A program made the position numbers and the translations under genes. From Sinorhizobium meliloti 4H41 (lineage in GTDB: Bacteria; Pseudomonadota; Alphaproteobacteria; Rhizobiales; Rhizobiaceae), in NCBI RefSeq assembly GCF_000375585.1, contig NZ_AQWP01000002.1:930001-994000 (forward strand): a stretch of 64,000 nt of DNA. Reading direction: 5' to 3'. The notes beneath the pieces were generated by a model. The model was given only the letters and a program-made list of their open reading frames with translations. It was not told where the DNA came from and ran no database searches. The number at the start of each line of letters is the position of its first letter. The stretch's first letter is position 1. Of this stretch, positions 1 through 64,000 are shown one piece after another.

Positions 1-2
1 GT

Positions 3-206
3 GCGATCGTGGCCGAATTCTTCGGAACGCCCATTGTCGGCATGGGTTTCCGGATCTCCACGGAAGTGGGTCGCATGAACGTCGACATGGTCTGGGCCGA
101 AATCGCCGTAGCGGCGGTGGCTGGCTCCGTCTTCTACGGGGTGGTCGCGCTCATCGAGCGCGCGGTCACGTTCTGGCATCCGTCCATCCGCAGTGGGCGA
201 GCCTAG
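3..206 (+). CDS. ABC transporter permease, C-terminal end (partial)
   Basis: Only the last 67 codons are present; the frame is open to the left edge (first full codon at base 3), so the gene starts outside the window. The visible part has one hydrophobic segment (about residues 32-52) and a short basic tail, as at the end of a SsuC/ThiX-type inner-membrane permease. It lies upstream of a NMT1/THI5-like binding protein on the same strand, so the two probably belong to one uptake system. Family assignment rests on the tail and on this neighbour and is tentative. The stop codon runs straight into a palindromic repeat at 207. Confidence 0.55.
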   Translation, partial: AIVAEFFGTPIVGMGFRISTEVGRMNVDMVWAEIAVAAVAGSVFYGVVALIERAVTFWHPSIRSGRA

Positions 207-314
207 AGCACTTCCAGGAAAAGTGTGTAACGGTTTTCCGTCCGGAAGTGCGTTGGACCAAAGGGTTGGAGCATTTCCGGGAAAATACGTAATGGCCTTC
301 CCGGCCGAAATGCG
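207..314. repeat. 108-bp two-palindrome intergenic element (RIME1-like)
   Basis: Two related palindromes lie in tandem: 207-252 (arms around AGCACTTCC and GGAAGTGCG) and 270-314 (arms around AGCATTTCC and GAAATGCG). Total length is 108 bp with two large palindromes, which fits my memory of the rhizobial intergenic mosaic element RIME1. It starts directly after the permease stop codon and ends about 48 bp before the next gene. A related copy lies inside coxM at 52622-52720. Confidence 0.75.
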
Positions 315-362
315 TAGTTTCAAAGTGTTAGGACGACAAGGCAACGATAAGAGGGAACTGAA

Positions 363-1355
363 ATGAACAAGAAACTTGGAATTCTGCTGGCAGCGGGCGT
401 CTTTTCGCTTGCCGCTTTCCACGCCAATGCCGCCGAAAAGGTCACGCTGCAGCTGAAGTGGGTGACCCAGGCGCAGTTCGCCGGCTACTACGTGGCGAAG
501 GACAAGGGCTTTTACGAGGAAGAGGGCCTCGACGTCGAAATCAAGCCCGGCGGACCGGATATCGCTCCGGCGCAGGTGATCGCCGGCGGCGGCGCCGACG
601 TCATCGTCGACTGGATGCCATCCGCCCTCGCCACGCGCGAAAAGGGCGTGCCGCTCGTCAATATCGCCCAGCCCTTCAAGACATCGGGCATGATGCTCAC
701 CTGTCTGAAGGAATCCGGAGTAAAGGGTCCCGAAGACTTCAAGGGCAAGACCCTCGGCGTTTGGTTCTTCGGCAACGAATATCCGTTCCTCTCCTGGATG
801 TCGCATCTGAAGATCCCGACGGATGGCGGACCGGACGGCGTGACCGTGCTGAAGCAGGGGTTCAACGTCGATCCGCTGATTCAGAAGCAGGCCGCCTGCA
901 TCTCCACCATGACCTACAACGAATACTGGCAGGTCATCGATGCCGGCATCAAGCCGGAGGATCTGGTCACCTTCAAATACGAGGACCAGGGCGTCGCCAC
1001 GCTCGAAGACGGCCTCTACGTGCTCGAGGACAAGCTCAAGGACGAGGCCTTCAAGGACAAGATGGTGAAGTTCGTCCGCGCCTCGATGAAGGGCTGGAAA
1101 TATGCCGAGGAGAATCCGGACGAGGCGGCCGATATCGTGCTCGAGAACGACTCCACCGGCGCGCAGACGGAAAAGCACCAGAAGCGCATGATGGGCGAAG
1201 TCGCCAAGCTGACTGCAGGATCCGACGGCGCGCTCGACGAGGCGGATTACCAGCGCACCGTCCAGTCGCTGCTGGCCGGCGGCTCCGACCCGGTCATTTC
1301 CAAGGAGCCGGAAGGCGCCTGGACCCACGAGATCACGGACGCGGCGCTTAAATAA
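363..1355 (+). CDS. ABC transporter substrate-binding protein, NMT1/THI5-like
   Basis: Periplasmic binding protein of 330 aa. A signal peptide covers residues 1-23, with likely cleavage after ANA. After it comes the NMT1/THI5/SsuA-type opening (LQLKWVTQAQFAGYYVAKD, about residues 29-47, followed by KGFYEEEGL). This family feeds thiamine-precursor pyrimidines, related N-heterocycles or sulfonates to SsuC-type permeases. The substrate cannot be read from sequence; pyrimidine-like compounds are a guess. It follows a permease fragment on the same strand, separated by a palindromic element, so it is likely the last gene of that transport operon. The start is the ATG at 363 preceded by AGAGGGAAC. 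Tandem hairpins close the gene. Confidence 0.85.
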   Translation: MNKKLGILLAAGVFSLAAFHANAAEKVTLQLKWVTQAQFAGYYVAKDKGFYEEEGLDVEIKPGGPDIAPAQVIAGGGADVIVDWMPSALATREKGVPLVNIAQPFKTSGMMLTCLKESGVKGPEDFKGKTLGVWFFGNEYPFLSWMSHLKIPTDGGPDGVTVLKQGFNVDPLIQKQAACISTMTYNEYWQVIDAGIKPEDLVTFKYEDQGVATLEDGLYVLEDKLKDEAFKDKMVKFVRASMKGWKYAEENPDEAADIVLENDSTGAQTEKHQKRMMGEVAKLTAGSDGALDEADYQRTVQSLLAGGSDPVISKEPEGAWTHEITDAALK

Positions 1356-1402
1356 GGCGCCGCATGACGATCAGGAGCGCGTGGCACTCGCCGCGCGCTC
1401 CT
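1341..1402 (+). terminator. tandem hairpins at the end of the binding-protein gene
   Basis: GCGGCGC (1341-1347) pairs with GCGCCGC (1357-1363) across the stop codon, and AGGAGCGCG (1373-1381) pairs with CGCGCTCCT (1394-1402). Neither is followed by a clear T run, so this may be a mRNA-stabilising end rather than an efficient intrinsic terminator. Confidence 0.45.
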
Positions 1403-1948
1403 TATGCGAAGGCGTGCCGCTTGCCGCGAACTCGCACCCCGTGGTCAAAGGTCGCAGCGTTACTCCCGGAGAAGCGCACCGATCAGCGCCCGCCCGCGCA
1501 CAAAGGCTCGATTCCAATGGCTTAGCGTGGAGGGTTCGCTGTCAAACGGCGAAAATCTCGCACCACGCTGTGGTTGTTAAGACTACCTTCAGGTTGCACC
1601 CGTATTGCATCCGAAGACGCATGACAGTAGAAATAGTGAGGCACCATTGCTTCGCCGCTCTTGTAAGCATTTGCTCCGGCGATTACATAGGCCGGAACGT
1701 TTGACTGGAGGGCAAGCGAATGGAGGAATCTTTATTTCTTTAGGATTGCCCATCAGGGAATTTTCTTCCCATCCGGTGCCTGTGGCTTGAAACCGCTGCC
1801 CGGGCAGCGATTCAAAATGCTGCAGCGGTCCTTGCGCGTCCGAAAAGACGCGCGGCGCTGTAGGTGAAATAGCGTGATTGCGGCCGGATATTCGCCCCTG
1901 CGCGGGCGTGATCGGGCACGTGTGCTTCAGCTTCGGGAAAACAGGCCT
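1403..1948. other. long non-coding stretch upstream of the RND efflux genes
   Basis: About 550 bases without a convincing gene. The short open frames here lack a ribosome site and any recognisable protein feature. The only structure seen is the palindromic repeat at 1817-1864. The efflux-gene promoter presumably lies here, but no clear -35/-10 pair was identified. Confidence 0.5.
1817..1864. repeat. TGCTGCAGCG...CGGCGCTGTAGG intergenic palindrome (family 2)
   Basis: Imperfect inverted repeat: ATGCTGCAGCG at the left, GGCGCTGTAGG at the right, and an inner GCGCGTC/GACGCGC stem around CGAAAA. Related copies occur at 29677-29717, 59318-59346 and, inverted, 62427-62466, always between genes. Confidence 0.7.
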
Positions 1949-3136
1949 ATGGCTCAGAAACTCCTGCCTCTCATCGGCGCTTGTGCAGCGATGCTCCTGT
2001 CCGCGCTTGTGAGCGCTTCCGCCGAAGAGGCCGCCAAGCCGCCGCAAAAACAGGCACCGCCCTCCATCGTCGTGACCGAAGCGACGAAGCGTGCGATCAC
2101 CGACCGCGTCATCGCCACCGGTTCCATCGAGGCGGTGGAGGAGATCTATGTCTCTCCCCTGGTGGATGGCCTCGCCATACGGTCGCTCAATGTCGACGTC
2201 GGTGACCGGGTGGAAAAAGGCAGCACGCTGGCCACCCTCAACCAGGACGCCCTGCTTCTGCAAAGAAGTCAGCTCGAAGCCAACCTCGCCAAGGCCGAGG
2301 CATCGCTCGCCCAGTTGCACGCCCAGCTTGCCGAAGTGACGGCCAATTCGGAAGAGGCGACGCGTGTCGCGAACCGTGCTGTGCAGCTGTCGGAAAACGG
2401 TACCGTCTCGACTGCCGAGGCCGACCGCTTGAAAGCGCTTGCCGCAGCGGGCCGCGCACGCGTCCGCTCGGCGGAGCAGTCGGTGAGCGTCGCAACGGCA
2501 GATATCAAGGTGGTGCAGGCCCAGATTGACGACGTCGACCTGCGTCTCGCGCGGACCGCCGTGAAGGCGCCGGTCAGCGGCGTCGTCTCGCGAAAGAACG
2601 CCAAGGTCGGTGCGATCGCCAGCGGCAGCGGCGAGCCGCTGTTCGCGATCATTCGCGACGGCGAAATCGAGATGTGGGCCGATGTCGCCGAGTCCGATGT
2701 GATCAAGCTTGCCGTGGGGCAGACCGCAACAGTCAAGCTTGCCGGCAGCACCACCACGATCGAGGGGAAGATCCGCCTGATCGCCCCTACGGTCGACCCG
2801 CAGACGCGCCTCGGCACGGTGCGTATCAGCCTGACCGACGCATCCAAGGCGCGCGCGGGCATGTATGCCAGCGCCGTGATAGTGGCGGAGCAGAAGGAAA
2901 CGGTGGTTTTGCCGCAAACGGCCGTTACATCGGAAGACGGCAAATCCATCGTCCGCAAGGTAGAAGACGGCGTCGTGCGCCTGGTACCTGTCGAAACGGG
3001 CATCCAGGACGGACAATTCATCGAGATACTCTCCGGCATCGAACCGGGTGAACAGGCGGTGGCGAAGGCCGGTGCCTATGTGCGCGATGGCGACCGCATC
3101 AATCCGGTCGAATCCGCCGAGCCGGCAACCAACTGA
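1949..3136 (+). CDS. RND efflux periplasmic adaptor (membrane fusion protein)
   Basis: Adaptor protein of 395 aa that would link an inner-membrane RND pump to an outer-membrane channel. From the chosen ATG it begins with an N-terminal signal (about residues 1-25) and a proline-rich linker. A lipoyl/barrel-sandwich half (VYVSPLVDG-type strand, then GDRVEKG) is split by an Ala/Glu-rich coiled-coil hairpin at about residues 100-190. The second lipoyl half (KAPVSGVV) and a beta-barrel domain follow. An upstream in-frame ATG at 1874 would put 25 charged residues ahead of the signal peptide, so I prefer 1949. The pump gene follows after 15 bases. No outer-membrane channel gene is nearby. Confidence 0.9.
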   Translation: MAQKLLPLIGACAAMLLSALVSASAEEAAKPPQKQAPPSIVVTEATKRAITDRVIATGSIEAVEEIYVSPLVDGLAIRSLNVDVGDRVEKGSTLATLNQDALLLQRSQLEANLAKAEASLAQLHAQLAEVTANSEEATRVANRAVQLSENGTVSTAEADRLKALAAAGRARVRSAEQSVSVATADIKVVQAQIDDVDLRLARTAVKAPVSGVVSRKNAKVGAIASGSGEPLFAIIRDGEIEMWADVAESDVIKLAVGQTATVKLAGSTTTIEGKIRLIAPTVDPQTRLGTVRISLTDASKARAGMYASAVIVAEQKETVVLPQTAVTSEDGKSIVRKVEDGVVRLVPVETGIQDGQFIEILSGIEPGEQAVAKAGAYVRDGDRINPVESAEPATN

Positions 3137-3151
3137 CGGGAACATGAGACC

Positions 3152-6100
3152 ATGAATTTCTCCGCCTGGTCTATCCGCAATCCGGTCGCGCCCATCCTGG
3201 CGTTTTTCGTGCTCGTGGTGCTCGGGTGGCAGTCGTTCAATTCGCTGCCCATCACCCGCTTCCCGAACATCGACGTGCCGATCGTTTCGATCGCCGTCAC
3301 GCAGAGCGGTGCGGCGCCCGCCGAACTGGAAACCCAGGTCACCAAGGAGATCGAGGACGCGGTCGCCGGCGTCTCCGGCGTCGACCATATCGAGTCGACG
3401 ATCACCGACGGCATTTCGACGACCGCCGTCATCTTCCGCATGGAAGTCCCGACAACGCAGGCCGTGCAGGATGTCAAGGATGCCATCGATCGCATCCGCA
3501 GCGATCTTCCGACCTCGATCGAAGAGCCGATCGTTTCCAAGGTCGACGTGGAAGGCCAGGCGATCCAGACATTTTCCGTCTCGTCGCCGGGCATGACGCT
3601 GGAAGAGCTCTCCTGGTTCGTCGACGACACGATCAAGCGCGCCATCCAGGGCCAGACCGGCATCGGCCGTGTCGACCGCTACGGCGGCTCCGACCGCGAA
3701 GTCCGGGTCGAGCTCGATGAGGACCGCCTGAATTCCTTTGGCATCAGCGCCGCCGACGTCAACGCCCAGCTTCGCCGGATGAACATGGACCTCGGTTCCG
3801 GCCGGGGCCAGGTCGGCGGCAGCGAACAGGCGATCCGCACATTGGGCGACACGCGCGACGTAACGGCGCTGGCGAATACGATGATCTCGCTGCCGAACGG
3901 CCGCTTCGTCCGTCTGTCGGAACTCGGCAACGTTATCGACACCTATGAGGAGCCGAAGTCGTTCTCCCGCTTCAACGGGCAGCCCGGCGTCACCTTCGCC
4001 GTGTTCCGCGCCAAGGGGGCGAGCGAAGTGTCGGTCGCGGAAACCGTCGGCAAGACGCTCGATGAAATCCGGGCAAAGCACCCGGACGTTTCCATCGAGA
4101 TGGTGGACGATTCGGTCTACTTCACCTACGGCAATTACGAGGCGGCGATTCATACGCTGATCGAGGGCGCGCTGCTCGCCGTCATCGTCGTGATGCTGTT
4201 CCTGCGCAATTGGCGCGCGACCTTGATTTCGGCGGTCGCACTGCCGCTCTCGGCGATCCCCACCTTCTGGGTGATGGAACTGCTCGGTTTCTCGCTGAAC
4301 CTCGTCAGCTTCCTGGCGATGACGCTCGCGACGGGTATTCTCGTCGACGATGCGATCGTGGAGATCGAGAACATCGAGCGTCATATCCGGATGGGCAAGT
4401 CGCCTTACCGCGCAGCGATCGAGGCTGCGGACGAGATCGGCCTTGCGGTGATCGCCACCACCTTCACGATCATCGCCGTCTTCGTGCCCGTGTCCTTCAT
4501 GCCGGGCATTCCGGGACAGTACTTCATCCAGTTCGGCCTGACGGTCGCCGTCTCGGTGTTCTTCTCGCTCCTGGTCGCCCGCCTGATCACGCCGGTCATG
4601 GCGGCCTATCTGATGAAGCCTTCGGATGCCGGCGGGCATCATGATGATGAAGGCTTCATGATGCGCCAGTACACGCGCCTCGTACGCTTCACCACGAAAC
4701 GCTGGTACACGCGCTACTCCACGCTGCTCGTCGCCATCCTGCTCTCGGTCGGTTCGGTGGTCGCGCTGCTCGTCTTCGTCCCGGGCAGCTTCCTGCCGCC
4801 GGAAGACAGCTCGCGCGTAAGCCTGTCGATCGAACTGCCGCCGGACGCAATGCTCGCGGACACGGACCGGACCACCACCGAGATCTACAATCGCGTCAAG
4901 GATATCGACGGCGTGGAAAACGTCTTCGTGCTCGGCGGCGCCTCGCCCAAGGGCGACCTCGAGCTGCGACGCGCTGCCGTCACGGTGCTGCTCGAGAAGC
5001 TCGATCATTCGCTGATCAACAAGGTCGTCAACGACGTGATCGGCCGCACGCCGCTGATCGGCGAATACCTGCCGAAGCTGCCCCCGGCCGGGCGGATCAA
5101 GCCGCAATCCGAGATCGAGAGGGAAATCTTCGCCCGATTGCGATCGATTCCCGATGTCCGCGTCACCAAGCTCAACGATCGCGGCGAACGTGACCTGTCG
5201 TTCAACCTGCTTTCCAACAACGAGGAGGATCTCGACAAGGCGGTCGCCACCCTGGAAGCGGATCTGCGCCGAGACCCGCTGCTTGCCAATGTCAGCCCCG
5301 AGGGCGCGCTGCCCCGACCGGAACTGCAGATCCGGCCCCGCGACGACCAGATGTCGCGCCTTGGCATTACGACGGCGCAGATCTCCGAGGTGATCCGCAT
5401 CGCCACGATCGGCGATATCGACGCGCAGTTGGCGAAGATCGCGCTCGATGGGCGCCTGATCCCGATCCGGGTGCAGCTCGACCGTGATTTTCGCACCGAC
5501 CTGGCGGCGATCCGCAACCTGAAGGTCCGGACGGCATCCGGAGCGACCGTGCCGCTGTCGAGCGTCGCGGACATCAATTATGCGGAAGGGCCGAGTTCCA
5601 TCAAGCGCTACGACCGCTACCGCGTCGTCAAGCTCGGCGCCGATCTGCCCGCCGGCGTGGCGCTCGACACGGCATCGGCCCGCTTCAGGGAAATCGCCGC
5701 CGACGCCGATCTGCCTGCGACGGTCCAGTTCCTCGAAAGCGGCGATGCCGAGGTGCAGGCCGAGATGCAGGAGAGCTTCGGCAACGCCATGCTGCTGGGT
5801 CTGATGATGGTTCTGGTCGTACTCATCCTCCTGTTCAAGGATGTGATACAGCCTTTCACCATCCTGTTCTCGCTGCCGCTCGCGATCGGCGGCGTGGCAG
5901 CCGCCTTGATCCTCACTCAGAACGCGCTGTCCATGCCGGTGCTGATCGGTATCCTGATGCTGATGGGCATCGTCACCAAGAACGCCATCCTGCTCGTCGA
6001 CTTCGGTATCGAGATGATGCATCACGGCATGGACCGGACGCTTGCCATGATCGAGGCGGGACGGAAGCGGGCCCGTCCGATTGTCATGACCTCGATCGCC

Positions 6101-6463
6101 ATGTCTGCGGGCATGCTGCCCTCGGCCCTGGGCGTCGGCGAAGGCGGTTCCTTCCGTGCACCGATGGCGATCGCCGTCATCGGAGGCATCATCGTCTCGA
6201 CCGTCCTGAGCCTCGTCGTGGTTCCGTCCTTCTTCCTGATCATGGACGACCTGTCGCGTCTCCTCGCCTGGGCTTTCGGCCGCTTCATCGGCCAGAAGGA
6301 CGAGGAAGAACCGCCGCTCGACCAGGAGGCGCTGAGCAAGCTTGCCGCCGAACAGGGCAGCACGATCGAGAGCCTCGAAGCGCGCATCAAGGCGCTCGAA
6401 GACGAGAAGCGCCGCAAGTCCGACGGCAAGGTCATCAGCCATCCGGCGCTTGCCGCGGAATAG
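3152..6463 (+). CDS. RND (HAE1-type) efflux transporter, inner-membrane permease
   Basis: Proton-driven drug/metabolite exporter of 1103 aa, slightly longer than the usual ~1030-1050. The first transmembrane segment is at about residues 12-31, followed by a large periplasmic loop with the FPNIDVP motif of the family. A TM block has the GILVDDAIVEIENIERH signature with the paired aspartates of the proton relay near residues 400-401. A second periplasmic loop and a second TM block (GIVTKNAILLVDF) follow. The tail (about 1050-1103) is charged and coiled-coil-like (SIESLEARIKALEDEKRRK) and is an addition to the core fold. It is co-transcribed with the adaptor upstream and convergent with ureG, 27 bases away. 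Confidence 0.95.
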   Translation: MNFSAWSIRNPVAPILAFFVLVVLGWQSFNSLPITRFPNIDVPIVSIAVTQSGAAPAELETQVTKEIEDAVAGVSGVDHIESTITDGISTTAVIFRMEVPTTQAVQDVKDAIDRIRSDLPTSIEEPIVSKVDVEGQAIQTFSVSSPGMTLEELSWFVDDTIKRAIQGQTGIGRVDRYGGSDREVRVELDEDRLNSFGISAADVNAQLRRMNMDLGSGRGQVGGSEQAIRTLGDTRDVTALANTMISLPNGRFVRLSELGNVIDTYEEPKSFSRFNGQPGVTFAVFRAKGASEVSVAETVGKTLDEIRAKHPDVSIEMVDDSVYFTYGNYEAAIHTLIEGALLAVIVVMLFLRNWRATLISAVALPLSAIPTFWVMELLGFSLNLVSFLAMTLATGILVDDAIVEIENIERHIRMGKSPYRAAIEAADEIGLAVIATTFTIIAVFVPVSFMPGIPGQYFIQFGLTVAVSVFFSLLVARLITPVMAAYLMKPSDAGGHHDDEGFMMRQYTRLVRFTTKRWYTRYSTLLVAILLSVGSVVALLVFVPGSFLPPEDSSRVSLSIELPPDAMLADTDRTTTEIYNRVKDIDGVENVFVLGGASPKGDLELRRAAVTVLLEKLDHSLINKVVNDVIGRTPLIGEYLPKLPPAGRIKPQSEIEREIFARLRSIPDVRVTKLNDRGERDLSFNLLSNNEEDLDKAVATLEADLRRDPLLANVSPEGALPRPELQIRPRDDQMSRLGITTAQISEVIRIATIGDIDAQLAKIALDGRLIPIRVQLDRDFRTDLAAIRNLKVRTASGATVPLSSVADINYAEGPSSIKRYDRYRVVKLGADLPAGVALDTASARFREIAADADLPATVQFLESGDAEVQAEMQESFGNAMLLGLMMVLVVLILLFKDVIQPFTILFSLPLAIGGVAAALILTQNALSMPVLIGILMLMGIVTKNAILLVDFGIEMMHHGMDRTLAMIEAGRKRARPIVMTSIAMSAGMLPSALGVGEGGSFRAPMAIAVIGGIIVSTVLSLVVVPSFFLIMDDLSRLLAWAFGRFIGQKDEEEPPLDQEALSKLAAEQGSTIESLEARIKALEDEKRRKSDGKVISHPALAAE

Positions 6464-6490
6464 GACGAGAGCTGCGCGGGGGTGCTCTGC

Positions 6491-7102
6491 TCAGAGTCCC
6501 CCGTGCACCGTCAGGAACTCGACGATCCGCTCCACCCCGTCGCCGCGTTTCATATCCGAAAACACGAACGGCTTTTCGGCTCGCATCCGTGCCGCATCGC
6601 GTTTCATGACCCCGAGGTCGGCACCGACGTAAGGGGCGAGATCCTTCTTGTTGATCACCAGCAGATCGGACCTGGTGATCCCCGGCCCGCCCTTGCGCGG
6701 AATTTCCTCGCCCTGGCAGACCGAGATCACATAGATCGTAAGATCAGCGAGATCGGGCGAGAAGGTCGCTGCCAGATTGTCCCCTCCCGACTCGATGAAG
6801 ACGACATCGAGATCGGGAATGCGGCGGTTGAGATCGGCAATCGCCTGAAGATTGATCGACGCATCCTCGCGGATCGCCGTATGGGGGCATCCGCCCGTCT
6901 CGACCCCGACGATCCGCTCCGAAGGCAAGGCCTGCATACGCACCAGCGCTTCGGCATCTTCCTTGGTATAGATGTCGTTGGTGACCACCGCGACGGAGTA
7001 TTTCTCCCGCATGGCCTTGCAGAGCTTGTCGGTAAGTGCCGTCTTTCCGGACCCGACCGGGCCGCCGATACCGATGCGCAGAGGACCGTTTTTCGATGGC
7101 AT
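6491..7102 (-). CDS. ureG: urease accessory GTPase UreG
   Basis: SIMIBI-class GTPase of 203 aa that powers nickel delivery into apo-urease together with UreD, UreF and UreE. The P-loop GPVGSGKT is at residues 14-21; the metal-site CPH is in the [11 protein letters not shown] segment, and the base-specificity motif NKKD precedes LAPYVGADL. Length and motifs are normal for the family. It is the last gene of the minus-strand urease operon, 35 bases after ureF, and ends 27 bases from the stop of the convergent RND permease. Confidence 0.97.
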
Positions 7103-7137
7103 CTCTTCTATCCTTTCGAAGTCTGTCCATCGTTCCG

Positions 7138-7809
7138 TTAAGTGCGGAACAACCGTGAATGCAAGATCTCGTGTCGCAGCGAGGCAATGTCGGCAATGAT
7201 CGCCGCGGCGCCAAGATCATCGAGCGAGGCGAGCGCGGCGCGCGCTGCCGCCGCCCCTATCGTCTCCTCCATACGCGCAAGCATGCCGACCCCGTTGCGC
7301 TGGCCGGTAACGCCGCAGCGGATGGCCACCGACACCGCGTTCGATATGGTGGCGTTGAGAAAGGCGGCGAGCGCCGCTTCGAGGCCGGTACAGTGCGCTC
7401 CGGCGACCGCGCCGACCGCCACCGGATAGGCGGCTCTCCCGCCGGGGAATTTAAGCGCCGCGTGCGGCCAGTGGCCGGCGGCGGCCAGGAACGCCTCGCC
7501 GAGGAGCATGGTTTCCATGTGCCGCTCGCGCGATCCGGCAAGCGCCTCGGCCAGTTCCGATGCCGCAATCAACCGCGCGGCATCGTCATATGCACGGTAA
7601 CCTTCCGCCAGAAGCAGCGCGTCGTTCCACGTCGTGCCGTGATCCAGGAGCGTTTCGCACCAGAGCCGCAAATCGTCGGCACCGGTGACAAGCCCGTCAT
7701 GAATGGCTTGCTCCAGACCGCCGGAATAGGAGAAGGAGCCGACGGGAAAGGCGGGCGAGAGCCAGGTAACGAGACGCAGGAGCGACTGCGTATCGGCATT
7801 CTCAGCCAT
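7138..7809 (-). CDS. ureF: urease accessory protein UreF
   Basis: All-helical accessory protein of 223 aa that works as the GTPase-activating partner and fidelity factor of UreG in nickel insertion. The family opening [20 protein letters not shown] is near residue 10, followed by GGLEQAI, both characteristic of UreF. The start overlaps the end of ureE by 8 bases, indicating translational coupling. No unusual features. Confidence 0.95.
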
Positions 7810-8266
7810 GACGGTGGTGATCGCCGTGACCGTGCTGGTGATAGGCGCCGTGCAGGGGATGAAAGGGCTCGATCACGTCATCGACGGTGGCGCCCAGGCC
7901 CTCCAGCATGGCGCGAATGACCGGGTCGCGGGCTATCAGAATCCGTCCCTCTTCTACCGCCGCCGGCAGGTGCCGGTTGCCGAGATGCCAGGCAAGCTCT
8001 ATCAGATGCAGCGCGTTTCGCGCGCGGATGTCGTAAAGCGCCTCCGCTGCCGCCTTCACCTCTATATGGCCGCCTCCCTCGAGCACCAGGAGATCGCCAT
8101 CGGCGAGCATCACGGGCTCCTTGAGATCCAGCATCACCACATCGTCGTTGTCGAGGTGCAGGAGCTTGCGGCGCAGATGGCGCTGCTCATGCGTCAGGGT
8201 CAGGCGATGGAGCGGCGCCCTCTCGCCCGGACCGGGCGAACGAACTTCGGTCGAGCGATAGGGCAC
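7802..8266 (-). CDS. ureE: urease nickel metallochaperone UreE
   Basis: Nickel-binding chaperone of 154 aa. The N-terminal domain carries LTHEQRHLRRKLLHL, and the C-terminal metal-binding domain has the HLGNRHLP motif. The last 16 residues are very His-rich ([16 protein letters not shown]), the usual nickel-storing tail. Its 3' end overlaps ureF. It begins one base after the end of the upstream monooxygenase-like gene on the same strand, so it is read in one transcript with that gene although ureC lies further upstream. Confidence 0.95.
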   Translation of the reverse strand: MPYRSTEVRSPGPGERAPLHRLTLTHEQRHLRRKLLHLDNDDVVMLDLKEPVMLADGDLLVLEGGGHIEVKAAAEALYDIRARNALHLIELAWHLGNRHLPAAVEEGRILIARDPVIRAMLEGLGATVDDVIEPFHPLHGAYHQHGHGDHHRHG

Positions 8267-8267
8267 G

Positions 8268-8564
8268 TCAGACCACCTCGATCTTTTCCGGATGCACGAT
8301 CTCGACGCGGGCGCTCGCCAGCAGGCTTGCCGCCGCCGTCTGAAAGGCCTTCAGATGCGGTTCGGCGAAATGGGCATCGATAGCTGCCCTGTCCTTCCAT
8401 GTTTCCACGAACACCAGCGCATCGGGATCCGTGGGCTTGCGATAGAGCTCATAGCTGACGCAACCGGCCTCTTTCAGCGTCGCCTGGATCAGCGGCTTCG
8501 TCAGCGCCACGATCTCGTCGCCCTTGCCCGCATGCGCCGTCAGATATGCGATAATGTAAACCAT
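8268..8564 (-). CDS. antibiotic-biosynthesis-monooxygenase (ABM) domain protein
   Basis: Small ferredoxin-like ABM fold of 98 aa from the chosen ATG. The pattern VYIIAYLTAHAGKGDEIVAL, then SYELYRKPTDPDALVFVETW and HFAEPHL, is that of putative quinol monooxygenases (YgiN-like) and related dimeric alpha/beta-barrel proteins. Two ATGs compete: 8576 has AAGGGGA touching it, and 8564 has the same site 12 bases away. It sits inside the urease run immediately before ureE, with only one base between them. A link to urease function is not evident; quinone or oxidative-stress handling together with the upstream peroxiredoxin is a guess. Confidence 0.8.
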   Translation of the reverse strand: MVYIIAYLTAHAGKGDEIVALTKPLIQATLKEAGCVSYELYRKPTDPDALVFVETWKDRAAIDAHFAEPHLKAFQTAAASLLASARVEIVHPEKIEVV

Positions 8565-8655
8565 GAATTTCTGCATTCCCCTTGCCGGTGAAAGAGGAAA
8601 CGTGCGCGGTTCGCGCCCCCACATCCGCTTCCTCTTGGAAGTCTTCACTGTAGCA

Positions 8656-8733
8656 AGAAAAAGCCCCGGCACCAGCAAGAAGGCGAAAATCCCGTGGATT
8701 TTCAGGAACCTGCTTGCGGCAGCCGGGGCTTTA
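8656..8733 (-). terminator. intrinsic terminator with nested stems after the peroxiredoxin gene
   Basis: Reading the minus strand, AAAGCCCCGGC/GCCGGGGCTTT (8722-8732 with 8660-8670) forms the outer 11-bp stem and is followed by TTTTTC. Inside it, GCAAG/CTTGC and an apical GAAAATCC-CGT-GGATTTTC hairpin (8685-8703) pair as well. The whole makes one long, bulged hairpin of about 73 nt. It lies between the peroxiredoxin and the downstream ABM/ureEFG genes. Confidence 0.75.
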
Positions 8734-8753
8734 TCGATTCGGGAGAATCGGGA

Positions 8754-9293
8754 TCAGGCGGCGAGCTTCTTGGATTTCAGCGCCGCGAGAATGTTCTGCG
8801 GCGAGGAGACACCGTAGGGATCGCTGTCGCAATTGTCGGAGTAGCCTTCCTCTTCGAACCACTGCTCGACAACGCCGTTGTTGATGACGGCGGCATAGCG
8901 CCAGGAGCGCATTCCGAAGCCGAGATTGTCCTTGGCGACGAGCATGCCCATCTTGCGGGTGAACTCGCCCGAACCGTCCGGAATGAGCTTGACGTTCTCG
9001 AGGCCCTGCGACTTGCCCCAGGCGTTCATCACGAAGGCGTCGTTGACGGAGACGCAGTAGATCTCGTCGATCCCGAGACCCCGGAATTCGGAGGTGAGCT
9101 TTTCGAAGTCCGGCAGCTGGTAGGTCGAGCAGGTCGGGGTGAAAGCACCCGGGAGCGAAAACAGCACGACGCGCTTGCCGGCGAAATAGTCGTCCGAGGT
9201 AACGTCCTGCCAGCGGAACGGATTGGAACCGCCGACGGACTCGTCGCGGACGCGGGTGCGGAAGGTTACAGCGGGAACTTTTCTGCCGAGCAT
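8754..9293 (-). CDS. peroxiredoxin, Prx5/glutaredoxin-dependent type
   Basis: Thiol peroxidase of 179 aa that would reduce H2O2 and organic peroxides in the cytoplasm. The peroxidatic cysteine lies in PGAFTPTCS (Cys55 from the chosen start). Further cysteines are in DEIYCVSVND and in the YSDNCDSDPYG segment and could act in resolution. Three consecutive ATGs (9299, 9296, 9293) follow GGAG; the last has the best spacing (6 bases), so I use it. The gene lies between ureC and ureE but is closed by its own strong terminator, so it may be a separate unit inserted into the urease cluster. Confidence 0.93.
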   Translation of the reverse strand: MLGRKVPAVTFRTRVRDESVGGSNPFRWQDVTSDDYFAGKRVVLFSLPGAFTPTCSTYQLPDFEKLTSEFRGLGIDEIYCVSVNDAFVMNAWGKSQGLENVKLIPDGSGEFTRKMGMLVAKDNLGFGMRSWRYAAVINNGVVEQWFEEEGYSDNCDSDPYGVSSPQNILAALKSKKLAA

Positions 9294-9459
9294 CATCATC
9301 TCCTAAGAACTGGCTGCCGGCGGCGCTGTCTTGGGAGGACAGGCGCACCGGCGAAATCGAGTGCCCTTCCTAGCGAAATTTCCGCTGCAGTGCAGCATCA
9401 AAGCGACGGTTCGAGGCCTCCCGCATGGCAGCCATGCGGCCGATGCATGGCTGTTCGGC

Positions 9460-11172
9460 TCAGAAGAGGAAATAGCGCTGCGCCATCGGCAGCACCGTCG
9501 CCGGCTCGCAGGTCAGGAGCTCGCCGTCGGCGCGGACCTCGTAGGTTTCCGGGTCTACCTCGATATGCGGCGTCAGGCTGTTGTGGATCATCGACGCCTT
9601 GCCGATGCCGCCGCGGGTGTTCTGGACGGCGACGAGCTCCTTGGCGACGCCGAGCCTGCCGGCAAGCCCGGCATCGAGCGACGCCTGCGAGACGAAGGTG
9701 ACCGAGGAGTTGGTCCGGCTCTTTCCATAGGCGCCGAACATCGGCCGGTAGTGGACCGGCTGCGGCGTGGGGATGGAGGCGTTCGGGTCGCCCATGGGTG
9801 CTGCTGCGATCGTGCCGCCGAGGAGCACCATGTCGGGTTTCACGCCGAAGAAGGCCGGATTCCAGAGGACCAGATCGGCGCGCTTGCCGACCTCGAGCGA
9901 GCCGATCTCATGGCTGAGGCCGTGCGCGATCGCCGGGTTGATCGTGTATTTGGCGATATAGCGCTTGACGCGGAAATTGTCATTGTCGCCGGTCTCCTCC
10001 TGGAGCCGTCCGCGCTGGCGCTTCATCTTGTCGGCGGTCTGCCAGGTGCGGATCGCCACCTCGCCGACACGCCCCATCGCCTGGCTGTCGGAGGAAATGA
10101 TCGAGAAGGCGCCGATATCGTGGAGGATATCCTCCGCCGCGATCGTCTCCCTGCGGATGCGGCTTTCGGCGAAGGCGATGTCTTCCGGAATGCTGGGCGA
10201 CAGGTGATGGCAGACCATCAGCATGTCGAGATGTTCCGCAAGCGTGTTCACCGTATAGGGCCGCGTCGGATTGGTGGAGGACGGGATGACGTTCGGCTGG
10301 CCGCAGATCCTGATGATATCGGGCGCATGCCCGCCACCGGCGCCTTCCGTGTGATAGGCATGGATCGTCCGGCCCTTGATCGCCGCGATCGTATCCTCGA
10401 CGAATCCGCTTTCGTTGAGGGTGTCGGTATGGATCATAACCTGCACGTCGTATTCATCGGCCACGGAGAGGCAGCAGTCGATGGCGGCCGGCGTCGTGCC
10501 CCAATCCTCGTGCAGTTTCAGCGAAGTCGCGCCGCCGAGTACCATTTCAACGAGCGCTCCAGGCAGCGACGCGTTGCCCTTGCCCGCAAAGGCGAGATTC
10601 ATCGGAAACGCATCGGCCGCTTCGATCATGCGGGCGATGTGCCAGGGTCCGGGCGTGCAGGTCGTGGCGAGCGTACCGTGCGCCGGTCCCGTCCCGCCGC
10701 CGAGCATGCATGTCAGGCCGCTCATCAGCGCCTCTTCGATCTGCTGCGGACAGATGAAGTGTATATGGCTATCCATGCCCCCGGCCGTGACGATCTTGCC
10801 CTCGCCGGCGATAACCTCCGTGCCCGGACCGACGATAATGGTGACGCCCGGCTGCGTGTCCGGATTGCCGGCCTTGCCGATTGCCGCGATCCGCCCGTCC
10901 TTCAGCCCGATATCCGCCTTCACGATTCCCCAATGATCGAGGATCAGCGCATTGGTGATCACCGTGTCGACCGCGCCGCCTTCGCGCGTCACCTGGCTCT
11001 GGCCCATGCCGTCGCGGATGACCTTGCCGCCCCCGAACTTCACCTCCTCGCCATGCGTGGTGAAGTCCTTTTCGACCTCGATGAAGAGCTCGGTGTCGGC
11101 GAGGCGCACCTTGTCGCCTACGGTCGGACCGAACATGTTGGCATAGGCCGCGCGCGACATTCTGTAGGACAT
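9460..11172 (-). CDS. ureC: urease alpha subunit UreC
   Basis: Catalytic subunit (570 aa) that hydrolyses urea to ammonia and carbamate at a di-nickel centre. Expected ligands are all visible: His136 and His138 (SHIHF), carbamylated Lys219 ([10 protein letters not shown]), His248 (MIHTD), His274 and Asp362 (SSDSQAMGR). The mobile flap has Cys321-His322-His323 (MVCHHLSPS). The offset of +2 from Klebsiella numbering is constant, so the enzyme looks intact. It follows the glycosyltransferase-29-like accessory gene after 3 bases. A 160-base gap separates it from the downstream peroxiredoxin. Confidence 0.98.
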
Positions 11173-11175
11173 GGT

Positions 11176-11826
11176 TCAGGCTCCCTGGGGCAAATCTGAA
11201 GAGACAAATGGATGAAGCCTGCGAAGCCGCCCTTGCGCTGCGAGCGCATCGACATAGCGGCGCTCGGCGGCAAACGGGTGCCACTGCCAGCCGATATGGC
11301 CGAAGCCGGCAAGCACCACATCGTCGCCGGCTGCGGCAAAGCTCGACACGATGTCGGAAATGACCACCAAGCCGCTCGACGGCGCGACATAAGGCGACGG
11401 CGCGAAGCGGGCGAGATCGCGCTCAAGCCGGTCATGCGTCTCGGCCGCGATGACCCGGTGCTTGCGTGCCGTAGCCCGCGCGAAGCTCTCGAAGCCGGCC
11501 GTATAGTCGTCGCAGAAATCGTCGAGATCCGGATGTGTCTCGGCAAGTGCTGCCCGCATCGCGGCGAACCTGGCTCCGGCGCGGACGCTCCATAGCTCGC
11601 GTGCCTGCCGGACCGGCTCGCTCGTCTTCCAGCGCCCGCCGGCAAGCATTGACAGTGCCGGGCGGCCGGTGTTGCAGACCGCGATGATATCGGTCCTGCT
11701 GCCGCCCTTCCCGACCGAGCGGCAATCGTTGAAACGGATCACCAGATCGGCTGCATCGATCGTCGCGGCAGCGCCCTCGGGCACGTCACCATTGCCAACG
11801 ATCATGATGACGCGGCCGCTTTGCAA
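11176..11826 (-). CDS. urease-operon accessory protein, GT29-like fold
   Basis: Protein of 216 aa found in rhizobial urease operons under the name urease operon accessory protein. The N-terminus carries a nucleotide-binding-like GNGDVPEG motif, then ADLVIRFNDCRSVGKGGSRT, which resembles the start of family 29 (sialyltransferase-like) glycosyltransferases (G-N-x...VxRxN). The C-terminal GFGHIGWQWHPFAAE also fits that fold. No signal peptide or membrane segment is seen. It sits 3 bases before ureC and 3 bases after the lysozyme-inhibitor-like gene, so it is clearly co-transcribed. Its role in urease is unknown; an activity on sugars is only inferred from fold similarity. Confidence 0.7.
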   Translation of the reverse strand: MQSGRVIMIVGNGDVPEGAAATIDAADLVIRFNDCRSVGKGGSRTDIIAVCNTGRPALSMLAGGRWKTSEPVRQARELWSVRAGARFAAMRAALAETHPDLDDFCDDYTAGFESFARATARKHRVIAAETHDRLERDLARFAPSPYVAPSSGLVVISDIVSSFAAAGDDVVLAGFGHIGWQWHPFAAERRYVDALAAQGRLRRLHPFVSSDLPQGA

Positions 11827-11829
11827 TGA

Positions 11830-12249
11830 TCAATTCTCCGAAGATTCCATGAGTTTCTTGAGCTCGGCCGTGCGCTTGCGTGTCAGCTCTGCGAGGCAAC
11901 CGGAGATCAGCATGGGCTCCATCGAGCCGCCCCTCGCCTCGAACCCGGCGAGTTCGCATTGGCCGTCGCGATAGCCGATCCAGGCGCGCTGGGCTTTTTT
12001 CAGTGCCTCGAGCGCTCCGACGTAAGCCGCGTCGATGCCGCCAAGCTCCTTGTCGGTCGCCTGCATGGCCGCGACCGCAAGGCGGTAGGTCTTGTTCAGC
12101 TCCGCATCCGCCGCCCGGTAGTCCTGATCGGCGCATATGTTGAGATCCATCTGGGTCACGGCCTTCCCGCAATCCGGCTCGGGCTGTTGCGCATAGGCGG
12201 AAGCCGTGCAGCACAACAACAGGCTCAAAGCAGCACCGGCCGCTCTCAT
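11830..12249 (-). CDS. LprI/DUF1311-family periplasmic protein
   Basis: Secreted protein of 139 aa. A signal peptide covers residues 1-20 (cleavage after AYA). The mature part carries the DUF1311/LprI pattern: [16 protein letters not shown], then a helical region with [21 protein letters not shown], then [27 protein letters not shown]. Four or more cysteines are placed for disulfides. Family members include inhibitors of vertebrate lysozyme. It overlaps the stop of ureB by 4 bases and is followed after 3 bases by the accessory gene, so it is embedded in the urease operon although its product should be periplasmic. Confidence 0.85.
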
Positions 12250-12551
12250 AGCTTCCCCATGACCTGCTGGCGGAAGCCGAAAACCTCGCGCTTTCCCGAA
12301 AGCGGGATGAGCGTCACCTGCCGTGTCTGTCCAGGCTCGAAGCGGACGGCCGTACCCGCAGGGATGTCGAGCCGCTTGCCGCGCGCGGCGTCACGGTCGA
12401 AGATCAGGCCCGGATTGGTCTCGGCGAAGTGATAATGGCTGCCGACCTGCACCGGTCGGTCCCCGGAGTTGGCAACCTCGATGCTGACGGTTTCGAGGCC
12501 CGCATTCAACTCGATCTCACCGGCGGCGGCGATAATCTCACCTGGAATCAT
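12246..12551 (-). CDS. ureB: urease beta subunit UreB
   Basis: Small structural subunit (101 aa) that packs with UreA and UreC in the (abc)3 urease trimer. Typical features are MIPGEI at the start, [13 protein letters not shown] in the middle and [16 protein letters not shown] near residue 70. The frame is open upstream, but the ATG at 12551 follows GGGGAAGG with a 3-base spacing and gives exactly the family length. Its 3' end overlaps the LprI-like gene by 4 bases; upstream lies the DUF1272 gene, 11 bases away. Confidence 0.96.
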
Positions 12552-12562
12552 GATCCTTCCCC

Positions 12563-12817
12563 TCAGACGGCTCGTTCGGGCGCACAGCCTTCGGGCTTCA
12601 AGACGCGCTCCGTCGATGCCGGATATTTCTTCAGCATTGCCACAGGCCGCACCGGGCGCCGGACCAGTTCGCCTCCGCAATTCGGGCAAGTCCCGCCAAG
12701 CTTCGTTTCCGCACAGCCGGCGCAAAAAGTACACTCGAAGGTGCAGATCATCGCATGGCCGCTATCGGGTGGCAGGTCTCGATTGCAGCATTCGCAGTTT
12801 GGACGCAGGCTGAGCAT
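12563..12817 (-). CDS. DUF1272 cysteine-rich metal-binding protein
   Basis: Protein of 84 aa with nine cysteines in the first 47 residues, among them CECC (8-11), [11 protein letters not shown] (25-35) and CPNC (44-47). This is a zinc-ribbon/treble-clef arrangement belonging to DUF1272. The rest is short and basic ([16 protein letters not shown]). It lies between ureA and ureB with gaps of 12 and 11 bases, so it is certainly co-transcribed with them. Its function is unknown. The metal-binding appearance in a nickel-enzyme operon is suggestive, but zinc is the more likely ligand. Confidence 0.85.
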
Positions 12818-12829
12818 GGTGCCTCCTCG

Positions 12830-13132
12830 CTAGCGGATAGGCTCGTGGACGGTGACGAGCTTCGTCCCGTCGGGAAAAGTCGCCTCGACCTGGATGTCGT
12901 GGATCATCTCCGCAATGCCCTCCATCACCTGATCGCGGGTAAGAACATGGGCGCCCGCCTCCATCAGCTCGGCGACGGAACGGCCGTCTCTCGCGCCTTC
13001 CACGACGAAGTCGGTGATGAGGGCGATTGCCTCGGGATGATTGAGCTTCACGCCCCGCTCGAGCCGCCGCCGCGCGACCATCGCCGCCATGGAAATCAAC
13101 AGCTTGTCTTTTTCGCGCGGAGTGAGATTCAT
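12830..13132 (-). CDS. ureA: urease gamma subunit UreA
   Basis: Smallest structural urease subunit, 100 aa. It shows the standard opening [20 protein letters not shown], the segment [20 protein letters not shown] and the ending [10 protein letters not shown]. Length and sequence are normal for a separate UreA, that is, not fused to UreB as in Helicobacter. It follows ureD after 28 bases and precedes the DUF1272 gene. Confidence 0.97.
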
Positions 13133-13160
13133 GCGTCGCCGTCCAGATCGATTGCAGGGA

Positions 13161-13994
13161 TCAGAGAGTCCAGACTTTCGGCACTGACGCGTCTTTACGC
13201 AAGTGCGAAATGAGCGGGATCAGGATTTTTCTGAGCGCGAACCCATCGGCCGCAGCAAGGCGGGCGACGATCTTGTCCCGACCGCCGATTTGGTAATGGC
13301 TGACGCCGGACAGGGCATGTCCCGCGAGCGCCAAACGCATTCTGGAAAGCTGCGACTCGCAATCCGGCGCGGCATAGACGAGGGTCGCGAAGGCGGAAGC
13401 GCCGTCGAGGACCGCTCGCCGCGATGCAAGCGCCGCGACGTCGCCGGCCAAGGCGAGGTTCTCCGCGTGAATCAGCCTGCCGCCGCTTCGAATTCGCCAA
13501 TTGTCGCGGAAGAGGCCGGCGCGCACCTCCTCGCCCATGGCCTTGCGGCCGATCAGAACTGCCTCCACCGCGAGAAAGGATGCGTCGGCGGCGAGGTCGA
13601 CCTCCAGGCTCCGCGACAGGGCCGACCGATCGAACAGAATCGTCTCCTGCGGCAGCCAGTCGACGTGAGCGCCGGCGGCGACCGCTATGCGCGTCGCAAT
13701 CTCGGCCGTGCCGGTGCTTGCCTTGTAGATCTTCTCGCAGGCCTGAGTCGTCAGCGTGAGTTTCGTGCCTTCTCCCGCCCTGAAATCCCAGGAAAGCCGG
13801 TCACCGCCCGTCACGCCGCCCGATGAATTGATGAGCACGGCCTCCATCGAGGCATCGAAGGTTCTGGGCAGACGGATCTTGGCGCAGCCTTCCTGGTAGA
13901 GCTCGGCGATGCGCGTGCGTCCGCCTTCGGCCTTGGCGACGAGCCGCCCCTCTCCTCTCGCCCGCTGCGGTGCGATGATCGCTGCCGTTTCCAT
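13161..13994 (-). CDS. ureD: urease accessory protein UreD
   Basis: Scaffold protein (277 aa) that binds apo-urease and receives the UreF-UreG complex for nickel insertion. Recognisable segments are [16 protein letters not shown] (about residues 51-66), [13 protein letters not shown] and the [12 protein letters not shown] strand. It is the first gene of the minus-strand urease operon. The ATG at 13994 is used; the GGAG upstream is about 15 bases away, rather far, so a start a few codons downstream is possible. The operon promoter should lie in 13995-14240. Confidence 0.95.
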
Positions 13995-14240
13995 GGACGT
14001 TCGCCGAAGCTCCCCTGGGGACGGGTTTTCGCCCGAACCGCGTTGCAGAAGTCAAACCATTGTTACACAGGAAGAGCCGAAGCCTCGCAAAAGCGAGAGA
14101 CCGACGCGTCTCAACCCCGCTCCACGGCCTGTGGCCAGCGGCGAGTGATAAGAATGCGCGGCTTGGCGGTCATCATATGTCTCCCGGAATGCTTCCGGAT
14201 AGTGCATGAAATCGAGCCGATGGGTAGCCGGTCGGATACA

Positions 14241-14266
14241 AAAAGGGCACCCGAGGGTGCCCTTTT
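14241..14266 (-). terminator. intrinsic terminator of the chloroperoxidase-like gene
   Basis: AAAAGGGCACCC (14241-14252) and GGGTGCCCTTTT (14255-14266) form a perfect 12-bp stem with a minimal loop and A/T runs on both sides, so it could work in both directions. It follows the stop of the hydrolase gene at 14291 on the minus strand. Confidence 0.85.
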
Positions 14267-14290
14267 CAGCTGCTTTGCAATCCCGCTGGC

Positions 14291-15286
14291 TCAGGACCTT
14301 GCGAAGTCGAGCAGGTCCTTGTTGAGCTGGTCCTTGTGGGTATCCGTGATGCCGTGCGGCGCACCCGGATAGACCTTCAACTCGGCGTGAGGCACCAGCT
14401 TCTTGGAGGCACGGGCGGCAGCATCGATCGGCACGACCTGGTCGTCGTCGCCGTGGATGATGAGCGTCGGCACGTCGAATTTCTTCAAGTCTTCCGTGAA
14501 ATCCGTCTGCGAAAAGGCGACGATGGAGTCATAGGCGTTCTTGTGACCGGCCGTCATGCCCTGCAGCCAGAAGCTGTCGATCATGCCCTGTGAAGGTTTC
14601 GCGCCGGGCCGGTTGAAGCCGAAGAACGGGCCCGAGGCGATGTCCCGGTAAAGCTGCGAGCGATCGGCGAGGCTGGCGGCCTGCAGGCCATCGAAGACCT
14701 CCTTCGGCAGACCGCCGGGGTTGTCGTCGGTCTTGACCATCAAGGGCGGCACTGCCGAGATCAGTCCTGCCTTGGCGACGCGGGCGGTCCCGTGGCGTCC
14801 GATATAGCGGGCGACTTCGCCGCCGCCGGTCGAGAAGCCGGCAAGGAAGATGTCCTTGAGGTCCAGCGTTTCGATCAGATCGGCGAGATCGTCGGCATAA
14901 TGATCCATGTCGTTGCCGTCCCATGGCTGGCTCGAGCGGCCGTGGCCGCGGCGGTCATGGGTGACGACCCGAAAGCCGTTACTGGCGAGATAGAAGGCCT
15001 GTGCCTCCCAGCTATCCGACGAAAGCGGCCAGCCATGGCTGAGGACGACCACCGGTCCGTCCTTCGGACCCCAGTCCTTGTAGTAGATCTCGACGCCATC
15101 ACGCGTGTTGATCCTGCTGCCGCTTACTCTCGTGGCCACCGCACCGGCTTGCGGCTCGGCGCCACCGGCGACGGCCGGGCTGGCGGCCGAGAGTGCGGCC
15201 GCGGCGGTGGCGGCGCCGATTGCGCCTGTCAGAATTTCTCTGCGGGAGACGTCGTTCGTGGCTGTCTTCGCCTGAGCCTTGGTCAT
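14291..15286 (-). CDS. cpo: Tat-exported alpha/beta hydrolase, non-heme chloroperoxidase-like
   Basis: Alpha/beta hydrolase of 331 aa. A twin-arginine signal (SRREILTG, residues 14-21, then a long Ala-rich stretch to about residue 40) sends the folded enzyme to the periplasm. The triad is visible: Ser152 in GFSTGG, Asp282 in HGDDDQVVP, His311 in GAPHGI. The oxyanion part is [12 protein letters not shown]. Family members act as esterases/perhydrolases that halogenate in vitro with peroxide. An in-frame ATG at 15325 exists, but 15286 has AAGGAG eight bases upstream. It diverges from an OhrR-type regulator with ATCG-N4-CGAT palindromes between them, so peroxide-induced expression is likely. Confidence 0.92.
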
Positions 15287-15365
15287 TGGAAATGCTCCTT
15301 TCCCTGAAATCCGATCAAAATTCACATCCGATCATCGCCGCGCGATTTATATCGGCAACAATTAA

Positions 15366-15377
15366 ATCGTGCACGAT
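15366..15377. promoter_or_regulatory. candidate OhrR operator 1
   Basis: Perfect palindrome ATCGTGCACGAT in the AT-rich gap between the divergent hydrolase and regulator genes. Its ATCG-N4-CGAT form is shared with a second site at 15420-15431. A looser ATCG...CGAT pair occurs near 15335-15347. Confidence 0.6.
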
Positions 15378-15419
15378 ATTTATCGCGGACTGCGGCAGAC
15401 GTCAATACCTTGCGATTAT

Positions 15420-15431
15420 ATCGCGAACGAT
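15420..15431. promoter_or_regulatory. candidate OhrR operator 2
   Basis: ATCGCGAACGAT, same ATCG-N4-CGAT pattern as the site 54 bases away, lying about 36 bases upstream of the regulator start. Its position suits autorepression. Confidence 0.55.
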
Positions 15432-15466
15432 TTATTATAGTCGGAAAGATAATCGGGACCGGAGCG

Positions 15467-15919
15467 ATGGCAAAGGCAAACCTCCCTCCTTCGGAGGAAC
15501 TCATGAAGCTCGACAACTTCCTGTGCTTTGCGATCTACTCCGCAAATCACGCCTTCACGCGTGTCTACAAGCCGCTCCTCGACGAGCTCGACCTGACCTA
15601 CCCGCAATACCTCGTGATGGTGGCTCTTTGGGAAAAGGACGACCAGACCGTCGGCAGTCTGGGCGAGAAGCTGTTCCTGGAGTCGAGCACGCTCACTCCC
15701 ATGCTGAAGCGGCTGGAAGCCATGGGCTACATTTTGCGCACCCGCGACAAGGCCGATGAGCGGCAAGTGCGCGTGCGCCTGACCGAGACCGGCCGCGCGC
15801 TCCGGGAGAAAGCAAGTCGGGTCCCGATCGGCATTGCCGATGCGACGGGAATGGAGCCGGCAGAGGTCGCCCGGCTGAAACAAGAGATCGCGGCTCTCCG
15901 GGCATCGCTGCTGCGATAA
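15467..15919 (+). CDS. MarR-family regulator, one-cysteine OhrR type
   Basis: Winged-helix repressor of 150 aa. The only cysteine, Cys20 in LDNFLCFAIYSANHAF, occupies the organic-peroxide-sensing position of OhrR; the tyrosines that support it (DLTYPQYLVM) are also present. There is no second cysteine, so it would sense by mixed disulfide like the Bacillus type rather than by intersubunit disulfide. The DNA-binding wing region is TRDKADERQVRVRLTETG. The ATG at 15467, with GGAG just upstream, is preferred over 15410. It is divergent from the chloroperoxidase-like gene, its probable target. Confidence 0.92.
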   Translation: MAKANLPPSEELMKLDNFLCFAIYSANHAFTRVYKPLLDELDLTYPQYLVMVALWEKDDQTVGSLGEKLFLESSTLTPMLKRLEAMGYILRTRDKADERQVRVRLTETGRALREKASRVPIGIADATGMEPAEVARLKQEIAALRASLLR

Positions 15920-15988
15920 AGTGCATCATTGAAGGAAGCGTCGGCGCTCGAACACCAGCGCTAGGCCGATAACACCAAGAACGAGTAG

Positions 15989-16489
15989 TCACCGCTCGGC
16001 GAAGGAGGCAGCGATGGCGCTGATGGATCGGAACAGGACGAAGGGATCTTCCTTCGAGGGCGTGAAACCACGCCTCTGCCAGAACAGCGAAGCCTCGACG
16101 TCAATCGCATTAACCATCACTGCGCGGCCGCCGATAAGGCCGGCCGCCCGGACGCAGCGTTGTAGCGCGTGCTTCGCCAAACCCGTTCCGATACCCAAGC
16201 CTGTCCACTGAGCGTCGGTGGCGAGTTGGCCGAGAAGGAGGCAGGGAACGGGATCAGGTGGCTGGCCAGTGCGGATCGAACGCGGAAGGACCGACGGCAC
16301 GACCGCCGTGGGCGCCAGACCGTAGTAGCCGACGACACGGCCTTCCTCATGCACCACGAGAACGGCAGTGAACCCCCTCTCCTGATTGGTCAGGGCGCGC
16401 GTTTTCAGCCAGTGATCGAGCGACGGCTTGCCACACGAGAATTGCGAGACATCGTGCGCTGCGGAGAGCGGCTCGGGAACGGATAGCAC
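15989..16489 (-). CDS. GNAT acetyltransferase toxin (TacT/AtaT-like)
   Basis: GNAT protein of 166 aa resembling toxins that acetylate aminoacyl-tRNA. It has the family opening (FSCGKPSLDHWLKTRA), the acetyl-CoA strand LLLGQLATDAQWTGLGIGTG with the pyrophosphate loop GLGIGTG (97-103), and the C-terminal GFTPSKEDPFVLFRS. The segment usually reading F-Y-x3-G-F reads FWQRRGF (136-142), so the tyrosine often cited as catalytic is replaced by Trp137. It lies 6 bases after the DUF1778 antitoxin gene, the standard pairing. Activity is uncertain because of that change. Confidence 0.88.
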   Translation of the reverse strand: MLSVPEPLSAAHDVSQFSCGKPSLDHWLKTRALTNQERGFTAVLVVHEEGRVVGYYGLAPTAVVPSVLPRSIRTGQPPDPVPCLLLGQLATDAQWTGLGIGTGLAKHALQRCVRAAGLIGGRAVMVNAIDVEASLFWQRRGFTPSKEDPFVLFRSISAIAASFAER

Positions 16490-16495
16490 CGGGTA

Positions 16496-16795
16496 TTACC
16501 GTCTCGGAACGTAGCCAGGCTCCCATGGAGCAGGCCGTTTGGCCAGCTCGACCATCTCGGGAACAGGTTCGGCCGGAGCGGACAGGGCCTCCATGAAGGC
16601 GGCAAAACTGTCGGGGCTCATCCGGATCGGGCTTTGCTCCATGACCACTTCCTCGGCCGCGCGCACCGCCGCATCGCGCACGAATTCGGTGCGCGAGCGT
16701 CCCCGCAGGCTGGCAGCGCGATCAATCATCGCCACGTCTGCTTCGGGCAGGCGCATCGAGATGGGATATTCCTTGCGTTCCGCTGTGCTGGCCAT
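16496..16795 (-). CDS. DUF1778 ribbon-helix-helix antitoxin
   Basis: Antitoxin of 99 aa. The N-terminal ribbon-helix-helix (RKEYPISMRLPEADVAMIDR, then RGRSRTEFVRDAAVRAAEE) binds DNA; the C-terminal tail, rich in Pro and acidic residues (FAAFMEALSAPAEPVPEM), would wrap the toxin. Two adjacent ATGs (16798, 16795) follow AAGGAG; the second has the better spacing. The toxin gene starts 6 bases downstream. A palindrome at 16829-16847 just upstream is the probable autoregulatory operator. Confidence 0.9.
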   Translation of the reverse strand: MASTAERKEYPISMRLPEADVAMIDRAASLRGRSRTEFVRDAAVRAAEEVVMEQSPIRMSPDSFAAFMEALSAPAEPVPEMVELAKRPAPWEPGYVPRR

Positions 16796-16828
16796 CATTC
16801 GTCTCCTTCGGGGGAATATAGGGGTTTG

Positions 16829-16847
16829 TATCGCATACTGCAATACG
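16829..16847. promoter_or_regulatory. candidate antitoxin operator
   Basis: Imperfect palindrome GTATCGCATACTGCAATAC about 34 bases upstream of the antitoxin start; the GTAT/ATAC ends and the GCA/TGC inner pairs match. This spacing fits autoregulation by a ribbon-helix-helix antitoxin-toxin complex. Confidence 0.6.
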
Positions 16848-16974
16848 AGATGGTCAATTCAATGGCTTAGGTTGTCGGGAGAGGCCGGACGGAGCGGGAT
16901 ATGGCGATGCCAAGGCGGGAATCCCATAAGTCATCGCGCTACAACACAGTGCGCGATAGCGCGATGGCCGCGCC

Positions 16975-17354
16975 CCCCGCGGCAATCCGGACCCCCGCTG
17001 GCTGCGCATGGTCGATTTCCTGGCACGGCAGTTGGCAAGGGAATGCTATGCTCAAGAATACAGATGACGAAGCGACGGAGGAAGCGCACCACCTGATGCT
17101 TCGGAGCGAATCTCAGTGAAGATTGCCGTCTACGCCCGCTGTTCCTCGGACCTGCAGCGCGAGGCCTCGATCGCCGACCAGCTCCGCATGTGCCGGCTAC
17201 GGCCGAGAAGGAGGCAGGTGGACCCTTCCATCTCCGGCTCCAGCATGATCCAGCGGCCCGGTCTCCAGGCGCTGGTCATGGATTCCGCGCGCTGCCGCTT
17301 CGATATGGTGCTTGCCGAGGCGCTGGATCGCGTCAGCCGCGACAAGAGTGCGCC
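16975..17354 (+). pseudogene. serine recombinase remnant with decayed upstream small gene
   Basis: From 17116 the frame reads MKIAVYARCSSDLQREASIA, the catalytic N-terminus of a large serine recombinase including the nucleophile serine. After CR the sequence is scrambled by indels for about 15 codons. It then resumes as SISGSSMIQRPGLQ and continues to AEALDRVSRDK, where homology stops at a hairpin. The rest of the resolvase domain and the whole recombinase domain are missing. Just upstream, another frame encodes NPDPRWLRMVDFLARQLARE, the small protein often found before such recombinases, broken by a frameshift before EATEEAHHLMLRSESQ. This is a dead mobile-element remnant. It adjoins the toxin-antitoxin pair. 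Confidence 0.75.
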
Positions 17355-17403
17355 CATGCCGGGCGCACAACGGCAGAAGGCCCGGCGTTTGCCGCCGGGC
17401 CTT
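17348..17403 (-). terminator. tandem terminator hairpins after the liv binding-protein gene
   Basis: On the minus strand AAGGCCCGGCG/CGCCGGGCCTT (17377-17403) is followed by GTGCGCCC/GGGCGCAC (17348-17368). Both stems are perfect (11 and 8 bp). No long T run follows, but the first hairpin lies 22 bases past the stop of the binding-protein gene. Confidence 0.65.
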
Positions 17404-17424
17404 CCAGATTGCCTGTAAGAAGAA

Positions 17425-18543
17425 CTATTCGTTCTGGAAGTAGCTGAACTTTCCGTCGTCACCCTTCTTCCAGGTGTACATGACGTAGTCCGGGCGGGTG
17501 ATGTCGCCCTTTTCGTCGAAGCCGAGCTCGCCGATTGCCGTCTTGAACGGGCCCTTGGCCTTGATGGCTTCGGCGACCGCCTGCGGATCGGTGTTGCCGG
17601 CGGCCTTGGCGCCTTCTGCGATCACCTGAAGGGCCGCATAGGCATAGAGCGTGTAGGCTTCAGGCTCGAAGCCGGCGGCGCGGAACTTCTCGACGAGGTC
17701 CTTGGCAGCCGGGCTCTTGCGCGGGTCCGGTGCGAAGGTCATCAGCGTGCCGTCGACCGCATCGCCGGCAATCGAGGCCAGTTCGTTCGAGACGATGCCG
17801 TCGCCCGACATCATCGTCGCGTTCAGGCCCTGGTCCTTCATCTGGCGCATGATCAGGCCGGCTTCCGTGTGCAGACCGCCGTAATAGACGATCGAGACAC
17901 CAGCCTGTTTCATCTTGGCGATAAGTGCGGAGAAGTCCTTGTCGCCGGTGTTGATGCCTTCATAGAGCGCCTCGGTGACGCCGGCTTCGTTCATCGACTT
18001 CTTGGTTTCGTCGGCAAGGCCCTGACCATAGGGGGTCTTGTCGTGAATGACGGCGACTTTCGCGTCCTTGAAATTGGCCGCGATATAAGCGCCCGCAACG
18101 GCGCCCTGCTGGTCGTCACGGCCACAGGTGCGGAAGGTGTTCCACAGGCCGCGTTCGGTGTATTGCGGGTTGGTCGAGGCCGGCGTCACCTGCAGGATGC
18201 CGTTTTCCGCATAGATTTCCGATGCGGGAATCGAGACACCCGAGTTGAAGTGACCAACGACGAATTTCACGCCATCGGCCACGAATTTCTGGGCGACGGA
18301 AACACCCTGCTTGGGATCCGAAACGTCGTCGCCGAGTACGACCTTGATCTGTTCCCCATTGATGCCGCCTGCAGCATTGATGTCCTCGGCCGCCTGCTCT
18401 GCACCTTTCTGGATCTGCGCGCCGAAGGCGGCGTTCGGACCAGTCAACGGAGCACCGACACCGACCAGGATGTCAGCCCACGCGGTGCCGCTGAAGGCGA
18501 CCATTGCTGTCAGCGCAACGGCCGACAGAAGAGACTTTTTCAT
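17425..18543 (-). CDS. livJ: branched-chain amino acid ABC transporter, periplasmic binding protein
   Basis: LivJ/BraC-type binding protein of 372 aa. A signal peptide covers residues 1-23 (cleavage after AWA). The type I periplasmic fold follows: [20 protein letters not shown] at the N-terminus, [20 protein letters not shown], and [17 protein letters not shown]. The frame is open much further upstream, but the ATG at 18543 has GGGAG with good spacing and starts the signal peptide. It is the 3'-most gene of the liv cluster, separated from the rest by about 110 bases, so it may have its own promoter. It is closed by tandem hairpins. Confidence 0.93.
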
Positions 18544-18655
18544 CTTGTTACTCCCAAATATTCGAGCGGGTCTCGTTTCATAAGCCTGCGCAATGCCCAC
18601 CATCATTGCGCCGGTGTTCTTTCGCACCGGCCGCGGACCGGCACGCGCCGTTCCC

Positions 18656-19000
18656 TTATTTTGCCTTCCAGGAGAAAGGCGAAGTTTTTTCATAAAGCCA
18701 ATAGTACATGCTGGCCATTTGCTTGGTCCGATAGTAACGGAAACCAGCGGCAGCAAACAATAAAAGGACGACCGTGTCCACTACATAGAATTGCAGCGTG
18801 AACATCGTTCCGTTGAAAAGCGCATGGTGGATGAACCGGATGCCCCAGCCCAACAGTGCGACATAAATCACGAGCCGCGGAACGTCACCCCAGCTTTCCG
18901 CGACGCTCTTGCCGGTCCGCCACGCGGTCCAGCCTCCGAGAACGCAGGTGATGAAAACAAACTGCCAGATCGAGGCTTCTTCGTAGAGAATTCCGTGCAT
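18656..19000 (-). CDS. small membrane protein of the liv cluster (DUF6867-like)
   Basis: Protein of 114 aa with three predicted membrane segments (about residues 12-27, 43-63 and 73-91) and a basic C-terminus ([20 protein letters not shown]). I recognise it only as the conserved small protein that accompanies liv operons in rhizobia (DUF6867). It begins 25 bases after livF, so it is co-transcribed. The ATG at 19000 has GGAG nine bases upstream; a GTG at 19015 is possible. Function unknown; a role in transporter assembly is a guess. Confidence 0.8.
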
Positions 19001-19025
19001 CTCACTCAACTCCACACCCGGCGGA

Positions 19026-19751
19026 TCAATGGCGGCCGCCTTCGAGATAGGCCGCGCGAACCTCCGGATTGGCGAGGAGGTCCTTGCCTGACCCGCTCAT
19101 CGTCACACGGCCGTTGACCATTACATAGCCTCGATCGGAAAGCTTGAGCGCTCCGAAGGCGTTCTGTTCGACGAGGAACACGGTGAGGCCCTCGTTCTTG
19201 TTGAGCACCTTGATCGCTTCGAAGATACCTTTGACGATCAAGGGCGCAAGCCCGAGCGACGGCTCGTCGAGCAGCAGGAGCTTCGGACGGGCCATCAGCG
19301 CACGGCCGATCGACAACATCTGCTGCTCGCCTCCCGAAAGCGTCCCCCCACGCTGCGCCTGCCGCTCCTTGAGCCGCGGGAAAAGCGCGAAGACCTTCTC
19401 CACGTCTTCCTTGAAGTGCTTCAGATTGTCGAGGCTCGCGCCCATCTGGAGGTTTTCGAGCACCGTCATGCGTGGGAAAATCCGGCGCCCTTCCGGCGAC
19501 TGGGCAATCCTCAGACGCGCGATCTCATGCGTGGGCAGACGCGTGATGTCCTGGCCGTCGAAGTGGACCGAGCCGGTGCGCGCCTGCGGGCTGCCGCAGA
19601 TCGTCATCATGAGCGTCGATTTCCCGGCGCCGTTGGCGCCGATCAGCGCGACGATCTCGCCGCGATGGACCTCCATGTCCACGCCGCTCAGCGCGCGGAT
19701 ATTGCCGTAATAGGTCTCGACGCCTCTCACATGCAGCAGGGGCGCAGTCAT
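19026..19751 (-). CDS. livF: branched-chain amino acid ABC transporter ATPase LivF
   Basis: ATPase of 241 aa. Walker A GANGAGKS is at residues 38-45, the signature LSGGEQQMLSIGRALM near 137, and Walker B LLLLDEPSLGLAP directly after; the H-loop region is VFLVEQNAFGAL. These are typical of LivF. The start codon overlaps the livG stop (ATGA), giving translational coupling. It energises import with LivG through LivH and LivM. Confidence 0.96.
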   Translation of the reverse strand: MTAPLLHVRGVETYYGNIRALSGVDMEVHRGEIVALIGANGAGKSTLMMTICGSPQARTGSVHFDGQDITRLPTHEIARLRIAQSPEGRRIFPRMTVLENLQMGASLDNLKHFKEDVEKVFALFPRLKERQAQRGGTLSGGEQQMLSIGRALMARPKLLLLDEPSLGLAPLIVKGIFEAIKVLNKNEGLTVFLVEQNAFGALKLSDRGYVMVNGRVTMSGSGKDLLANPEVRAAYLEGGRH

Positions 19752-20635
19752 TGTCCGGGCCCCCCACGCTCGCCTTCGATTTCCTCGATTTCTCCGATCA
19801 CCTCTTCAACCTCTTCGTCCTCGACACCCAGATAGGCCGCAATGACCTTTGGATCGTTCTTCACGAAGTCCGGGGTGCCGTCGGAAATCTTCTGACCGTA
19901 TTCGAGCACGACGACGTGATCCGATATTTCCATCACAACGGACATATCGTGCTCGATCAACAGGATGGAGGTGCCGGTATCGCGGCGGATCTCTTGGAGC
20001 AGTTCATTGAGGGCGAGCGATTCGCGCGGATTGAGACCCGCCGCGGGCTCGTCCAGGCAGAGAAGCTCCGGCCCGGTACACATTGCGCGGGCGATCTCGA
20101 GCCGCCGCTGGGCACCATAGGGCAGGTCGCCGGCCGGATCGTCGGCTCGCTCGGTCAGCGATGCCTTTTCGAGCCAGTGCCTGGCGAGCTCGATCGACTC
20201 CCTGGATGCCTCGCGATAGGCCGGGAAGCCGAACAGGCCGAGAATGGTATAGCCGGATGCCCGCATCAGTTTGTTGTGCTGGGCAACGAGCAGGTTTTCG
20301 AGCACCGTCAGACCCGAGAACATGCGGATGTTCTGGAAGGTCCGAGCCACCTTGGCCTTCTTGGTGATCTCAAAATCCGGCAGCCGTTCCAGAAGGAATT
20401 CGGCGCCCGACTTCTGCCGCATGGTGATCATGCCCATCGTCGGTTTGTAGAAGCCGGTGATGCAGTTGAACACCGTCGTCTTGCCCGCTCCGTTCGGACC
20501 GATCAACGCCGTGATCTCGCCGCGCTCCGCCTCGAAGGAGAAGTCGTTGATGGCCATGAGACCGCCGAAGCGCATCGACAGGCGTTCAACCTTGAGGATG
20601 GGGTCTTTTGTCATGGTGTCGGTCCCAAAGGCCAT
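19748..20635 (-). CDS. livG: branched-chain amino acid ABC transporter ATPase LivG
   Basis: ATPase of 295 aa. Walker A GPNGAGKT is at residues 46-53, Walker B LLCLDEPAAGLNP, and the switch region SILLIEHDMSVVM; the LivG-specific insert around RTFQNIRMFSGLTVLENLL is present. The last ~25 residues are strongly acidic (EDEEVEEVIGEIEEIEGE), an extension beyond the usual fold. The start overlaps the livM stop (ATGA). A second in-frame ATG seven codons later is possible. Confidence 0.96.
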   Translation of the reverse strand: MAFGTDTMTKDPILKVERLSMRFGGLMAINDFSFEAERGEITALIGPNGAGKTTVFNCITGFYKPTMGMITMRQKSGAEFLLERLPDFEITKKAKVARTFQNIRMFSGLTVLENLLVAQHNKLMRASGYTILGLFGFPAYREASRESIELARHWLEKASLTERADDPAGDLPYGAQRRLEIARAMCTGPELLCLDEPAAGLNPRESLALNELLQEIRRDTGTSILLIEHDMSVVMEISDHVVVLEYGQKISDGTPDFVKNDPKVIAAYLGVEDEEVEEVIGEIEEIEGERGGPGQ

Positions 20636-22020
20636 CAGCCGTGCCCCTCTTTGGTGAAGCTGCCGGAGATTGCCCTGCGTTCGCGCAGGAACGCGGTCGG
20701 CTCGCGTGATCCGACGAAGCCGCGCGGCTTCCAGACCATGACGGTGACCATGGCGAGGCCGAAGATCAGCATGCGATAGAGTTCCGGCGTGAAGGTCGGT
20801 CCGAAGATCATCTTGAGGAAGGTCAGTTCACGCAGGATTTCCGTGCCGCCGATCATGACGACGGCGGCAATGGCGATACCCGTCAGCGAGCCCATGCCGC
20901 CGAGAACCACGATGGCGAGGATAACGGCCGATTCCAGGAAGACGAAGGATTCCGGCGAGACGAAGCCCTGACGCACCGCGAAGAACGAACCGGCAAAGCC
21001 GCCGAACATCGCGCCCGTCGCAAACGCCGTCAGCTTGGTGGTGACGGTGTTGATGCCGAGGGAACGGCAGGCGATCTCGTCTTCACGCAATGCCTCCCAG
21101 GCGCGGCCGATCGGCATCCGGCGCAGCCGGATCGTGACGAACGCCGTCAGCAGGGCGAGACCGAGGATCAGATAGAACAGGAAGATCTTGTAATAGGCCG
21201 AAGACATCGGCAGGCCCATCATTGCCGCGAAGCCGTCCTTCGTGGCATCGAACTTGATACCGAAGAGCGTCGCCTTGGCGATGCCGGAAACGCCGAACGT
21301 GCCTTTGGTGACTTCCGTCCAATTGATCAGCACGAGGCGGATGATCTCACCGAAGGCGAGCGTCACGATCGCGAGGTAATCACCCCTGAGGCGCAGCACC
21401 GGAAAGCCGAGAACGACGCCCCAGCAGGCGGCGAGAAGGCCGGCAATCGGCAGCAGCACCCAGAAGGACAGGCCGAAATAGCTGGAGAGCAGCGCGTAGG
21501 AATAGGCACCGACGGCATAGAAGGCCACATAGCCGAGATCGAGCAGCCCGGCGAGACCGACGACGATGTTGAGGCCCCAGGCAAGCATCACGTAGATGAG
21601 GATCTGAATGCCGAAATTGTCGACCCATTTCAGCGACCCCTGGACGCCCACGAGCGCGACGATCACCGGTGGGTAGAACAGCAGCAGGATGACCGCGATC
21701 TTCGACCAGTTGCGGCTGAAGAAGGTCTCCTCCTTCACCACATCGGGCGCGGCCGCCTTTGCCGCCTTGCGCTGCGCCAGCCGCGGCTGGACATAGGCGA
21801 CCATGAGGAAGCGGCCGACCATGGCGATGGCTACGAAGGTCGCGAGCAGGCCAAATCGCTGCGTGAGGATGAGCTCGTTGCGGATGTTCTGGTCGGTTTT
21901 CAGGCCGACGAAGAGCACGAACATTCCGAGCGTGATGAGGCCCGCAAAGACAGCCTCGCGGAGCGCCCGCGCCGTCAGCTCGCTGCCGGCGCTTGCGGTT
22001 GTGGATGCGACATTTGCCAT
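20635..22020 (-). CDS. livM: branched-chain amino acid ABC transporter permease LivM
   Basis: Inner-membrane permease of 461 aa. About 100 N-terminal residues with two membrane segments precede the family core, as in the long LivM form. The core includes GLNIVVGLAGLLDLGYVAFY, the RLRGDYLAIVTLAFGEIIRL segment and the cytoplasmic coupling loop GRAWEALREDEIACRSLGIN. It overlaps livG by one ATGA and starts 4 bases after the livH stop. With LivH it forms the membrane channel. Confidence 0.95.
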   Translation of the reverse strand: MANVASTTASAGSELTARALREAVFAGLITLGMFVLFVGLKTDQNIRNELILTQRFGLLATFVAIAMVGRFLMVAYVQPRLAQRKAAKAAAPDVVKEETFFSRNWSKIAVILLLFYPPVIVALVGVQGSLKWVDNFGIQILIYVMLAWGLNIVVGLAGLLDLGYVAFYAVGAYSYALLSSYFGLSFWVLLPIAGLLAACWGVVLGFPVLRLRGDYLAIVTLAFGEIIRLVLINWTEVTKGTFGVSGIAKATLFGIKFDATKDGFAAMMGLPMSSAYYKIFLFYLILGLALLTAFVTIRLRRMPIGRAWEALREDEIACRSLGINTVTTKLTAFATGAMFGGFAGSFFAVRQGFVSPESFVFLESAVILAIVVLGGMGSLTGIAIAAVVMIGGTEILRELTFLKMIFGPTFTPELYRMLIFGLAMVTVMVWKPRGFVGSREPTAFLRERRAISGSFTKEGHG

Positions 22021-22024
22021 GGAA

Positions 22025-22930
<906 letters not shown>

Positions 22931-23320
22931 TCTTCCCCTGGACCGGATCCTGTCGGTCCGATCTCTTGTTTTTTAATACTCATTTTCGAGCATGTGCTAG
23001 GCCCGATTTCATACCGCTTTCAATTGAAAATGAAAGCTAAAAAATGCGCCACCACCAAATTGTTCCGCGATAAAATCGATTTGACACTTTTGGAGCCAGA
23101 AAAATGAAAATTTCAGCAGCATTCGCTTGCGAAATAGCCTCCTTCGGCAGCAAAGGGCAGATAGCGGCAACGAAGCGGGGCGCATTGCAGTGGGCGGAAG
23201 CCCCACCCCGCCGCGGCAAGTGACCCGCGCAGCAATTCAAGTGCTACAGTGGCCGTTGCCCGTCTGATAAGAGGCGAAGCGCTCCAAAGCGAATCGCCTC
23301 GACCGCAAGAACAGGAAGCA
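22931..23320. promoter_or_regulatory. divergent promoter region of liv operon and cysQ, with TTTCAATTGAAA palindrome
   Basis: Gene-free 390-base gap between two divergent genes. It is much more AT-rich than its surroundings near 22965-23110. A perfect 12-bp palindrome TTTCAATTGAAA lies at 23018-23029, about 90 bases upstream of livH, and is a candidate regulator site (Lrp-type control of liv genes is known in bacteria, but the match is unproven). No confident -35/-10 assignment was possible. The half nearer cysQ shows nothing distinct. Confidence 0.5.
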
Positions 23321-24097
23321 ATGCTGGACATACTGGAGACATCGGCGCTCGCCGCCGGACAAGCAATTCTGGAAATTCACCGGGCCGGGCCGGCCGTCAC
23401 CTACAAGGCTGACGCCTCGCCCGTGACCGATGCGGACCACCGCGCCGAGCAGATCATCCTTGCCGATCTGGCGGCCGCCTTCCCGGATATACCGGTCGTC
23501 GCGGAGGAGGAGGTCGCCGCAGGCCACGTTGCCGATATCGCCGGAACGCGTTTCTTCCTCGTCGACCCGCTGGACGGCACGAAGGAATTCGTCGAGCGCA
23601 ACAGCCATTTCACCGTCAATATCGGCCTCATAGAAAGCGGCGCACCCGTCGCCGGCGTCGTCTATGCACCGGCTCTCGGCCTCATCTATTCGGCGGCCGC
23701 GGGCATGGCGAAGAAGGCGGCGGTCGAGGATGGCCAGGTCACGGGCGAATGGACCACCATCGGCTGCCGCCGCTGCGGCGACCGGCCGATGGCGCTGACC
23801 AGCCGCTGGCACAACAGCCCCGAAACGATCTCCTTCCTCACCGATCAGGGCATCAGCGACCATGAGGCCGTCGGCTCGTCGCTGAAGTTCTGCCTGCTGG
23901 CGGAAGGCATTGCCGACATCTATCCGCGCTTCAGCCGGACGATGGAGTGGGACACCGCGGCAGGCGACGCGATCCTGAGGGCGGCCGGTGGCCAGACGCT
24001 TACAATGGCGGGCAATCCGCTCGGCTACGGCAAACGCAACCAACCGGATGACGTCGACTTCGCCAATCCCTGGTTCATCTCGCGCGGCAGGGCGTGA
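23321..24097 (+). CDS. cysQ: 3'(2'),5'-bisphosphate nucleotidase CysQ
   Basis: Inositol-monophosphatase-fold enzyme of 258 aa that removes the 3' phosphate from PAP/PAPS and so protects sulfate assimilation. Metal-site motifs are in order: VVAEEE (about residue 66), the diagnostic DPLDGTKEF, and EWDTAAGDAIL near the C-terminus. The ATG at 23321 follows AGGA; the frame is open 24 codons further upstream, but without family support. It stands alone on the plus strand, divergent from liv and convergent with the response regulator. Confidence 0.92.
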   Translation: MLDILETSALAAGQAILEIHRAGPAVTYKADASPVTDADHRAEQIILADLAAAFPDIPVVAEEEVAAGHVADIAGTRFFLVDPLDGTKEFVERNSHFTVNIGLIESGAPVAGVVYAPALGLIYSAAAGMAKKAAVEDGQVTGEWTTIGCRRCGDRPMALTSRWHNSPETISFLTDQGISDHEAVGSSLKFCLLAEGIADIYPRFSRTMEWDTAAGDAILRAAGGQTLTMAGNPLGYGKRNQPDDVDFANPWFISRGRA

Positions 24098-24110
24098 GCC
24101 GCAACGGCAG

Positions 24111-24497
24111 TCACATGTCTCTCGAAGAGGCGGCCGTGGCGATGAGGCTGCTGAGCGTTCCTTCGCTGAAGGGTTTGTCGATCCTCGGAACATCGCGAAG
24201 ATGGCTCGGCAGCGCCAACAGTTCCCCGTAGCCACTGGTGAAGCCGAAGCTGATGCCCCGCGCCATCAGCGCATCGGCAACGGCAAAGCTCGTGTCGTCC
24301 CCCAGATTGATGTCGAGAATTGCGAAATCGAACGTATGATCGGCGATGAGTTCCATCGCCTTTGCCTTGGTGGTGGCGACGTGAACGCTCGTCACCCCGA
24401 GAGCGACGAGCATCTCTTCCATGTCCAGAGCGATAAGGAAATTATCCTCGAGGACGAGGACCGACTTGATGGCCGGCGGAACCTGACTGACTGGCAT
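24111..24497 (-). CDS. single-domain response regulator (CheY-like)
   Basis: Receiver domain alone, 128 aa. The acidic pair (LVLEDNF, Glu17-Asp18), phospho-acceptor Asp62 (FAILDINLG), the Thr/Ser switch (GFTSGYG) and Lys (RIDKPFS) are all present, so it can be phosphorylated. There is no output domain, as in the stand-alone receivers common in rhizobia. A longer start at 24536 exists but has a poor ribosome site. No kinase gene is nearby, so the partner is unknown. Confidence 0.88.
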   Translation of the reverse strand: MPVSQVPPAIKSVLVLEDNFLIALDMEEMLVALGVTSVHVATTKAKAMELIADHTFDFAILDINLGDDTSFAVADALMARGISFGFTSGYGELLALPSHLRDVPRIDKPFSEGTLSSLIATAASSRDM

Positions 24498-24621
24498 TAT
24501 ATCTGCACCCTCGGCCTCTCGATTTTCCGAGACCATAAAGAAGCGGCTAATAGAACACCCGGGAGGCCGGGCGCATTTAAAAAAGACATGTTGTACGTAA
24601 TTTGACGCATGACGATTCGCA

Positions 24622-25374
24622 TCAAATCAGCGGCCGCTTCGGCTCGCTGAATCCGTCCCAGCCCGCAAGCGCAAGCAAGCCGTCGATATCGTGGACGTCG
24701 CAGCCCTTCTCGGCCCAGCGCAGGAGGCCCCTGGCCGCCAGCTTCTTCAGCGTCTTGTTGGTGTGGACGATCGAGAGGCCGAGCGTGTCGGCAACGTGTT
24801 GCTGCGTGACGGGAATAACGGTCCAGCCGCCGCGGAAGAGCTCCAGCGTGACGGCCCTCTGGTAAAGAAAGGCGATGAGGTAGGCTGCACGCTCCAGAGC
24901 GGAACGGCGGCCGATGCTCAGCAGATTCTCGTCTAGCATCCGCTCCTCACGCGCTGCGATCCAGGTCAGATCGTAGGCGAGGTCGGGATGCTGCCTGTAG
25001 AGTTCGCCGAGCCTGTCGCGCTGGAAGACGCAGAGCACGACCGGCGAAAGCGCCTCGATCGAATGCTGCATCTCGCCCATGAGAGTGCCTTGCAGCCCGA
25101 CGATATCGCCCGGCATCACGTAGTTCAGGATCTGCCGCCGGCCGTCATCGAGCATCTTGTAGCGAAAACCCCATCCGGAAAGCACGGTGAACAGATGCTC
25201 GCTTTGCTCCCCCTCCGCGAGTATCGTCGCGCTCGCATCGAAGACGAGCTCACCGATCTTGAAGTGGGAGACGAATGCAAGTTCTTCCGCCTTGAAGGGG
25301 CGGAACAGCGGAAGCGGGCGCAAGGGACACTCTTTGCAGGGCGTGCCTTTGTTGAATTTGCCTTCGGTTATCAT
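24622..25374 (-). CDS. Crp/Fnr-family transcriptional regulator
   Basis: Regulator of 250 aa. The N-terminus carries CKECPLRPLPLF, only two closely spaced cysteines, so a full FNR-type four-cysteine iron-sulfur site is not evident. A cyclic-nucleotide-binding-fold sensor domain spans about residues 35-140 (GEQSEHLFTVLSGWGFRY, MPGDIVGLQGTL). A helix-turn-helix follows at about 195-225 (VTQQHVADTLGLSIVHTNKT). Rhizobia have many such proteins. The ligand and targets cannot be told from sequence. The divergent neighbour is the SDR gene at 25582. Confidence 0.9.
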   Translation of the reverse strand: MITEGKFNKGTPCKECPLRPLPLFRPFKAEELAFVSHFKIGELVFDASATILAEGEQSEHLFTVLSGWGFRYKMLDDGRRQILNYVMPGDIVGLQGTLMGEMQHSIEALSPVVLCVFQRDRLGELYRQHPDLAYDLTWIAAREERMLDENLLSIGRRSALERAAYLIAFLYQRAVTLELFRGGWTVIPVTQQHVADTLGLSIVHTNKTLKKLAARGLLRWAEKGCDVHDIDGLLALAGWDGFSEPKRPLI

Positions 25375-25581
25375 GAAGTATCTCGAGGCCCGGCGGACCG
25401 GAGCGGATGGGGCAGACTTGACACACTAGCATGGCGCAAAAGAACGACAAGACCGAAGACGAAAGCTGGTGATCGCGGCAACGCAGCACGCATTTTTCCC
25501 GTCGCGCACCACGCAGTCTCATGGACTTGCCGGCGCGCAGACCCTATGTCTGGCTGATCCGTTCCAAGCAGAATCGAAACC

Positions 25582-26457
25582 ATGCTGTCCTACTCCGCCA
25601 TAGCCAAGAACAACGTCGCCGTCGTGACCGGCGCCGCCTCCGGTATCGGCCTTGCCGCGGCGCGGCGCTTCGCCAGCCTTGGAATGAAGGTTGTGCTCGC
25701 CGATCTCGGCGGCGAGAGATTGCACGCTGCGGCGGCCGAGGTAGCGAAGGCGGCTCCGGGCGGCTCCGGCGATGTCGCCGCGGTCGAAACCGACGTGTCG
25801 CGGGCGGACGACCTCGTGGCTCTGGCGCGTGTCACGCAAGAGCGCTTTGGACACGTGCATGTGCTGATGAACAATGCCGGCATCCAGCCTGGCAGCTCTG
25901 TTTTCGGGCCACTGGAGAACTGGGAGGCCGTGATCGGCGTAAATCTCTGGGGCGTCATCAACGGCTCGCGCATCTTTGCCCCGGCGATGATTGCCCACGG
26001 GCAGCCGGCGCTCATCATCAACACGGGTTCGAAACAGGGCATCACCACGCCGCCCGGCGATCCCGCCTACAACCTGTCGAAAGCGGGCGTGAAGGTCTTC
26101 ACCGAGGCCCTGCAGCACGAACTGCGCAATACCGAGGACTGCAAGGTCAATGCGCATCTGCTGATCCCCGGTTTCGTCTACACGTCTCTCACCGCGCAAG
26201 GGCGCACGGAAAAGCCGGCGGGCGCCTGGACGCCGGAACAGACGGTGGACTTCATGATGGAGAGCCTTGCCCGCGGCGACTTCTATATCCTTTGCCCCGA
26301 CAACGAGGTCGCGCGTTCAACGGATGAAAAGCGCATCCTTTGGGCAGCGGGAGACATCGTCGAAAACCGACCGCCGCTTTCACGCTGGCACCCGGATTAC
26401 GGCGAAGCCTTCCAGTCGTTTCTCGCCGGGACGACGGCAGGGAGGACAAGACCGTGA
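25582..26457 (+). CDS. short-chain dehydrogenase/reductase
   Basis: Classical SDR of 291 aa. It has the cofactor motif TGAASGIG (16-23), NNAG (97-100) and the catalytic Ser150, Tyr163 and Lys167 (INTGSKQG, PAYNLSKAG). Asp41 at the end of the second strand suggests preference for NAD(H). It runs about 40 residues longer at the C-terminus than minimal SDRs. Its stop overlaps the GTG start of the dioxygenase-hydrolase fusion by 4 bases, so the two are translationally coupled and probably act on related aromatic or quinone compounds. Confidence 0.9.
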   Translation: MLSYSAIAKNNVAVVTGAASGIGLAAARRFASLGMKVVLADLGGERLHAAAAEVAKAAPGGSGDVAAVETDVSRADDLVALARVTQERFGHVHVLMNNAGIQPGSSVFGPLENWEAVIGVNLWGVINGSRIFAPAMIAHGQPALIINTGSKQGITTPPGDPAYNLSKAGVKVFTEALQHELRNTEDCKVNAHLLIPGFVYTSLTAQGRTEKPAGAWTPEQTVDFMMESLARGDFYILCPDNEVARSTDEKRILWAAGDIVENRPPLSRWHPDYGEAFQSFLAGTTAGRTRP

Positions 26458-28010
26458 CGAGCGGCATTCACCACATCACCCTGATCGCCCGCAAGGTACA
26501 GGCCAACGTCGATTTCTATGTCGGCTTCCTGGGGCTGCACCTCGTCAAGCGGACCGGCGGCTACGAAGATCCCAATCAGTTGCATCTCTTCTACGGCGAC
26601 GCCGCGGGCTCGCCGGGCTCTCTCGTGAGTTTCCTGGTCTGGGAAGACGGCTCTCCGGGCCGGGTCGGTCACGGCCAGCCGAGCGAGATCGCCTTCGCCA
26701 TTCCGCCTGACAGCATCGGCTACTGGATGACGCGAGCGCTGAAGTTCAACATCCAGGCGACCGGCCCGTCGCAGGAGTTCGGCGAACCGGTCCTGCGTCT
26801 GAAGGACCTGGACGGCGTGATCGTCAAGCTGGTGGGAACGAACGCGCTTGCGGAGCCAGCGCCCTGGGCGGGAGACGACATCCCCGAAACGGACTCCATC
26901 CGCCGCTTACGCGGCGCGACGGTGCTCACGGAAAAACCGAAAGACACGGCGCACTTCCTTCAAAACCACTTCGGCTACACCGAGACGGGAGCGACGGAGA
27001 GCATCCGTCGCCTCACCTCCTCGTCCGGGGACGTGATCGATGTCCGCGATGCCGGCGGCTTCTGGAGTGCCGCCCCTGGTACCGGCACGATCGACCACAT
27101 CGCCTTCCGCGCCCCCGATGAGGCGACCGTGCTTGCGGTCAGAGCCGATCTCGAGCAGGAGCACGCCGGCGCCACCAATGCGCATGACCGGAAATATTTC
27201 TTCTCGCTCTATGTGCGCGAGCCCGGCGGTGCGCTCTGCGAGCTCGCTACGGACGGGCCCGGCTTTGCCGTCGACGAAGCTCCGGATGCTCTCGGCACGA
27301 CGCTGTTCCTGCCCCCGCATCTGGCGAGCGATCCCACGGCAACGCTGGTCAGGCTGCCGCAATTCGCGCTGCCCGGCGAACCCAGGGTGCCGCAGCGCGA
27401 GCTTCCTTTCATCCATCGGTTCCACCGTCCGGAGAAGGCGAACGATCGTACCTTCGTGCTGCTGCACGGCAGCGGCGGCAACGAAATCGATATGCTGCCC
27501 TTCGGCCGTCAGCTCGATCCGCATGCGACTCTCCTGGGCGTGCGCGGCCGCAGCACCGAGGAAGGCTTCCCGCGCTGGTTCCGGCGCTTTTCGATGACGA
27601 AATTCGACCAGCAGGACATTCGCTCGGAAGCGGAAGCGTTTGCCGCCTTCGTCGAGGGCGCGCGCGAGAGCTACGGCCTCGACCCGGAGAAGACCGTGTT
27701 CATCGGCTACTCGAACGGCGCCAACCTGCTCGCCGCGGTGCTGCATCTCCACCCGGGCATTGTCAGGAACGCGGTGCTGATGCGCGCGATGGCGGCGCTC
27801 GAAAGCGCGCCGGAACCGGACCTTGCGGGCACCAAAGTGCTAATGCTCACCGGCAAGGACGATCCCTACGGCAAGCACGCGCCGGAACTGAAGACGGCGC
27901 TCAGGGCCAGCGGAGCCGATTTCGAGGAAGTCGACCTCGATACCGGCCACGGAATAGGCGTCGAAGACATCGCCGTTATCCGGCCCTGGCTCGCGCAATC
28001 CGGCCTCTGA
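26454..28010 (+). CDS. ring-cleaving (VOC) dioxygenase fused to carboxylesterase-type hydrolase
   Basis: A 518-aa two-enzyme fusion. Residues 1-~300 form a two-repeat VOC dioxygenase like MhqO/LinE, with probable iron ligands His7 (GIHHIT), His215 (TIDHIAF) and Glu263 (CELATDGPGF). Residues ~330-518 form a complete alpha/beta hydrolase like MhqD: LLHGSGGNE (336-344), nucleophile Ser420 (GYSNGA), an Asp at 469-470 and His499 (DTGHGI). In Bacillus these are separate genes of the hydroquinone-response set. The GTG start has GGGAGG upstream and overlaps the SDR stop; upstream in-frame starts would lie inside the SDR gene. The hydrolase may process the cleavage product. Confidence 0.9.
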   Translation: MTSGIHHITLIARKVQANVDFYVGFLGLHLVKRTGGYEDPNQLHLFYGDAAGSPGSLVSFLVWEDGSPGRVGHGQPSEIAFAIPPDSIGYWMTRALKFNIQATGPSQEFGEPVLRLKDLDGVIVKLVGTNALAEPAPWAGDDIPETDSIRRLRGATVLTEKPKDTAHFLQNHFGYTETGATESIRRLTSSSGDVIDVRDAGGFWSAAPGTGTIDHIAFRAPDEATVLAVRADLEQEHAGATNAHDRKYFFSLYVREPGGALCELATDGPGFAVDEAPDALGTTLFLPPHLASDPTATLVRLPQFALPGEPRVPQRELPFIHRFHRPEKANDRTFVLLHGSGGNEIDMLPFGRQLDPHATLLGVRGRSTEEGFPRWFRRFSMTKFDQQDIRSEAEAFAAFVEGARESYGLDPEKTVFIGYSNGANLLAAVLHLHPGIVRNAVLMRAMAALESAPEPDLAGTKVLMLTGKDDPYGKHAPELKTALRASGADFEEVDLDTGHGIGVEDIAVIRPWLAQSGL

Positions 28011-28013
28011 GCG

Positions 28014-28571
28014 TCATGCCTTGCCGGCGACGTGATCGGCGAAGGCCTGTACGAAGCCGCGCAGCCTCTCCAGGGTCTGATCGTCCTTCAGCTGTCCGTC
28101 GCCGTCGAACAACGTATCGGCTTTCGGCACCATCAGCCGCTTGCCCGACCACATTTCGGCGCCGAGCGTCCGCATCACCGACAGCCAGGCGTTTTGGCTG
28201 AGAATGGTCCCGAAGCTTCCCGGAGATGCGCCGGCGAGCGCGAACGGCCGGCCGCCGAAGACCTTCTTTATGTCGGCTGGCGGGCGACTCAGCCAGTCGA
28301 TCGCATTCTTGAAAACACCCGGGACCGAATTGTTGTATTCCGGCGTGAAGAAAATGACGCCGTCCGCCGCGACGATCTTCTGCTTCAGCGCCTCCGCAGC
28401 GGCCGGAACGCCGCTTTCGGCCTCCACGTCTCCGTCATACAGCGGAATGCCATGCAAGGTCGCGGTCTCGAATTCCACCCCGTCCGGCGCCACCGCTTGT
28501 GCGGCCTTGAGCAATGCAGTGTTGAAGGAGGCCTTCCGCAGACTGCCCGATATGCCGAGAAGCTTGGTCAT
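28014..28571 (-). CDS. NADPH-dependent FMN/quinone reductase
   Basis: Flavodoxin-like reductase of 185 aa. The phosphate-binding loop is GISGSLRKASFN at the N-terminus, and the isoalloxazine-contact segment is FFTPEYNNSVPGVFKNAIDWL near residue 85. Family members (ChrR/YieF/NQR-like) reduce quinones, azo dyes and chromate by two-electron transfer. The ATG at 28571 is preferred over 28607 because it starts the fold directly. It is convergent with the fusion gene (3-base gap), with dioxygenase genes on both sides, which supports a role in quinone detoxification. Confidence 0.92.
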   Translation of the reverse strand: MTKLLGISGSLRKASFNTALLKAAQAVAPDGVEFETATLHGIPLYDGDVEAESGVPAAAEALKQKIVAADGVIFFTPEYNNSVPGVFKNAIDWLSRPPADIKKVFGGRPFALAGASPGSFGTILSQNAWLSVMRTLGAEMWSGKRLMVPKADTLFDGDGQLKDDQTLERLRGFVQAFADHVAGKA

Positions 28572-28704
28572 GAACGACAAATTCCTTTCGCTGGCGATGC
28601 CGCGCAAATCCCGCGTCAGTCAAAAAACTAGCGGGCTCGCGGCAAAAGGAAAGCCGGAATCGCTTCCGGCTCTTCATGTCGCGGCCCGGCGAGAACGGCA
28701 GCCG

Positions 28705-29658
28705 TTACTCCAGAGGCTTCAGTCTCGCCTCGATCTGAGCCCTCTTCGGCTCGAGGAACGGCGGCAGCGATAGGCTTTCGCCAAGGGTTTCCATCGGTTC
28801 GTCGACCGCAAAGCCGGGCCCGTCGGTGGCGATCTCGAAAAGGATGCCGTTCGGCTCGCGGAAGTAGAGCGAACGGAAGTAGAAGCGCTCGACCTCGCCG
28901 CTCGACGGCAGGCGGAACTCGCCGAGGCGCTCCGTCCACCGATGCAGCGTTTCGACATCCGGCGCCCGGAAAGCGACGTGGTGGACGGCGCCCGCCCCCT
29001 GGCGAGCGGTCGGCAGATCGGGCTGGACCGCTACATGCAGTTCGGCCGCCGGCCCGCCCTCGCCCATCGAGAAGACATGCACCTCTCCGACACCATCGGG
29101 CGACGGATAGCTCCGCAGTTCGGCCATGTTCATGACACGCGTCAGCACGAGCGCGGTGTTGCTGATGTCCGGCACGCTGATGGTGATCGGCCCAAGGCCC
29201 TTAATCTGGTGCTCGGCCGGAACCGCGCTCCTTTCCCAAGGGTGGGACGGCGCCATTCCACCGTCGTCGACGAGCCGGAAGCGCTGGCCCTCGCCGTCCT
29301 CGAAATCGAGGGAGATACGGCCGTCGATTTCGGCGACCTCGCCGGAAGCGACCTCCAACTCATCGAAACGGCGCTTCCACCACCGCACGGTTTCTGCGCT
29401 GCCGACTCGAAGCCCGGTCCGCGAAATGCTGTGCGTGCCGCGTCCTTCGGTTCCGACCGGCCAGTCGAAGAAGGTCAGATCCGTGCCGGGGGTCGCCTGC
29501 CCGTCGGCATAGAAGAGATGATAGGCCGTCGTGTCGTCCTGGTTGACGGTCTTCTTGACCAGGCGGAGGCCCAGCGTCCCCGTGTAGAAGCGCAGGTTCT
29601 CCGGCGCATTGGCGGTTATCGCGGTCAGATGGTGAATACCAGTCAGTTGCAAGCTCAT
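28705..29658 (-). CDS. ring-cleaving dioxygenase, MhqO-like VOC protein
   Basis: Two-repeat VOC dioxygenase of 317 aa. It opens with [20 protein letters not shown] (His10 as ligand), and later has [11 protein letters not shown] and the Glu-containing [13 protein letters not shown]. It parallels the first half of the 26454-28010 fusion throughout (both end the VOC part with GPGFAVDE and LPPFL/LPPHL) but lacks the hydrolase half. It lies upstream of the FMN reductase on the same strand with a ~130-base gap. It probably opens hydroquinone or catechol-type rings during electrophile stress. Confidence 0.92.
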
Positions 29659-29676
29659 GATTGCCTCCTATTCGCT

Positions 29677-29717
29677 ATGCTGCAGCGCCTTTTGCGTCAG
29701 TTGCGCGGCGCTGCAGG
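29677..29717. repeat. family 2 intergenic palindrome
   Basis: ATGCTGCAGCGCC at the left and GGCGCTGCAGG at the right form an inverted repeat around TTTTGCGTCAGTTGC. Related to copies at 1817, 59318 and 62427. It lies in the 158-base gap upstream of the dioxygenase gene. Confidence 0.7.
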
Positions 29718-29816
29718 GCGGGCATTTCGGTTGAGCACAATATCGATCCGACCGAGCGTTTCCAAAAGGGGGACGACGCGAACGGATTGTTCTCCGATTA
29801 AGAACGATCTGGCAGA

Positions 29817-30596
29817 TCAGCCGCGTTTCAAGTCCATGAGATAAGTATTCTCCGCCCGGGAAATGGCAAATGCCTGCGGGTCGATTTCGGCGAAGATCAG
29901 GGTTTCATCCGCGGAACCGGCCTTTGCCAGTGCCTGGCCATCCGGGGACGCTATGAGCGAGAGTCCCGCAAACGAAAACATGTCGTCCGAACCGCAGTGA
30001 TTGACATAGGCGACGAAGAGCTGGTTCTCGAAGGCCCGCGTCCGGATCATATGGTCGGTGATGAAAGTGCCGGACCATCCGGCCGGGAGGGCCGTCGGCA
30101 CCAACACCGCATCGGCACCCGCAAGCGCCAGGCGACGGACGTTTTCGGGGAACTCGACATCGTAGCAGATCAGCATGCCGCAAGTGACGCCGCGATGTTT
30201 GAACAGGCGTGTCGAGGGTTCCGCCGGCGTGAAGAGCGAACGCTCGTAATCGCCATAGAGATGCGACTTCCGATAGACAATCGGGGTGGCATTCGCGTCG
30301 ACATGGACGGCGCTGTTGTAAATGGCGTCCGCGTCCTGCTCTGCGAATCCGGCAACGATGGCGACGCCGGTTTGCAGCGAGATGCGCCCCAATTCTCGAA
30401 CGATCGGCCCATCCGCCGGCTCAGCGAGCCTGCGGATGGCTTCTCCCGCGCCGTAGCCGGTGATTGCGAGCTCCGGGGCGACGAGCAGGCTCGCCCCCTT
30501 CCCGCAAGCCGCGATCGCCGCCCGCTCGATGCGGGCGAGATTGGCGGCAACGTCGCCGCCAATGCTCTTCATCTGCAGGGCAGCGAACTTCATCAT
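29817..30596 (-). CDS. carbon-nitrogen hydrolase (nitrilase superfamily amidase)
   Basis: Amidase of 259 aa with the complete Glu-Lys-Cys triad: Glu42 (APELAITGYG), Lys110 (YRKSHLYGDYE) and Cys144 (GMLICYDVEFPE). It is shorter than typical N-carbamoylputrescine amidases (~290 aa). It ends the minus-strand operon agmatinase - binding protein - ATPase - two permeases - amidase, and overlaps the last permease by 4 bases. An action on 4-guanidinobutyramide or N-carbamoylputrescine would fit the neighbouring agmatinase-family enzyme, but the substrate is inferred from context only. Confidence 0.9.
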   Translation of the reverse strand: MMKFAALQMKSIGGDVAANLARIERAAIAACGKGASLLVAPELAITGYGAGEAIRRLAEPADGPIVRELGRISLQTGVAIVAGFAEQDADAIYNSAVHVDANATPIVYRKSHLYGDYERSLFTPAEPSTRLFKHRGVTCGMLICYDVEFPENVRRLALAGADAVLVPTALPAGWSGTFITDHMIRTRAFENQLFVAYVNHCGSDDMFSFAGLSLIASPDGQALAKAGSADETLIFAEIDPQAFAISRAENTYLMDLKRG

Positions 30597-31393
30597 TTTC
30601 CGTCCGACGACATGGCGCCGAGCAGCTTCGGCAGGTCTCCGAAGCGGGCGACGAGGCTGAAGATGACCGCGGCCGTCGTGACGAAGAGGATCGTCACGGA
30701 GGCCATGGTGGGCGTATAGCCGTAGCGAAGCGCGTTGAAGATCTTGATCGGCAGCGTCTCCATCGTGAAGCCGACGGTCATGTAGGCGACGATATACTCA
30801 TTGAGCGACAGCACGAAGGCGAAGGCATAGCCGGAAACGATATAGGGCAGGATCAACGGCAGAACGACGGTGCGGAAGACCGTGCGGTCGTCCGCGCCCA
30901 TCGTCGAGGCCGCCTCGACCAGCGAGCGGTCGATCGAGGTGAAGCCGAGAGACAGCGTGACGAGCGGCAGTGTCACGAAGAAGATCGCGTGGCTGACGAC
31001 GGCGGTCCAGGGCTGGCCGTAAAAGCCGGCCGTCGCCCAGAAGGTGAGCAGGCCGAGCGCGGTGATGACCGGCGGCAGCGTGAAGGGCGCGACCCCCAGA
31101 AGCTGGAAGATGTTCGCCCATGGCGCGACGCGCCGCCAGAGAAACCAGGCAAGCGGCAGCGCGATCGCGACCGCAAGTGCGGCGGAAAGGAGCGCCAGCG
31201 TCACCGAGGCAAAAAGCGCGCTGCGCCATTCGGGGTTCAGGAAGATTTCCCCGTACCAGGATGTGGAGAAACCCTGCGGGGGAAAGGCGAGCGTCTGCTT
31301 GGCGTTGACCGAGACGCCGGCGACGACGATCAGCGGCAAAGCGAGAAAGAGCCCGATCAGGGAGAAGTAGACCTTGCGGAAAATGGTGCTCAT
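30593..31393 (-). CDS. ABC transporter permease, PotC-like
   Basis: Inner-membrane permease of 266 aa with six membrane segments. The cytoplasmic EAA loop is EAASTMGADDRTVFRTVVLP (about residues 160-179). It resembles the PotC half of spermidine/putrescine transporters. It overlaps the other permease gene and the amidase gene by 4 bases on either side, so translation is coupled. Confidence 0.92.
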   Translation of the reverse strand: MSTIFRKVYFSLIGLFLALPLIVVAGVSVNAKQTLAFPPQGFSTSWYGEIFLNPEWRSALFASVTLALLSAALAVAIALPLAWFLWRRVAPWANIFQLLGVAPFTLPPVITALGLLTFWATAGFYGQPWTAVVSHAIFFVTLPLVTLSLGFTSIDRSLVEAASTMGADDRTVFRTVVLPLILPYIVSGYAFAFVLSLNEYIVAYMTVGFTMETLPIKIFNALRYGYTPTMASVTILFVTTAAVIFSLVARFGDLPKLLGAMSSDGK

Positions 31394-32244
31394 GCCGCCT
31401 CTCCCTTCCGTCCCGCGATGACCGTTAGAGCCACCAGCCCAAGCGTCACCAGGACGAGAAACACCGCCATCGCCGCGGCGAAGGGCATGTTGGACTGATA
31501 GATCGCCTGATCGGTGATGAGCACCGACAACGTCCAGTGCTGCGGCCGGCCGAGGAGTTGCGGCAGGAGATAGGAGCCGAGCGCGAAGATGAAGACCATG
31601 ATCAGCGTCGCGGTGATCGTGTTTCTCAGCGCCGGAACGACGACGGTGAAGAAGGCCCTGAGCGGCGAGGCACCGAGTGTGCGGGCGGCTTCCGTCAGTG
31701 TCGGGTCGAGGCGCACGAGCGCGGGGAAGAGCACGAGCACGGTATAGGGAAAGGCCTGATAGACCATGCCGGTCAGCACAGCGGCAAAACTCGGCGTGAG
31801 CGCCTTCGCCTCACCCATGAGCCCGAGCGCCACGAGGATGTTGGTAATGCCGGCCGTGCGCGAGAAAAGGGTGGACCATGCAAAACCGATGATGACTTCG
31901 GAGAGAGAAAGCACGGAGAGCAGAGCGACGAGCCACACGACCTGCACCCGGCGCGCCATACGCGTGAGTAGATAGGTGAAGGGCAGCGCCAAGACCACGC
32001 AGCACGCGGCGACCGCGATCGCCAGCATCAGGGAAAAGCCGAGCACGCCGCCGAAGAAGGCCGAGAGGAAGCGGGCATAATTGTCGTAGACGAAGGCCGG
32101 CGTATAGAAGCCGCCCTGCTGGCGCTGAAAGAAACTGACTGCGATCATCGTGCCGAAGGGCACCACGAAGAAGATCGTCAGCATCCCCGCGGGGAAGAGG
32201 ATCGGCAGGTAATCACCGAAGGTTCGGGGCGGTTCGCGTCTCAT
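31390..32244 (-). CDS. ABC transporter permease, PotB-like
   Basis: Inner-membrane permease of 284 aa. The first membrane segment (YLPILFPAGMLTIFFVVPFG) follows a short cytoplasmic N-terminus. The EAA loop is EAARTLGASPLRAFFTVVVP near residue 180. The last segment ends in GRKGEAA. It overlaps the ATPase gene and the next permease gene by 4 bases each. It pairs with the PotC-like permease to form the channel. Confidence 0.92.
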   Translation of the reverse strand: MRREPPRTFGDYLPILFPAGMLTIFFVVPFGTMIAVSFFQRQQGGFYTPAFVYDNYARFLSAFFGGVLGFSLMLAIAVAACCVVLALPFTYLLTRMARRVQVVWLVALLSVLSLSEVIIGFAWSTLFSRTAGITNILVALGLMGEAKALTPSFAAVLTGMVYQAFPYTVLVLFPALVRLDPTLTEAARTLGASPLRAFFTVVVPALRNTITATLIMVFIFALGSYLLPQLLGRPQHWTLSVLITDQAIYQSNMPFAAAMAVFLVLVTLGLVALTVIAGRKGEAA

Positions 32245-33278
32245 CTGGCGAGCACCACACAGACATCGGGCGGGAGAGCGACGCCGACCTGTTGGCCGAC
32301 CGTCACCTGCGGCCGGGCGCGCGGCGTCGAGACCGCCACGATCTGCCGGCCGGCGACATCGACGAATGTCTCGATCGTGCCCCCGAGGTCGCGCACGAAG
32401 GTCACCGTGCCGGAAAGCGCTCCGGTACCCGGCGCGGTCAGGTGCACGTCTTCCGGGCGGATCGAAAGCATCGCCTTCACCGCGCCCGGCGGCAATTGCA
32501 GGCCCGGCACGGGCTGACCGAGCACCGTCACGCGGCCCGAAGTGTCCGCCTCCGCTTCGATCAGATTGGTCTGCCCGATAAAATCGGCGACGAAGCTGTC
32601 GGCCGGCCGGCGGTAGATCTCGATCGGCGAAGCAGCCTGCCGGATCTCGCCGCCGTTCATGACCACGACCGTATCGGCCATGGTCATCGCCTCGCGCTGG
32701 TCGTGGGTGACGACGATGGTGGTGATGCCGAGCTTCTGCTGCAACTGTCTGAGCTCGACCTGCATCGCCTCGCGCAGCTTGGCGTCGAGCGCCGACAGGG
32801 GCTCGTCGAGCAGGAAGAGCTTCGGCGAAATCGCCAGCGCCCGGGCTATCGCCACGCGCTGGCGCTGGCCGCCGGAGAGCTTCGAGACCGGCCGGTCGGC
32901 ATAGCCCGACAGGTGGATCATCGAAAGCAGCTCGTCGACCCGTTTCCTCTGGTCTTCCTTGGGCGCGCCGCGGATGCGCAGCGGATAGGCGATATTCTCG
33001 CCGACGGTCAGGTGGGGAAACAGCGCCAGCGACTGGAACACCATGCCGAGATTGCGTTTATGCGTCGGAACCCGGGTGATGTCCTCGCCGTCGAGCCCTA
33101 TGGAGCCCGAGGTCGGCAGGTCCAGACCTGCGATCATGCGCAAAAGCGTGGTCTTGCCGCAGCCCGACGGCCCGAGCATGCAGACGAATGTGCCGTGCGG
33201 CACCATCAAGTCGACATCGTTGACGGCCCTGAACGACCCGAATTCCTTGACGACGTTTTGAAGGGCAAGTCCCGACAT
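32241..33278 (-). CDS. ABC transporter ATPase, PotA-like
   Basis: ATPase of 345 aa. Walker A GPSGCGKT is at residues 36-43, the signature LSGGQRQRVAIARALA near 135, and Walker B LFLLDEPLSALD after it. The C-terminal third is a TOBE-type regulatory domain (LSIRPEDVHLTAPG). The ATG at 33278 is preceded by GGGGAAC; an open frame continues upstream without family support. It is part of the polyamine-type importer and is separated from the binding-protein gene by 169 bases that hold a hairpin. Confidence 0.94.
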   Translation of the reverse strand: MSGLALQNVVKEFGSFRAVNDVDLMVPHGTFVCMLGPSGCGKTTLLRMIAGLDLPTSGSIGLDGEDITRVPTHKRNLGMVFQSLALFPHLTVGENIAYPLRIRGAPKEDQRKRVDELLSMIHLSGYADRPVSKLSGGQRQRVAIARALAISPKLFLLDEPLSALDAKLREAMQVELRQLQQKLGITTIVVTHDQREAMTMADTVVVMNGGEIRQAASPIEIYRRPADSFVADFIGQTNLIEAEADTSGRVTVLGQPVPGLQLPPGAVKAMLSIRPEDVHLTAPGTGALSGTVTFVRDLGGTIETFVDVAGRQIVAVSTPRARPQVTVGQQVGVALPPDVCVVLAR

Positions 33279-33407
33279 ATGTTCCCCGTTTCGCGCCTCA
33301 TGCGCGGATGTCACCGGCCACGTCAGACGCTGCCGCGGTGACACTTCCAAAATTCCAAATCAGCTTATCCCCAAACCGCTTCCGGTTTAAGGTCGCGCAA
33401 TACGCTG

Positions 33408-33433
33408 CGCCGCCCCGGGATACCGAGGCGGCG
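33408..33433 (-). terminator. intercistronic hairpin after the polyamine binding-protein gene
   Basis: CGCCGCC (33408-33414) pairs with GGCGGCG (33427-33433), 14 bases past the stop of the binding-protein gene. There is no T run, so partial termination or protection of the upstream mRNA, giving more binding protein than permease, is likely. A smaller AAACCG/CGGTTT hairpin follows at about 33373-33388. Confidence 0.5.
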
Positions 33434-33447
33434 GCTCATGGCCGGCC

Positions 33448-34527
33448 TCAGCCGACGATCAGTTCCGTCCACTTCTGGTTCAGCCAATCCGACTTCGTCT
33501 GGTAGAGATCGTAGCGCGGAACGATCGGCTCGATGTCCGAGGAGACGGCAGCGAATTCCTTATCCGTCAGATCGGTCGACTCGCGTTTGACCGTCGGCGA
33601 GGTGCCGACCTTGCGCGAGAGCGTCGCCTGAACCGCAGGCTGGCACATGTAGTCGATGAAGATGTGGGCTTCTTCGACCTTCTGCGACGCGCGCGAAAGC
33701 GCCCAGCAGCCGGAATCCTGGATGCCGCCCTCCTTGGGGAAGGTGGAACGCACCGGATGACCATCCGCCGCGGCAAGCCCCGTCACGTCGTGATAATATT
33801 GCCCCATCGGGATTTCGCCCGACTTCAGCGCCTGTTCGAACTGCGCTTCGTCGCGGTACCAGAGACGGACGTTCGGCTTCACTTCGGCGAGCTTCTCGAA
33901 CGCTTTGAGAATCCCCTCTTCCGTGTCGAGCGCATTGGTGCCGCCCATGAAGGTCTTGGCTGTCACTTCGAGCAGGAAGGAATTGGAGACCAGCGCCAGG
34001 AGGCCGAGCTTGTCGGCATTCGCCGGATCCCAGAACGCCTGCCACGAGGTCGGCGCCTCCTTGTAGACGTCGGTGTTGGTCACCAGCGTGATGTACCAGG
34101 AAACGGCGCCGATGCCGGCGATGCGGCCGTCCGGATATTTGTTGACGAAGCGGTCGAGCAGGTTCGAGCCGTTCTTGATCTTGGCCATGTCGATCGGCGT
34201 CCAGAGGTCGGTCGCCTGCCCTTTGAGCATCGCCACCTGAGACATCATGGAAACGTCGGCGGGCGCCTGACCGGCGCGGGCGGCCTGTTCGAGCTGGACG
34301 AGCCATGCCTCGCCGGTGGGCTCGGCGACGGATTCGATCGCGATGCCGGTCGCCTTGGTGAATTCGGGGAAGATGTTCTTGTCGAATGAGTCCTTGAAGT
34401 AGCCGCCATAGACGCCGACCTTCAGCGACTTGTCCTGCGCCCTCAGCACCGCCGGCATTGCCAGCATCGACGCGCCGGCAAGCCCCGCACCGAGCAGCGT
34501 GCGGCGCTTGATGGAATTGATGATCAT
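33448..34527 (-). CDS. ABC transporter substrate-binding protein, PotD/spermidine-putrescine type
   Basis: Periplasmic binding protein of 359 aa. The signal peptide (residues 1-30, cleavage after LRA) contains KRRTLLGAG, a Tat-like twin arginine. The mature protein starts SLKVGVYGGYFKDSFDKNIF as in family 1 polyamine-type binding proteins. The ATG at 34527 has AAGGAG upstream. It lies between the agmatinase gene and the ATPase gene on the same strand. Agmatine, putrescine or another guanidino/amino compound is the likely ligand, judged from the neighbours. Confidence 0.9.
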   Translation of the reverse strand: MIINSIKRRTLLGAGLAGASMLAMPAVLRAQDKSLKVGVYGGYFKDSFDKNIFPEFTKATGIAIESVAEPTGEAWLVQLEQAARAGQAPADVSMMSQVAMLKGQATDLWTPIDMAKIKNGSNLLDRFVNKYPDGRIAGIGAVSWYITLVTNTDVYKEAPTSWQAFWDPANADKLGLLALVSNSFLLEVTAKTFMGGTNALDTEEGILKAFEKLAEVKPNVRLWYRDEAQFEQALKSGEIPMGQYYHDVTGLAAADGHPVRSTFPKEGGIQDSGCWALSRASQKVEEAHIFIDYMCQPAVQATLSRKVGTSPTVKRESTDLTDKEFAAVSSDIEPIVPRYDLYQTKSDWLNQKWTELIVG

Positions 34528-34696
34528 CGCATGTCTCCTTTGTTTTTGGCGGATTGCGCCGCGTTCCCTTGTTCTAGTTGATTCCCTGCGCCCTTTGTCC
34601 CCGCTTCGCTTCAGCAAGGAAAATGATCTGGCAATAGATTATCGTGATCCGCTCGTGCCCGCCATGCGCATCGGTTTCGGATCGTTCATCCGCGCA

Positions 34697-35755
34697 TCAG
34701 CCCTTGCCGGCAACGGCCGGACTGAAGACCATCAGGCTCAGGATCTCGAAGAGCACCTGGGCGCCGGCATGGGCCGTATTGGTGGTGGTGTCGTATTGCG
34801 GCGCCACCTCGACGACGTCGCCGCCGACGAGATTGACGCCCTTCAGCCCGCGGATCAACTCCAGCACCTCACGCGTCGTCAGGCCTCCGACTTCCGGCGT
34901 ACCGGTGCCCGGCGCGAAGCTCGGGTCGAGGCTGTCGATGTCGAAGGAAAGATAGGTCGGACCGTCGCCGACGATCTTCTTCGCCTTTTCGATGATCGCC
35001 GGAATACCCAGTCCGGTGACCTCCTCCGCATGAACGACCGTCATGCCGGACTCGTAGGAGAACTCCCACAGATACTCTGCCGAGCCGCGGATGCCGATCT
35101 GGATGACGCGGGTCGGGTCGAGCACGCCGTCGAGGACGGCGTTGCGGAACGGGCCGCCATGGTGGAACTTGGTCAGGTCAAAGGCGCCGCCAGTGTCGCA
35201 ATGCGCGTCGATATGGATCATGCCGACAGGCTGCTTCTTGCCCACGGCCTTGAGGATCGGATGGGTGATCGAATGGTCGCCGCCGACGGAGAGCGGCACG
35301 ACGCCCGCACCGACGATCTGGTTGATCCGCTTCTCGATGTCCTCGTGGCTGATTTCGAGCCGATAGCGGCTGCGGAAGGGAACATCGCCGATATCGGCGA
35401 CCCTGAGATCGTGCACCGGTGCGCAGCCGAGCACGTGATTATAGGGCCCGATCCGCTCGATCGCGCGCAGCGCCCGTGGCCCGAAGCGCGATCCCGGGCG
35501 ATTGGTGACGCCGAGATCCATGGGAACGCCGATCATCGCCACCTGAAGATTGCCGAAATCGGGCTCATCGGCATCGACCGGCATGTGAGGTGCGGTCAGG
35601 AATGTCGGAATGCCGGAATAGGGCGCCAGCCGCGTGCCGCTCTTCGTGAAAATCTTATCCGCGACCTTGCGGAAGGTCGGATCGAAGAGCTCGCCGCCAT
35701 GGCTCTCGCCATATTTCGCCTTCAATGCGTTGAGCTTCTGTTCATCCCAAGCCAT
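34697..35755 (-). CDS. speB: agmatinase / guanidinobutyrase-type ureohydrolase
   Basis: Mn-dependent ureohydrolase of 352 aa. All metal ligands are visible: His161 (GGDHSITHP), Asp183, His185 and Asp187 (IHIDAHCDT), Asp272 and Asp274 (SFDIDSLDPSFAPG). It hydrolyses a guanidino compound, agmatine or 4-guanidinobutyrate, to urea plus the amine. The substrate loop reads FHHGGPFRNA, and I cannot separate the two activities by eye. Start: ATG at 35755 with GGAGG eight bases upstream; an upstream open stretch adds no family sequence. It heads the minus-strand transport operon and diverges from a LysR gene. The released urea could feed the urease encoded at 6491-13994. Confidence 0.92.
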   Translation of the reverse strand: MAWDEQKLNALKAKYGESHGGELFDPTFRKVADKIFTKSGTRLAPYSGIPTFLTAPHMPVDADEPDFGNLQVAMIGVPMDLGVTNRPGSRFGPRALRAIERIGPYNHVLGCAPVHDLRVADIGDVPFRSRYRLEISHEDIEKRINQIVGAGVVPLSVGGDHSITHPILKAVGKKQPVGMIHIDAHCDTGGAFDLTKFHHGGPFRNAVLDGVLDPTRVIQIGIRGSAEYLWEFSYESGMTVVHAEEVTGLGIPAIIEKAKKIVGDGPTYLSFDIDSLDPSFAPGTGTPEVGGLTTREVLELIRGLKGVNLVGGDVVEVAPQYDTTTNTAHAGAQVLFEILSLMVFSPAVAGKG

Positions 35756-35926
35756 GCGCCGGACCTCCGTATCGTTCAGCCGGGGCTGGCACATGATGCA
35801 CCGCAAGTCACGACTTGCGGTGTGCCGATCTGAAGCGGCGCAATCAGGTTCCCCGGCTTTTGCCTTTGTTGCGCATATTAGGAGACAATTCTTCTGGAAA
35901 AGCAATTGACATTGTTATAGCGTTTG

Positions 35927-35945
35927 ATGTGAGAAAAATTCACAT
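35927..35945. promoter_or_regulatory. ATGTGA-N7-TCACAT palindrome between speB and the LysR gene
   Basis: Perfect 6+6 inverted repeat in the divergent gap, ending two bases before the annotated LysR ATG. It has the T-N11-A layout of LysR-type sites and also resembles a relaxed CRP site. If it is an operator, autoregulation from this position is likely, and it makes the downstream TTG (35972) more plausible as the real start. Confidence 0.55.
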
Positions 35946-35947
35946 AG

Positions 35948-37015
35948 ATGCCGCCTCTCCGGAGCTTCTTCTTGTCGAGCCGCCTGCCTCCGCTGAATCC
36001 GCTGCGCGCCTTCGAGGCCACCGCCCGGCGCGGCTCCGTTTCCGCTGCGGCGCGTGAGCTCAACGTCACCCACGGCGCGGTAAGCCATCAGATCCGCGCG
36101 CTCGAACTCTCCTTCAACGCGCCCCTTTTCGAGCGGGGCGGCAAGCGGCTGAAGCTGACGCCGCAGGGCGCGCTGCTCCTGCCTGCGGTGACGCATGCCT
36201 TCGCCGAGATCGCCGCGGCAACGGCGGCGATGACGCGGCCCGCGACGAGCGGGGAACTCACCGTCACCTGCGTCCCGGCACTGCTCTCCTTCTGGATGAT
36301 TCCGCGGCTGCACCTCTTTACCGAGCAGTTCCCCGATGTCCAATTGCGGCTGATCGCCTCCAATGACGAGGCGAACCTCGATTCCCCGGACGTCGACGTC
36401 TGCCTGCTCTATGGCGACGGCAACTGGCAGGACTGCTGGTCGAGGCTCTGGAGCCGGCTCGAGCTTTTCCCGGTCGTCAGCCCGACGCTCCTCAACATGC
36501 GGCCGCTGCGCTCCATCCGGGACATCCGCGACCACGTGATGCTGCATGGCGACGACGGCCGCGAGTGGAACACCTGGCTCGCCGCAGCCGACGCGATCGA
36601 TTTCCAGCGCGGTCGCCAGCATTTCATGAGCGATGCGCGGCTTTCGACCGAGGCGGCCCTGCACAATCAGGGCGTTGCGCTCGGCGATACGATCACCGCC
36701 GGCAGCCTGATCGCCCGTGGCGAGCTGATCGCCCCTTTCGACCTGACGGTTCCGGCCAACGACGCCTTTTTCGTCGCCTGCCGTAATGAAGTTCGCGCCG
36801 CGCCGATCGTCCGCGTTTTCATCGACTGGCTGTTTGCCGCTCTCGAAAGCGATCCGATGCCGGAGCTGCAGATGTCCGCCCGCACGATCATCCGCAGCCG
36901 CATGCCGAAGCCGGAAGATGCCGGCCGCAAGACAACACCGAAGAGCCTTCAACCCCGCTCCCCGCCGCGCAACCGGCGTCCGGAACGCCCGCAGAGGCGC
37001 AAAATCAAATCATGA
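35948..37015 (+). CDS. LysR-family transcriptional regulator (GcvA-like)
   Basis: Regulator of 355 aa. The helix-turn-helix is at about residues 17-60 (NPLRAFEATARRGSVSAAAR, then VTHGAVSHQIRALE), followed by the effector domain from about 95. The last ~45 residues (from PKPEDAGRKT) are a basic, proline-rich tail not found in the family core. The ATG at 35948 lacks a ribosome site, while a TTG at 35972 has GGAG six to seven bases upstream and may be the true start. It is divergent from the agmatinase operon and upstream of the aminotransferase, both possible targets. Confidence 0.88.
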   Translation: MPPLRSFFLSSRLPPLNPLRAFEATARRGSVSAAARELNVTHGAVSHQIRALELSFNAPLFERGGKRLKLTPQGALLLPAVTHAFAEIAAATAAMTRPATSGELTVTCVPALLSFWMIPRLHLFTEQFPDVQLRLIASNDEANLDSPDVDVCLLYGDGNWQDCWSRLWSRLELFPVVSPTLLNMRPLRSIRDIRDHVMLHGDDGREWNTWLAAADAIDFQRGRQHFMSDARLSTEAALHNQGVALGDTITAGSLIARGELIAPFDLTVPANDAFFVACRNEVRAAPIVRVFIDWLFAALESDPMPELQMSARTIIRSRMPKPEDAGRKTTPKSLQPRSPPRNRRPERPQRRKIKS

Positions 37016-37060
37016 TGCGGGGCTGAGAATCCCGTCCGCTTCAACAACAGGAAATCCGCC

Positions 37061-38239
37061 ATGCCGCATTTCAATCCCCTCGTCGAAAAGCTCTCGCCGC
37101 CGCCGATACCCTCGGTGCTCGCATGGGCGAAGGCTTATGACGGGGCAAAAGGCCCGCTGATCGACCTCTCCCAAGCCGTGCCCGGCTATCCCGCTCATCC
37201 CGACATGCTGAAATGGCTGGGCGAAGCCGCGGCGTCGGCGGCCTACACGGGCTACGGAGCGATCGAGGGTGAAGCGGAACTGCGCCAGGCCTATGCCGAG
37301 CACGTGGCGTCGCTCTATGGCGCGGCGGTCGCCGCCGGCAACGTCCACATCACTTCCGGCTGCAACCAGGCCTTCATCTGTGCCGCGATGGCCGTTGCCG
37401 GGGCCGGCGATACGGTGTTGATGAGCAATCCCTATTACTTCAACCAGGAGACGACGCTGGCGATGCTGGGGATCGATGTCGAGCTTGCGCCGCTCGATGC
37501 GGGCGCCGGGTTCCTGCCCGAGGTCGAGACCATCGCCTCTGCCTTGCGGCCGGGCATCCGGGCACTTGCGCTCGTTTCGCCCAACAATCCCACGGGAGCG
37601 GTCTACCCGCCCGAACTGCTGCAACGCATCTACGAGCTCTGCCGCGCGAACGGAACCTGGCTCATTCTGGACGAAACCTATCGCGACTTCCTGCCGGATG
37701 CGGCCGCCGCGCCGCACGGCCTGCTTCGAACCCCGGGCTGGGAGGACGGTTTCATCGGTCTTTACAGTTTCTCGAAGTCCTTCTGCATTCCGGGCCATCG
37801 TCTCGGCGCGATCACCGCCGGACCGCAGGTGGTCGAGCAGGTCGCCAAGATCATGGACAATCTCCAGATCTGCGCCCCGCGTTCCCCCCAGGCGGCCGTC
37901 GCAAGGGCGATACCGGCGCTTGCCGACTGGCGGCTCGCCAACCGCGCCGAAATCGCCGCCCGCGCCGAGGCGCTGAGGACGATCATGACCCGGCTGCCGC
38001 AATGGAACCTGCAGGCAGTGGGCGCCTATTTTGCCTATATCCGCCACCCCTTCCCCGATATCGAGTCGCAATTCGTCGCCGAGAAGCTGGCGAAGCTCGC
38101 CGGCGTCCTCTGCTTGCCCGGCGATTATTTCGGCGAGGGTCAGGAGAACTACCTGCGCTTCGCCTTCGCCAATGCGGACGTGGCGACGATCCTCAAGCTC
38201 GAAGAGCGCCTCGCGCGATTCGAGCTGCCGGGTATCTGA
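37061..38239 (+). CDS. PLP-dependent class I/II aminotransferase
   Basis: Fold-type I aminotransferase of 392 aa. The cofactor lysine is Lys239 in FSKSFCIPGHRLGA. Other family marks are LVSPNNPTGAVYP (substrate/cofactor Asn), LILDETYRDF (Asp and Tyr contacts) and the C-terminal arginine region ENYLRFAFAN. It starts 46 bases after the LysR gene with AGGA before the ATG. Its place beside polyamine genes would allow a role in removing an amino group from a diamine or amino acid, but the substrate is not evident. Confidence 0.9.
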   Translation: MPHFNPLVEKLSPPPIPSVLAWAKAYDGAKGPLIDLSQAVPGYPAHPDMLKWLGEAAASAAYTGYGAIEGEAELRQAYAEHVASLYGAAVAAGNVHITSGCNQAFICAAMAVAGAGDTVLMSNPYYFNQETTLAMLGIDVELAPLDAGAGFLPEVETIASALRPGIRALALVSPNNPTGAVYPPELLQRIYELCRANGTWLILDETYRDFLPDAAAAPHGLLRTPGWEDGFIGLYSFSKSFCIPGHRLGAITAGPQVVEQVAKIMDNLQICAPRSPQAAVARAIPALADWRLANRAEIAARAEALRTIMTRLPQWNLQAVGAYFAYIRHPFPDIESQFVAEKLAKLAGVLCLPGDYFGEGQENYLRFAFANADVATILKLEERLARFELPGI

Positions 38240-38244
38240 GTGGC

Positions 38245-39135
38245 TCAGCCGCGGCGGGCGATCAGGATGCCGATCAGCACGATCGCGCCGCCGATCGCCT
38301 GCATGGCGCCCACCGGCTCGCTCAGCAGAACCCAGGCGAGCAGCGCAGCCACGACCGGCTGCAGGAGCAGCGTCAGCGAAGAAAAGGCCGGCGGCAGAAA
38401 AGCGAGCGCATAGGTGATCGCCACCTGCCCGCCGGCGTGGCTCACGAAGGCAAGTCCGAAGAGCATGGCCCAGCCGAAGGCGCTCGTCGGGAAAAGCGAC
38501 TGCTCGGCCAACAGGGCCATCGGCAGCATGCAAACGGCTGCCGATGCGGTGCTCCAGATCATGATCCGGTTTGTGCTGAAGCGGCTTCGCAGACGCCCGA
38601 TTGCGAGAATGTAGCCGGCATAGAACGCGGCCGCGACGATAGCGATCCCATCGCCGGCGAGATCGCCGCCGCCGAGTGCCGCCGGACCGCCTTTCAGGAC
38701 GACCACGCCGACGATCGCCGTGGCGAGGCCGCCCAGGAAGATGCCGCTGACCGCCGAGCGGAACAGAGCCCATCCGGCAAGCGTCACGAAGACCGGCGCC
38801 AGATTGGCAAGCAGCGTCGCATTGGCGACCGAGGTCATGGTGAGCGCAAGGTGCCAGGCTGCGAGATCGATGGCGAGAAATACGCCCGGCAGGACAAGTT
38901 GAGCGTAATCGGACAGGCGCTGCGGGGGCTTGTCCGCGACTGCGCCGCCGCGCAGCCGTGACCAGGCCAGCAGCGGGATCAGCGCCAGCGCGACACGCCA
39001 GAAGGCAGTGGCCATCGGCCCCACTTCCGAGAGCCGCACGAAGATCGGCGATCCGCCGATGGCGGCACCGCCGATGATGAGCGCGGCCATGGCAAGTCTG
39101 TTACGGGGAGCGGCGGAACTGGCGGCTTGGGTCAC
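38245..39135 (-). CDS. EamA/DMT-family transporter
   Basis: Ten-segment drug/metabolite transporter of about 296 aa made of two EamA repeats. The first repeat has ALIIGGAAIGGSPIFVRL, the second GGGDLAGDGIAIVAAAFYAG and SLTLLLQPVVAALLAWVLLS. Members usually export amino acids or metabolites. The start is uncertain: a GTG at 39135 has GGA upstream, while an ATG at 39090 begins directly before the first membrane segment. It is convergent with the aminotransferase (5-base gap) and downstream of the aldehyde dehydrogenase. Confidence 0.85.
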   Translation of the reverse strand: MTQAASSAAPRNRLAMAALIIGGAAIGGSPIFVRLSEVGPMATAFWRVALALIPLLAWSRLRGGAVADKPPQRLSDYAQLVLPGVFLAIDLAAWHLALTMTSVANATLLANLAPVFVTLAGWALFRSAVSGIFLGGLATAIVGVVVLKGGPAALGGGDLAGDGIAIVAAAFYAGYILAIGRLRSRFSTNRIMIWSTASAAVCMLPMALLAEQSLFPTSAFGWAMLFGLAFVSHAGGQVAITYALAFLPPAFSSLTLLLQPVVAALLAWVLLSEPVGAMQAIGGAIVLIGILIARRG

Positions 39136-39282
39136 GGCGATGTCCGATGGCTGGGAAGCGCGCGCAGAACCGGCGCGCGGCAAGCCAGCTATCAGAATCC
39201 CGCCGCAAGCGACAGCCGAATTCGCCCGATAGGCGAAAAACGACCACACGCGAAAACGTGCGGCCGTGGGAGAGACGACCCG

Positions 39283-40716
39283 TCAGGCTGCGTCCGGCAG
39301 GTGAACCGTTTTCACCTCCAGGAAGTCCTCGAGCCCGAACATCCCGCCTTCCCGGCCGTTGCCGGACTGCTTGTAGCCGCCGAAGGGGCTTCCGTAGCGG
39401 TGCGGACCGCCGTTGATGTGCACCATGCCGGCGCGGAGACGCGATGCCACCCGCTCCGCCCTTTCGCGGTCGCGCGTCTGGACATAGGCCGCGAGGCCGT
39501 AATTCGTGTCGTTGGCGATCGCGATCGCCTCCTCTTCCGTATCGAAGGGAATGATCGAAAGCACCGGTCCGAACACTTCCTCGCGCGCGATCCGCATGGA
39601 ATTGTCGACATCGGCGAAGATCGTCGGCCGGACGAAATATCCGGCCTCGAAGCCTTCCGGCTTGCCGGGGCCGCCGGCCAGGAGCGTCGCGCCCTCGGCA
39701 ACGCCCGCTTCGATCAGCGCCTGCACCCGCTCGAACTGAATATGGCTGACGAGCGGGCCGATATGGGAGCCATCCTTCGTCGGATCGCCGACCCTCGCCT
39801 CCATGCCGACGCGCCTGGCGATTTCCACGACCTCGTCATAGGCGCTGCGCTCGACGAGCATACGTGTCGGGGCATCACAGGACTGGCCGGAATTGTTGAA
39901 GCATTCGAGAATGCTGGCGGTCACCCGCTCCTCTATATCGGCATCGGCAAAGACGATGTTCGGCGACTTTCCGCCGAGTTCGAGCGTGACGCGCTTGACC
40001 GTATCGGCGGCGTCCTTGCTGACGGCGATACCCGCCCGCGTCGAACCGGTGAAGGACATCATGTCGATGTCCTTGTGCTTCGACAGCGCCGCCCCGGCAT
40101 GAATGCCGTCACCATTGACGAGGTTGAAGACGCCGGCCGGAAAGCCCGCCTCTTCGACCATCTCGGCGTAGAGCATGGCGTTCAGCGGCGTGAATTCGCT
40201 GGGTTTCAGGACGCAGGTGCAGCCGGTCGCAAGCGCCGGGACGACCTTGAGCGCGATCTGGTTGACCGGCCAGTTCCACGGCGTGATGAGACCGCAGACG
40301 CCGATCGGCTCACGCAGGAGCGTGTCGCCGTTCGGCAGCTTTTCCTTGAGTTTCAGGCGCTTCAGGGCATCGATGAAGCCCTGAAGATGACCGACGCCCA
40401 CATCCGCCTGCTGCTCGCGGCTCATCGTTCTCGGCGCACCGAGTTCGGCCGTGATGGTGTCGGCCATTTCATCGTAACGCCGCTTGTAGATCGCGAGCAG
40501 CCTTTCGAGCAGCGCCAGCCGTTCCTCGACGCTCGTCCGGCTATAGCTTGCGAATGCCTTCTTGGCGGCTGCAACCGCCCGGTCGACGTCGGCAGCGGTG
40601 CCGAGCGAGATAACCGCTATCGGCTTCTCGGTCGCCGGATTGAGCACCAGAAGATCGTTCTGCGTGGCCGGCTCAACCCATTTGCCGTCGATGTAGAATT
40701 TCCGTTTGTCGAGCAT
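39283..40716 (-). CDS. NAD(P)-dependent aldehyde dehydrogenase
   Basis: Aldehyde dehydrogenase of 477 aa with all catalytic residues: Asn148 (TPWNWP), Glu246 (TLELGGKSPN) and nucleophile Cys280 (NNSGQSCDAPTRM). The cofactor region is SFTGSTRAG. The ATG at 40716 has GGAGGAGCGA upstream. It lies in the polyamine region and could oxidise a gamma-aminobutyraldehyde-type product (the PuuC step), although its position two units from puuAB leaves this as inference. Confidence 0.92.
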   Translation of the reverse strand: MLDKRKFYIDGKWVEPATQNDLLVLNPATEKPIAVISLGTAADVDRAVAAAKKAFASYSRTSVEERLALLERLLAIYKRRYDEMADTITAELGAPRTMSREQQADVGVGHLQGFIDALKRLKLKEKLPNGDTLLREPIGVCGLITPWNWPVNQIALKVVPALATGCTCVLKPSEFTPLNAMLYAEMVEEAGFPAGVFNLVNGDGIHAGAALSKHKDIDMMSFTGSTRAGIAVSKDAADTVKRVTLELGGKSPNIVFADADIEERVTASILECFNNSGQSCDAPTRMLVERSAYDEVVEIARRVGMEARVGDPTKDGSHIGPLVSHIQFERVQALIEAGVAEGATLLAGGPGKPEGFEAGYFVRPTIFADVDNSMRIAREEVFGPVLSIIPFDTEEEAIAIANDTNYGLAAYVQTRDRERAERVASRLRAGMVHINGGPHRYGSPFGGYKQSGNGREGGMFGLEDFLEVKTVHLPDAA

Positions 40717-40827
40717 TCGCTCCTCCATCCCGTCTGATTTCCGCCGGCAAGGCTACGACGGCGGCTGCACGCGGACAAGGGCGGAAAAGCGGAAGGGAGC
40801 GTGTCGGGAAACGGCACCGGCCGATGA

Positions 40828-40861
40828 ACGGCTGCAGATGCATGAGCACCTGCAGCCGTTG
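40828..40861 (-). terminator. hairpin after the small membrane protein gene
   Basis: AACGGCTGCAG (40828-40838) and CTGCAGCCGTT (40851-40861) form a perfect 11-bp stem with a 12-base loop just past the stop of the 49-aa gene on the minus strand. No T run follows. Confidence 0.55.
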
Positions 40862-40866
40862 CGAAA

Positions 40867-41016
40867 TCAGAACGCGCCGATGAGGAGCGCGCAGATGAAA
40901 GTGAAGGCTGCAGCCACCGCGATGGCCTGGGTAAAGTGTCTGGCAGTCGGACGACGGGCTGGTCGAGCCCGGTAGACGGTATAGCGGGATTGGGTCATCG
41001 CCTTGGTCGCGTTCAT
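40867..41016 (-). CDS. small single-span membrane protein (49 aa)
   Basis: Short gene with a basic N-terminal half (RYTVYRARPARRPTARH) and one C-terminal membrane segment (AIAVAAAFTFICALLIGAF). The ATG at 41016 has GGAGAG seven bases upstream. A hairpin follows the stop, and an AT-rich promoter-like region (TATAGG near 41055 on the minus strand) precedes it, so it looks like a real monocistronic gene. No function is recognised. Positive-inside topology would leave the N-terminus in the cytoplasm. Confidence 0.65.
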   Translation of the reverse strand: MNATKAMTQSRYTVYRARPARRPTARHFTQAIAVAAAFTFICALLIGAF

Positions 41017-41200
41017 TATGTCTCTCCGCTGTTGGGGCGTGGCCTGTAGCCGTTGTTCTCCTATATTCTTGATCGAATTCCTAGATAATTTTTTGCCACG
41101 GATCAAACGAGAAATGAAAAATTCGTTTAACCGGCCTGCCGGGCAGCGCGGAATACACGGTTCTTTCGAGGTCTCCGATGCCCAGGAGCGATCGCCCCGG

Positions 41201-42514
41201 CTACCAGCCGACGGCGTCCTTGAGCATGTACCACCACGATCCGACAGTCGAATACTGCGCGCGGAACATCCGTCCGCCGGGGAATGGATACCAGGGCAGC
41301 TTCGCGAAGACATCGAAGCGCGCCGCGTCCCCGTCGATCGCTTCGGCAAGAGTGCGGCCGAAAAGGTGGGAGCCCGTCACGCCATGACCGCTATAGCCAT
41401 GGGCGAAATAGGTATTGCTGCCGATCCGCCCCATTTGCGGCACGCGCGTGAAGGAGAGTGCGAAGTTGCCGCTCCAGGCATAGTCGATCTTCACGCCCTT
41501 GAGCCGCGGAAAGACCTTTTCGAGATTTGGCCTGAGCTTTGCCACGACATCCGCCGGGTCGGTACCGCCATAGACGGTGCCGCCGCCGAAAATCATCCGC
41601 TTGTCGGCGGACAGCCGGAAATAGTCGAGAATGTAGCGAACGTCCTCCACGCACATGTCGCTCGGGATCAGCGAATGGGCAAGCTCCTCGCCGAGCGGCG
41701 CGGTGGTGATCATCTGGGTCGAAACGGGCATGACGCGGGTGGCGAGCTTCGGCACGGCATCGCCAAGATAGGCGTTGCCGCAAAGCACGACGATCCGGGC
41801 GGAAACCTCGCCCCCCTCGGTATGGACGGTCGGCCGGGCCGATTCGTGGTCGACACGGGTCACCGGTGACATCTCGTAGATCACGCCGCCGAGGCTCTCC
41901 AGGGCGCGTGCCTCGCCGAGCACCAGATTGAGCGGATGCATATGGCCGCCGGTGGTGTCGAGCATGCCGCCGCAATAGGCCTCGGAATCGACGAGCTTGC
42001 GCAGCGCCTCGCGGTCGAGAAGCTGATGATCGTCCATCCCGTGTTTGCGCCAGAGCGCCTGCTTGGCCTCGAGCTCCTTCATGTGGGCTCCGGTATAGGC
42101 GGCATAGATATTGCCGGGCTTCAGATCGCACTCGATCCGATACTCGCTGACGAGCCGGCGGATGATCCGTCCGCCTTCCTGTACAAGGCCGCCGATGAAG
42201 CGGGCGGCATCCTCGCCGTAGCGGCGCTCGATCGTCGACAGGCCGGCATTGAGACCGTTGACGATCTGGCCGCCGTTGCGTCCGGAGGCGCCCCAGCCCA
42301 CCTGCGCACCCTCGACCACGGTGACCTTGTAGCCCTTTTCGGCAAGATGAATGGCCGTGGACAGGCCCGAATACCCCGCGCCTACGATGCAGATGTCGGT
42401 TTCGATCCGGCCTTCCAGCCTGACCGGATTGCGGATGATGTTGCGCGAGGCGGCGTAATAGCTCGTCGGGTAGCTGCCGTCCCCGGCATAGGATTTCTGC
42501 TTCCGTGCCATCAT
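41201..42514 (-). CDS. puuB: gamma-glutamylputrescine oxidase-like FAD oxidoreductase
   Basis: DAO-family flavoenzyme of 437 aa. The dinucleotide motif GAGYSG is at residues 45-50 in ICIVGAGYSGLSTAIHLAE. A GWGASGRNGGQIVNG segment (flavin contact) follows. The C-terminal part carries WSGNFALSFTRVPQMGRI and YAHGYSGHGVTG, typical of PuuB/OrdL. It oxidises gamma-glutamylputrescine to the aldehyde in the Puu pathway. The start overlaps the puuA stop (ATGATG around 42511-42514), so the pair is coupled. A GGAG is not obvious, in keeping with coupling. Confidence 0.9.
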   Translation of the reverse strand: MMARKQKSYAGDGSYPTSYYAASRNIIRNPVRLEGRIETDICIVGAGYSGLSTAIHLAEKGYKVTVVEGAQVGWGASGRNGGQIVNGLNAGLSTIERRYGEDAARFIGGLVQEGGRIIRRLVSEYRIECDLKPGNIYAAYTGAHMKELEAKQALWRKHGMDDHQLLDREALRKLVDSEAYCGGMLDTTGGHMHPLNLVLGEARALESLGGVIYEMSPVTRVDHESARPTVHTEGGEVSARIVVLCGNAYLGDAVPKLATRVMPVSTQMITTAPLGEELAHSLIPSDMCVEDVRYILDYFRLSADKRMIFGGGTVYGGTDPADVVAKLRPNLEKVFPRLKGVKIDYAWSGNFALSFTRVPQMGRIGSNTYFAHGYSGHGVTGSHLFGRTLAEAIDGDAARFDVFAKLPWYPFPGGRMFRAQYSTVGSWWYMLKDAVGW

Positions 42515-43878
42515 ACGATTTCCAGATAGGCGCTGAATTCGTAATCCGTGACCTGCTCGGCGAAGCCGGCGATCTCCTGGCGCTTGCAGGCGATCAGCAT
42601 GGAGCGAAGCACGGGATCGAAGATCTCGGCGGCGATCGGTCCGGCCTCGAAGGCGTCGACCGCCTGCCCCCAATCGGCAGGAATTTTGGGCAATTTCTCC
42701 GTCGCATAGGCTCGTCCCTCGACGGGCGCCGGCGGCTTCCATTTGTTGCGGATGCCTACGAGCGCCGCGCCGAGGATCGCGGCGATGACGAGATAGGGAT
42801 TGGCGTCGGCACCCGCGACGCGGTGCTCGATCCGCCGCGCCGCCGGATTGCCGCCCGGGATGCGGATTGCCGAGGTGCGGTTCTCGTAACCCCAGGAAAT
42901 CGAGGTCGGCGCATGCGTGTCGGGCCGCAGCCGGCGGTAGGAATTGAAGTGCGGGGCGAACATAAGCGTCGTCTCGGCCATGCCGCGCAGGAGGCCGGCC
43001 ACCGCATGCTTGAGCACGGCCGATCCCTCGTCGCTGCCGTCGTCGAAGACGTTGTTGCCTTCCTCGTCGAGCAGGCTGAAATGGATGTGCATGCCGTTGC
43101 CGGAACGGGTGCCGTAGGGTTTGGCCATGAAGGTCGCCGCGAGCCCGTGCTTGCGGGCGACCCCCTTGACGATGCGCTTGAAGAAGATCGCGTCATCCGC
43201 CGCCTTCAGCGGATCGTCGCTGTGCAGCAGATTGATCTCGAACTGGCCGATGCCGTTTTCGGCTATCGCCGCATCCGCCGGCACGTTCTGCCGCGCGCAC
43301 TCCCTGTAGACGTCGGAGAAGAACTCGCCGAAATCGTCGAGCTCGTCGATCGAAAGGATCGCGTCGGAATCGAGCCGCTTGCCGGTATAGGGCGAGATCG
43401 GCGGGACGGCGCTGTCCGGCTCGGGATCGATGAGATAGAATTCCAGCTCCGTCGCTACCACCGGGCGCAGCCCCAGTTCGCGATATTCGCGCATGATCGC
43501 CGCGAGCGCCTGGCGCGGATCGGCAAGAAAGGGCCTGCCGTTCTCGACGAACAGCCAGAGCGGAACCAGCGCGCTCGGCCGCGACGTCCAGTTGACCGGC
43601 AGGGCCCCTCGCCCCGTGACGCCGCAGATGCCGTCGCGGTCGCCGGTCGCAAAGACCTGCGCGCTGCCGATGATGTCCTCACCCCAGACGTCGACGCCGA
43701 CGATCGAGAGCGGCATGCGGATGCCGCCGCCGAGCACCTTCCTGGCCTGTTCCACCGGCACCCGCTTGCCGCGCATGATGCCGTTCAGGTCGCAAATCAC
43801 CGCCTGAATACTTTCTATCGGGCCGTTCTGTTCAAGCCAGGACTGGAACACTTCCGGGTCGTCCGCATCGATTGACAT
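42511..43878 (-). CDS. puuA: gamma-glutamylputrescine synthetase-like glutamine synthetase family enzyme
   Basis: GS-fold ligase of 455 aa. It has the ATP/metal motifs of the family (VATELEFYLID, NGIGQFEINLLHSD, KPYGTRSGNGMHIHFSLLDE) and the C-terminal catalytic region WGYENRTSAIRIPGGNPAAR. It lacks the ordered adenylylation-site loop of housekeeping GlnA. Coupled to puuB, it most likely ligates glutamate to putrescine or a related amine. The ATG at 43878 lies 15 bases from a TGTGATCACA palindrome, presumably the operator of the divergent GntR regulator. Confidence 0.9.
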   Translation of the reverse strand: MSIDADDPEVFQSWLEQNGPIESIQAVICDLNGIMRGKRVPVEQARKVLGGGIRMPLSIVGVDVWGEDIIGSAQVFATGDRDGICGVTGRGALPVNWTSRPSALVPLWLFVENGRPFLADPRQALAAIMREYRELGLRPVVATELEFYLIDPEPDSAVPPISPYTGKRLDSDAILSIDELDDFGEFFSDVYRECARQNVPADAAIAENGIGQFEINLLHSDDPLKAADDAIFFKRIVKGVARKHGLAATFMAKPYGTRSGNGMHIHFSLLDEEGNNVFDDGSDEGSAVLKHAVAGLLRGMAETTLMFAPHFNSYRRLRPDTHAPTSISWGYENRTSAIRIPGGNPAARRIEHRVAGADANPYLVIAAILGAALVGIRNKWKPPAPVEGRAYATEKLPKIPADWGQAVDAFEAGPIAAEIFDPVLRSMLIACKRQEIAGFAEQVTDYEFSAYLEIV

Positions 43879-43892
43879 ATCGTATTTCTTTT

Positions 43893-43902
43893 TGTGATCA
43901 CA
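43893..43902. promoter_or_regulatory. candidate GntR operator TGTGATCACA
   Basis: Perfect 10-bp palindrome in the divergent puuA/GntR gap, 15-24 bases upstream of the puuA start. The TTGT...ACA core suits FadR/VanR-type GntR proteins. Binding here would block puuA expression. Confidence 0.6.
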
Positions 43903-44002
43903 TTATCGGGAAATTGACATAGTTGCAGTTTTGAAGTCAAGCTGCCCCGGGTCGGCAGGATCGACTCGTTCCAACACCCGGGGTGCGGGAGGAATCGCCG
44001 TC

Positions 44003-44695
44003 TTGAAGACCCTTGCTCTGCCCGCCCTTCATCGGCCGGAAGGCATGACGACCCACGACTATGCCTTTGCGCGTCTCAGGCAGGCGATCATGGTGGGCGC
44101 CTTCCGGCCCGGAACCTCCGTCACCATACGCGGGCTCGCAGATGCGCTGGAGAGCAGCCCCACGCCGGTGCGCGAAGCACTGCGTCAGCTGACCTCGATC
44201 GGTGCCCTGCAATTTCTGGAGAACCGGCGGATCGTCGTGCCGCGAATCACGCCGGCGCGTTTCGAGGAGCTGATCTCGCTTCGTATCGCGCTTGAAAGCC
44301 ATGCCGCGCGCAGGGCCGTCGCCCATCTCTCCGACCGGCAGATAGACCGCATCATCGCACTGGATGACGCGATCGAGGCCGCGATCCTGGCGGGGCAGAA
44401 GGCGCAGGCGCTGATCGCCAATCAGGAATTTCACCGGCGGATCTATACGGCCAATCCCGATCAGGTCGTCATGCCGTTCGTAGAGAGCCTCTGGCTCCAG
44501 CTCGGGCCGATCCTCGGCATTGCCATGGAGCACGTCACGGAATTCTACGTCATCGACCGTCACCGTGAGGCCATCGAGGCCCTGAGACGGCGTGACGAGG
44601 ACGCCGTGGCGCAAGCCATCGCCGCCGACATCCGCGAGGGCATCGGCGGCTTCGATCAGCAGGCGATCGGCAAGCTGCTCGCGCTTGCGCGGTGA
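44003..44695 (+). CDS. GntR-family regulator (FCD type) of the puu genes
   Basis: Regulator of 230 aa. The winged helix is at about residues 20-80 (TIRGLADALESSPTPVREAL, then QLTSIGALQFLENRRI), and an all-helical FCD ligand domain follows (ISLRIALESHAARRAV, NQEFHRRIYTAN with metal-site His residues). A TTG at 44003 preceded by GGAGG ten bases upstream gives the best start; an ATG at 44045 is the alternative. It is divergent from puuA-puuB with a palindromic site between, so it is probably their repressor, sensing a pathway intermediate. Confidence 0.88.
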   Translation: MKTLALPALHRPEGMTTHDYAFARLRQAIMVGAFRPGTSVTIRGLADALESSPTPVREALRQLTSIGALQFLENRRIVVPRITPARFEELISLRIALESHAARRAVAHLSDRQIDRIIALDDAIEAAILAGQKAQALIANQEFHRRIYTANPDQVVMPFVESLWLQLGPILGIAMEHVTEFYVIDRHREAIEALRRRDEDAVAQAIAADIREGIGGFDQQAIGKLLALAR

Positions 44696-44734
44696 ACGAG
44701 CCTTGGGTCTGCTCCAGTAGGATAATCACCCTGA

Positions 44735-44868
44735 TCTGCCCCTCACCCTAGCCCTCTCCCCGCTTGGGGGGAGAGGGGACACCCCTGTGTTCCGCTTCAG
44801 CCTCGATGGGTCGATACGGACTCGTCTCCTCTCCCCGCAAGCGGGGAGAGGCTAGGGTGAGGGGCAGA
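44735..44868. repeat. large inverted repeat (TCTGCCCCTCACCCTAGCC family)
   Basis: A 19-bp perfect inverted repeat (44735-44753 with 44850-44868) encloses two smaller hairpins, CCCTCTCCCC/GGGGAGAGGG on the left and CCTCTCCCCGC/GCGGGGAGAGG on the right. It folds into a three-way structure. Copies with this sequence are common between genes in alphaproteobacteria. It lies in the gap between two GntR genes. Confidence 0.85.
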
Positions 44869-44935
44869 CCTCAAGGCTTCGACGCTCATCTGGCCCTTGA
44901 CCACCTCTCCTGTCCCCTGCATATTGCTCAGATGT

Positions 44936-44954
44936 CAGACCAATTGTGGTTCTG
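44936..44954. promoter_or_regulatory. candidate FadR-type operator
   Basis: CAGACCA-ATTG-TGGTTCTG, an inverted repeat with one extra base in the right arm, 11 bases before the regulator start. The TGGTCTG-like half-sites resemble FadR-subfamily operators, and the position fits autoregulation of the whole downstream operon. Confidence 0.45.
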
Positions 44955-44965
44955 GGGAGAACCGG

Positions 44966-45682
44966 ATGCCCCTGCAGGATAAAGCGATGCTCCTGCCCCT
45001 GCCGCCCGCAGACCGGGCGCAGCAGGTAATATCCGCCCTTGCCGATTTCATTCAAAGATCGGGGCTGAACCCCGGGGATCGCTTGCCTGCCGAGCGGGAA
45101 ATGATGGCGGCGCTCGCCGTCGGCCGCTCCACCATTCGTGAGGTGCTGAGCCATTTCCAGGCGCTCGGCGTTGTCGAGGCGCGCAAGGGCAGCGGCACCT
45201 ATCTCCTGCGCGCCATTTCCACCGCAACCATCCACATGCCGCTGGCGCTCGACACGGAGCACCTTCGCGACGCGCTGCTGCAGACGCTCGAAGTGCGGCG
45301 CGGCATCGAGGTCGAGGCCGGCATGGTCGCTTCGCGGCGCCGCACGGAGGCCGACCTCGTCAACATCGAAACGAAGCTCAACGAGATGGAGCGGGTCCAT
45401 CTCGCCAAGGGAACCTCCGGCCCGGAAGACCTCGCCTTCCATCTTGCGATCTACGACGCGACCCACAATCCGCTCTTCAAGCAACTGCTCGAACAGATGC
45501 GCGAGGCCTTCGAACGCTTCTGGGACGAGCCTTTCGACCGCTCGGACTTCGCAAGGCGCTCCTTTCCCTTTCACCGAACGCTCTTCGATGCGATCGCGGC
45601 GCAGGACGCCGAGGCCGCGCGCGCGGAAACGCTGAAAATCCTCGCGGTCGTCGAGGAAGACATCAAGGAAATGTCCAAATGA
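44966..45682 (+). CDS. FadR-type GntR transcriptional regulator
   Basis: Regulator of 238 aa. The N-terminal winged helix (LPAEREMMAALAVGRSTIRE, then LSHFQALGVVEARKGSGTYL) is followed by an FCD domain (LAFHLAIYDATHNPLF with metal-binding His/Asp). The ATG at 44966 has GGGGAG upstream. Its stop overlaps the start of the PLP-lyase gene (ATGA), so regulator, lyase and the ABC transporter behind them form one plus-strand operon. It probably senses the transported or cleaved compound. Confidence 0.9.
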   Translation: MPLQDKAMLLPLPPADRAQQVISALADFIQRSGLNPGDRLPAEREMMAALAVGRSTIREVLSHFQALGVVEARKGSGTYLLRAISTATIHMPLALDTEHLRDALLQTLEVRRGIEVEAGMVASRRRTEADLVNIETKLNEMERVHLAKGTSGPEDLAFHLAIYDATHNPLFKQLLEQMREAFERFWDEPFDRSDFARRSFPFHRTLFDAIAAQDAEAARAETLKILAVVEEDIKEMSK

Positions 45683-46851
45683 ACAACGGCCTCGATCCGT
45701 TCGAGAGAGCCTCCCTTATCGTCGCGCATGACGAGAGCAACGCTTTCGATGCAGTCGTACCGCCGATCGTGCAGACCTCGCTCTTCACCTTCAAGAACTA
45801 TGACGAGATGGTCGCTTCCTATCGGGGCGAGCGCGTGCGGCCTATCTACACCCGCGGCCTCAACCCGACGGTCAGGCATTTCGAGGAGATGCTGGCGAAG
45901 CTCGAAGCCGCCGAAGACGCCATCGGTTTCGCAAGCGGCATGTCGGCGATCTCCTCCACAGTCCTCTCCTTCGTCGAACCGGGCGACCGCATCGTCGCCG
46001 TGAAACATGTCTATCCCGACGCGTTCCGCCTCTTCGGCACGCATCTGAAGCGCATGCGTATCGAGGTCACCTATGTGGACGGGCGCGACGAAGAGGCGGT
46101 TGCCAGGGCGCTTCCAGGCGCCAAGCTCTTCTACATGGAAAGCCCGACCAGCTGGGTGATGGACACGCACGATGTCGCAGCGCTTGCGGCTCTCGCACGC
46201 CGGCAGGGGATCGTCACGGTCATCGACAACAGCTGGGCCAGTCCGGTATTTCAGCAGCCGGTCTCGCTCGGCGTCGACCTCGTCATTCACTCCGCATCGA
46301 AATATCTGAGCGGCCATAGCGATGTCGTCGCCGGCGTCGTCGCCGGGTCGAGCGACCTGATCGGCCGCATCCGTTCGGAAGCCTATCCCTATCTCGGCGG
46401 CAAGCTTTCGCCCTTCGACGCCTGGCTGCTGATCCGGGGCATGCGCACGCTGCCGGTGCGGATGAAGGCACATGAGCGCTCGGCGCTCGCGGTCGCCCGT
46501 CGTCTGGCCGAGCATCCGCTGGTCGAAACCGTCTGCCACCCGGGCCTCGGCAACCATCTGCCCCCCGGTCTCTCCGGCACCTCCGGACTTTTCTCCTTCA
46601 TCTTCCGCGAAGGCGTCGACATGCGCCGCTTCGCCGATCACCTGAAACTCTTCAAGCTCGGCGTCTCCTGGGGCGGCCACGAAAGCCTCATCGTGCCGGG
46701 CGAAGTCGTCCTGGCGCAGAAAGCCGAGCCCAATTCCGCGGCAGCCTTCGGCATTTCACCGCGGTCGGTACGGCTCCATGTCGGCCTGGAGGGAACGGAG
46801 GCCCTCTGGAGCGATCTCGAAACGGCGATGACAGCCGCTTCATCAGGCTGA
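45679..46851 (+). CDS. Cys/Met-metabolism PLP-dependent lyase (cystathionine beta/gamma-lyase-like)
   Basis: Fold-type I PLP enzyme of 390 aa. The cofactor lysine is Lys208 in the family signature HSASKYLSGHSD; other marks are RGLNPTVRHFEEMLAKLE, the GFASGMSAISS phosphate-binding region and DNSWASPVFQQPVSLG. Members cleave or form C-S bonds (MetC, MetB, sulfhydrylases). The active-site arginine region near SPRSVRLHVGLE is present. It is translationally coupled to the regulator and followed after 37 bases by a sugar-type binding protein, an unusual neighbourhood that hints at a thioether or S-conjugate substrate. Confidence 0.9.
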   Translation: MNNGLDPFERASLIVAHDESNAFDAVVPPIVQTSLFTFKNYDEMVASYRGERVRPIYTRGLNPTVRHFEEMLAKLEAAEDAIGFASGMSAISSTVLSFVEPGDRIVAVKHVYPDAFRLFGTHLKRMRIEVTYVDGRDEEAVARALPGAKLFYMESPTSWVMDTHDVAALAALARRQGIVTVIDNSWASPVFQQPVSLGVDLVIHSASKYLSGHSDVVAGVVAGSSDLIGRIRSEAYPYLGGKLSPFDAWLLIRGMRTLPVRMKAHERSALAVARRLAEHPLVETVCHPGLGNHLPPGLSGTSGLFSFIFREGVDMRRFADHLKLFKLGVSWGGHESLIVPGEVVLAQKAEPNSAAAFGISPRSVRLHVGLEGTEALWSDLETAMTAASSG

Positions 46852-46888
46852 CGAACACGCAACCAGCGAGAACAAAGGGAACGATAAA

Positions 46889-48151
46889 ATGAGGAAACTG
46901 ATCACCGCCACCCTGCTTGCCACGCTGATGGCCGGCAGCGCCCTTGCCGATACCAAGCTGAAGCTCGTCGAGGTCATCACCAGCCCCGAGCGCACCGAAA
47001 CGCTGAAGTCGATCGTCGCCAAGTTCGAACAGGCGAACCCCGGCACGACCGTGGAGATCATTTCGCTGCCCTGGGGCGAAGCCTTCCAGAAATTCGCGAC
47101 CATGGTCTCGGCCGGCGAAATCCCCGACGTCATGGAAATGCCGGACACCTGGCTGTCGCTCTACGCCAATAACGGCATGCTCGAAAGCCTCGAGCCCTAT
47201 CTCGAAAAGTGGGAGCACACCCCCGGCCTCACAGAGCGCGCGCTCGAACTCGGCCGCGACGTCAACGACACCGCCTATATGCTGCCCTATGGCTTCTATC
47301 TCCGGGCCATGTTCTACAACAAGAAGCTGCTCTCCGAAGCGGGCGTCTCCGAACCGCCGAAGACGATGGACGACTTCGTCAAGGCTTCCGAGGCGGTCTC
47401 CAAGCTGCCCGGCAAATCGGGCTATTGCCTGCGCGGCGGTCCGGGCGGTCTCAACGGCTGGGTGATGTTCGGCGCGACCATGGCCGGCGACAACAAGTTC
47501 TTCAACGAGGACGGCACCTCGACGATGAACAGCGAGGGCTGGATCAAGGGCCTCACCTGGGTCATCGACCTCTACAAGAACGGCCTCGCCCCCAAGGATA
47601 GCGTCAACTGGGGCTTCAACGAGATCGTCGCCGGCTTCTACAGCGGCACCTGCGCCTTCCTCGACCAGGATCCGGACGCGTTGATCGCGATCGCCCAGCG
47701 CATGAAGCCGGAGGATTTCGGCGTCACCACCATGCCCAAGGGGCCGAGCGGCAAGGCCTTTACCACGATCGGCTTTGCCGGCTGGTCGATTCTTGCCGCC
47801 AGCCAGAACAAGGATCTCTCCTGGAAGCTGATCGAAACGCTGGAAGGCCCGGAAGGCAATATCGAGTGGAACAAGCGCACCGGCGCGCTGCCCGTCCATA
47901 AGTCGGCCGAGAAGGACCCCTTCTATGCGAGCCCGCAGTTCAAGGGCTGGTTCGACGAACTCGCCGACAAGGACGTCGTGCTGACGGTCATGCCGACCTA
48001 TCTCGAAGAATTCGCCTTCTTCAAGGATTCGCTCGCCATCAAGACGACCCAGGAGGCCCTGCTCGGCGACATCACGCCGGAAGAGCTCGCCAATCAATGG
48101 GCCGACTACCTGACCAAGGCGCAGCAGAAGTACCTCGCAAGCAAGAAGTAA
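46889..48151 (+). CDS. ABC transporter substrate-binding protein, family 1 (sugar type)
   Basis: Periplasmic binding protein of 420 aa. A signal peptide covers residues 1-20 (cleavage after ALA). The mature protein shows the family 1 pattern: KFEQANPGTTVEIISLPWGE, VMEMPDTWLSLYANNGML, then FNEIVAGFYSGTCAFLDQDP. The family imports sugars, polyols or glycerol phosphates, but several members take other solutes. It is followed by a strong hairpin and then two permeases and an ATPase. The ligand cannot be told from sequence. Confidence 0.92.
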   Translation: MRKLITATLLATLMAGSALADTKLKLVEVITSPERTETLKSIVAKFEQANPGTTVEIISLPWGEAFQKFATMVSAGEIPDVMEMPDTWLSLYANNGMLESLEPYLEKWEHTPGLTERALELGRDVNDTAYMLPYGFYLRAMFYNKKLLSEAGVSEPPKTMDDFVKASEAVSKLPGKSGYCLRGGPGGLNGWVMFGATMAGDNKFFNEDGTSTMNSEGWIKGLTWVIDLYKNGLAPKDSVNWGFNEIVAGFYSGTCAFLDQDPDALIAIAQRMKPEDFGVTTMPKGPSGKAFTTIGFAGWSILAASQNKDLSWKLIETLEGPEGNIEWNKRTGALPVHKSAEKDPFYASPQFKGWFDELADKDVVLTVMPTYLEEFAFFKDSLAIKTTQEALLGDITPEELANQWADYLTKAQQKYLASKK

Positions 48152-48158
48152 CGCAGGC

Positions 48159-48184
48159 ACCGGCGGCGGTCAGCCGCCGCCGGT
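48159..48184 (+). terminator. intercistronic GC hairpin after the binding-protein gene
   Basis: ACCGGCGGCGG and CCGCCGCCGGT form a perfect 11-bp stem with a TCAG tetraloop, 7 bases past the stop. With no T run it more likely protects the upstream message or attenuates the permease genes than ends transcription. Confidence 0.65.
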
Positions 48185-48248
48185 CGTCCGACGCAAGAAA
48201 AGGCACGCCGATCGATAACGGCGGTCAAAAAAGGGGAAATTTCGATCG

Positions 48249-49184
48249 ATGGCCTATGCCGCACGCCATGACGGCCTGCCCGCAACCCGTCCGCCGCTGA
48301 TGAAGCGGATCGCCGACGCCTCTGCGCCCTATCTCTATACCGCTCCGGCGCTCATCCTGATCGTTACGGTCATGCTCGTGCCTCTGGTGCTCGGCATCTC
48401 CTACGCTTTCCGCGACATCCAGCTGCTCAACCCCTTCTCCGGCGGTTTCGTCGGCCTCGATCATTTCCGCGCGCTCGCCCAGGACCAGGCATTCTTCCGT
48501 TCGCTGCGCAACACGCTCTGGTGGACCGGCGCCTCCGTGTTCCTGCAGTTCGCCTTCGGGCTCATCCTGGCACTCCTGCTCGACAAGCCATTCTATGGGC
48601 GTGCGGTTGCACAGGCGCTCGTCTTCCTGCCCTGGGCGGTGCCGAGTTTTCTGGCCGGCCTCAACTGGGCCTGGCTTTTCAACCCCGTCGTCGGTCCGCT
48701 GCCGCACTGGTTCTTCGCTCTCGGCATCATGAGCCAGCCGACCAACATTCTGTCCGATCCCCAGCTTGCCATGTGGGGACCGATCATTGCCAATATCTGG
48801 TGGGGCATCCCCTTCTTCGCGATCACACTGCTGGCAGCGCTCCAGGCGATCCCGCGCGACCTTTACGAGGCAGCGAGCATCGACGGCGCCGGCCCGGTGC
48901 AGCGTTTCCTTTCGATCACCCTTCCCTTCCTGGCGCCCACGATCGCGATCACCATTCTGCTGCGTACGGTCTGGATCTCCAATTTCGCCGATCTCATCAT
49001 CGTCATGACCAATGGCGGGCCGGCGGACCGAACCCAGATCGTCGCAAGCTACATCTTCACCCAGGCGTTCAAGCGGCTGGATTTCGGTTATGCCTCGGCG
49101 ATCGCGCTGGTGCTGCTGGCGCTGCTCCTCGCCTATTCATTGCTGATCGTGATCCTGCGGCAATGGCTCCTGAGCAAGGATTGA
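48249..49184 (+). CDS. sugar-type ABC transporter permease (MalF/UgpA-like)
   Basis: Inner-membrane permease of 311 aa with six membrane segments. It shows APYLYTAPALILIVTVMLVP at the first segment and the EAA loop YEAASIDGAGPVQRFLSITL near residue 210. The ATG at 48249 has GGGGAAA upstream; a second ATG at 48300 is possible. It pairs with the permease that starts 4 bases after its stop. Confidence 0.93.
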   Translation: MAYAARHDGLPATRPPLMKRIADASAPYLYTAPALILIVTVMLVPLVLGISYAFRDIQLLNPFSGGFVGLDHFRALAQDQAFFRSLRNTLWWTGASVFLQFAFGLILALLLDKPFYGRAVAQALVFLPWAVPSFLAGLNWAWLFNPVVGPLPHWFFALGIMSQPTNILSDPQLAMWGPIIANIWWGIPFFAITLLAALQAIPRDLYEAASIDGAGPVQRFLSITLPFLAPTIAITILLRTVWISNFADLIIVMTNGGPADRTQIVASYIFTQAFKRLDFGYASAIALVLLALLLAYSLLIVILRQWLLSKD

Positions 49185-49188
49185 GACC

Positions 49189-50022
49189 ATGCGCGCCAAA
49201 CAAGCATTTCTGACCATTGCGCATCGCCTGGCGATCCTCGCTTATATCGCCTTCGCGCTCTTCCCGCTCTTCTGGCTGCTCAAGGTCGCCGTCACGCCGA
49301 ACGACCTCCTCTATTCGGAGGGCATTCGTCTCTGGCCGTCGCGGGCGAGCCTCGAACACTTCGACTTCGTGCTGCGGCACAGCGCCTTCCCGGTGTTCTT
49401 CCGCAACAGCCTGATCGTTTCGGGGTCGACCGCCGTGATCGTCACCATCCTCGCCTCGCTCTCCGGCTACGCGCTCTCGCGCTTCCGGTTCCGCGGCAAA
49501 TACTGGCTGGTCACGCTGATGCTGCTGACGCAGATGTTTCCTCTGGTGATGCTGGTCGCGCCGATCTTCAAGATCCTCTCGCCGCTGGGGCTGACCAACA
49601 GCCTCACCGGGCTCGTCGTCGTCTACACCGCCTTCAACGTCCCCTTCGCGACATTCCTGATGCAGTCCTTCTTCGACGGCATTCCGAAGGACCTGGAAGA
49701 GGCGGCGATGATCGACGGCGCGACGCAGTTCGTCGCCTTCCGCCAAATCATCCTGCCGCTGACGCTGCCCGGAATCGCCGCGACCCTAGGCTTCGTCTTC
49801 ACCGCCGCCTGGAGCGAACTGCTCTTCTCGCTGATGCTGATCTCCGGCAACGCACAGGCGACCTTCCCGGTCGGGCTCCTGTCCTTCGTTTCGAAATTCT
49901 CGGTCGACTTCGGGCAGATGATGGCCGCCGGCGTGCTGGCGCTGATACCGGCCTGCCTCTTCTTCCTCCTCATTCAACGCTATCTCGTCCAGGGCCTCAC
50001 GGCCGGCGCGGTGAAAGGCTGA
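49189..50022 (+). CDS. sugar-type ABC transporter permease (MalG/UgpE-like)
   Basis: Inner-membrane permease of 277 aa with six membrane segments. The first is in LAILAYIAFALFPLFWLLKV, and the EAA loop is EEAAMIDGATQFVAFRQIIL near residue 170. It starts 4 bases after the other permease gene and ends 6 bases before the ATPase gene, so all three are co-transcribed. Confidence 0.93.
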   Translation: MRAKQAFLTIAHRLAILAYIAFALFPLFWLLKVAVTPNDLLYSEGIRLWPSRASLEHFDFVLRHSAFPVFFRNSLIVSGSTAVIVTILASLSGYALSRFRFRGKYWLVTLMLLTQMFPLVMLVAPIFKILSPLGLTNSLTGLVVVYTAFNVPFATFLMQSFFDGIPKDLEEAAMIDGATQFVAFRQIILPLTLPGIAATLGFVFTAAWSELLFSLMLISGNAQATFPVGLLSFVSKFSVDFGQMMAAGVLALIPACLFFLLIQRYLVQGLTAGAVKG

Positions 50023-50028
50023 TACGCA

Positions 50029-51096
50029 ATGGCTTCCATCGACATCGCCAACATCAAGAAGTCCTACGGTACCCACCCGGTGCTGCACGACGTCGACCTC
50101 AAGATCAGCGACGGCGAGTTCGTCGTGCTCGTCGGTCCCTCCGGCTGCGGCAAGTCGACCCTTCTGCGCATGATCGCCGGGCTCGAGAGCGTGACCGGCG
50201 GCGAGATCCGCATCGCCGGCAGGCGGGTCAACGAACTCGCTCCGAAGGACCGCGACATTGCCATGGTGTTCCAGTCCTACGCGCTCTACCCGCATATGTC
50301 GGTCGCGAAAAACATGAGCTACAGCCTGAGGCTGCGCAAGACGGCCAAGGAAAGGATAACGACAGTCGTTGCTGGCGCCGCTGCCAAGCTCGGCCTCGAC
50401 CCGTTGCTCGATCGCCGCCCCAAGGCGCTCTCCGGCGGCCAACGCCAGCGCGTCGCCATGGGCCGCGCCATCGTGCGCGAGCCGAAGGCGTTTCTCTTCG
50501 ACGAACCGCTCTCCAATCTCGATGCGCGCCTGCGCGAGCAGATGCGGGCCGAGATCAAGAAACTGCACAAGGATCTGGGCGCCACCTCTATCTATGTGAC
50601 GCACGATCAGATCGAGGCGATGACGCTGGCAGACCGCATCGTCGCCATGAACGGCGGCGTGGTCCAGCAGGTCGGAAGCCCGCTCGATCTCTACGACCGT
50701 CCGGCCAATCTTTTCGTCGCCGGCTTCATCGGCTCGCCGGGCATGAACTTCTTCGAAGGTACCTGCCACGCGGGCGACGCGCCGCGCTTCGAGATGTCGG
50801 ATGAGATCGGCATCCCGCTCGACGCGGCCGCGCCCCTTTCGAATAACGCAAAGGTGACGCTCGGCATCCGTCCCGAACATGTCGTGCTTGCCGGCCACGG
50901 CCCGGAGACGCTGCTTGCCGGCGTCGATCTGGTCGAGCCGACGGGCTTCGGCATCATCCTGCATCTCTCGCTCGGGCGGGCGACCTTCAAGGTCTTCACC
51001 AACGACCGGTCGTTCCTGACGGCGTCCGGCACGATCCCCGTCCACTTCCCCGCCCACCACCTGCATTTCTTCGATGCGGAGGGCAAGCGCGTCTGA
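50029..51096 (+). CDS. sugar-type ABC transporter ATPase (MsmK/UgpC-like)
   Basis: ATPase of 355 aa. Walker A GPSGCGKS is at residues 36-43, the signature LSGGQRQRVAMGRAIV near 134, Walker B AFLFDEPLSNLD, and the switch His in IYVTHDQIEAMTLADR. A C-terminal TOBE/OB domain follows (LGIRPEHVVLAG). It is the last gene of the operon that starts with the FadR-type regulator. Confidence 0.95.
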   Translation: MASIDIANIKKSYGTHPVLHDVDLKISDGEFVVLVGPSGCGKSTLLRMIAGLESVTGGEIRIAGRRVNELAPKDRDIAMVFQSYALYPHMSVAKNMSYSLRLRKTAKERITTVVAGAAAKLGLDPLLDRRPKALSGGQRQRVAMGRAIVREPKAFLFDEPLSNLDARLREQMRAEIKKLHKDLGATSIYVTHDQIEAMTLADRIVAMNGGVVQQVGSPLDLYDRPANLFVAGFIGSPGMNFFEGTCHAGDAPRFEMSDEIGIPLDAAAPLSNNAKVTLGIRPEHVVLAGHGPETLLAGVDLVEPTGFGIILHLSLGRATFKVFTNDRSFLTASGTIPVHFPAHHLHFFDAEGKRV

Positions 51097-51295
51097 CGCA
51101 CGCGCCGAATGGCGGCCCGCAGGTTCAGGCTTAGCCGGAAGGAGCAATTGACTTCTCTACGACAAGGACTAGCTTCTTTCCTGTCGCACGTATCAACCGC
51201 CCCGGCGCACCATTCCTTAAGAGAAGCAAGCACCGCCAAAGCAGATTTGACGATAGCCTTCCTTGCCCCGCGCCGGGCGAAATTGAGGAAGTATC

Positions 51296-51682
51296 ATGCG
51301 AATTGCACTTGCTGCCCTGTCTTTTTCGGCACTCTCGCTCTGTCCGCTCGCCGGGCTTGCCCAGGAGGGCGATGCCGAGGCCGGCGCCACCGTCTTCAAG
51401 AAATGCGCCACCTGTCACGTGATCGACAAGGACCAGAACAAGGTCGGTCCTTCGCTGCAAGGCGTCATCGGCCGGACGGCCGGCACCCATGCGGACTTCA
51501 AATATTCGCAAGCCATGATCGATGCGGGCAAGGGTGGTCTCGTCTGGGACGACGCGACGCTCGCCGAATATCTGCGTAACCCCAGGGCCAAGGTCAAAGG
51601 CACGAAGATGGTATTCCCCGGCCTCAAGAAGGACGAGGAGATTGCCAATGTGATCGCCTACATGAAGCAGCATCCCAAATAG
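51296..51682 (+). CDS. class I c-type cytochrome
   Basis: Periplasmic cytochrome c of 128 aa. A signal peptide covers residues 1-22. The heme is attached at Cys37 and Cys40 with axial His41 (KKCATCHVID); the distal ligand is probably Met105 (GTKMVFPGL). The fold matches mitochondrial-like cytochrome c/c2 (KVGPSLQGVIGRTAG, WDDATLAEYLRNPRAKVKG). It lies 136 bases upstream of the oxidase operon on the same strand and is the obvious electron donor for it. Confidence 0.93.
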   Translation: MRIALAALSFSALSLCPLAGLAQEGDAEAGATVFKKCATCHVIDKDQNKVGPSLQGVIGRTAGTHADFKYSQAMIDAGKGGLVWDDATLAEYLRNPRAKVKGTKMVFPGLKKDEEIANVIAYMKQHPK

Positions 51683-51724
51683 GAATACTTGCGGGAAGTG
51701 AGAATTCGATCTCGTCCGGATGAT

Positions 51725-51753
51725 TTGCCAGTATTTTCCGTTCGTGCAATAAT
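51725..51753 (+). promoter_or_regulatory. candidate sigma70 promoter of the cox operon
   Basis: TTGCCA (51725-51730), a 17-base spacer, then AATAAT (51748-51753), about 65 bases upstream of the coxM start, in an otherwise AT-richer stretch. The match is moderate and was found by eye. Confidence 0.4.
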
Positions 51754-51818
51754 TGTGATCGGAACTCTGCGATTGCGTATTCGTCTCACGGCCGATCACG
51801 GCGGGGGAGGGTCAGGGA

Positions 51819-52763
51819 ATGGCCGTGGTAGTGATTCTGGTTCTGCTGGCCGTCGGCTCGGTGTTGTTCCATTTGCTTAGTCCCTGGTGGTGGACCCCGA
51901 TCGCCTCCAATTGGAGTTACATCGACAATACCATCACCATCACCTTCTGGATCACCGGCATCGCCTTCACCGCCGTGGTCCTGTTCATGGCCTATTGCGT
52001 CCTGCGCTTCCGCCACCGACCCGGCAATACCGCCGCTTACGAGCCCGAAAACAGGCGGCTCGAAGGCTGGCTCGCGACGGGCACGACCTTCGGTGTCGCG
52101 GCGATGCTGGCGCCGGGCCTCTTCGTCTGGAACCAGTTCGTCACCGTCCCGCAGGATGCGTCCGAAGTTGAGGTGATCGGCCAGCAATGGCTGTGGAGCT
52201 TCCGGCTGCCCGGCGCGGACGGTAAGCTGGGCACGACCGAAACGCGCGATATCGCCCCCGAAAACGCGCTCGGGGTCAATCGGGACGACGCCGCCGGGCA
52301 GGACGACATCATCATCGAAGGCGGCGAGCTTCACCTGCCGGTCGGCAAGCCGGTCAAGATGCTGCTTAGGTCGGTCGACGTCCTGCACGATTTCTACGTC
52401 CCCGAATTCCGCGCCAAGATGGACATGGTGCCAGGCATGGTCACCTATTTCTGGTTGACGCCGACGCGGACCGGAACCTTCGAGATACTCTGCGCGGAAC
52501 TCTGCGGCGTCGGCCACCCGCAGATGCGCGGTACCGTCGTGGTCGACACCGAAGAAGACTACCAGGCCTGGCTCGCCGAGCAGCAGACCTTTTCGCAACT
52601 GTCCGCATCATTGGAAACAAAAGCAATTCCGGGAAAAGCGTGTAGCGGTTCTCCGTCCGGAGTTGCGACCGAACAAGGAACCGGAGCATTCGCGCTTTTT
52701 GAAGAAGAGCGAGAATGCTTCGGCCCGGCGGCGACAACGGTCGCCGCCTCAGCGGCACAGTAG
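51819..52763 (+). CDS. coxM: alternative cytochrome c oxidase subunit II, with repeat-derived C-terminus
   Basis: Subunit II of 314 aa that takes electrons from cytochrome c at a CuA centre. Hydrophobic segments lie at about residues 3-22, 41-62 and 84-104. CuA ligands are His190 (LHDFYV), Cys225, Glu227, Cys229, His233 and Met236 (CAELCGVGHPQM), all present. The usual protein ends near residue 266 (WLAEQQTFSQLSA). From residue 268 to 314 the frame runs through a two-palindrome intergenic repeat (52622-52720), giving a tail unlike any subunit II. First gene of the coxMNOP operon. Confidence 0.93.
   Translation: MAVVVILVLLAVGSVLFHLLSPWWWTPIASNWSYIDNTITITFWITGIAFTAVVLFMAYCVLRFRHRPGNTAAYEPENRRLEGWLATGTTFGVAAMLAPGLFVWNQFVTVPQDASEVEVIGQQWLWSFRLPGADGKLGTTETRDIAPENALGVNRDDAAGQDDIIIEGGELHLPVGKPVKMLLRSVDVLHDFYVPEFRAKMDMVPGMVTYFWLTPTRTGTFEILCAELCGVGHPQMRGTVVVDTEEDYQAWLAEQQTFSQLSASLETKAIPGKACSGSPSGVATEQGTGAFALFEEERECFGPAATTVAASAAQ
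52622..52720. repeat. RIME1-like two-palindrome element inside coxM
   Basis: The first palindrome (52622-52667, AGCAATTCC...GGAGTTGCG) shares its core GGAAAAGNGTGTANCGGTT and TCCGTCCGGA with the copy at 207-252. The second hairpin (52686-52718, GCATTC/GAATGC with an inner CGCTT/AAGAGCG stem) mirrors the second half of the 207-314 element. It is read in frame as the last part of coxM, without a stop. Confidence 0.8.
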
Positions 52764-52796
52764 GAGGTGCCGTGAAGTAGCCCCTGGGGAGGAGAT

Positions 52797-54578
52797 ATGA
52801 TGGTCGACGTCCGGTCCGGTATTGGCGAGGCACTTCCGCCTCCCGAAGTCGAGGATGTTGAGCTTTACCATCCGCATAGCTGGTGGACGCGCTATGTCTT
52901 CAGCCAGGATGCGAAAATCATCGCCATTCAATACGGCACGACCGCGATCGCCATCGGCATGGTGGCGCTGGTGCTGTCCTGGCTGATCCGGCTGCAACTC
53001 GGTTTTCCCGGCACATTCGAGCTGATCGATGCCGAGCGCTACTATCAGTTCATCACCATGCACGGAATGATCATGGTGATCTACCTGCTCACCGCCCTCT
53101 TCCTCGGCGGCTTCGGCAACTATCTGATCCCGCTGATGGTCGGCGCGCGCGACATGGTGTTTCCCTATGCCAACATGCTCAGCTACTGGATCTATCTGCT
53201 CGCCGTGATCGTCCTGGCCGCAAGCTTCTTCACGCCCGGCGGACCGACCGGCGCCGGCTGGACCCTCTATCCGCCGCAGGCCGTCCTTTCCGGCACGCCC
53301 GGCGGCAGGGACTGGGGCATCATCATGATGCTCTCGTCGCTGATCATCTTCGTCATCGGCTTCACCATGGGTGGCCTCAACTATGTCGTGACCGTGCTGC
53401 AGGGCCGCGCACGCGGCATGACGCTGATGCGGCTGCCGCTGACCGTCTGGGGCATCTTCACCGCGACGGTGATGGCGCTGCTTGCCTTCCCTGCCCTTTT
53501 CGTCGCCTGCGTCATGATGCTCTTCGACCGGCTGCTCGGGACGAGCTTCTTCATGCCGGCCATCGTCGAGATGGGCGAGCAGCTGCAATATGGCGGCGGC
53601 AGCCCGATTCTCTTCCAGCACCTGTTCTGGTTCTTCGGCCACCCCGAAGTCTACATCGTCGCCCTGCCCGCCTTCGGCATCGTCTCCGATCTCATCAGCA
53701 CCCATGCCCGCAAGAACATCTTCGGCTACCGCATGATGGTCTGGGCGATCGTCATCATCGGCGGCCTCTCCTTCATCGTCTGGGCGCACCACATGTATGT
53801 CAGCGGCATGAACCCGTATTTCGGCTTCTTCTTCGCCACGACCACGCTGATCATCGCGGTGCCGACGGCGATCAAGGTCTATAACTGGGTCCTCACCCTC
53901 TGGCGCGGCAATATCCATCTGACGCTGCCGATGCTCTTCGCCCTCGCCTTCATCGTCACCTTCGTCAATGGCGGGCTGACGGGTCTCTTTCTCGGCAATG
54001 TCGTCGTCGACGTGCCGCTCTCCGATACGATGTTCGTCGTCGCGCATTTCCACATGGTCATGGGCGTGGCGCCGATCATGGTGATCTTCGGCGCCATCTA
54101 TCACTGGTATCCGAAGATCACCGGGCGCATGCTCAACGAGGCGATGGGCCAGATCCATTTCTGGGTCACCTTCATCGGCGCCTACGCCATCTTCTTCCCG
54201 ATGCATTATCTCGGCCTCATCGGCGTCCCGCGCCGCTATCACGAGCTCGGCGAGGCATCTTTCGTGACGACTTCGATCGCCGAGCTCAACGCCTTCATCA
54301 GCGTCATGGCGCTTCTCGTCGGCGCTGCGCAGATCCTGTTCCTCTTCAATCTGGGCTGGAGCCTGCGCCACGGGCGGGAGGCCGGGGGCAATCCCTGGCG
54401 CGCGACGACGCTCGAATGGCAGACGCCCGAGACGCCGCCGCCTCACGGTAACTGGGGCGATGAACTGCCCGTCGTCTACCGCTGGGCCTATGACTACAGC
54501 GTCCCCGGCGCGCCGGAGGATTTCATCCCGCAGAACCAGCCGACGCCCGGCCGCCTCAGTCACGAGACCGTCTCATGA
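52797..54578 (+). CDS. coxN: alternative cytochrome c oxidase subunit I
   Basis: Catalytic heme-copper subunit of 593 aa with about 12 membrane helices. The low-spin heme His is in TMHGMIMVIY, the cross-linked His-Tyr in FFGHPEVYIVALPAFG, CuB His-His in WAHHMYVSGM, and the high-spin/low-spin heme pair in VAHFHMVMG. Glu in HPEVY marks the K-channel-type arrangement of A-family oxidases. GGGGAGGAGAT precedes the ATG. Its stop overlaps coxO (ATGA). Confidence 0.96.
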   Translation: MMVDVRSGIGEALPPPEVEDVELYHPHSWWTRYVFSQDAKIIAIQYGTTAIAIGMVALVLSWLIRLQLGFPGTFELIDAERYYQFITMHGMIMVIYLLTALFLGGFGNYLIPLMVGARDMVFPYANMLSYWIYLLAVIVLAASFFTPGGPTGAGWTLYPPQAVLSGTPGGRDWGIIMMLSSLIIFVIGFTMGGLNYVVTVLQGRARGMTLMRLPLTVWGIFTATVMALLAFPALFVACVMMLFDRLLGTSFFMPAIVEMGEQLQYGGGSPILFQHLFWFFGHPEVYIVALPAFGIVSDLISTHARKNIFGYRMMVWAIVIIGGLSFIVWAHHMYVSGMNPYFGFFFATTTLIIAVPTAIKVYNWVLTLWRGNIHLTLPMLFALAFIVTFVNGGLTGLFLGNVVVDVPLSDTMFVVAHFHMVMGVAPIMVIFGAIYHWYPKITGRMLNEAMGQIHFWVTFIGAYAIFFPMHYLGLIGVPRRYHELGEASFVTTSIAELNAFISVMALLVGAAQILFLFNLGWSLRHGREAGGNPWRATTLEWQTPETPPPHGNWGDELPVVYRWAYDYSVPGAPEDFIPQNQPTPGRLSHETVS

Positions 54579-55273
54579 GCATCGTCGCCTTCTTTCTGGC
54601 GGCGATCGCCGCCATCGTCGTCTGGTGGCTCGCAGGGCAGCGCCTGACATCGCGCCCCTGGCTCGAGGTCGGTCACTTCCACGACCGGCGGGGCGCAACG
54701 CGTTTGCCGCCGGCAAAAATCGGCCTCGGCGTATTTCTCACCGTCGTCGGCGCGCTGTTTTCACTTGCGATCAGCGCCTATTTCATGCGCATGGCGTCAT
54801 CCGACTGGGGCGCGCTGCCTTTGCCCGGCCTTCTCTGGCTCAATACGGGCATCCTCGCCGCCGGCAGCATCACCCTGCACTGGACCAGGGTCGAGGCAGG
54901 GCGGCGGAACGACGAGGCGGCTCGGATCGGTCTCCTGGCGGCGCTCGCTCTTGGCCTTGCTTTCCTCGTGGGTCAACTCTTCGCCTGGCGTGCGCTGTCG
55001 GACGCCGGATATTTCGTCGCCGGGAATCCGGCCAACAGCTTCTTCTATCTGCTTACGGGCATGCACGGCCTGCACATCATCGGGGGGCTCTTCGCTCTCG
55101 GCCGGGTAACCGCACATGCCTCGCAAACACCGCTCGACAACAGAACGCGCCTGTCGATCGAGCTTTGCGCCATCTACTGGCATTTCATGCTGATCGTCTG
55201 GCTGGTTCTCTTCGCTCTTTTTGCCGGCTGGGCCAGCGGCGTGATCGATTTCTGCCGCCAACTGCTGACATAG
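54575..55273 (+). CDS. coxO: alternative oxidase subunit III-like protein CoxO
   Basis: Membrane protein of 232 aa with five to six helices. It belongs to the subunit III family (LSDAGYFVAGNPANSFFYLL, GMHGLHIIGGLFALGR, and ELCAIYWHFMLIVWLVLF with the conserved Trp-His). It overlaps coxN by 4 bases and ends 6 bases before coxP. Having two subunit III-like genes is the normal state of coxMNOP operons in rhizobia. Confidence 0.93.
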   Translation: MSIVAFFLAAIAAIVVWWLAGQRLTSRPWLEVGHFHDRRGATRLPPAKIGLGVFLTVVGALFSLAISAYFMRMASSDWGALPLPGLLWLNTGILAAGSITLHWTRVEAGRRNDEAARIGLLAALALGLAFLVGQLFAWRALSDAGYFVAGNPANSFFYLLTGMHGLHIIGGLFALGRVTAHASQTPLDNRTRLSIELCAIYWHFMLIVWLVLFALFAGWASGVIDFCRQLLT

Positions 55274-55279
55274 GAACCG

Positions 55280-56008
55280 TTGAACATGTCTGCACCGATG
55301 AAGAAGCCCGCAGCAGAAACGCTCCCGCGCCCCGCCGGTCTGGCGGGTCTCGCGTCGGACTGGGCCTCCGACCAGCGCACCTTCAAGGATGTTTCCTGGG
55401 GAAAGGCCATGATGTGGATCTTTCTCCTCAGCGACACCTTCGTCTTCGGCTGCTTCCTGCTTGCCTACATGTCGGCGCGAATGTCCACCGCCGTTCCATG
55501 GCCCAATCCGAGCGAGGTTTTCGCACTCGAAATCGCCGGAACGCACATGCCGCTGATCCTCATCGCCATCATGACCTTCGTTCTCATTTCGAGCAGCGGC
55601 ACCATGGCCATGGCCGTCAACTACGGTTACCGCCGCGACCGGCGGAAGACCGCGGCGCTCATGCTTCTGACGGCGCTTTTCGGCGCCACCTTCGTCGGCA
55701 TGCAGGCGTTCGAATGGTCGAAGCTGATCGCCGAGGGCGTGCGGCCCTGGGGCAACCCCTGGGGAGCCGCTCAATTCGGCTCTTCCTTCTTCATGATCAC
55801 CGGCTTTCACGGGACCCACGTCACCTTCGGCGTGATCTTCCTGCTGATCGTCGCCCGCAAGGTCTGGCGCGGCGATTTTGAAACGGAGCGGCGCGGCTTC
55901 TTCACCAGCCGCAAGGGGCGCTACGAGATCGTCGAGATAACCGGCCTCTACTGGCACTTCGTCGACCTGGTCTGGGTCTTCATCTTCGCATTCTTCTATC
56001 TTTGGTGA
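55280..56008 (+). CDS. coxP: alternative oxidase subunit III CoxP
   Basis: Membrane protein of 242 aa of the subunit III family. It has WGKAMMWIFLLSDTFVFGCF at the first helix, FEWSKLIAEGVRPWGNPWGA with the conserved Glu, then SSFFMITGFHGTHVTFGVIF and EITGLYWHFVDLVWVFIFAF at the end. It is translated from the same message as coxO and is followed after 11 bases by the small subunit gene. Confidence 0.94.
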   Translation: MNMSAPMKKPAAETLPRPAGLAGLASDWASDQRTFKDVSWGKAMMWIFLLSDTFVFGCFLLAYMSARMSTAVPWPNPSEVFALEIAGTHMPLILIAIMTFVLISSSGTMAMAVNYGYRRDRRKTAALMLLTALFGATFVGMQAFEWSKLIAEGVRPWGNPWGAAQFGSSFFMITGFHGTHVTFGVIFLLIVARKVWRGDFETERRGFFTSRKGRYEIVEITGLYWHFVDLVWVFIFAFFYLW

Positions 56009-56019
56009 GGGAGGGCATC

Positions 56020-56379
56020 GTGGCTCACGCGGAAATACATCCGGCACAACCTGCGGTCGCCCATACGGAGCACCAGCAGCACCCGATCAAGCTCTACCTC
56101 CTGGTCTGGGGGCTGCTCTTCGTCCTCAGCGCTCTTTCATACCTCGTCGATTACTTCGGCCTGCAGGGCTATCTCCGCTGGTCGCTGATCCTCATCTTCA
56201 TGATGCTGAAGGCGGGCCTCATCGTGGCCGTGTTCATGCATATGGCGTGGGAACGCCTGGCGCTGATCTACGCGATCATTCTGCCCCCGCTGCTGGTGCT
56301 CGTCTTCGTGGCGCTGATGGTGTCGGAATCGAACTATGTCCTCTTCACGCGCCTCACCTTCTTCGGTGGCGGCGAGTAA
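56020..56379 (+). CDS. small cytochrome oxidase subunit (subunit IV, CyoD/CtaF-like)
   Basis: Protein of 119 aa with three membrane helices after a His-rich polar N-terminus (HAEIHPAQPAVAHTEHQQHP). The family sequence LRWSLILIFMMLKAGLIVAV followed by FMHM is recognisable. A GTG at 56020 with GGAGGG upstream is the likely start, since an upstream ATG at 56002 lies inside the coxP stop region. It closes the oxidase operon. No heme or copper assembly genes are seen alongside. Confidence 0.88.
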   Translation: MAHAEIHPAQPAVAHTEHQQHPIKLYLLVWGLLFVLSALSYLVDYFGLQGYLRWSLILIFMMLKAGLIVAVFMHMAWERLALIYAIILPPLLVLVFVALMVSESNYVLFTRLTFFGGGE

Positions 56380-56640
56380 AGGCGGCTGCCGAAAGGTCGC
56401 GTTTCGGCGGCGCGTCCGCCTGCCGCCTCCCTGTTCGAGGAAAAACCTGTTCCTCGCCGCCCCGCAGGGTGTATTTTCTCGCTATATCAGCTAGATGAGC
56501 GTCCTTGCGGCCGCGACCGTGCCCGTCCGCCGCCCGCAACATTCTGGTCGTGCAGCACGACGATTATGTCGTAGACAGGCTCAACTCGCGGCGCGGCAGG
56601 CTCTAATATCCGGCTTCAAAACCAAACCAGGGTCGCATCA

Positions 56641-59202
56641 ATGGCAGAGTTTCCGGAAAAGGCGAAGGTCGTAATCGTAGGACTGGGTGGCATCGTCGGC
56701 GCATCGATCGCCCACCACCTCATCGAGCGTGGCTGGGACGATATCGTCGGCATCGACAAGTCGGGCATCCCGACGGATATCGGCTCTACGGCACATGCCT
56801 CCGACTTCTGCTACACCACAAGCCACGACTATCTCTCGGTCTGGACGACGCAGTATTCGATCGACTTCTTCGAGAAGATGGGTCACTACGCCCGCATCGG
56901 CGGTCTGGAAGTCGCACGCACCGGCGACCACGTCTGGATGGAGGAGATCAAGCGCAAGCTTTCCTCCGCCAAGGCCTTCGGCACCCGCGCACACTATGTC
57001 TCGCCGGCCGAAATCAAGAAGCTGTTCCCGCTGATCGAGGAAGATCAGGTGATGGGCGGCATGTTCGATCCGGATGCCGGCCTCGTCATCCCGCGCTCGC
57101 AGACGGTTGCCGGCAAGCTGGTCGATGCGGCGGAAAAGTCCGGCAAGCTGCAGATATTCGGCAATACGCCGGCAACTGCGCTGCTTGTCGAAAACGGCCG
57201 TATCAAGGGCGTCGTCACACATCGCGGCACGATCATGGCCGACCATGTCGTGGTCTGCGCCGGCATCTGGGGTCGCCTGATCGCTGAAATGGTCGGCGAG
57301 GACCTGCCTGTCATGCCGGTCGATCATCCGCTCACCTTCTTCGGCCCCTACAACGAATTCGAAGGCACCGGCCAGGAAATCGGCTTCCCCCTGCTGCGCG
57401 ATCAGGGCAACTCGGCCTATATGCGCGACACCGGCGACCCGAGGACCACCGAGGGCGGCCAGATCGAATGGGGCTATTACGAAACAGACAATCCGCGCCT
57501 CTGCCATCCGCGCGACATCCTCGAAAAGCACGAGGCACGCCTGTCGCCCTCGCAGCGCGACCTCGATATGGAGCAGATCATCGAGCCGCTCGAGCGCGCC
57601 ATGGAACTTACGCCGATCCTCGGCGAGCTCGGCTATAACGAGGGCCACTCCTTCAACGGCCTGCTGCAGGTATCGGCCGCCGGCGGCCCCTCCTGCGGCG
57701 AGAGCCAGAAGGTACGCGGCCTCTGGTACTGCGTCGCCATCTGGGTGAAGGACGGCCCGGCCTACGGCAAGCTGATCGCCGACTGGATGACGGACGGGCG
57801 TACCCATACCGACCACGCCTCGATCGACTACGCGCGCTTCTACCCGCACCAGCTCGAAGAGAAGTTCATCGAAGGCCGCTGCTTCGAGGCGGCGCAGAAG
57901 ATCTATTTCCCGGCCGTGCATCCGCGCGAGCCCTATGCGAGCGGCCGCAACGTCAAGCGCTCGCCCTTCTACGAGCGCGAGAAGGAGCTCGGCGGCTACT
58001 TCATGGAACTCGGCGGCTGGGAGCGCGCGCACGGCTATGCCGCCAACGAGCACCTGCTCGAAAAATACGGCAACCGCATTCCGGTTCGCGAGAACGAGTG
58101 GGACAACCGCCACTTCTGGCGCGTTTCCAACGCCGAGCATCTGGCGATGAGCGAGGATTGCGGCATCGTCAACCTCTCGCACTTCCACATGGTGGATATC
58201 GAAGGGCCGGACCATGTGGAGCTTCTCGAGTGGCTTTGCGCCGCCAAGATCGGCGGAGACGGCAATATCGGCAAGGGCATCTACACCCACTTCCTCGATG
58301 ACGAGGGCATGGTGCGCGCCGACTTCACCGTCTTCCGCATGAGCGACCGCTGCCGCCTCGTGAACGGTGCCGATGCCGGCCCGCGTGACTTCCACTATAT
58401 GCGCCGTGTCGCGGAAGACCGGGGGCTCGACGTCACCATCACCGACGTTTCGGAGAAGTTCGTCACCATCGGCATCTGGGGCCCGAATGCCCGCGAAACG
58501 CTGAAGAAGGTCGTGGCGGAACCGGCCGGCCTCGATCCGGAGAATTTCCCCTTCGCCGCGATCAAGCAGATCGAGATCGCCGGCAGGCCGGTCTCCGCCT
58601 TCCGCATCTCCTATGTCGGCGAGCAGGGCTGGGAACTGCACATGAAATACGAGGACGGCCTGGCCGTCTGGGATGCGCTGCGCGCCACGGGCGTCATGGC
58701 CTTCGGCGTCGAGACCTACGCGAACTCGCGCCGGATGGAAAAGAGCCTCCGCCTGCAGAACGCGGATCTTCTCACCCACTACAATCTTATCGAGGCGGAC
58801 CTTGCCCGTCCGAAGGTCAAGGAAGCGGACTTCCGCGGCAAGGCGAAGCATATGGAGTACAAGGCGCGCGAGCACCAGCCCGCCATACTCTGCACGCTCC
58901 TCATGACGGAGAACACCGACAGGAACGGGGTGAAGCGCTACCCCGTCGGCAACCTGCCGGTCATGGACCCGGAGACCGGCGAGGTGCTGGTCGACGAACT
59001 CGGCCGCCGCTCCTACACCACTTCCATCGCCTACGGCCCGACGATCGGGAAGAACATCGCGCTCGCCTATCTGCCCTGGTCTTACTGCCAGGTCGGCCGC
59101 AAGCTCAATGTCGAGTATTTTGCCGAGACCTACCCGGTCGAGGTCGCCGGCGTCGGCTACAAGCCGCTTTACGACCCGGAGAACCTGAAGCCGCGGACGT
59201 AA
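56641..59202 (+). CDS. FAD-dependent dehydrogenase-GcvT fusion (dimethylglycine/sarcosine dehydrogenase-like)
   Basis: Large enzyme of 853 aa that would oxidatively demethylate an N-methyl amino acid and pass the C1 unit to folate. The N-terminal FAD/DAO domain (about 1-365) has VIVGLGGIVGASIAHHLIE; a central FAD-dehydrogenase domain (about 366-430) carries NEGHSFNGLLQ upstream. The GcvT aminomethyltransferase domain (about 430-730, YEREKELGGYFMELGGWERA, GIWGPNARETL) and its C-terminal barrel follow. Members act on dimethylglycine, sarcosine or related compounds; the substrate is not certain here. It stands alone on the plus strand. The ATG lies after a 260-base gap downstream of the oxidase operon. 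Confidence 0.92.
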   Translation: MAEFPEKAKVVIVGLGGIVGASIAHHLIERGWDDIVGIDKSGIPTDIGSTAHASDFCYTTSHDYLSVWTTQYSIDFFEKMGHYARIGGLEVARTGDHVWMEEIKRKLSSAKAFGTRAHYVSPAEIKKLFPLIEEDQVMGGMFDPDAGLVIPRSQTVAGKLVDAAEKSGKLQIFGNTPATALLVENGRIKGVVTHRGTIMADHVVVCAGIWGRLIAEMVGEDLPVMPVDHPLTFFGPYNEFEGTGQEIGFPLLRDQGNSAYMRDTGDPRTTEGGQIEWGYYETDNPRLCHPRDILEKHEARLSPSQRDLDMEQIIEPLERAMELTPILGELGYNEGHSFNGLLQVSAAGGPSCGESQKVRGLWYCVAIWVKDGPAYGKLIADWMTDGRTHTDHASIDYARFYPHQLEEKFIEGRCFEAAQKIYFPAVHPREPYASGRNVKRSPFYEREKELGGYFMELGGWERAHGYAANEHLLEKYGNRIPVRENEWDNRHFWRVSNAEHLAMSEDCGIVNLSHFHMVDIEGPDHVELLEWLCAAKIGGDGNIGKGIYTHFLDDEGMVRADFTVFRMSDRCRLVNGADAGPRDFHYMRRVAEDRGLDVTITDVSEKFVTIGIWGPNARETLKKVVAEPAGLDPENFPFAAIKQIEIAGRPVSAFRISYVGEQGWELHMKYEDGLAVWDALRATGVMAFGVETYANSRRMEKSLRLQNADLLTHYNLIEADLARPKVKEADFRGKAKHMEYKAREHQPAILCTLLMTENTDRNGVKRYPVGNLPVMDPETGEVLVDELGRRSYTTSIAYGPTIGKNIALAYLPWSYCQVGRKLNVEYFAETYPVEVAGVGYKPLYDPENLKPRT

Positions 59203-59221
59203 CCGGGCCGGATAACCTGTC

Positions 59222-59254
59222 CGTGGTTTCAGGCCGATCCGGCGTGAAACCACG
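59222..59254 (+). terminator. hairpin after the FAD-GcvT gene
   Basis: CGTGGTTTCA (59222-59231) and TGAAACCACG (59245-59254) form a perfect 10-bp stem with a 13-base loop, 20 bases past the stop. The sequence beyond is not T-rich, so the terminator call is moderate. Confidence 0.55.
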
Positions 59255-59317
59255 TGGAAGCTCTGGCCGGTCTTTTCGGCATGTTTCCTTGTTCGTAGTC
59301 GATCAAAGGACGAAAAC

Positions 59318-59346
59318 ATGCAGCATAAGACGCGCGGCGCTGTAGG
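59318..59346. repeat. family 2 intergenic palindrome, partial copy
   Basis: ATGCAGCATAAGACGCGCGG followed by CGCTGTAGG matches the right half of the 1817-1864 element; the left arm is shortened. It precedes another repeat of a different family at 59376. Confidence 0.55.
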
Positions 59347-59375
59347 AAAGTTGTCGGAGAACTGCAATCTCTCCG

Positions 59376-59496
59376 TCCTCATCCGTGTGCTCGTCACAGG
59401 GATGAAAGCAGCGCCGCGTCTGCGGCGCGGAAAGCGTTCTTTCAGCCCAAGGACTTGGTCTGGCTGAATTCCCGTGACGAGCACAGGAATAAGGGA
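59376..59496. repeat. cloverleaf-like inverted repeat, 121 bp
   Basis: Outer arms TCCTCATCCGTGTGCTCGTC (59376-59395, continuing to 59402) and the imperfect complement GACGAGCACAGGAATAAGGG (59476-59495) enclose two inner hairpins: CCGCGTCTGCGGCGCGG and CAGCCCAAG-GAC-TTGG-T-CTGGCTG. The fold is a three-way junction. I remember this sequence type as a common rhizobial intergenic repeat. Together with the neighbouring repeat it fills most of the 415-base gap 59203-59617, where no gene is seen. Confidence 0.75.
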
Positions 59497-59617
59497 CCGA
59501 GATGTGCGGCCACTACAACTTTCGCTTGCGAATATGCGAGGGAAGAGTCAACCTGTGACGCCGATCAGCTTTACGGCCGGCACCTTGCCCGCGTTCGAAG
59601 AGCCGCGCCACGGGCTC

Positions 59618-60658
59618 TTACGCCGGCATCTCGATCTGTATCTTCACGTCCGTGGGGCGCGCCTCGACGGCGCGGTCGAAGGCGGCGATGCTTTCGTCGA
59701 ACGGAATGGTAGCAGAGATCAGCGGTTTCAAATCGACCTTGCCGGAGGCGATCAGTTCGATGGCGCGGTCGTAGACATTGGCATAGCGGAACACCGTCTC
59801 GATCCGCAGTTCCTTGGCCTGCATACCGACGATGTCGAAGGGGACGGGGTCGACGGGCATGCCGACGAGCACGACGGTTCCGCCAGGACGCGCAAGACCC
59901 GGAAGAGCAAGGATTGCGGGTGCGGCCCCGGAGCACTCGAAGACCACATCCGCCCCCCAGCCGCCCGTCGCCTGCGCCAGAGCCTCGGATGCCGTCTGCT
60001 GGCGGACATTGATTGTCTCGATACCTTCATAGGCGCCGATGACATCCAATTTCGGCTGCGCGAGGTCAGCCACGTAGACCTTGGAGCATCCCCCCGCGAG
60101 CGCAGCCAGTGCCGTCATCATGCCGATCGGGCCGGCCCCCATGACGACGCCGACATCCCCCGGCTTGATGCCCGCGCGAAGGGCGGCCTGCACGCCGATG
60201 GCGAACGGCTCGACCATCGCCCCTTCCGCGAAGGACACGTGGTCGGGGAGGCGATAGGTGAAGGCCGCCGGATGAACGACCTCGGGCGTCAGGCACCCAT
60301 GGACCGGCGGCGTGGCCCAGAACCGTACGGACGGATCGACATTGTAGATGCCGAGCTTGGACGACCGGGAGGAGAGGTCCGGAATGCCGGGTTCCATGCA
60401 GACACGGTCACCCTTCTTCAGATGCCGGACTTCCGAGCCGACCTCCAGAACGACGCCCGCGGCCTCGTGACCCAGTATCATCGGCTCGTTGACGACAAAG
60501 GGCCCGATCTTTCCATGGGTGTAATAGTGGACATCGGAGCCACAAACGCCGACGGTGCGGATTCCGATCAGCACGTCGGCCGGCGACAGATCCCGCCTGA
60601 CCGGAATGTCGCGCAGCGACAATTGCCCCTTCTTTTCAAGTACAAGCGCTTTTGCCAC
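59618..60658 (-). CDS. zinc-type polyol dehydrogenase (sorbitol/xylitol dehydrogenase-like)
   Basis: MDR-family dehydrogenase of 346 aa. Catalytic-zinc ligands are Cys39 ([11 protein letters not shown]), His64 and Glu65 (ILGHEAAG). NAD binding is at GAGPIGMM near residue 175, with an Asp (YVADLAQPK) that favours NAD. The lobe that normally holds four cysteines for structural zinc reads [18 protein letters not shown] with none, so structural zinc is lost, as in some mammalian sorbitol dehydrogenases. Substrate is probably a polyol. It stands alone, with a 261-base gap to the M20 gene. Confidence 0.9.
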
Positions 60659-60919
60659 TACCGTTCTCCTCGTACAATAAGTTGCCGTTTACCGCTCTGG
60701 ATCGAGATGGTTTTTGCGCCCGTGCCGCCTCTGCAGCAATTCGAGGAGACTCGCGCAGCGATTCCCGTCAGCAATTGCATCAAGGCAGAAGAGCTAGTGT
60801 GTTTTTGCGATTCGAAGAAGAGAAGAACGCCCCGGGGAAGCTCATTTGCCGATGCAGAACATCTCACGAGGTGGTGGGAACGGTCGACCCCTGACGGAAG
60901 GATCGAAGCCGAAACGCCA

Positions 60920-62380
60920 TCATCGGGCCGGTCGATCATGAAAATGCGACCCCGGCATGACATCCGCCGGGATAGGGCAGACATAGGATTTCCCGTCCGT
61001 CTTCTCCAGCCATTCCGCCCTGGCGGCGGCAAGCAGGTCCGGCGAAGTCATCAGCGACAGACCCGTCGTGGCGAGCGTCTTGGCGGCATGCGCCGTCGCC
61101 TTGTGGGCGATCGGGCTTTTGCCCTGCGCAACGACCTGCCAGGTATGCGGGTTGGTGCCGATCGCCCATGCCGGCGCCCAGCACTGCGCCGTCGGCGTCA
61201 CCCAGCTGACATCGCCGACATCGGTCGAGCCGGCGCGGAAGTGTGAATGGCCTTCGAATTCGCGCAGGCCGAGATGCAGTGGTGACGATCCATCGACATT
61301 GGCGTTGGAGAAGACGTCGCGCTTCATCTGGTAGAGGCGGATGCTGCTTTTGATTGCCTCTTGCGAGAACGTCTCCTGAATGGATCTGGCGAATGCGACG
61401 TCGGCCTCGTCGAAGGCGACCGGGCCGAGCGCCACCATGTTCTCATGCATGGCGGTCTCGATCGTGATGTTGGGCAGGAGGTTGGTTGAGGCCGTGTCGA
61501 AGGCGATTTCCACCTCCGTCTCGGTCATCATGGCTGCGCCACGGGCCACCTTCTCGACACGGCTGGCGAGCTCGAGCGCCTGTGGCATTTCCGGCGCGCG
61601 GATCAGGTAGAGTACTTCGGCGTTCGCCTGCACGACATTCGCCGCCTTGCCCCCGGTATCGGTGATTGCATAGTGCACCCGGCAATCCTGCGGCATGTGC
61701 TCGCGCAGAAAGTTGACGCCGACATTCATGAGTTCGACAGCGTCGAGTGCCGAACGGCCGAGATGGGCTGCGTTCGCGGCGTGCGCGGCCACGCCCTTGA
61801 AGCGGTAGAAATATTCGAGAACGGCAAGATTGTTGGTGGAGCGCACTCCGTTGAACGGTGCCGGATGCCAGGTAAGCGCTGCGTCGACGTCGTCGAACAG
61901 GCCGGCACGCACCATGAAGGTCTTCCCGGAGCCGCCCTCCTCGCCGGGGCAGCCGTAATAGCGCACGGTCCCGGGCAGATTGTGGGCCTTCAGATGCCGG
62001 GCGAGTGCGATTGCCGCCATCAGCGAACCGACGCCGAGCAGGTTATGGCCGCAGCCATGGCCACTGGCACCTTCGACAAGCGGCTTCGCCTCGGCGATCC
62101 CGGCCGTCTGGCTCATGCCGGCGAGTGCATCGAATTCCCCCAGAAAGGCTATCACCGGCTTGCCGCTGCCGGACTCGCCGATGAAGGCCGTGTCCATGCC
62201 CGCCACGCTGCGCCGAACGGAAAAATCATTGTCTTCGAGAGCCTTGGCAAGCAGCCCGGACGAGCGCTGCTCCTCGAATTTCAGCTCGGCGAAATCCCAG
62301 ATGCTGTCGCTCAAGCGGGTAAACTCCGGTTTCATCGATTCGATCGCCGTGGCGATCGAGATCACGTCCTCTCGGTTCAT
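60920..62380 (-). CDS. M20-family amidohydrolase (AbgB-like)
   Basis: Metal-dependent amidohydrolase of 486 aa. The metal-site segments are GHGCGHNLLGVGS (about residues 107-119), CPGEEGGSGKTFM with the catalytic Glu, and TWHPAPFNG; the C-terminal His is in the STDVGDVSWVTP region. The lid/dimerisation domain (about 190-310, GVAAHAANAAHLGRSALDAV) is typical of the aminobenzoyl-glutamate hydrolase branch. It likely cleaves an N-acyl or peptide-like bond in the cytoplasm. It follows a peptide-type binding-protein gene on the same strand, with a 160-base gap holding a repeat, so it may hydrolyse what that system imports. Confidence 0.9.
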   Translation of the reverse strand: MNREDVISIATAIESMKPEFTRLSDSIWDFAELKFEEQRSSGLLAKALEDNDFSVRRSVAGMDTAFIGESGSGKPVIAFLGEFDALAGMSQTAGIAEAKPLVEGASGHGCGHNLLGVGSLMAAIALARHLKAHNLPGTVRYYGCPGEEGGSGKTFMVRAGLFDDVDAALTWHPAPFNGVRSTNNLAVLEYFYRFKGVAAHAANAAHLGRSALDAVELMNVGVNFLREHMPQDCRVHYAITDTGGKAANVVQANAEVLYLIRAPEMPQALELASRVEKVARGAAMMTETEVEIAFDTASTNLLPNITIETAMHENMVALGPVAFDEADVAFARSIQETFSQEAIKSSIRLYQMKRDVFSNANVDGSSPLHLGLREFEGHSHFRAGSTDVGDVSWVTPTAQCWAPAWAIGTNPHTWQVVAQGKSPIAHKATAHAAKTLATTGLSLMTSPDLLAAARAEWLEKTDGKSYVCPIPADVMPGSHFHDRPAR

Positions 62381-62426
62381 GACATGTCCTCGTATTTCGA
62401 AGGGCGGGCGCAGGAGATCGCCGGCG

Positions 62427-62466
62427 CCTGCAGCGCAGCGCGTCTTTTCAGACGCGCAAAGGTCGC
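62427..62466. repeat. family 2 intergenic palindrome, inverted copy
   Basis: On the minus strand it reads CGACCTTTGCGCGTCTGAAA followed by AGACGCGCTGCGCTGCAGG, matching the element at 1817-1864. It lies between the M20 gene and the binding-protein gene. Confidence 0.65.
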
Positions 62467-62540
62467 TTCACCGGGTCGGTCCGATGGGTGATGGATTGGC
62501 CGGGTCGGTGTTCTGCCGCCCGGCGCAGGCGATCAGGGGG

Positions 62541-64000
62541 CTAGTCGGCGACCGACACCTCCCAAAGGCGGGCGTTCGACTGCCAGACCGGCTGGCCCTT
62601 CAGCTTCCTGGTCGCGCCCCAGACATCGACCATGTCGTAAAGGAAGATGCCCGGCATTTCCTTCAGCATGAGCTCGTGGAACTCGTCGAAGATCTTCTGG
62701 CGCTTGCCCTGATCAGCCTCGGCATAGGCTGCGTTCATCAGTTCGATAGCCTTCGGATCGTCCCACATCAGGGAAGCGTTCTCGTCCTTGTCGCCAACGT
62801 AGAAGGAATACATCAGGGCGGGGTCGAGACGCGGCGCGACCGACTGCGAAATGACCTGGTAATTGCCGGAACGGCGGCGGTCGACCTGGGTTGCGTAGTC
62901 CAGAACCTCGATCTGTACGTTGAGGCCGGCCTGCTGCATCATCGCATGCGCCATGACGGCGGCCGGGAAGCTCGGCACGTTGCCGCGCTTGTTGGCGATG
63001 ATCGAGATCGGCTCGCCGTTGTAGCCCGCATCCGCCAGCTCCTTCTTGGCGGCCTCGATGTCATAGGGAAGACGCTTCTTCTGCGTTTCGCTGAAATAGA
63101 CCGAGTCCTGCGACACCATCGAGCCGTTCGCCTCGCCCGTGCCGTTGGAGGCGGCAGCAACGAGCTGATCCAGATCGAGCGCCATCGCCATGGCGCGGCG
63201 CACGCCCGGATTGCTCAGGACCTTGTCGCGGGTCTGAATGTAGAAGAGGTTCTTGCCGTTGTTGCGCGCGACGATCAATCGCATCGTTTCGCTCGACTGG
63301 AATTCGGGAATGAGATCCGGCGAGATTTCCGCCGTGTCGAGCACACCGGATTCCAGGCCTGCCTTCACGGTCGAGGCATCCGGAATGACCATGAATTTGA
63401 CACCGTCTGCAAGGGGCCGCTTCGAACCGACCATGCCATCCGGCTTTCCATCGTTTGCCGGCGATACATAATCCGCGAATTTCTCGAGATGGATGTACTC
63501 GCCTTTCTTCCATTCCCCCCACATGAAGGGGCCGGTCCCGATCGGCTGGACGAAGCTGCCGTCGGCAGCGACGGATTCAGGCGAAATCATGCCGGTAAAG
63601 CCGCATTCGGGACGCGACATCAGGCCAAGGAAAACGGCCGACGGCTTTGCGAGCGTGATCTCGACGGTTGCCGCATCTGTGGCCTTGACGCCGGCTACAG
63701 GCGCGGCCCCGCCTTCTGCGAAATCTTTCAGGCAGGTCCACTTCGTCTCGGGCTTGAGGTAGCGCGTCCAGTTCCACACCACGTCGTCGGCCGTCATCGG
63801 TTTGCCGTTGTGGAATTTCACGTCGGTGCGCAGCTTGAACGTATAGGTCAGCCCATCGGCCGACATCTCGAAGCTCTTGGCTAGGAGCGGCTTCACTTCG
63901 CCGACATTGTTGTAGCCGACGAGGCCTTCGACGATGTGAAGGATGATGCTGTCGGTATTGCCGTCGCGGTTGACGCCCGGATTGTTGCTGCGCAGATCTG
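62541..64000 (-). CDS. peptide-type ABC transporter substrate-binding protein, family 5 (partial)
   Basis: The 3' 486 codons of a DppA/OppA-type periplasmic protein; the frame stays open to the window edge (first whole codon at 63998), so the start and signal peptide are outside. The visible start of the mature region reads LRSNNPGVNRDGNTDSIILH, then VEGLVGYNNVGEVKPLLAKS and TYTFKLRTDVKFHNGKPMTA, the classic family 5 opening. The C-terminal part (GIFLYDMVDVWGATRKLKG) is also normal. The permease and ATPase genes should lie beyond the window or elsewhere. The M20 amidohydrolase downstream suggests the imported ligand is an acylated amino acid or peptide. Confidence 0.92.
   Translation of the reverse strand, partial: DLRSNNPGVNRDGNTDSIILHIVEGLVGYNNVGEVKPLLAKSFEMSADGLTYTFKLRTDVKFHNGKPMTADDVVWNWTRYLKPETKWTCLKDFAEGGAAPVAGVKATDAATVEITLAKPSAVFLGLMSRPECGFTGMISPESVAADGSFVQPIGTGPFMWGEWKKGEYIHLEKFADYVSPANDGKPDGMVGSKRPLADGVKFMVIPDASTVKAGLESGVLDTAEISPDLIPEFQSSETMRLIVARNNGKNLFYIQTRDKVLSNPGVRRAMAMALDLDQLVAAASNGTGEANGSMVSQDSVYFSETQKKRLPYDIEAAKKELADAGYNGEPISIIANKRGNVPSFPAAVMAHAMMQQAGLNVQIEVLDYATQVDRRRSGNYQVISQSVAPRLDPALMYSFYVGDKDENASLMWDDPKAIELMNAAYAEADQGKRQKIFDEFHELMLKEMPGIFLYDMVDVWGATRKLKGQPVWQSNARLWEVSVAD

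Follow-up and report, generated by a model that had tools for sequence, protein, structure and literature searches.

In-frame insertion of a RIME-like palindromic element near the 3' end of coxM in a small clade of Sinorhizobium/Ensifer

The window analyzed here, 64,000 nucleotides from Sinorhizobium meliloti 4H41 (contig NZ_AQWP01000002.1, forward strand, positions 930,001 to 994,000), contains an open frame for a cytochrome c oxidase subunit II, for which we keep the name coxM from a preliminary description of this DNA, and, 33 bases beyond its native stop, the gene for subunit I. The features of relevance, in window coordinates, are the following.

205–318 (C2:930205-930318), plus strand: related element copy in an intergenic gap, by covariance model match; given as 207–314 in the preliminary description
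51819–52763, plus strand: coxM, cytochrome c oxidase subunit II, open frame of 314 codons
52620–52721, plus strand: in-frame insert of 102 bp, residues 268–301, KAIPGKACSGSPSGVATEQGTGAFALFEEERECF, from the alignment of filled and empty sites
52622–52719, plus strand: RIME-like palindromic element of 98 bp, AGCA...TGCT, from a 22-copy alignment, covariance model match and fold
52646–52683, plus strand: inverted repeat with 15-nt arms (73% complementary) in the element's first half, from an inverted-repeat search
52681–52723, plus strand: the element's second palindrome, with 19-nt arms (84% complementary), from inverted-repeat search and fold
52722–52763, plus strand: native coxM tail GPAATTVAASAAQ and native stop, 3' of the insert, aligned to SPAATAITASAAQ and stop of empty-site relatives
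52797–54578, plus strand: ctaD/coxN, subunit I, downstream of coxM (Pfam COX1, E=8.6e-138)

In CoxM, the COX2 domain spans residues 117–237 (Pfam, E=4.2e-17) and the insert starts at residue 268, so that the CuA domain is complete before it, as had been proposed; the top NCBIfam match is CoxB, with 136.7 bits against a cut-off of 147.7. The same frame is annotated as a 945-bp CDS in GenBank CP090106.1 (labelled S. meliloti Ak57), and records of the strains K101, C101 and M103 match it over its full length at 97.8%, the frame being unannotated there.

Open reading frame and inverted-repeat search agree with the preliminary description that coxM runs without a stop through a two-palindrome repeat, but the extent of the repeat-derived part has to be revised: rather than some 47 codons, the element supplies 34 (268–301), and the following 13 residues, GPAATTVAASAAQ, are native. 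This is evident from the empty site, which reads SASSET followed by SPAATAITASAAQ and a stop, whereas the filled site reads SASLET, KAIPGKACSGSPSGVATEQGTGAFALFEEERECF, GPAATTVAASAAQ and a stop; in the alignment, the insertion falls between GAAACA and the codon AGC (or similar) of the relatives. An open frame is unremarkable in itself, as five of the six frames of the insert in the window are open. The inserted peptide has no family match in Pfam, and the AlphaFold2 model of CoxM, with a mean pLDDT of 52, is too poor for judging the tail. In coxM, CAAG may represent a duplicated target site; across the family, the likeness of left and right ends exceeds that of shuffled pairs only at p=0.07.

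The element belongs to a large family. A BLAST search with the coxM copy found its best other match in the source genome at E=1.2e-9, and a covariance model built from 22 aligned copies has at least 124 matches in this genome, at least 118 in G060 and at least 110 in G025 (E<=0.01). Since the coxM copies and an orthologue of the 205–318 copy were part of the training set, the model scores of these copies are not independent, while the BLAST matches are. The relationship between the coxM and 205–318 copies noted in the preliminary description is hence one between members of a multicopy family. The coxM element folds with -49.1 kcal/mol (z=-4.81; none of 200 shuffles as good), and the first stem of the predicted RNA fold, at about 52623–52666, differs from the inverted repeat at 52646–52683. 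Among 40 near-full-length copies, the AGCA...TGCT core (model span) measures 98 bp in 16 and 96 bp in 12, the left ends include CTAG (12 copies), TTAG (9) and GTAG (1), and the consensus ends AGAGCA...TGCTCT form short terminal inverted repeats, a feature shared with MITEs. As a side observation, the tetranucleotide CTAG, which the element ends resemble, occurs only 18 times in the 64-kb window, whereas base composition predicts 218 occurrences and trinucleotide frequencies predict 64.

RIME elements are repeats of about 100 bp with two palindromes and were reportedly defined by Osteras, Stanley and Finan in 1995. Our family agrees with them in size and build, given its 98-bp core, its inverted repeats and its fold, and also in being a multicopy, dispersed rhizobial repeat: of 172 matching records in a plasmid collection (Sinorhizobium 112, Rhizobium 48, Ensifer 6, Shinella 5, Nitratireductor 1), 171 are from Sinorhizobium, Ensifer, Rhizobium and Shinella. 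RIMEs are described as intergenic, however; the family as a whole agrees with this, but the coxM copy sits inside a gene, and we therefore call it RIME-like. It is plausible to regard the coxM element as a RIME, and it may be identical to RIME1. By contrast, the family lacks the 20–40 bp length and tagged end of GTAG/CGTC REPs, and at gathering thresholds Rfam has no family match at the element. Elsewhere in the window, positions 10731–11020 match Rfam RF02514 (5_ureB_sRNA) with 102.9 bits. The element is presumably mobile, and it seems to be modular, given tandem arrays of what is apparently the first palindrome module alone (source genome, C1:426258-426531 and C1:76024-76240).

The insert is restricted to a few close relatives. 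A CoxM search of 60 genomes gave some match in 58, many of them distant paralogues only, and an orthologue in 31 of the 32 genomes of the same genus. We read 30 coxM loci, all of this genus, leaving out the orthologues of G031, G037 and G044. Four of them (the source genome, G019, G025 and G017) carry the insert, each in a gene of 314 codons; the other 26 have an empty site and a gene of 279–284 codons, instead of ending near residue 266 as the preliminary description had expected. A fifth carrier, again with a 314-codon frame, is G060, which belongs to the same species. In a tree built from coxM residues 1–265 and 900 bases of ctaD, with the insert excluded and G060 left out, the four carriers lie on one branch with a support of 100/100 and one change is required; a single insertion therefore explains them. 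In a set of 80 named rhizobial loci, which overlaps with the 30 genus loci, Ensifer sp. USDA 6670 (L204) is the one carrier. The CoxM tails of the other 79 extend past the conserved part by a variable 5–33 residues (two tails measured separately have 10 residues each), which argues for a weakly constrained insertion site.

These distributions also bear on the possibility that the tail is ancestral and was lost repeatedly, or that the read-through is a sequencing artefact. The preliminary description had named a tail common to all homologues and a sequencing error as the findings that would speak against an insertion. The tail is missing in 79 of the 80 named and 26 of the 30 genus loci (overlapping sets) and its carriers form one clade, while the 314-codon frame recurs in the separate assemblies of five genomes, in the CDS of CP090106.1 and in the full-length matches of K101, C101 and M103. 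With nothing found in their favor, we have rejected both readings on these grounds and consider them extremely improbable. As a separate observation on this locus, the gap between coxM and ctaD contains a different repeat of about 100 bp in 5 of the 30 genus loci (L018, L020, L024, L028 and L029), and those of L223, L225 and L226 contain weak matches to the RIME-like family.

Given a single insertion, its subsequent fate can be followed in the five known sequences, which differ by 23 parsimony substitutions and no indels. As a yardstick, we used orthologous element copies of the source genome and G060, both of one species, that lie outside genes or at a gene edge only; with five rows without aligned bases filtered out, 19 distinct pairs, 10 of which touch a gene edge, show 69 substitutions and 19 indels in 1937 bp, and three pairs with G025 show 21 substitutions and 8 indels. 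About 6.3 indels would be expected in the coxM insert, against none observed (Poisson P of about 0.002, resting mainly on one same-species yardstick). In a comparison of the source genome with G060, 5 of the 102 insert bases are different (4.9%), against 3.6% for the other copies. The bases of the insert thus vary about as freely as those of other copies while its frame has been kept, and with no indel observed against about six predicted, the frame seems to be under selection. The absence of stops is weak evidence for this, because only 15 of 306 single changes in the insert would create one and most of its frames are open. In composition, the insert is still repeat-like rather than gene-like, given its third-position GC of 0.29–0.38, compared with 0.78–0.84 in the core (0.38 and 0.84 for the copy in the window). 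Judged by dN/dS (values below), it also evolves rapidly in comparison with the core.

Selection could instead act on the inserted residues, which might have been put to use, for example by way of a disulfide loop that two cysteines would form close to CuA. All five inserts have both cysteines, and pooled pairwise dN/dS, calculated from non-independent pairs and given without a significance test, is 0.41 for the insert, below 1, compared with 0.09 for the core and 0.75 for the native tail. However, both cysteine codons lie in stretches common to most copies outside genes, and the sites are few and the clade small, so that we regard this as quite unlikely. Another candidate is the RNA: a hairpin pair at the end of the coxM mRNA may stabilize the transcript or set the coxM:ctaD ratio, the residues being a side effect. 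The five inserts indeed fold at -37.9 to -52.7 kcal/mol (111 nt), compared with -29.7 to -38.7 kcal/mol for the terminal 120 nt in four genes with an empty site, although the ranges touch; in L004, an A-T match has arisen in the second hairpin at a position that is mismatched in the other four inserts; and other lineages have other repeats in the coxM-ctaD gap. Yet folds of similar strength are predicted for two copies at other places (-43.6 and -43.2 kcal/mol, z of -4.04 and -4.29), so that the stable hairpins are inherited and do not by themselves demonstrate selection at coxM. Moreover, the hairpins lie within the open frame, and the lack of indels points to the frame and not to the fold alone. 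A role of this kind thus appears unlikely, and we favor a largely neutral tail whose frame has been maintained.

To place the coxM copy in the context of its family, we surveyed where other copies sit, using 80 of the best 89 matches at E<=8.2e-6 (nine adjacent array units were dropped; two copies are in the window) and calling the surrounding genes with a purpose-built codon model. Relative to the predicted genes, 36 copies are clear and 43 reach a gene edge, with an overlap of 11–46 bases in 14 of the latter and of 1–5 bases in the others. The count of copies inside coding regions, which the preliminary description had suggested, thus comes to one by this model, coxM being the only gene to contain a copy wholly. 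Further in-frame inserts were sought among same-frame copies in long open frames, 10 in the source genome and 10 in other genomes, but the codon model placed none of these 20 loci inside a gene.

The copies cluster at stop codons. With a stricter gene score, a same-strand gene ends no more than 300 bases from the left edge in 55 copies; for 22 of them, the end of this upstream gene lies precisely 2 bases inside the element (TAG in 20, TAA in 2), while any other distance occurs once or twice. Of 46 opposite-strand gene ends near the right edge, 7 lie 4 bases into the element and 4 lie 5 bases short of it. The copy at 205–318 is a case in point: its left edge coincides with the TAG stop (204–206) of the upstream gene, and four relatives without this copy have TGA at the same codon. 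Relatives could be aligned at 8 of 10 queried sites, and at five of these (sites 1, 2, 5, 6 and 9) the same codon is occupied by the native stop (TAG or TGA) of a relative; the copies there therefore sit on native stops and restore them. At site 2, the stop is at the same codon in G017 and one codon later in G025; site 3 shows a like shift by one codon, the element at site 8 is a partial one, and site 10 is a permease gene.

This last gene, for a xanthine/uracil permease (PF00860), was struck by a copy (C10:126419-126516) in a stop-bearing frame. The element supplies the last 14 codons and the stop (L110:1216-2565; also L100 and L179), so that the permease ends in EQFQAKCAAVFRPE before its stop, while the insert-free relative G017 ends in the unrelated native tail SGSAQKAAAGVEAEI. 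Comparison with coxM shows that one element family can either replace a C-terminus or be read through, and the sharp clustering at stop codons suggests a route to repeat-derived C-termini. A more far-reaching interpretation, that rhizobial RIMEs seek stop codons, that thanks to their length and open frames they can lengthen or replace C-termini and still leave the genes intact, and that the coxM copy now serves an aa3 oxidase as a functional periplasmic tail with two cysteines, strikes us as very unlikely.

Instead, it is very probable that one RIME-like insertion in the clade ancestor gave rise to a near-neutral tail extension of 34 residues, the frame of which was kept by selection. In a single event, the ancestor of a small Sinorhizobium/Ensifer clade would have received a mobile palindrome of 98 bp in the variable coxM tail, at a point 13 codons upstream of the stop. 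Together with about 4 extra junction bases, it would have added 102 bp, a multiple of three; owing to this length and to a stop-free strand and frame, the native tail and stop were kept. The predicted CoxM would carry 34 repeat-derived residues past its complete CuA domain, probably on the periplasmic side. Their sequence is most likely near-neutral, with selection mainly preserving an open frame up to the native stop, which shortly precedes ctaD. At the level of the DNA, the comparisons demonstrate the insertion, its single origin, its exact length and the retained frame. Translation of the 34 codons is to be presumed, and the insert would be tolerated as the CoxM tail is probably a weakly constrained linker. 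Of the recent in-frame palindrome insertion first suggested for this gene, the location past the CuA domain and the absence from close relatives have thus stood, but not the extent of 47 codons.

The coxM insert is a new and clean example of a process with precedents in other bacteria. To our knowledge, ERIC and the other MITEs are unrelated to the coxM element in sequence and hosts. In PMC10969869, intragenic ERICs and other MITEs with open reading frames are described as forming in-frame fusions upon integration. Palindromes that code for protein have been described in Rickettsia, Wolbachia and Methanocaldococcus (PMC2996958, PMC10969869), and nearly half of the Rickettsia elements (RPEs) are located in ORFs (PMC10969869). 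The coxM element resembles these RPEs as a palindromic insert in frame in a conserved gene, but differs from them in that only one of 80 copies of its family is wholly inside a gene, with one more replacing the permease end, and in element family, size and host. The preliminary description was right about Rickettsia, but the phenomenon is broader: according to PMC3733652, intragenic REPs of the GTAG/CGTC type are reported in ORFs of several bacteria beyond Rickettsia, and GTAG REP termini frequently supply the TAG stop for flanking ORFs. As characterized there, these REPs are palindromes of 20–40 bp with a GTAG or CGTC tag, unlike the 98-bp, two-palindrome coxM element with its CTAG-like ends. 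RIMEs, in turn, are described in PMC2573895 as repeated, structured intergenic sequences dispersed through rhizobial genomes, from which the intragenic coxM copy departs. A partial search of the open-licence literature found no report of a RIME inside a gene or of a palindrome in coxM. Here, in a free-living alphaproteobacterium, the passage of a non-coding repeat into a predicted protein can be traced at base-level resolution and assigned to a single branch. The coxM case brings its own controls in the form of the empty site, the native tail and the non-coding sister copies, and it opens to testing the question of whether inserts of this kind are put to use or just tolerated.
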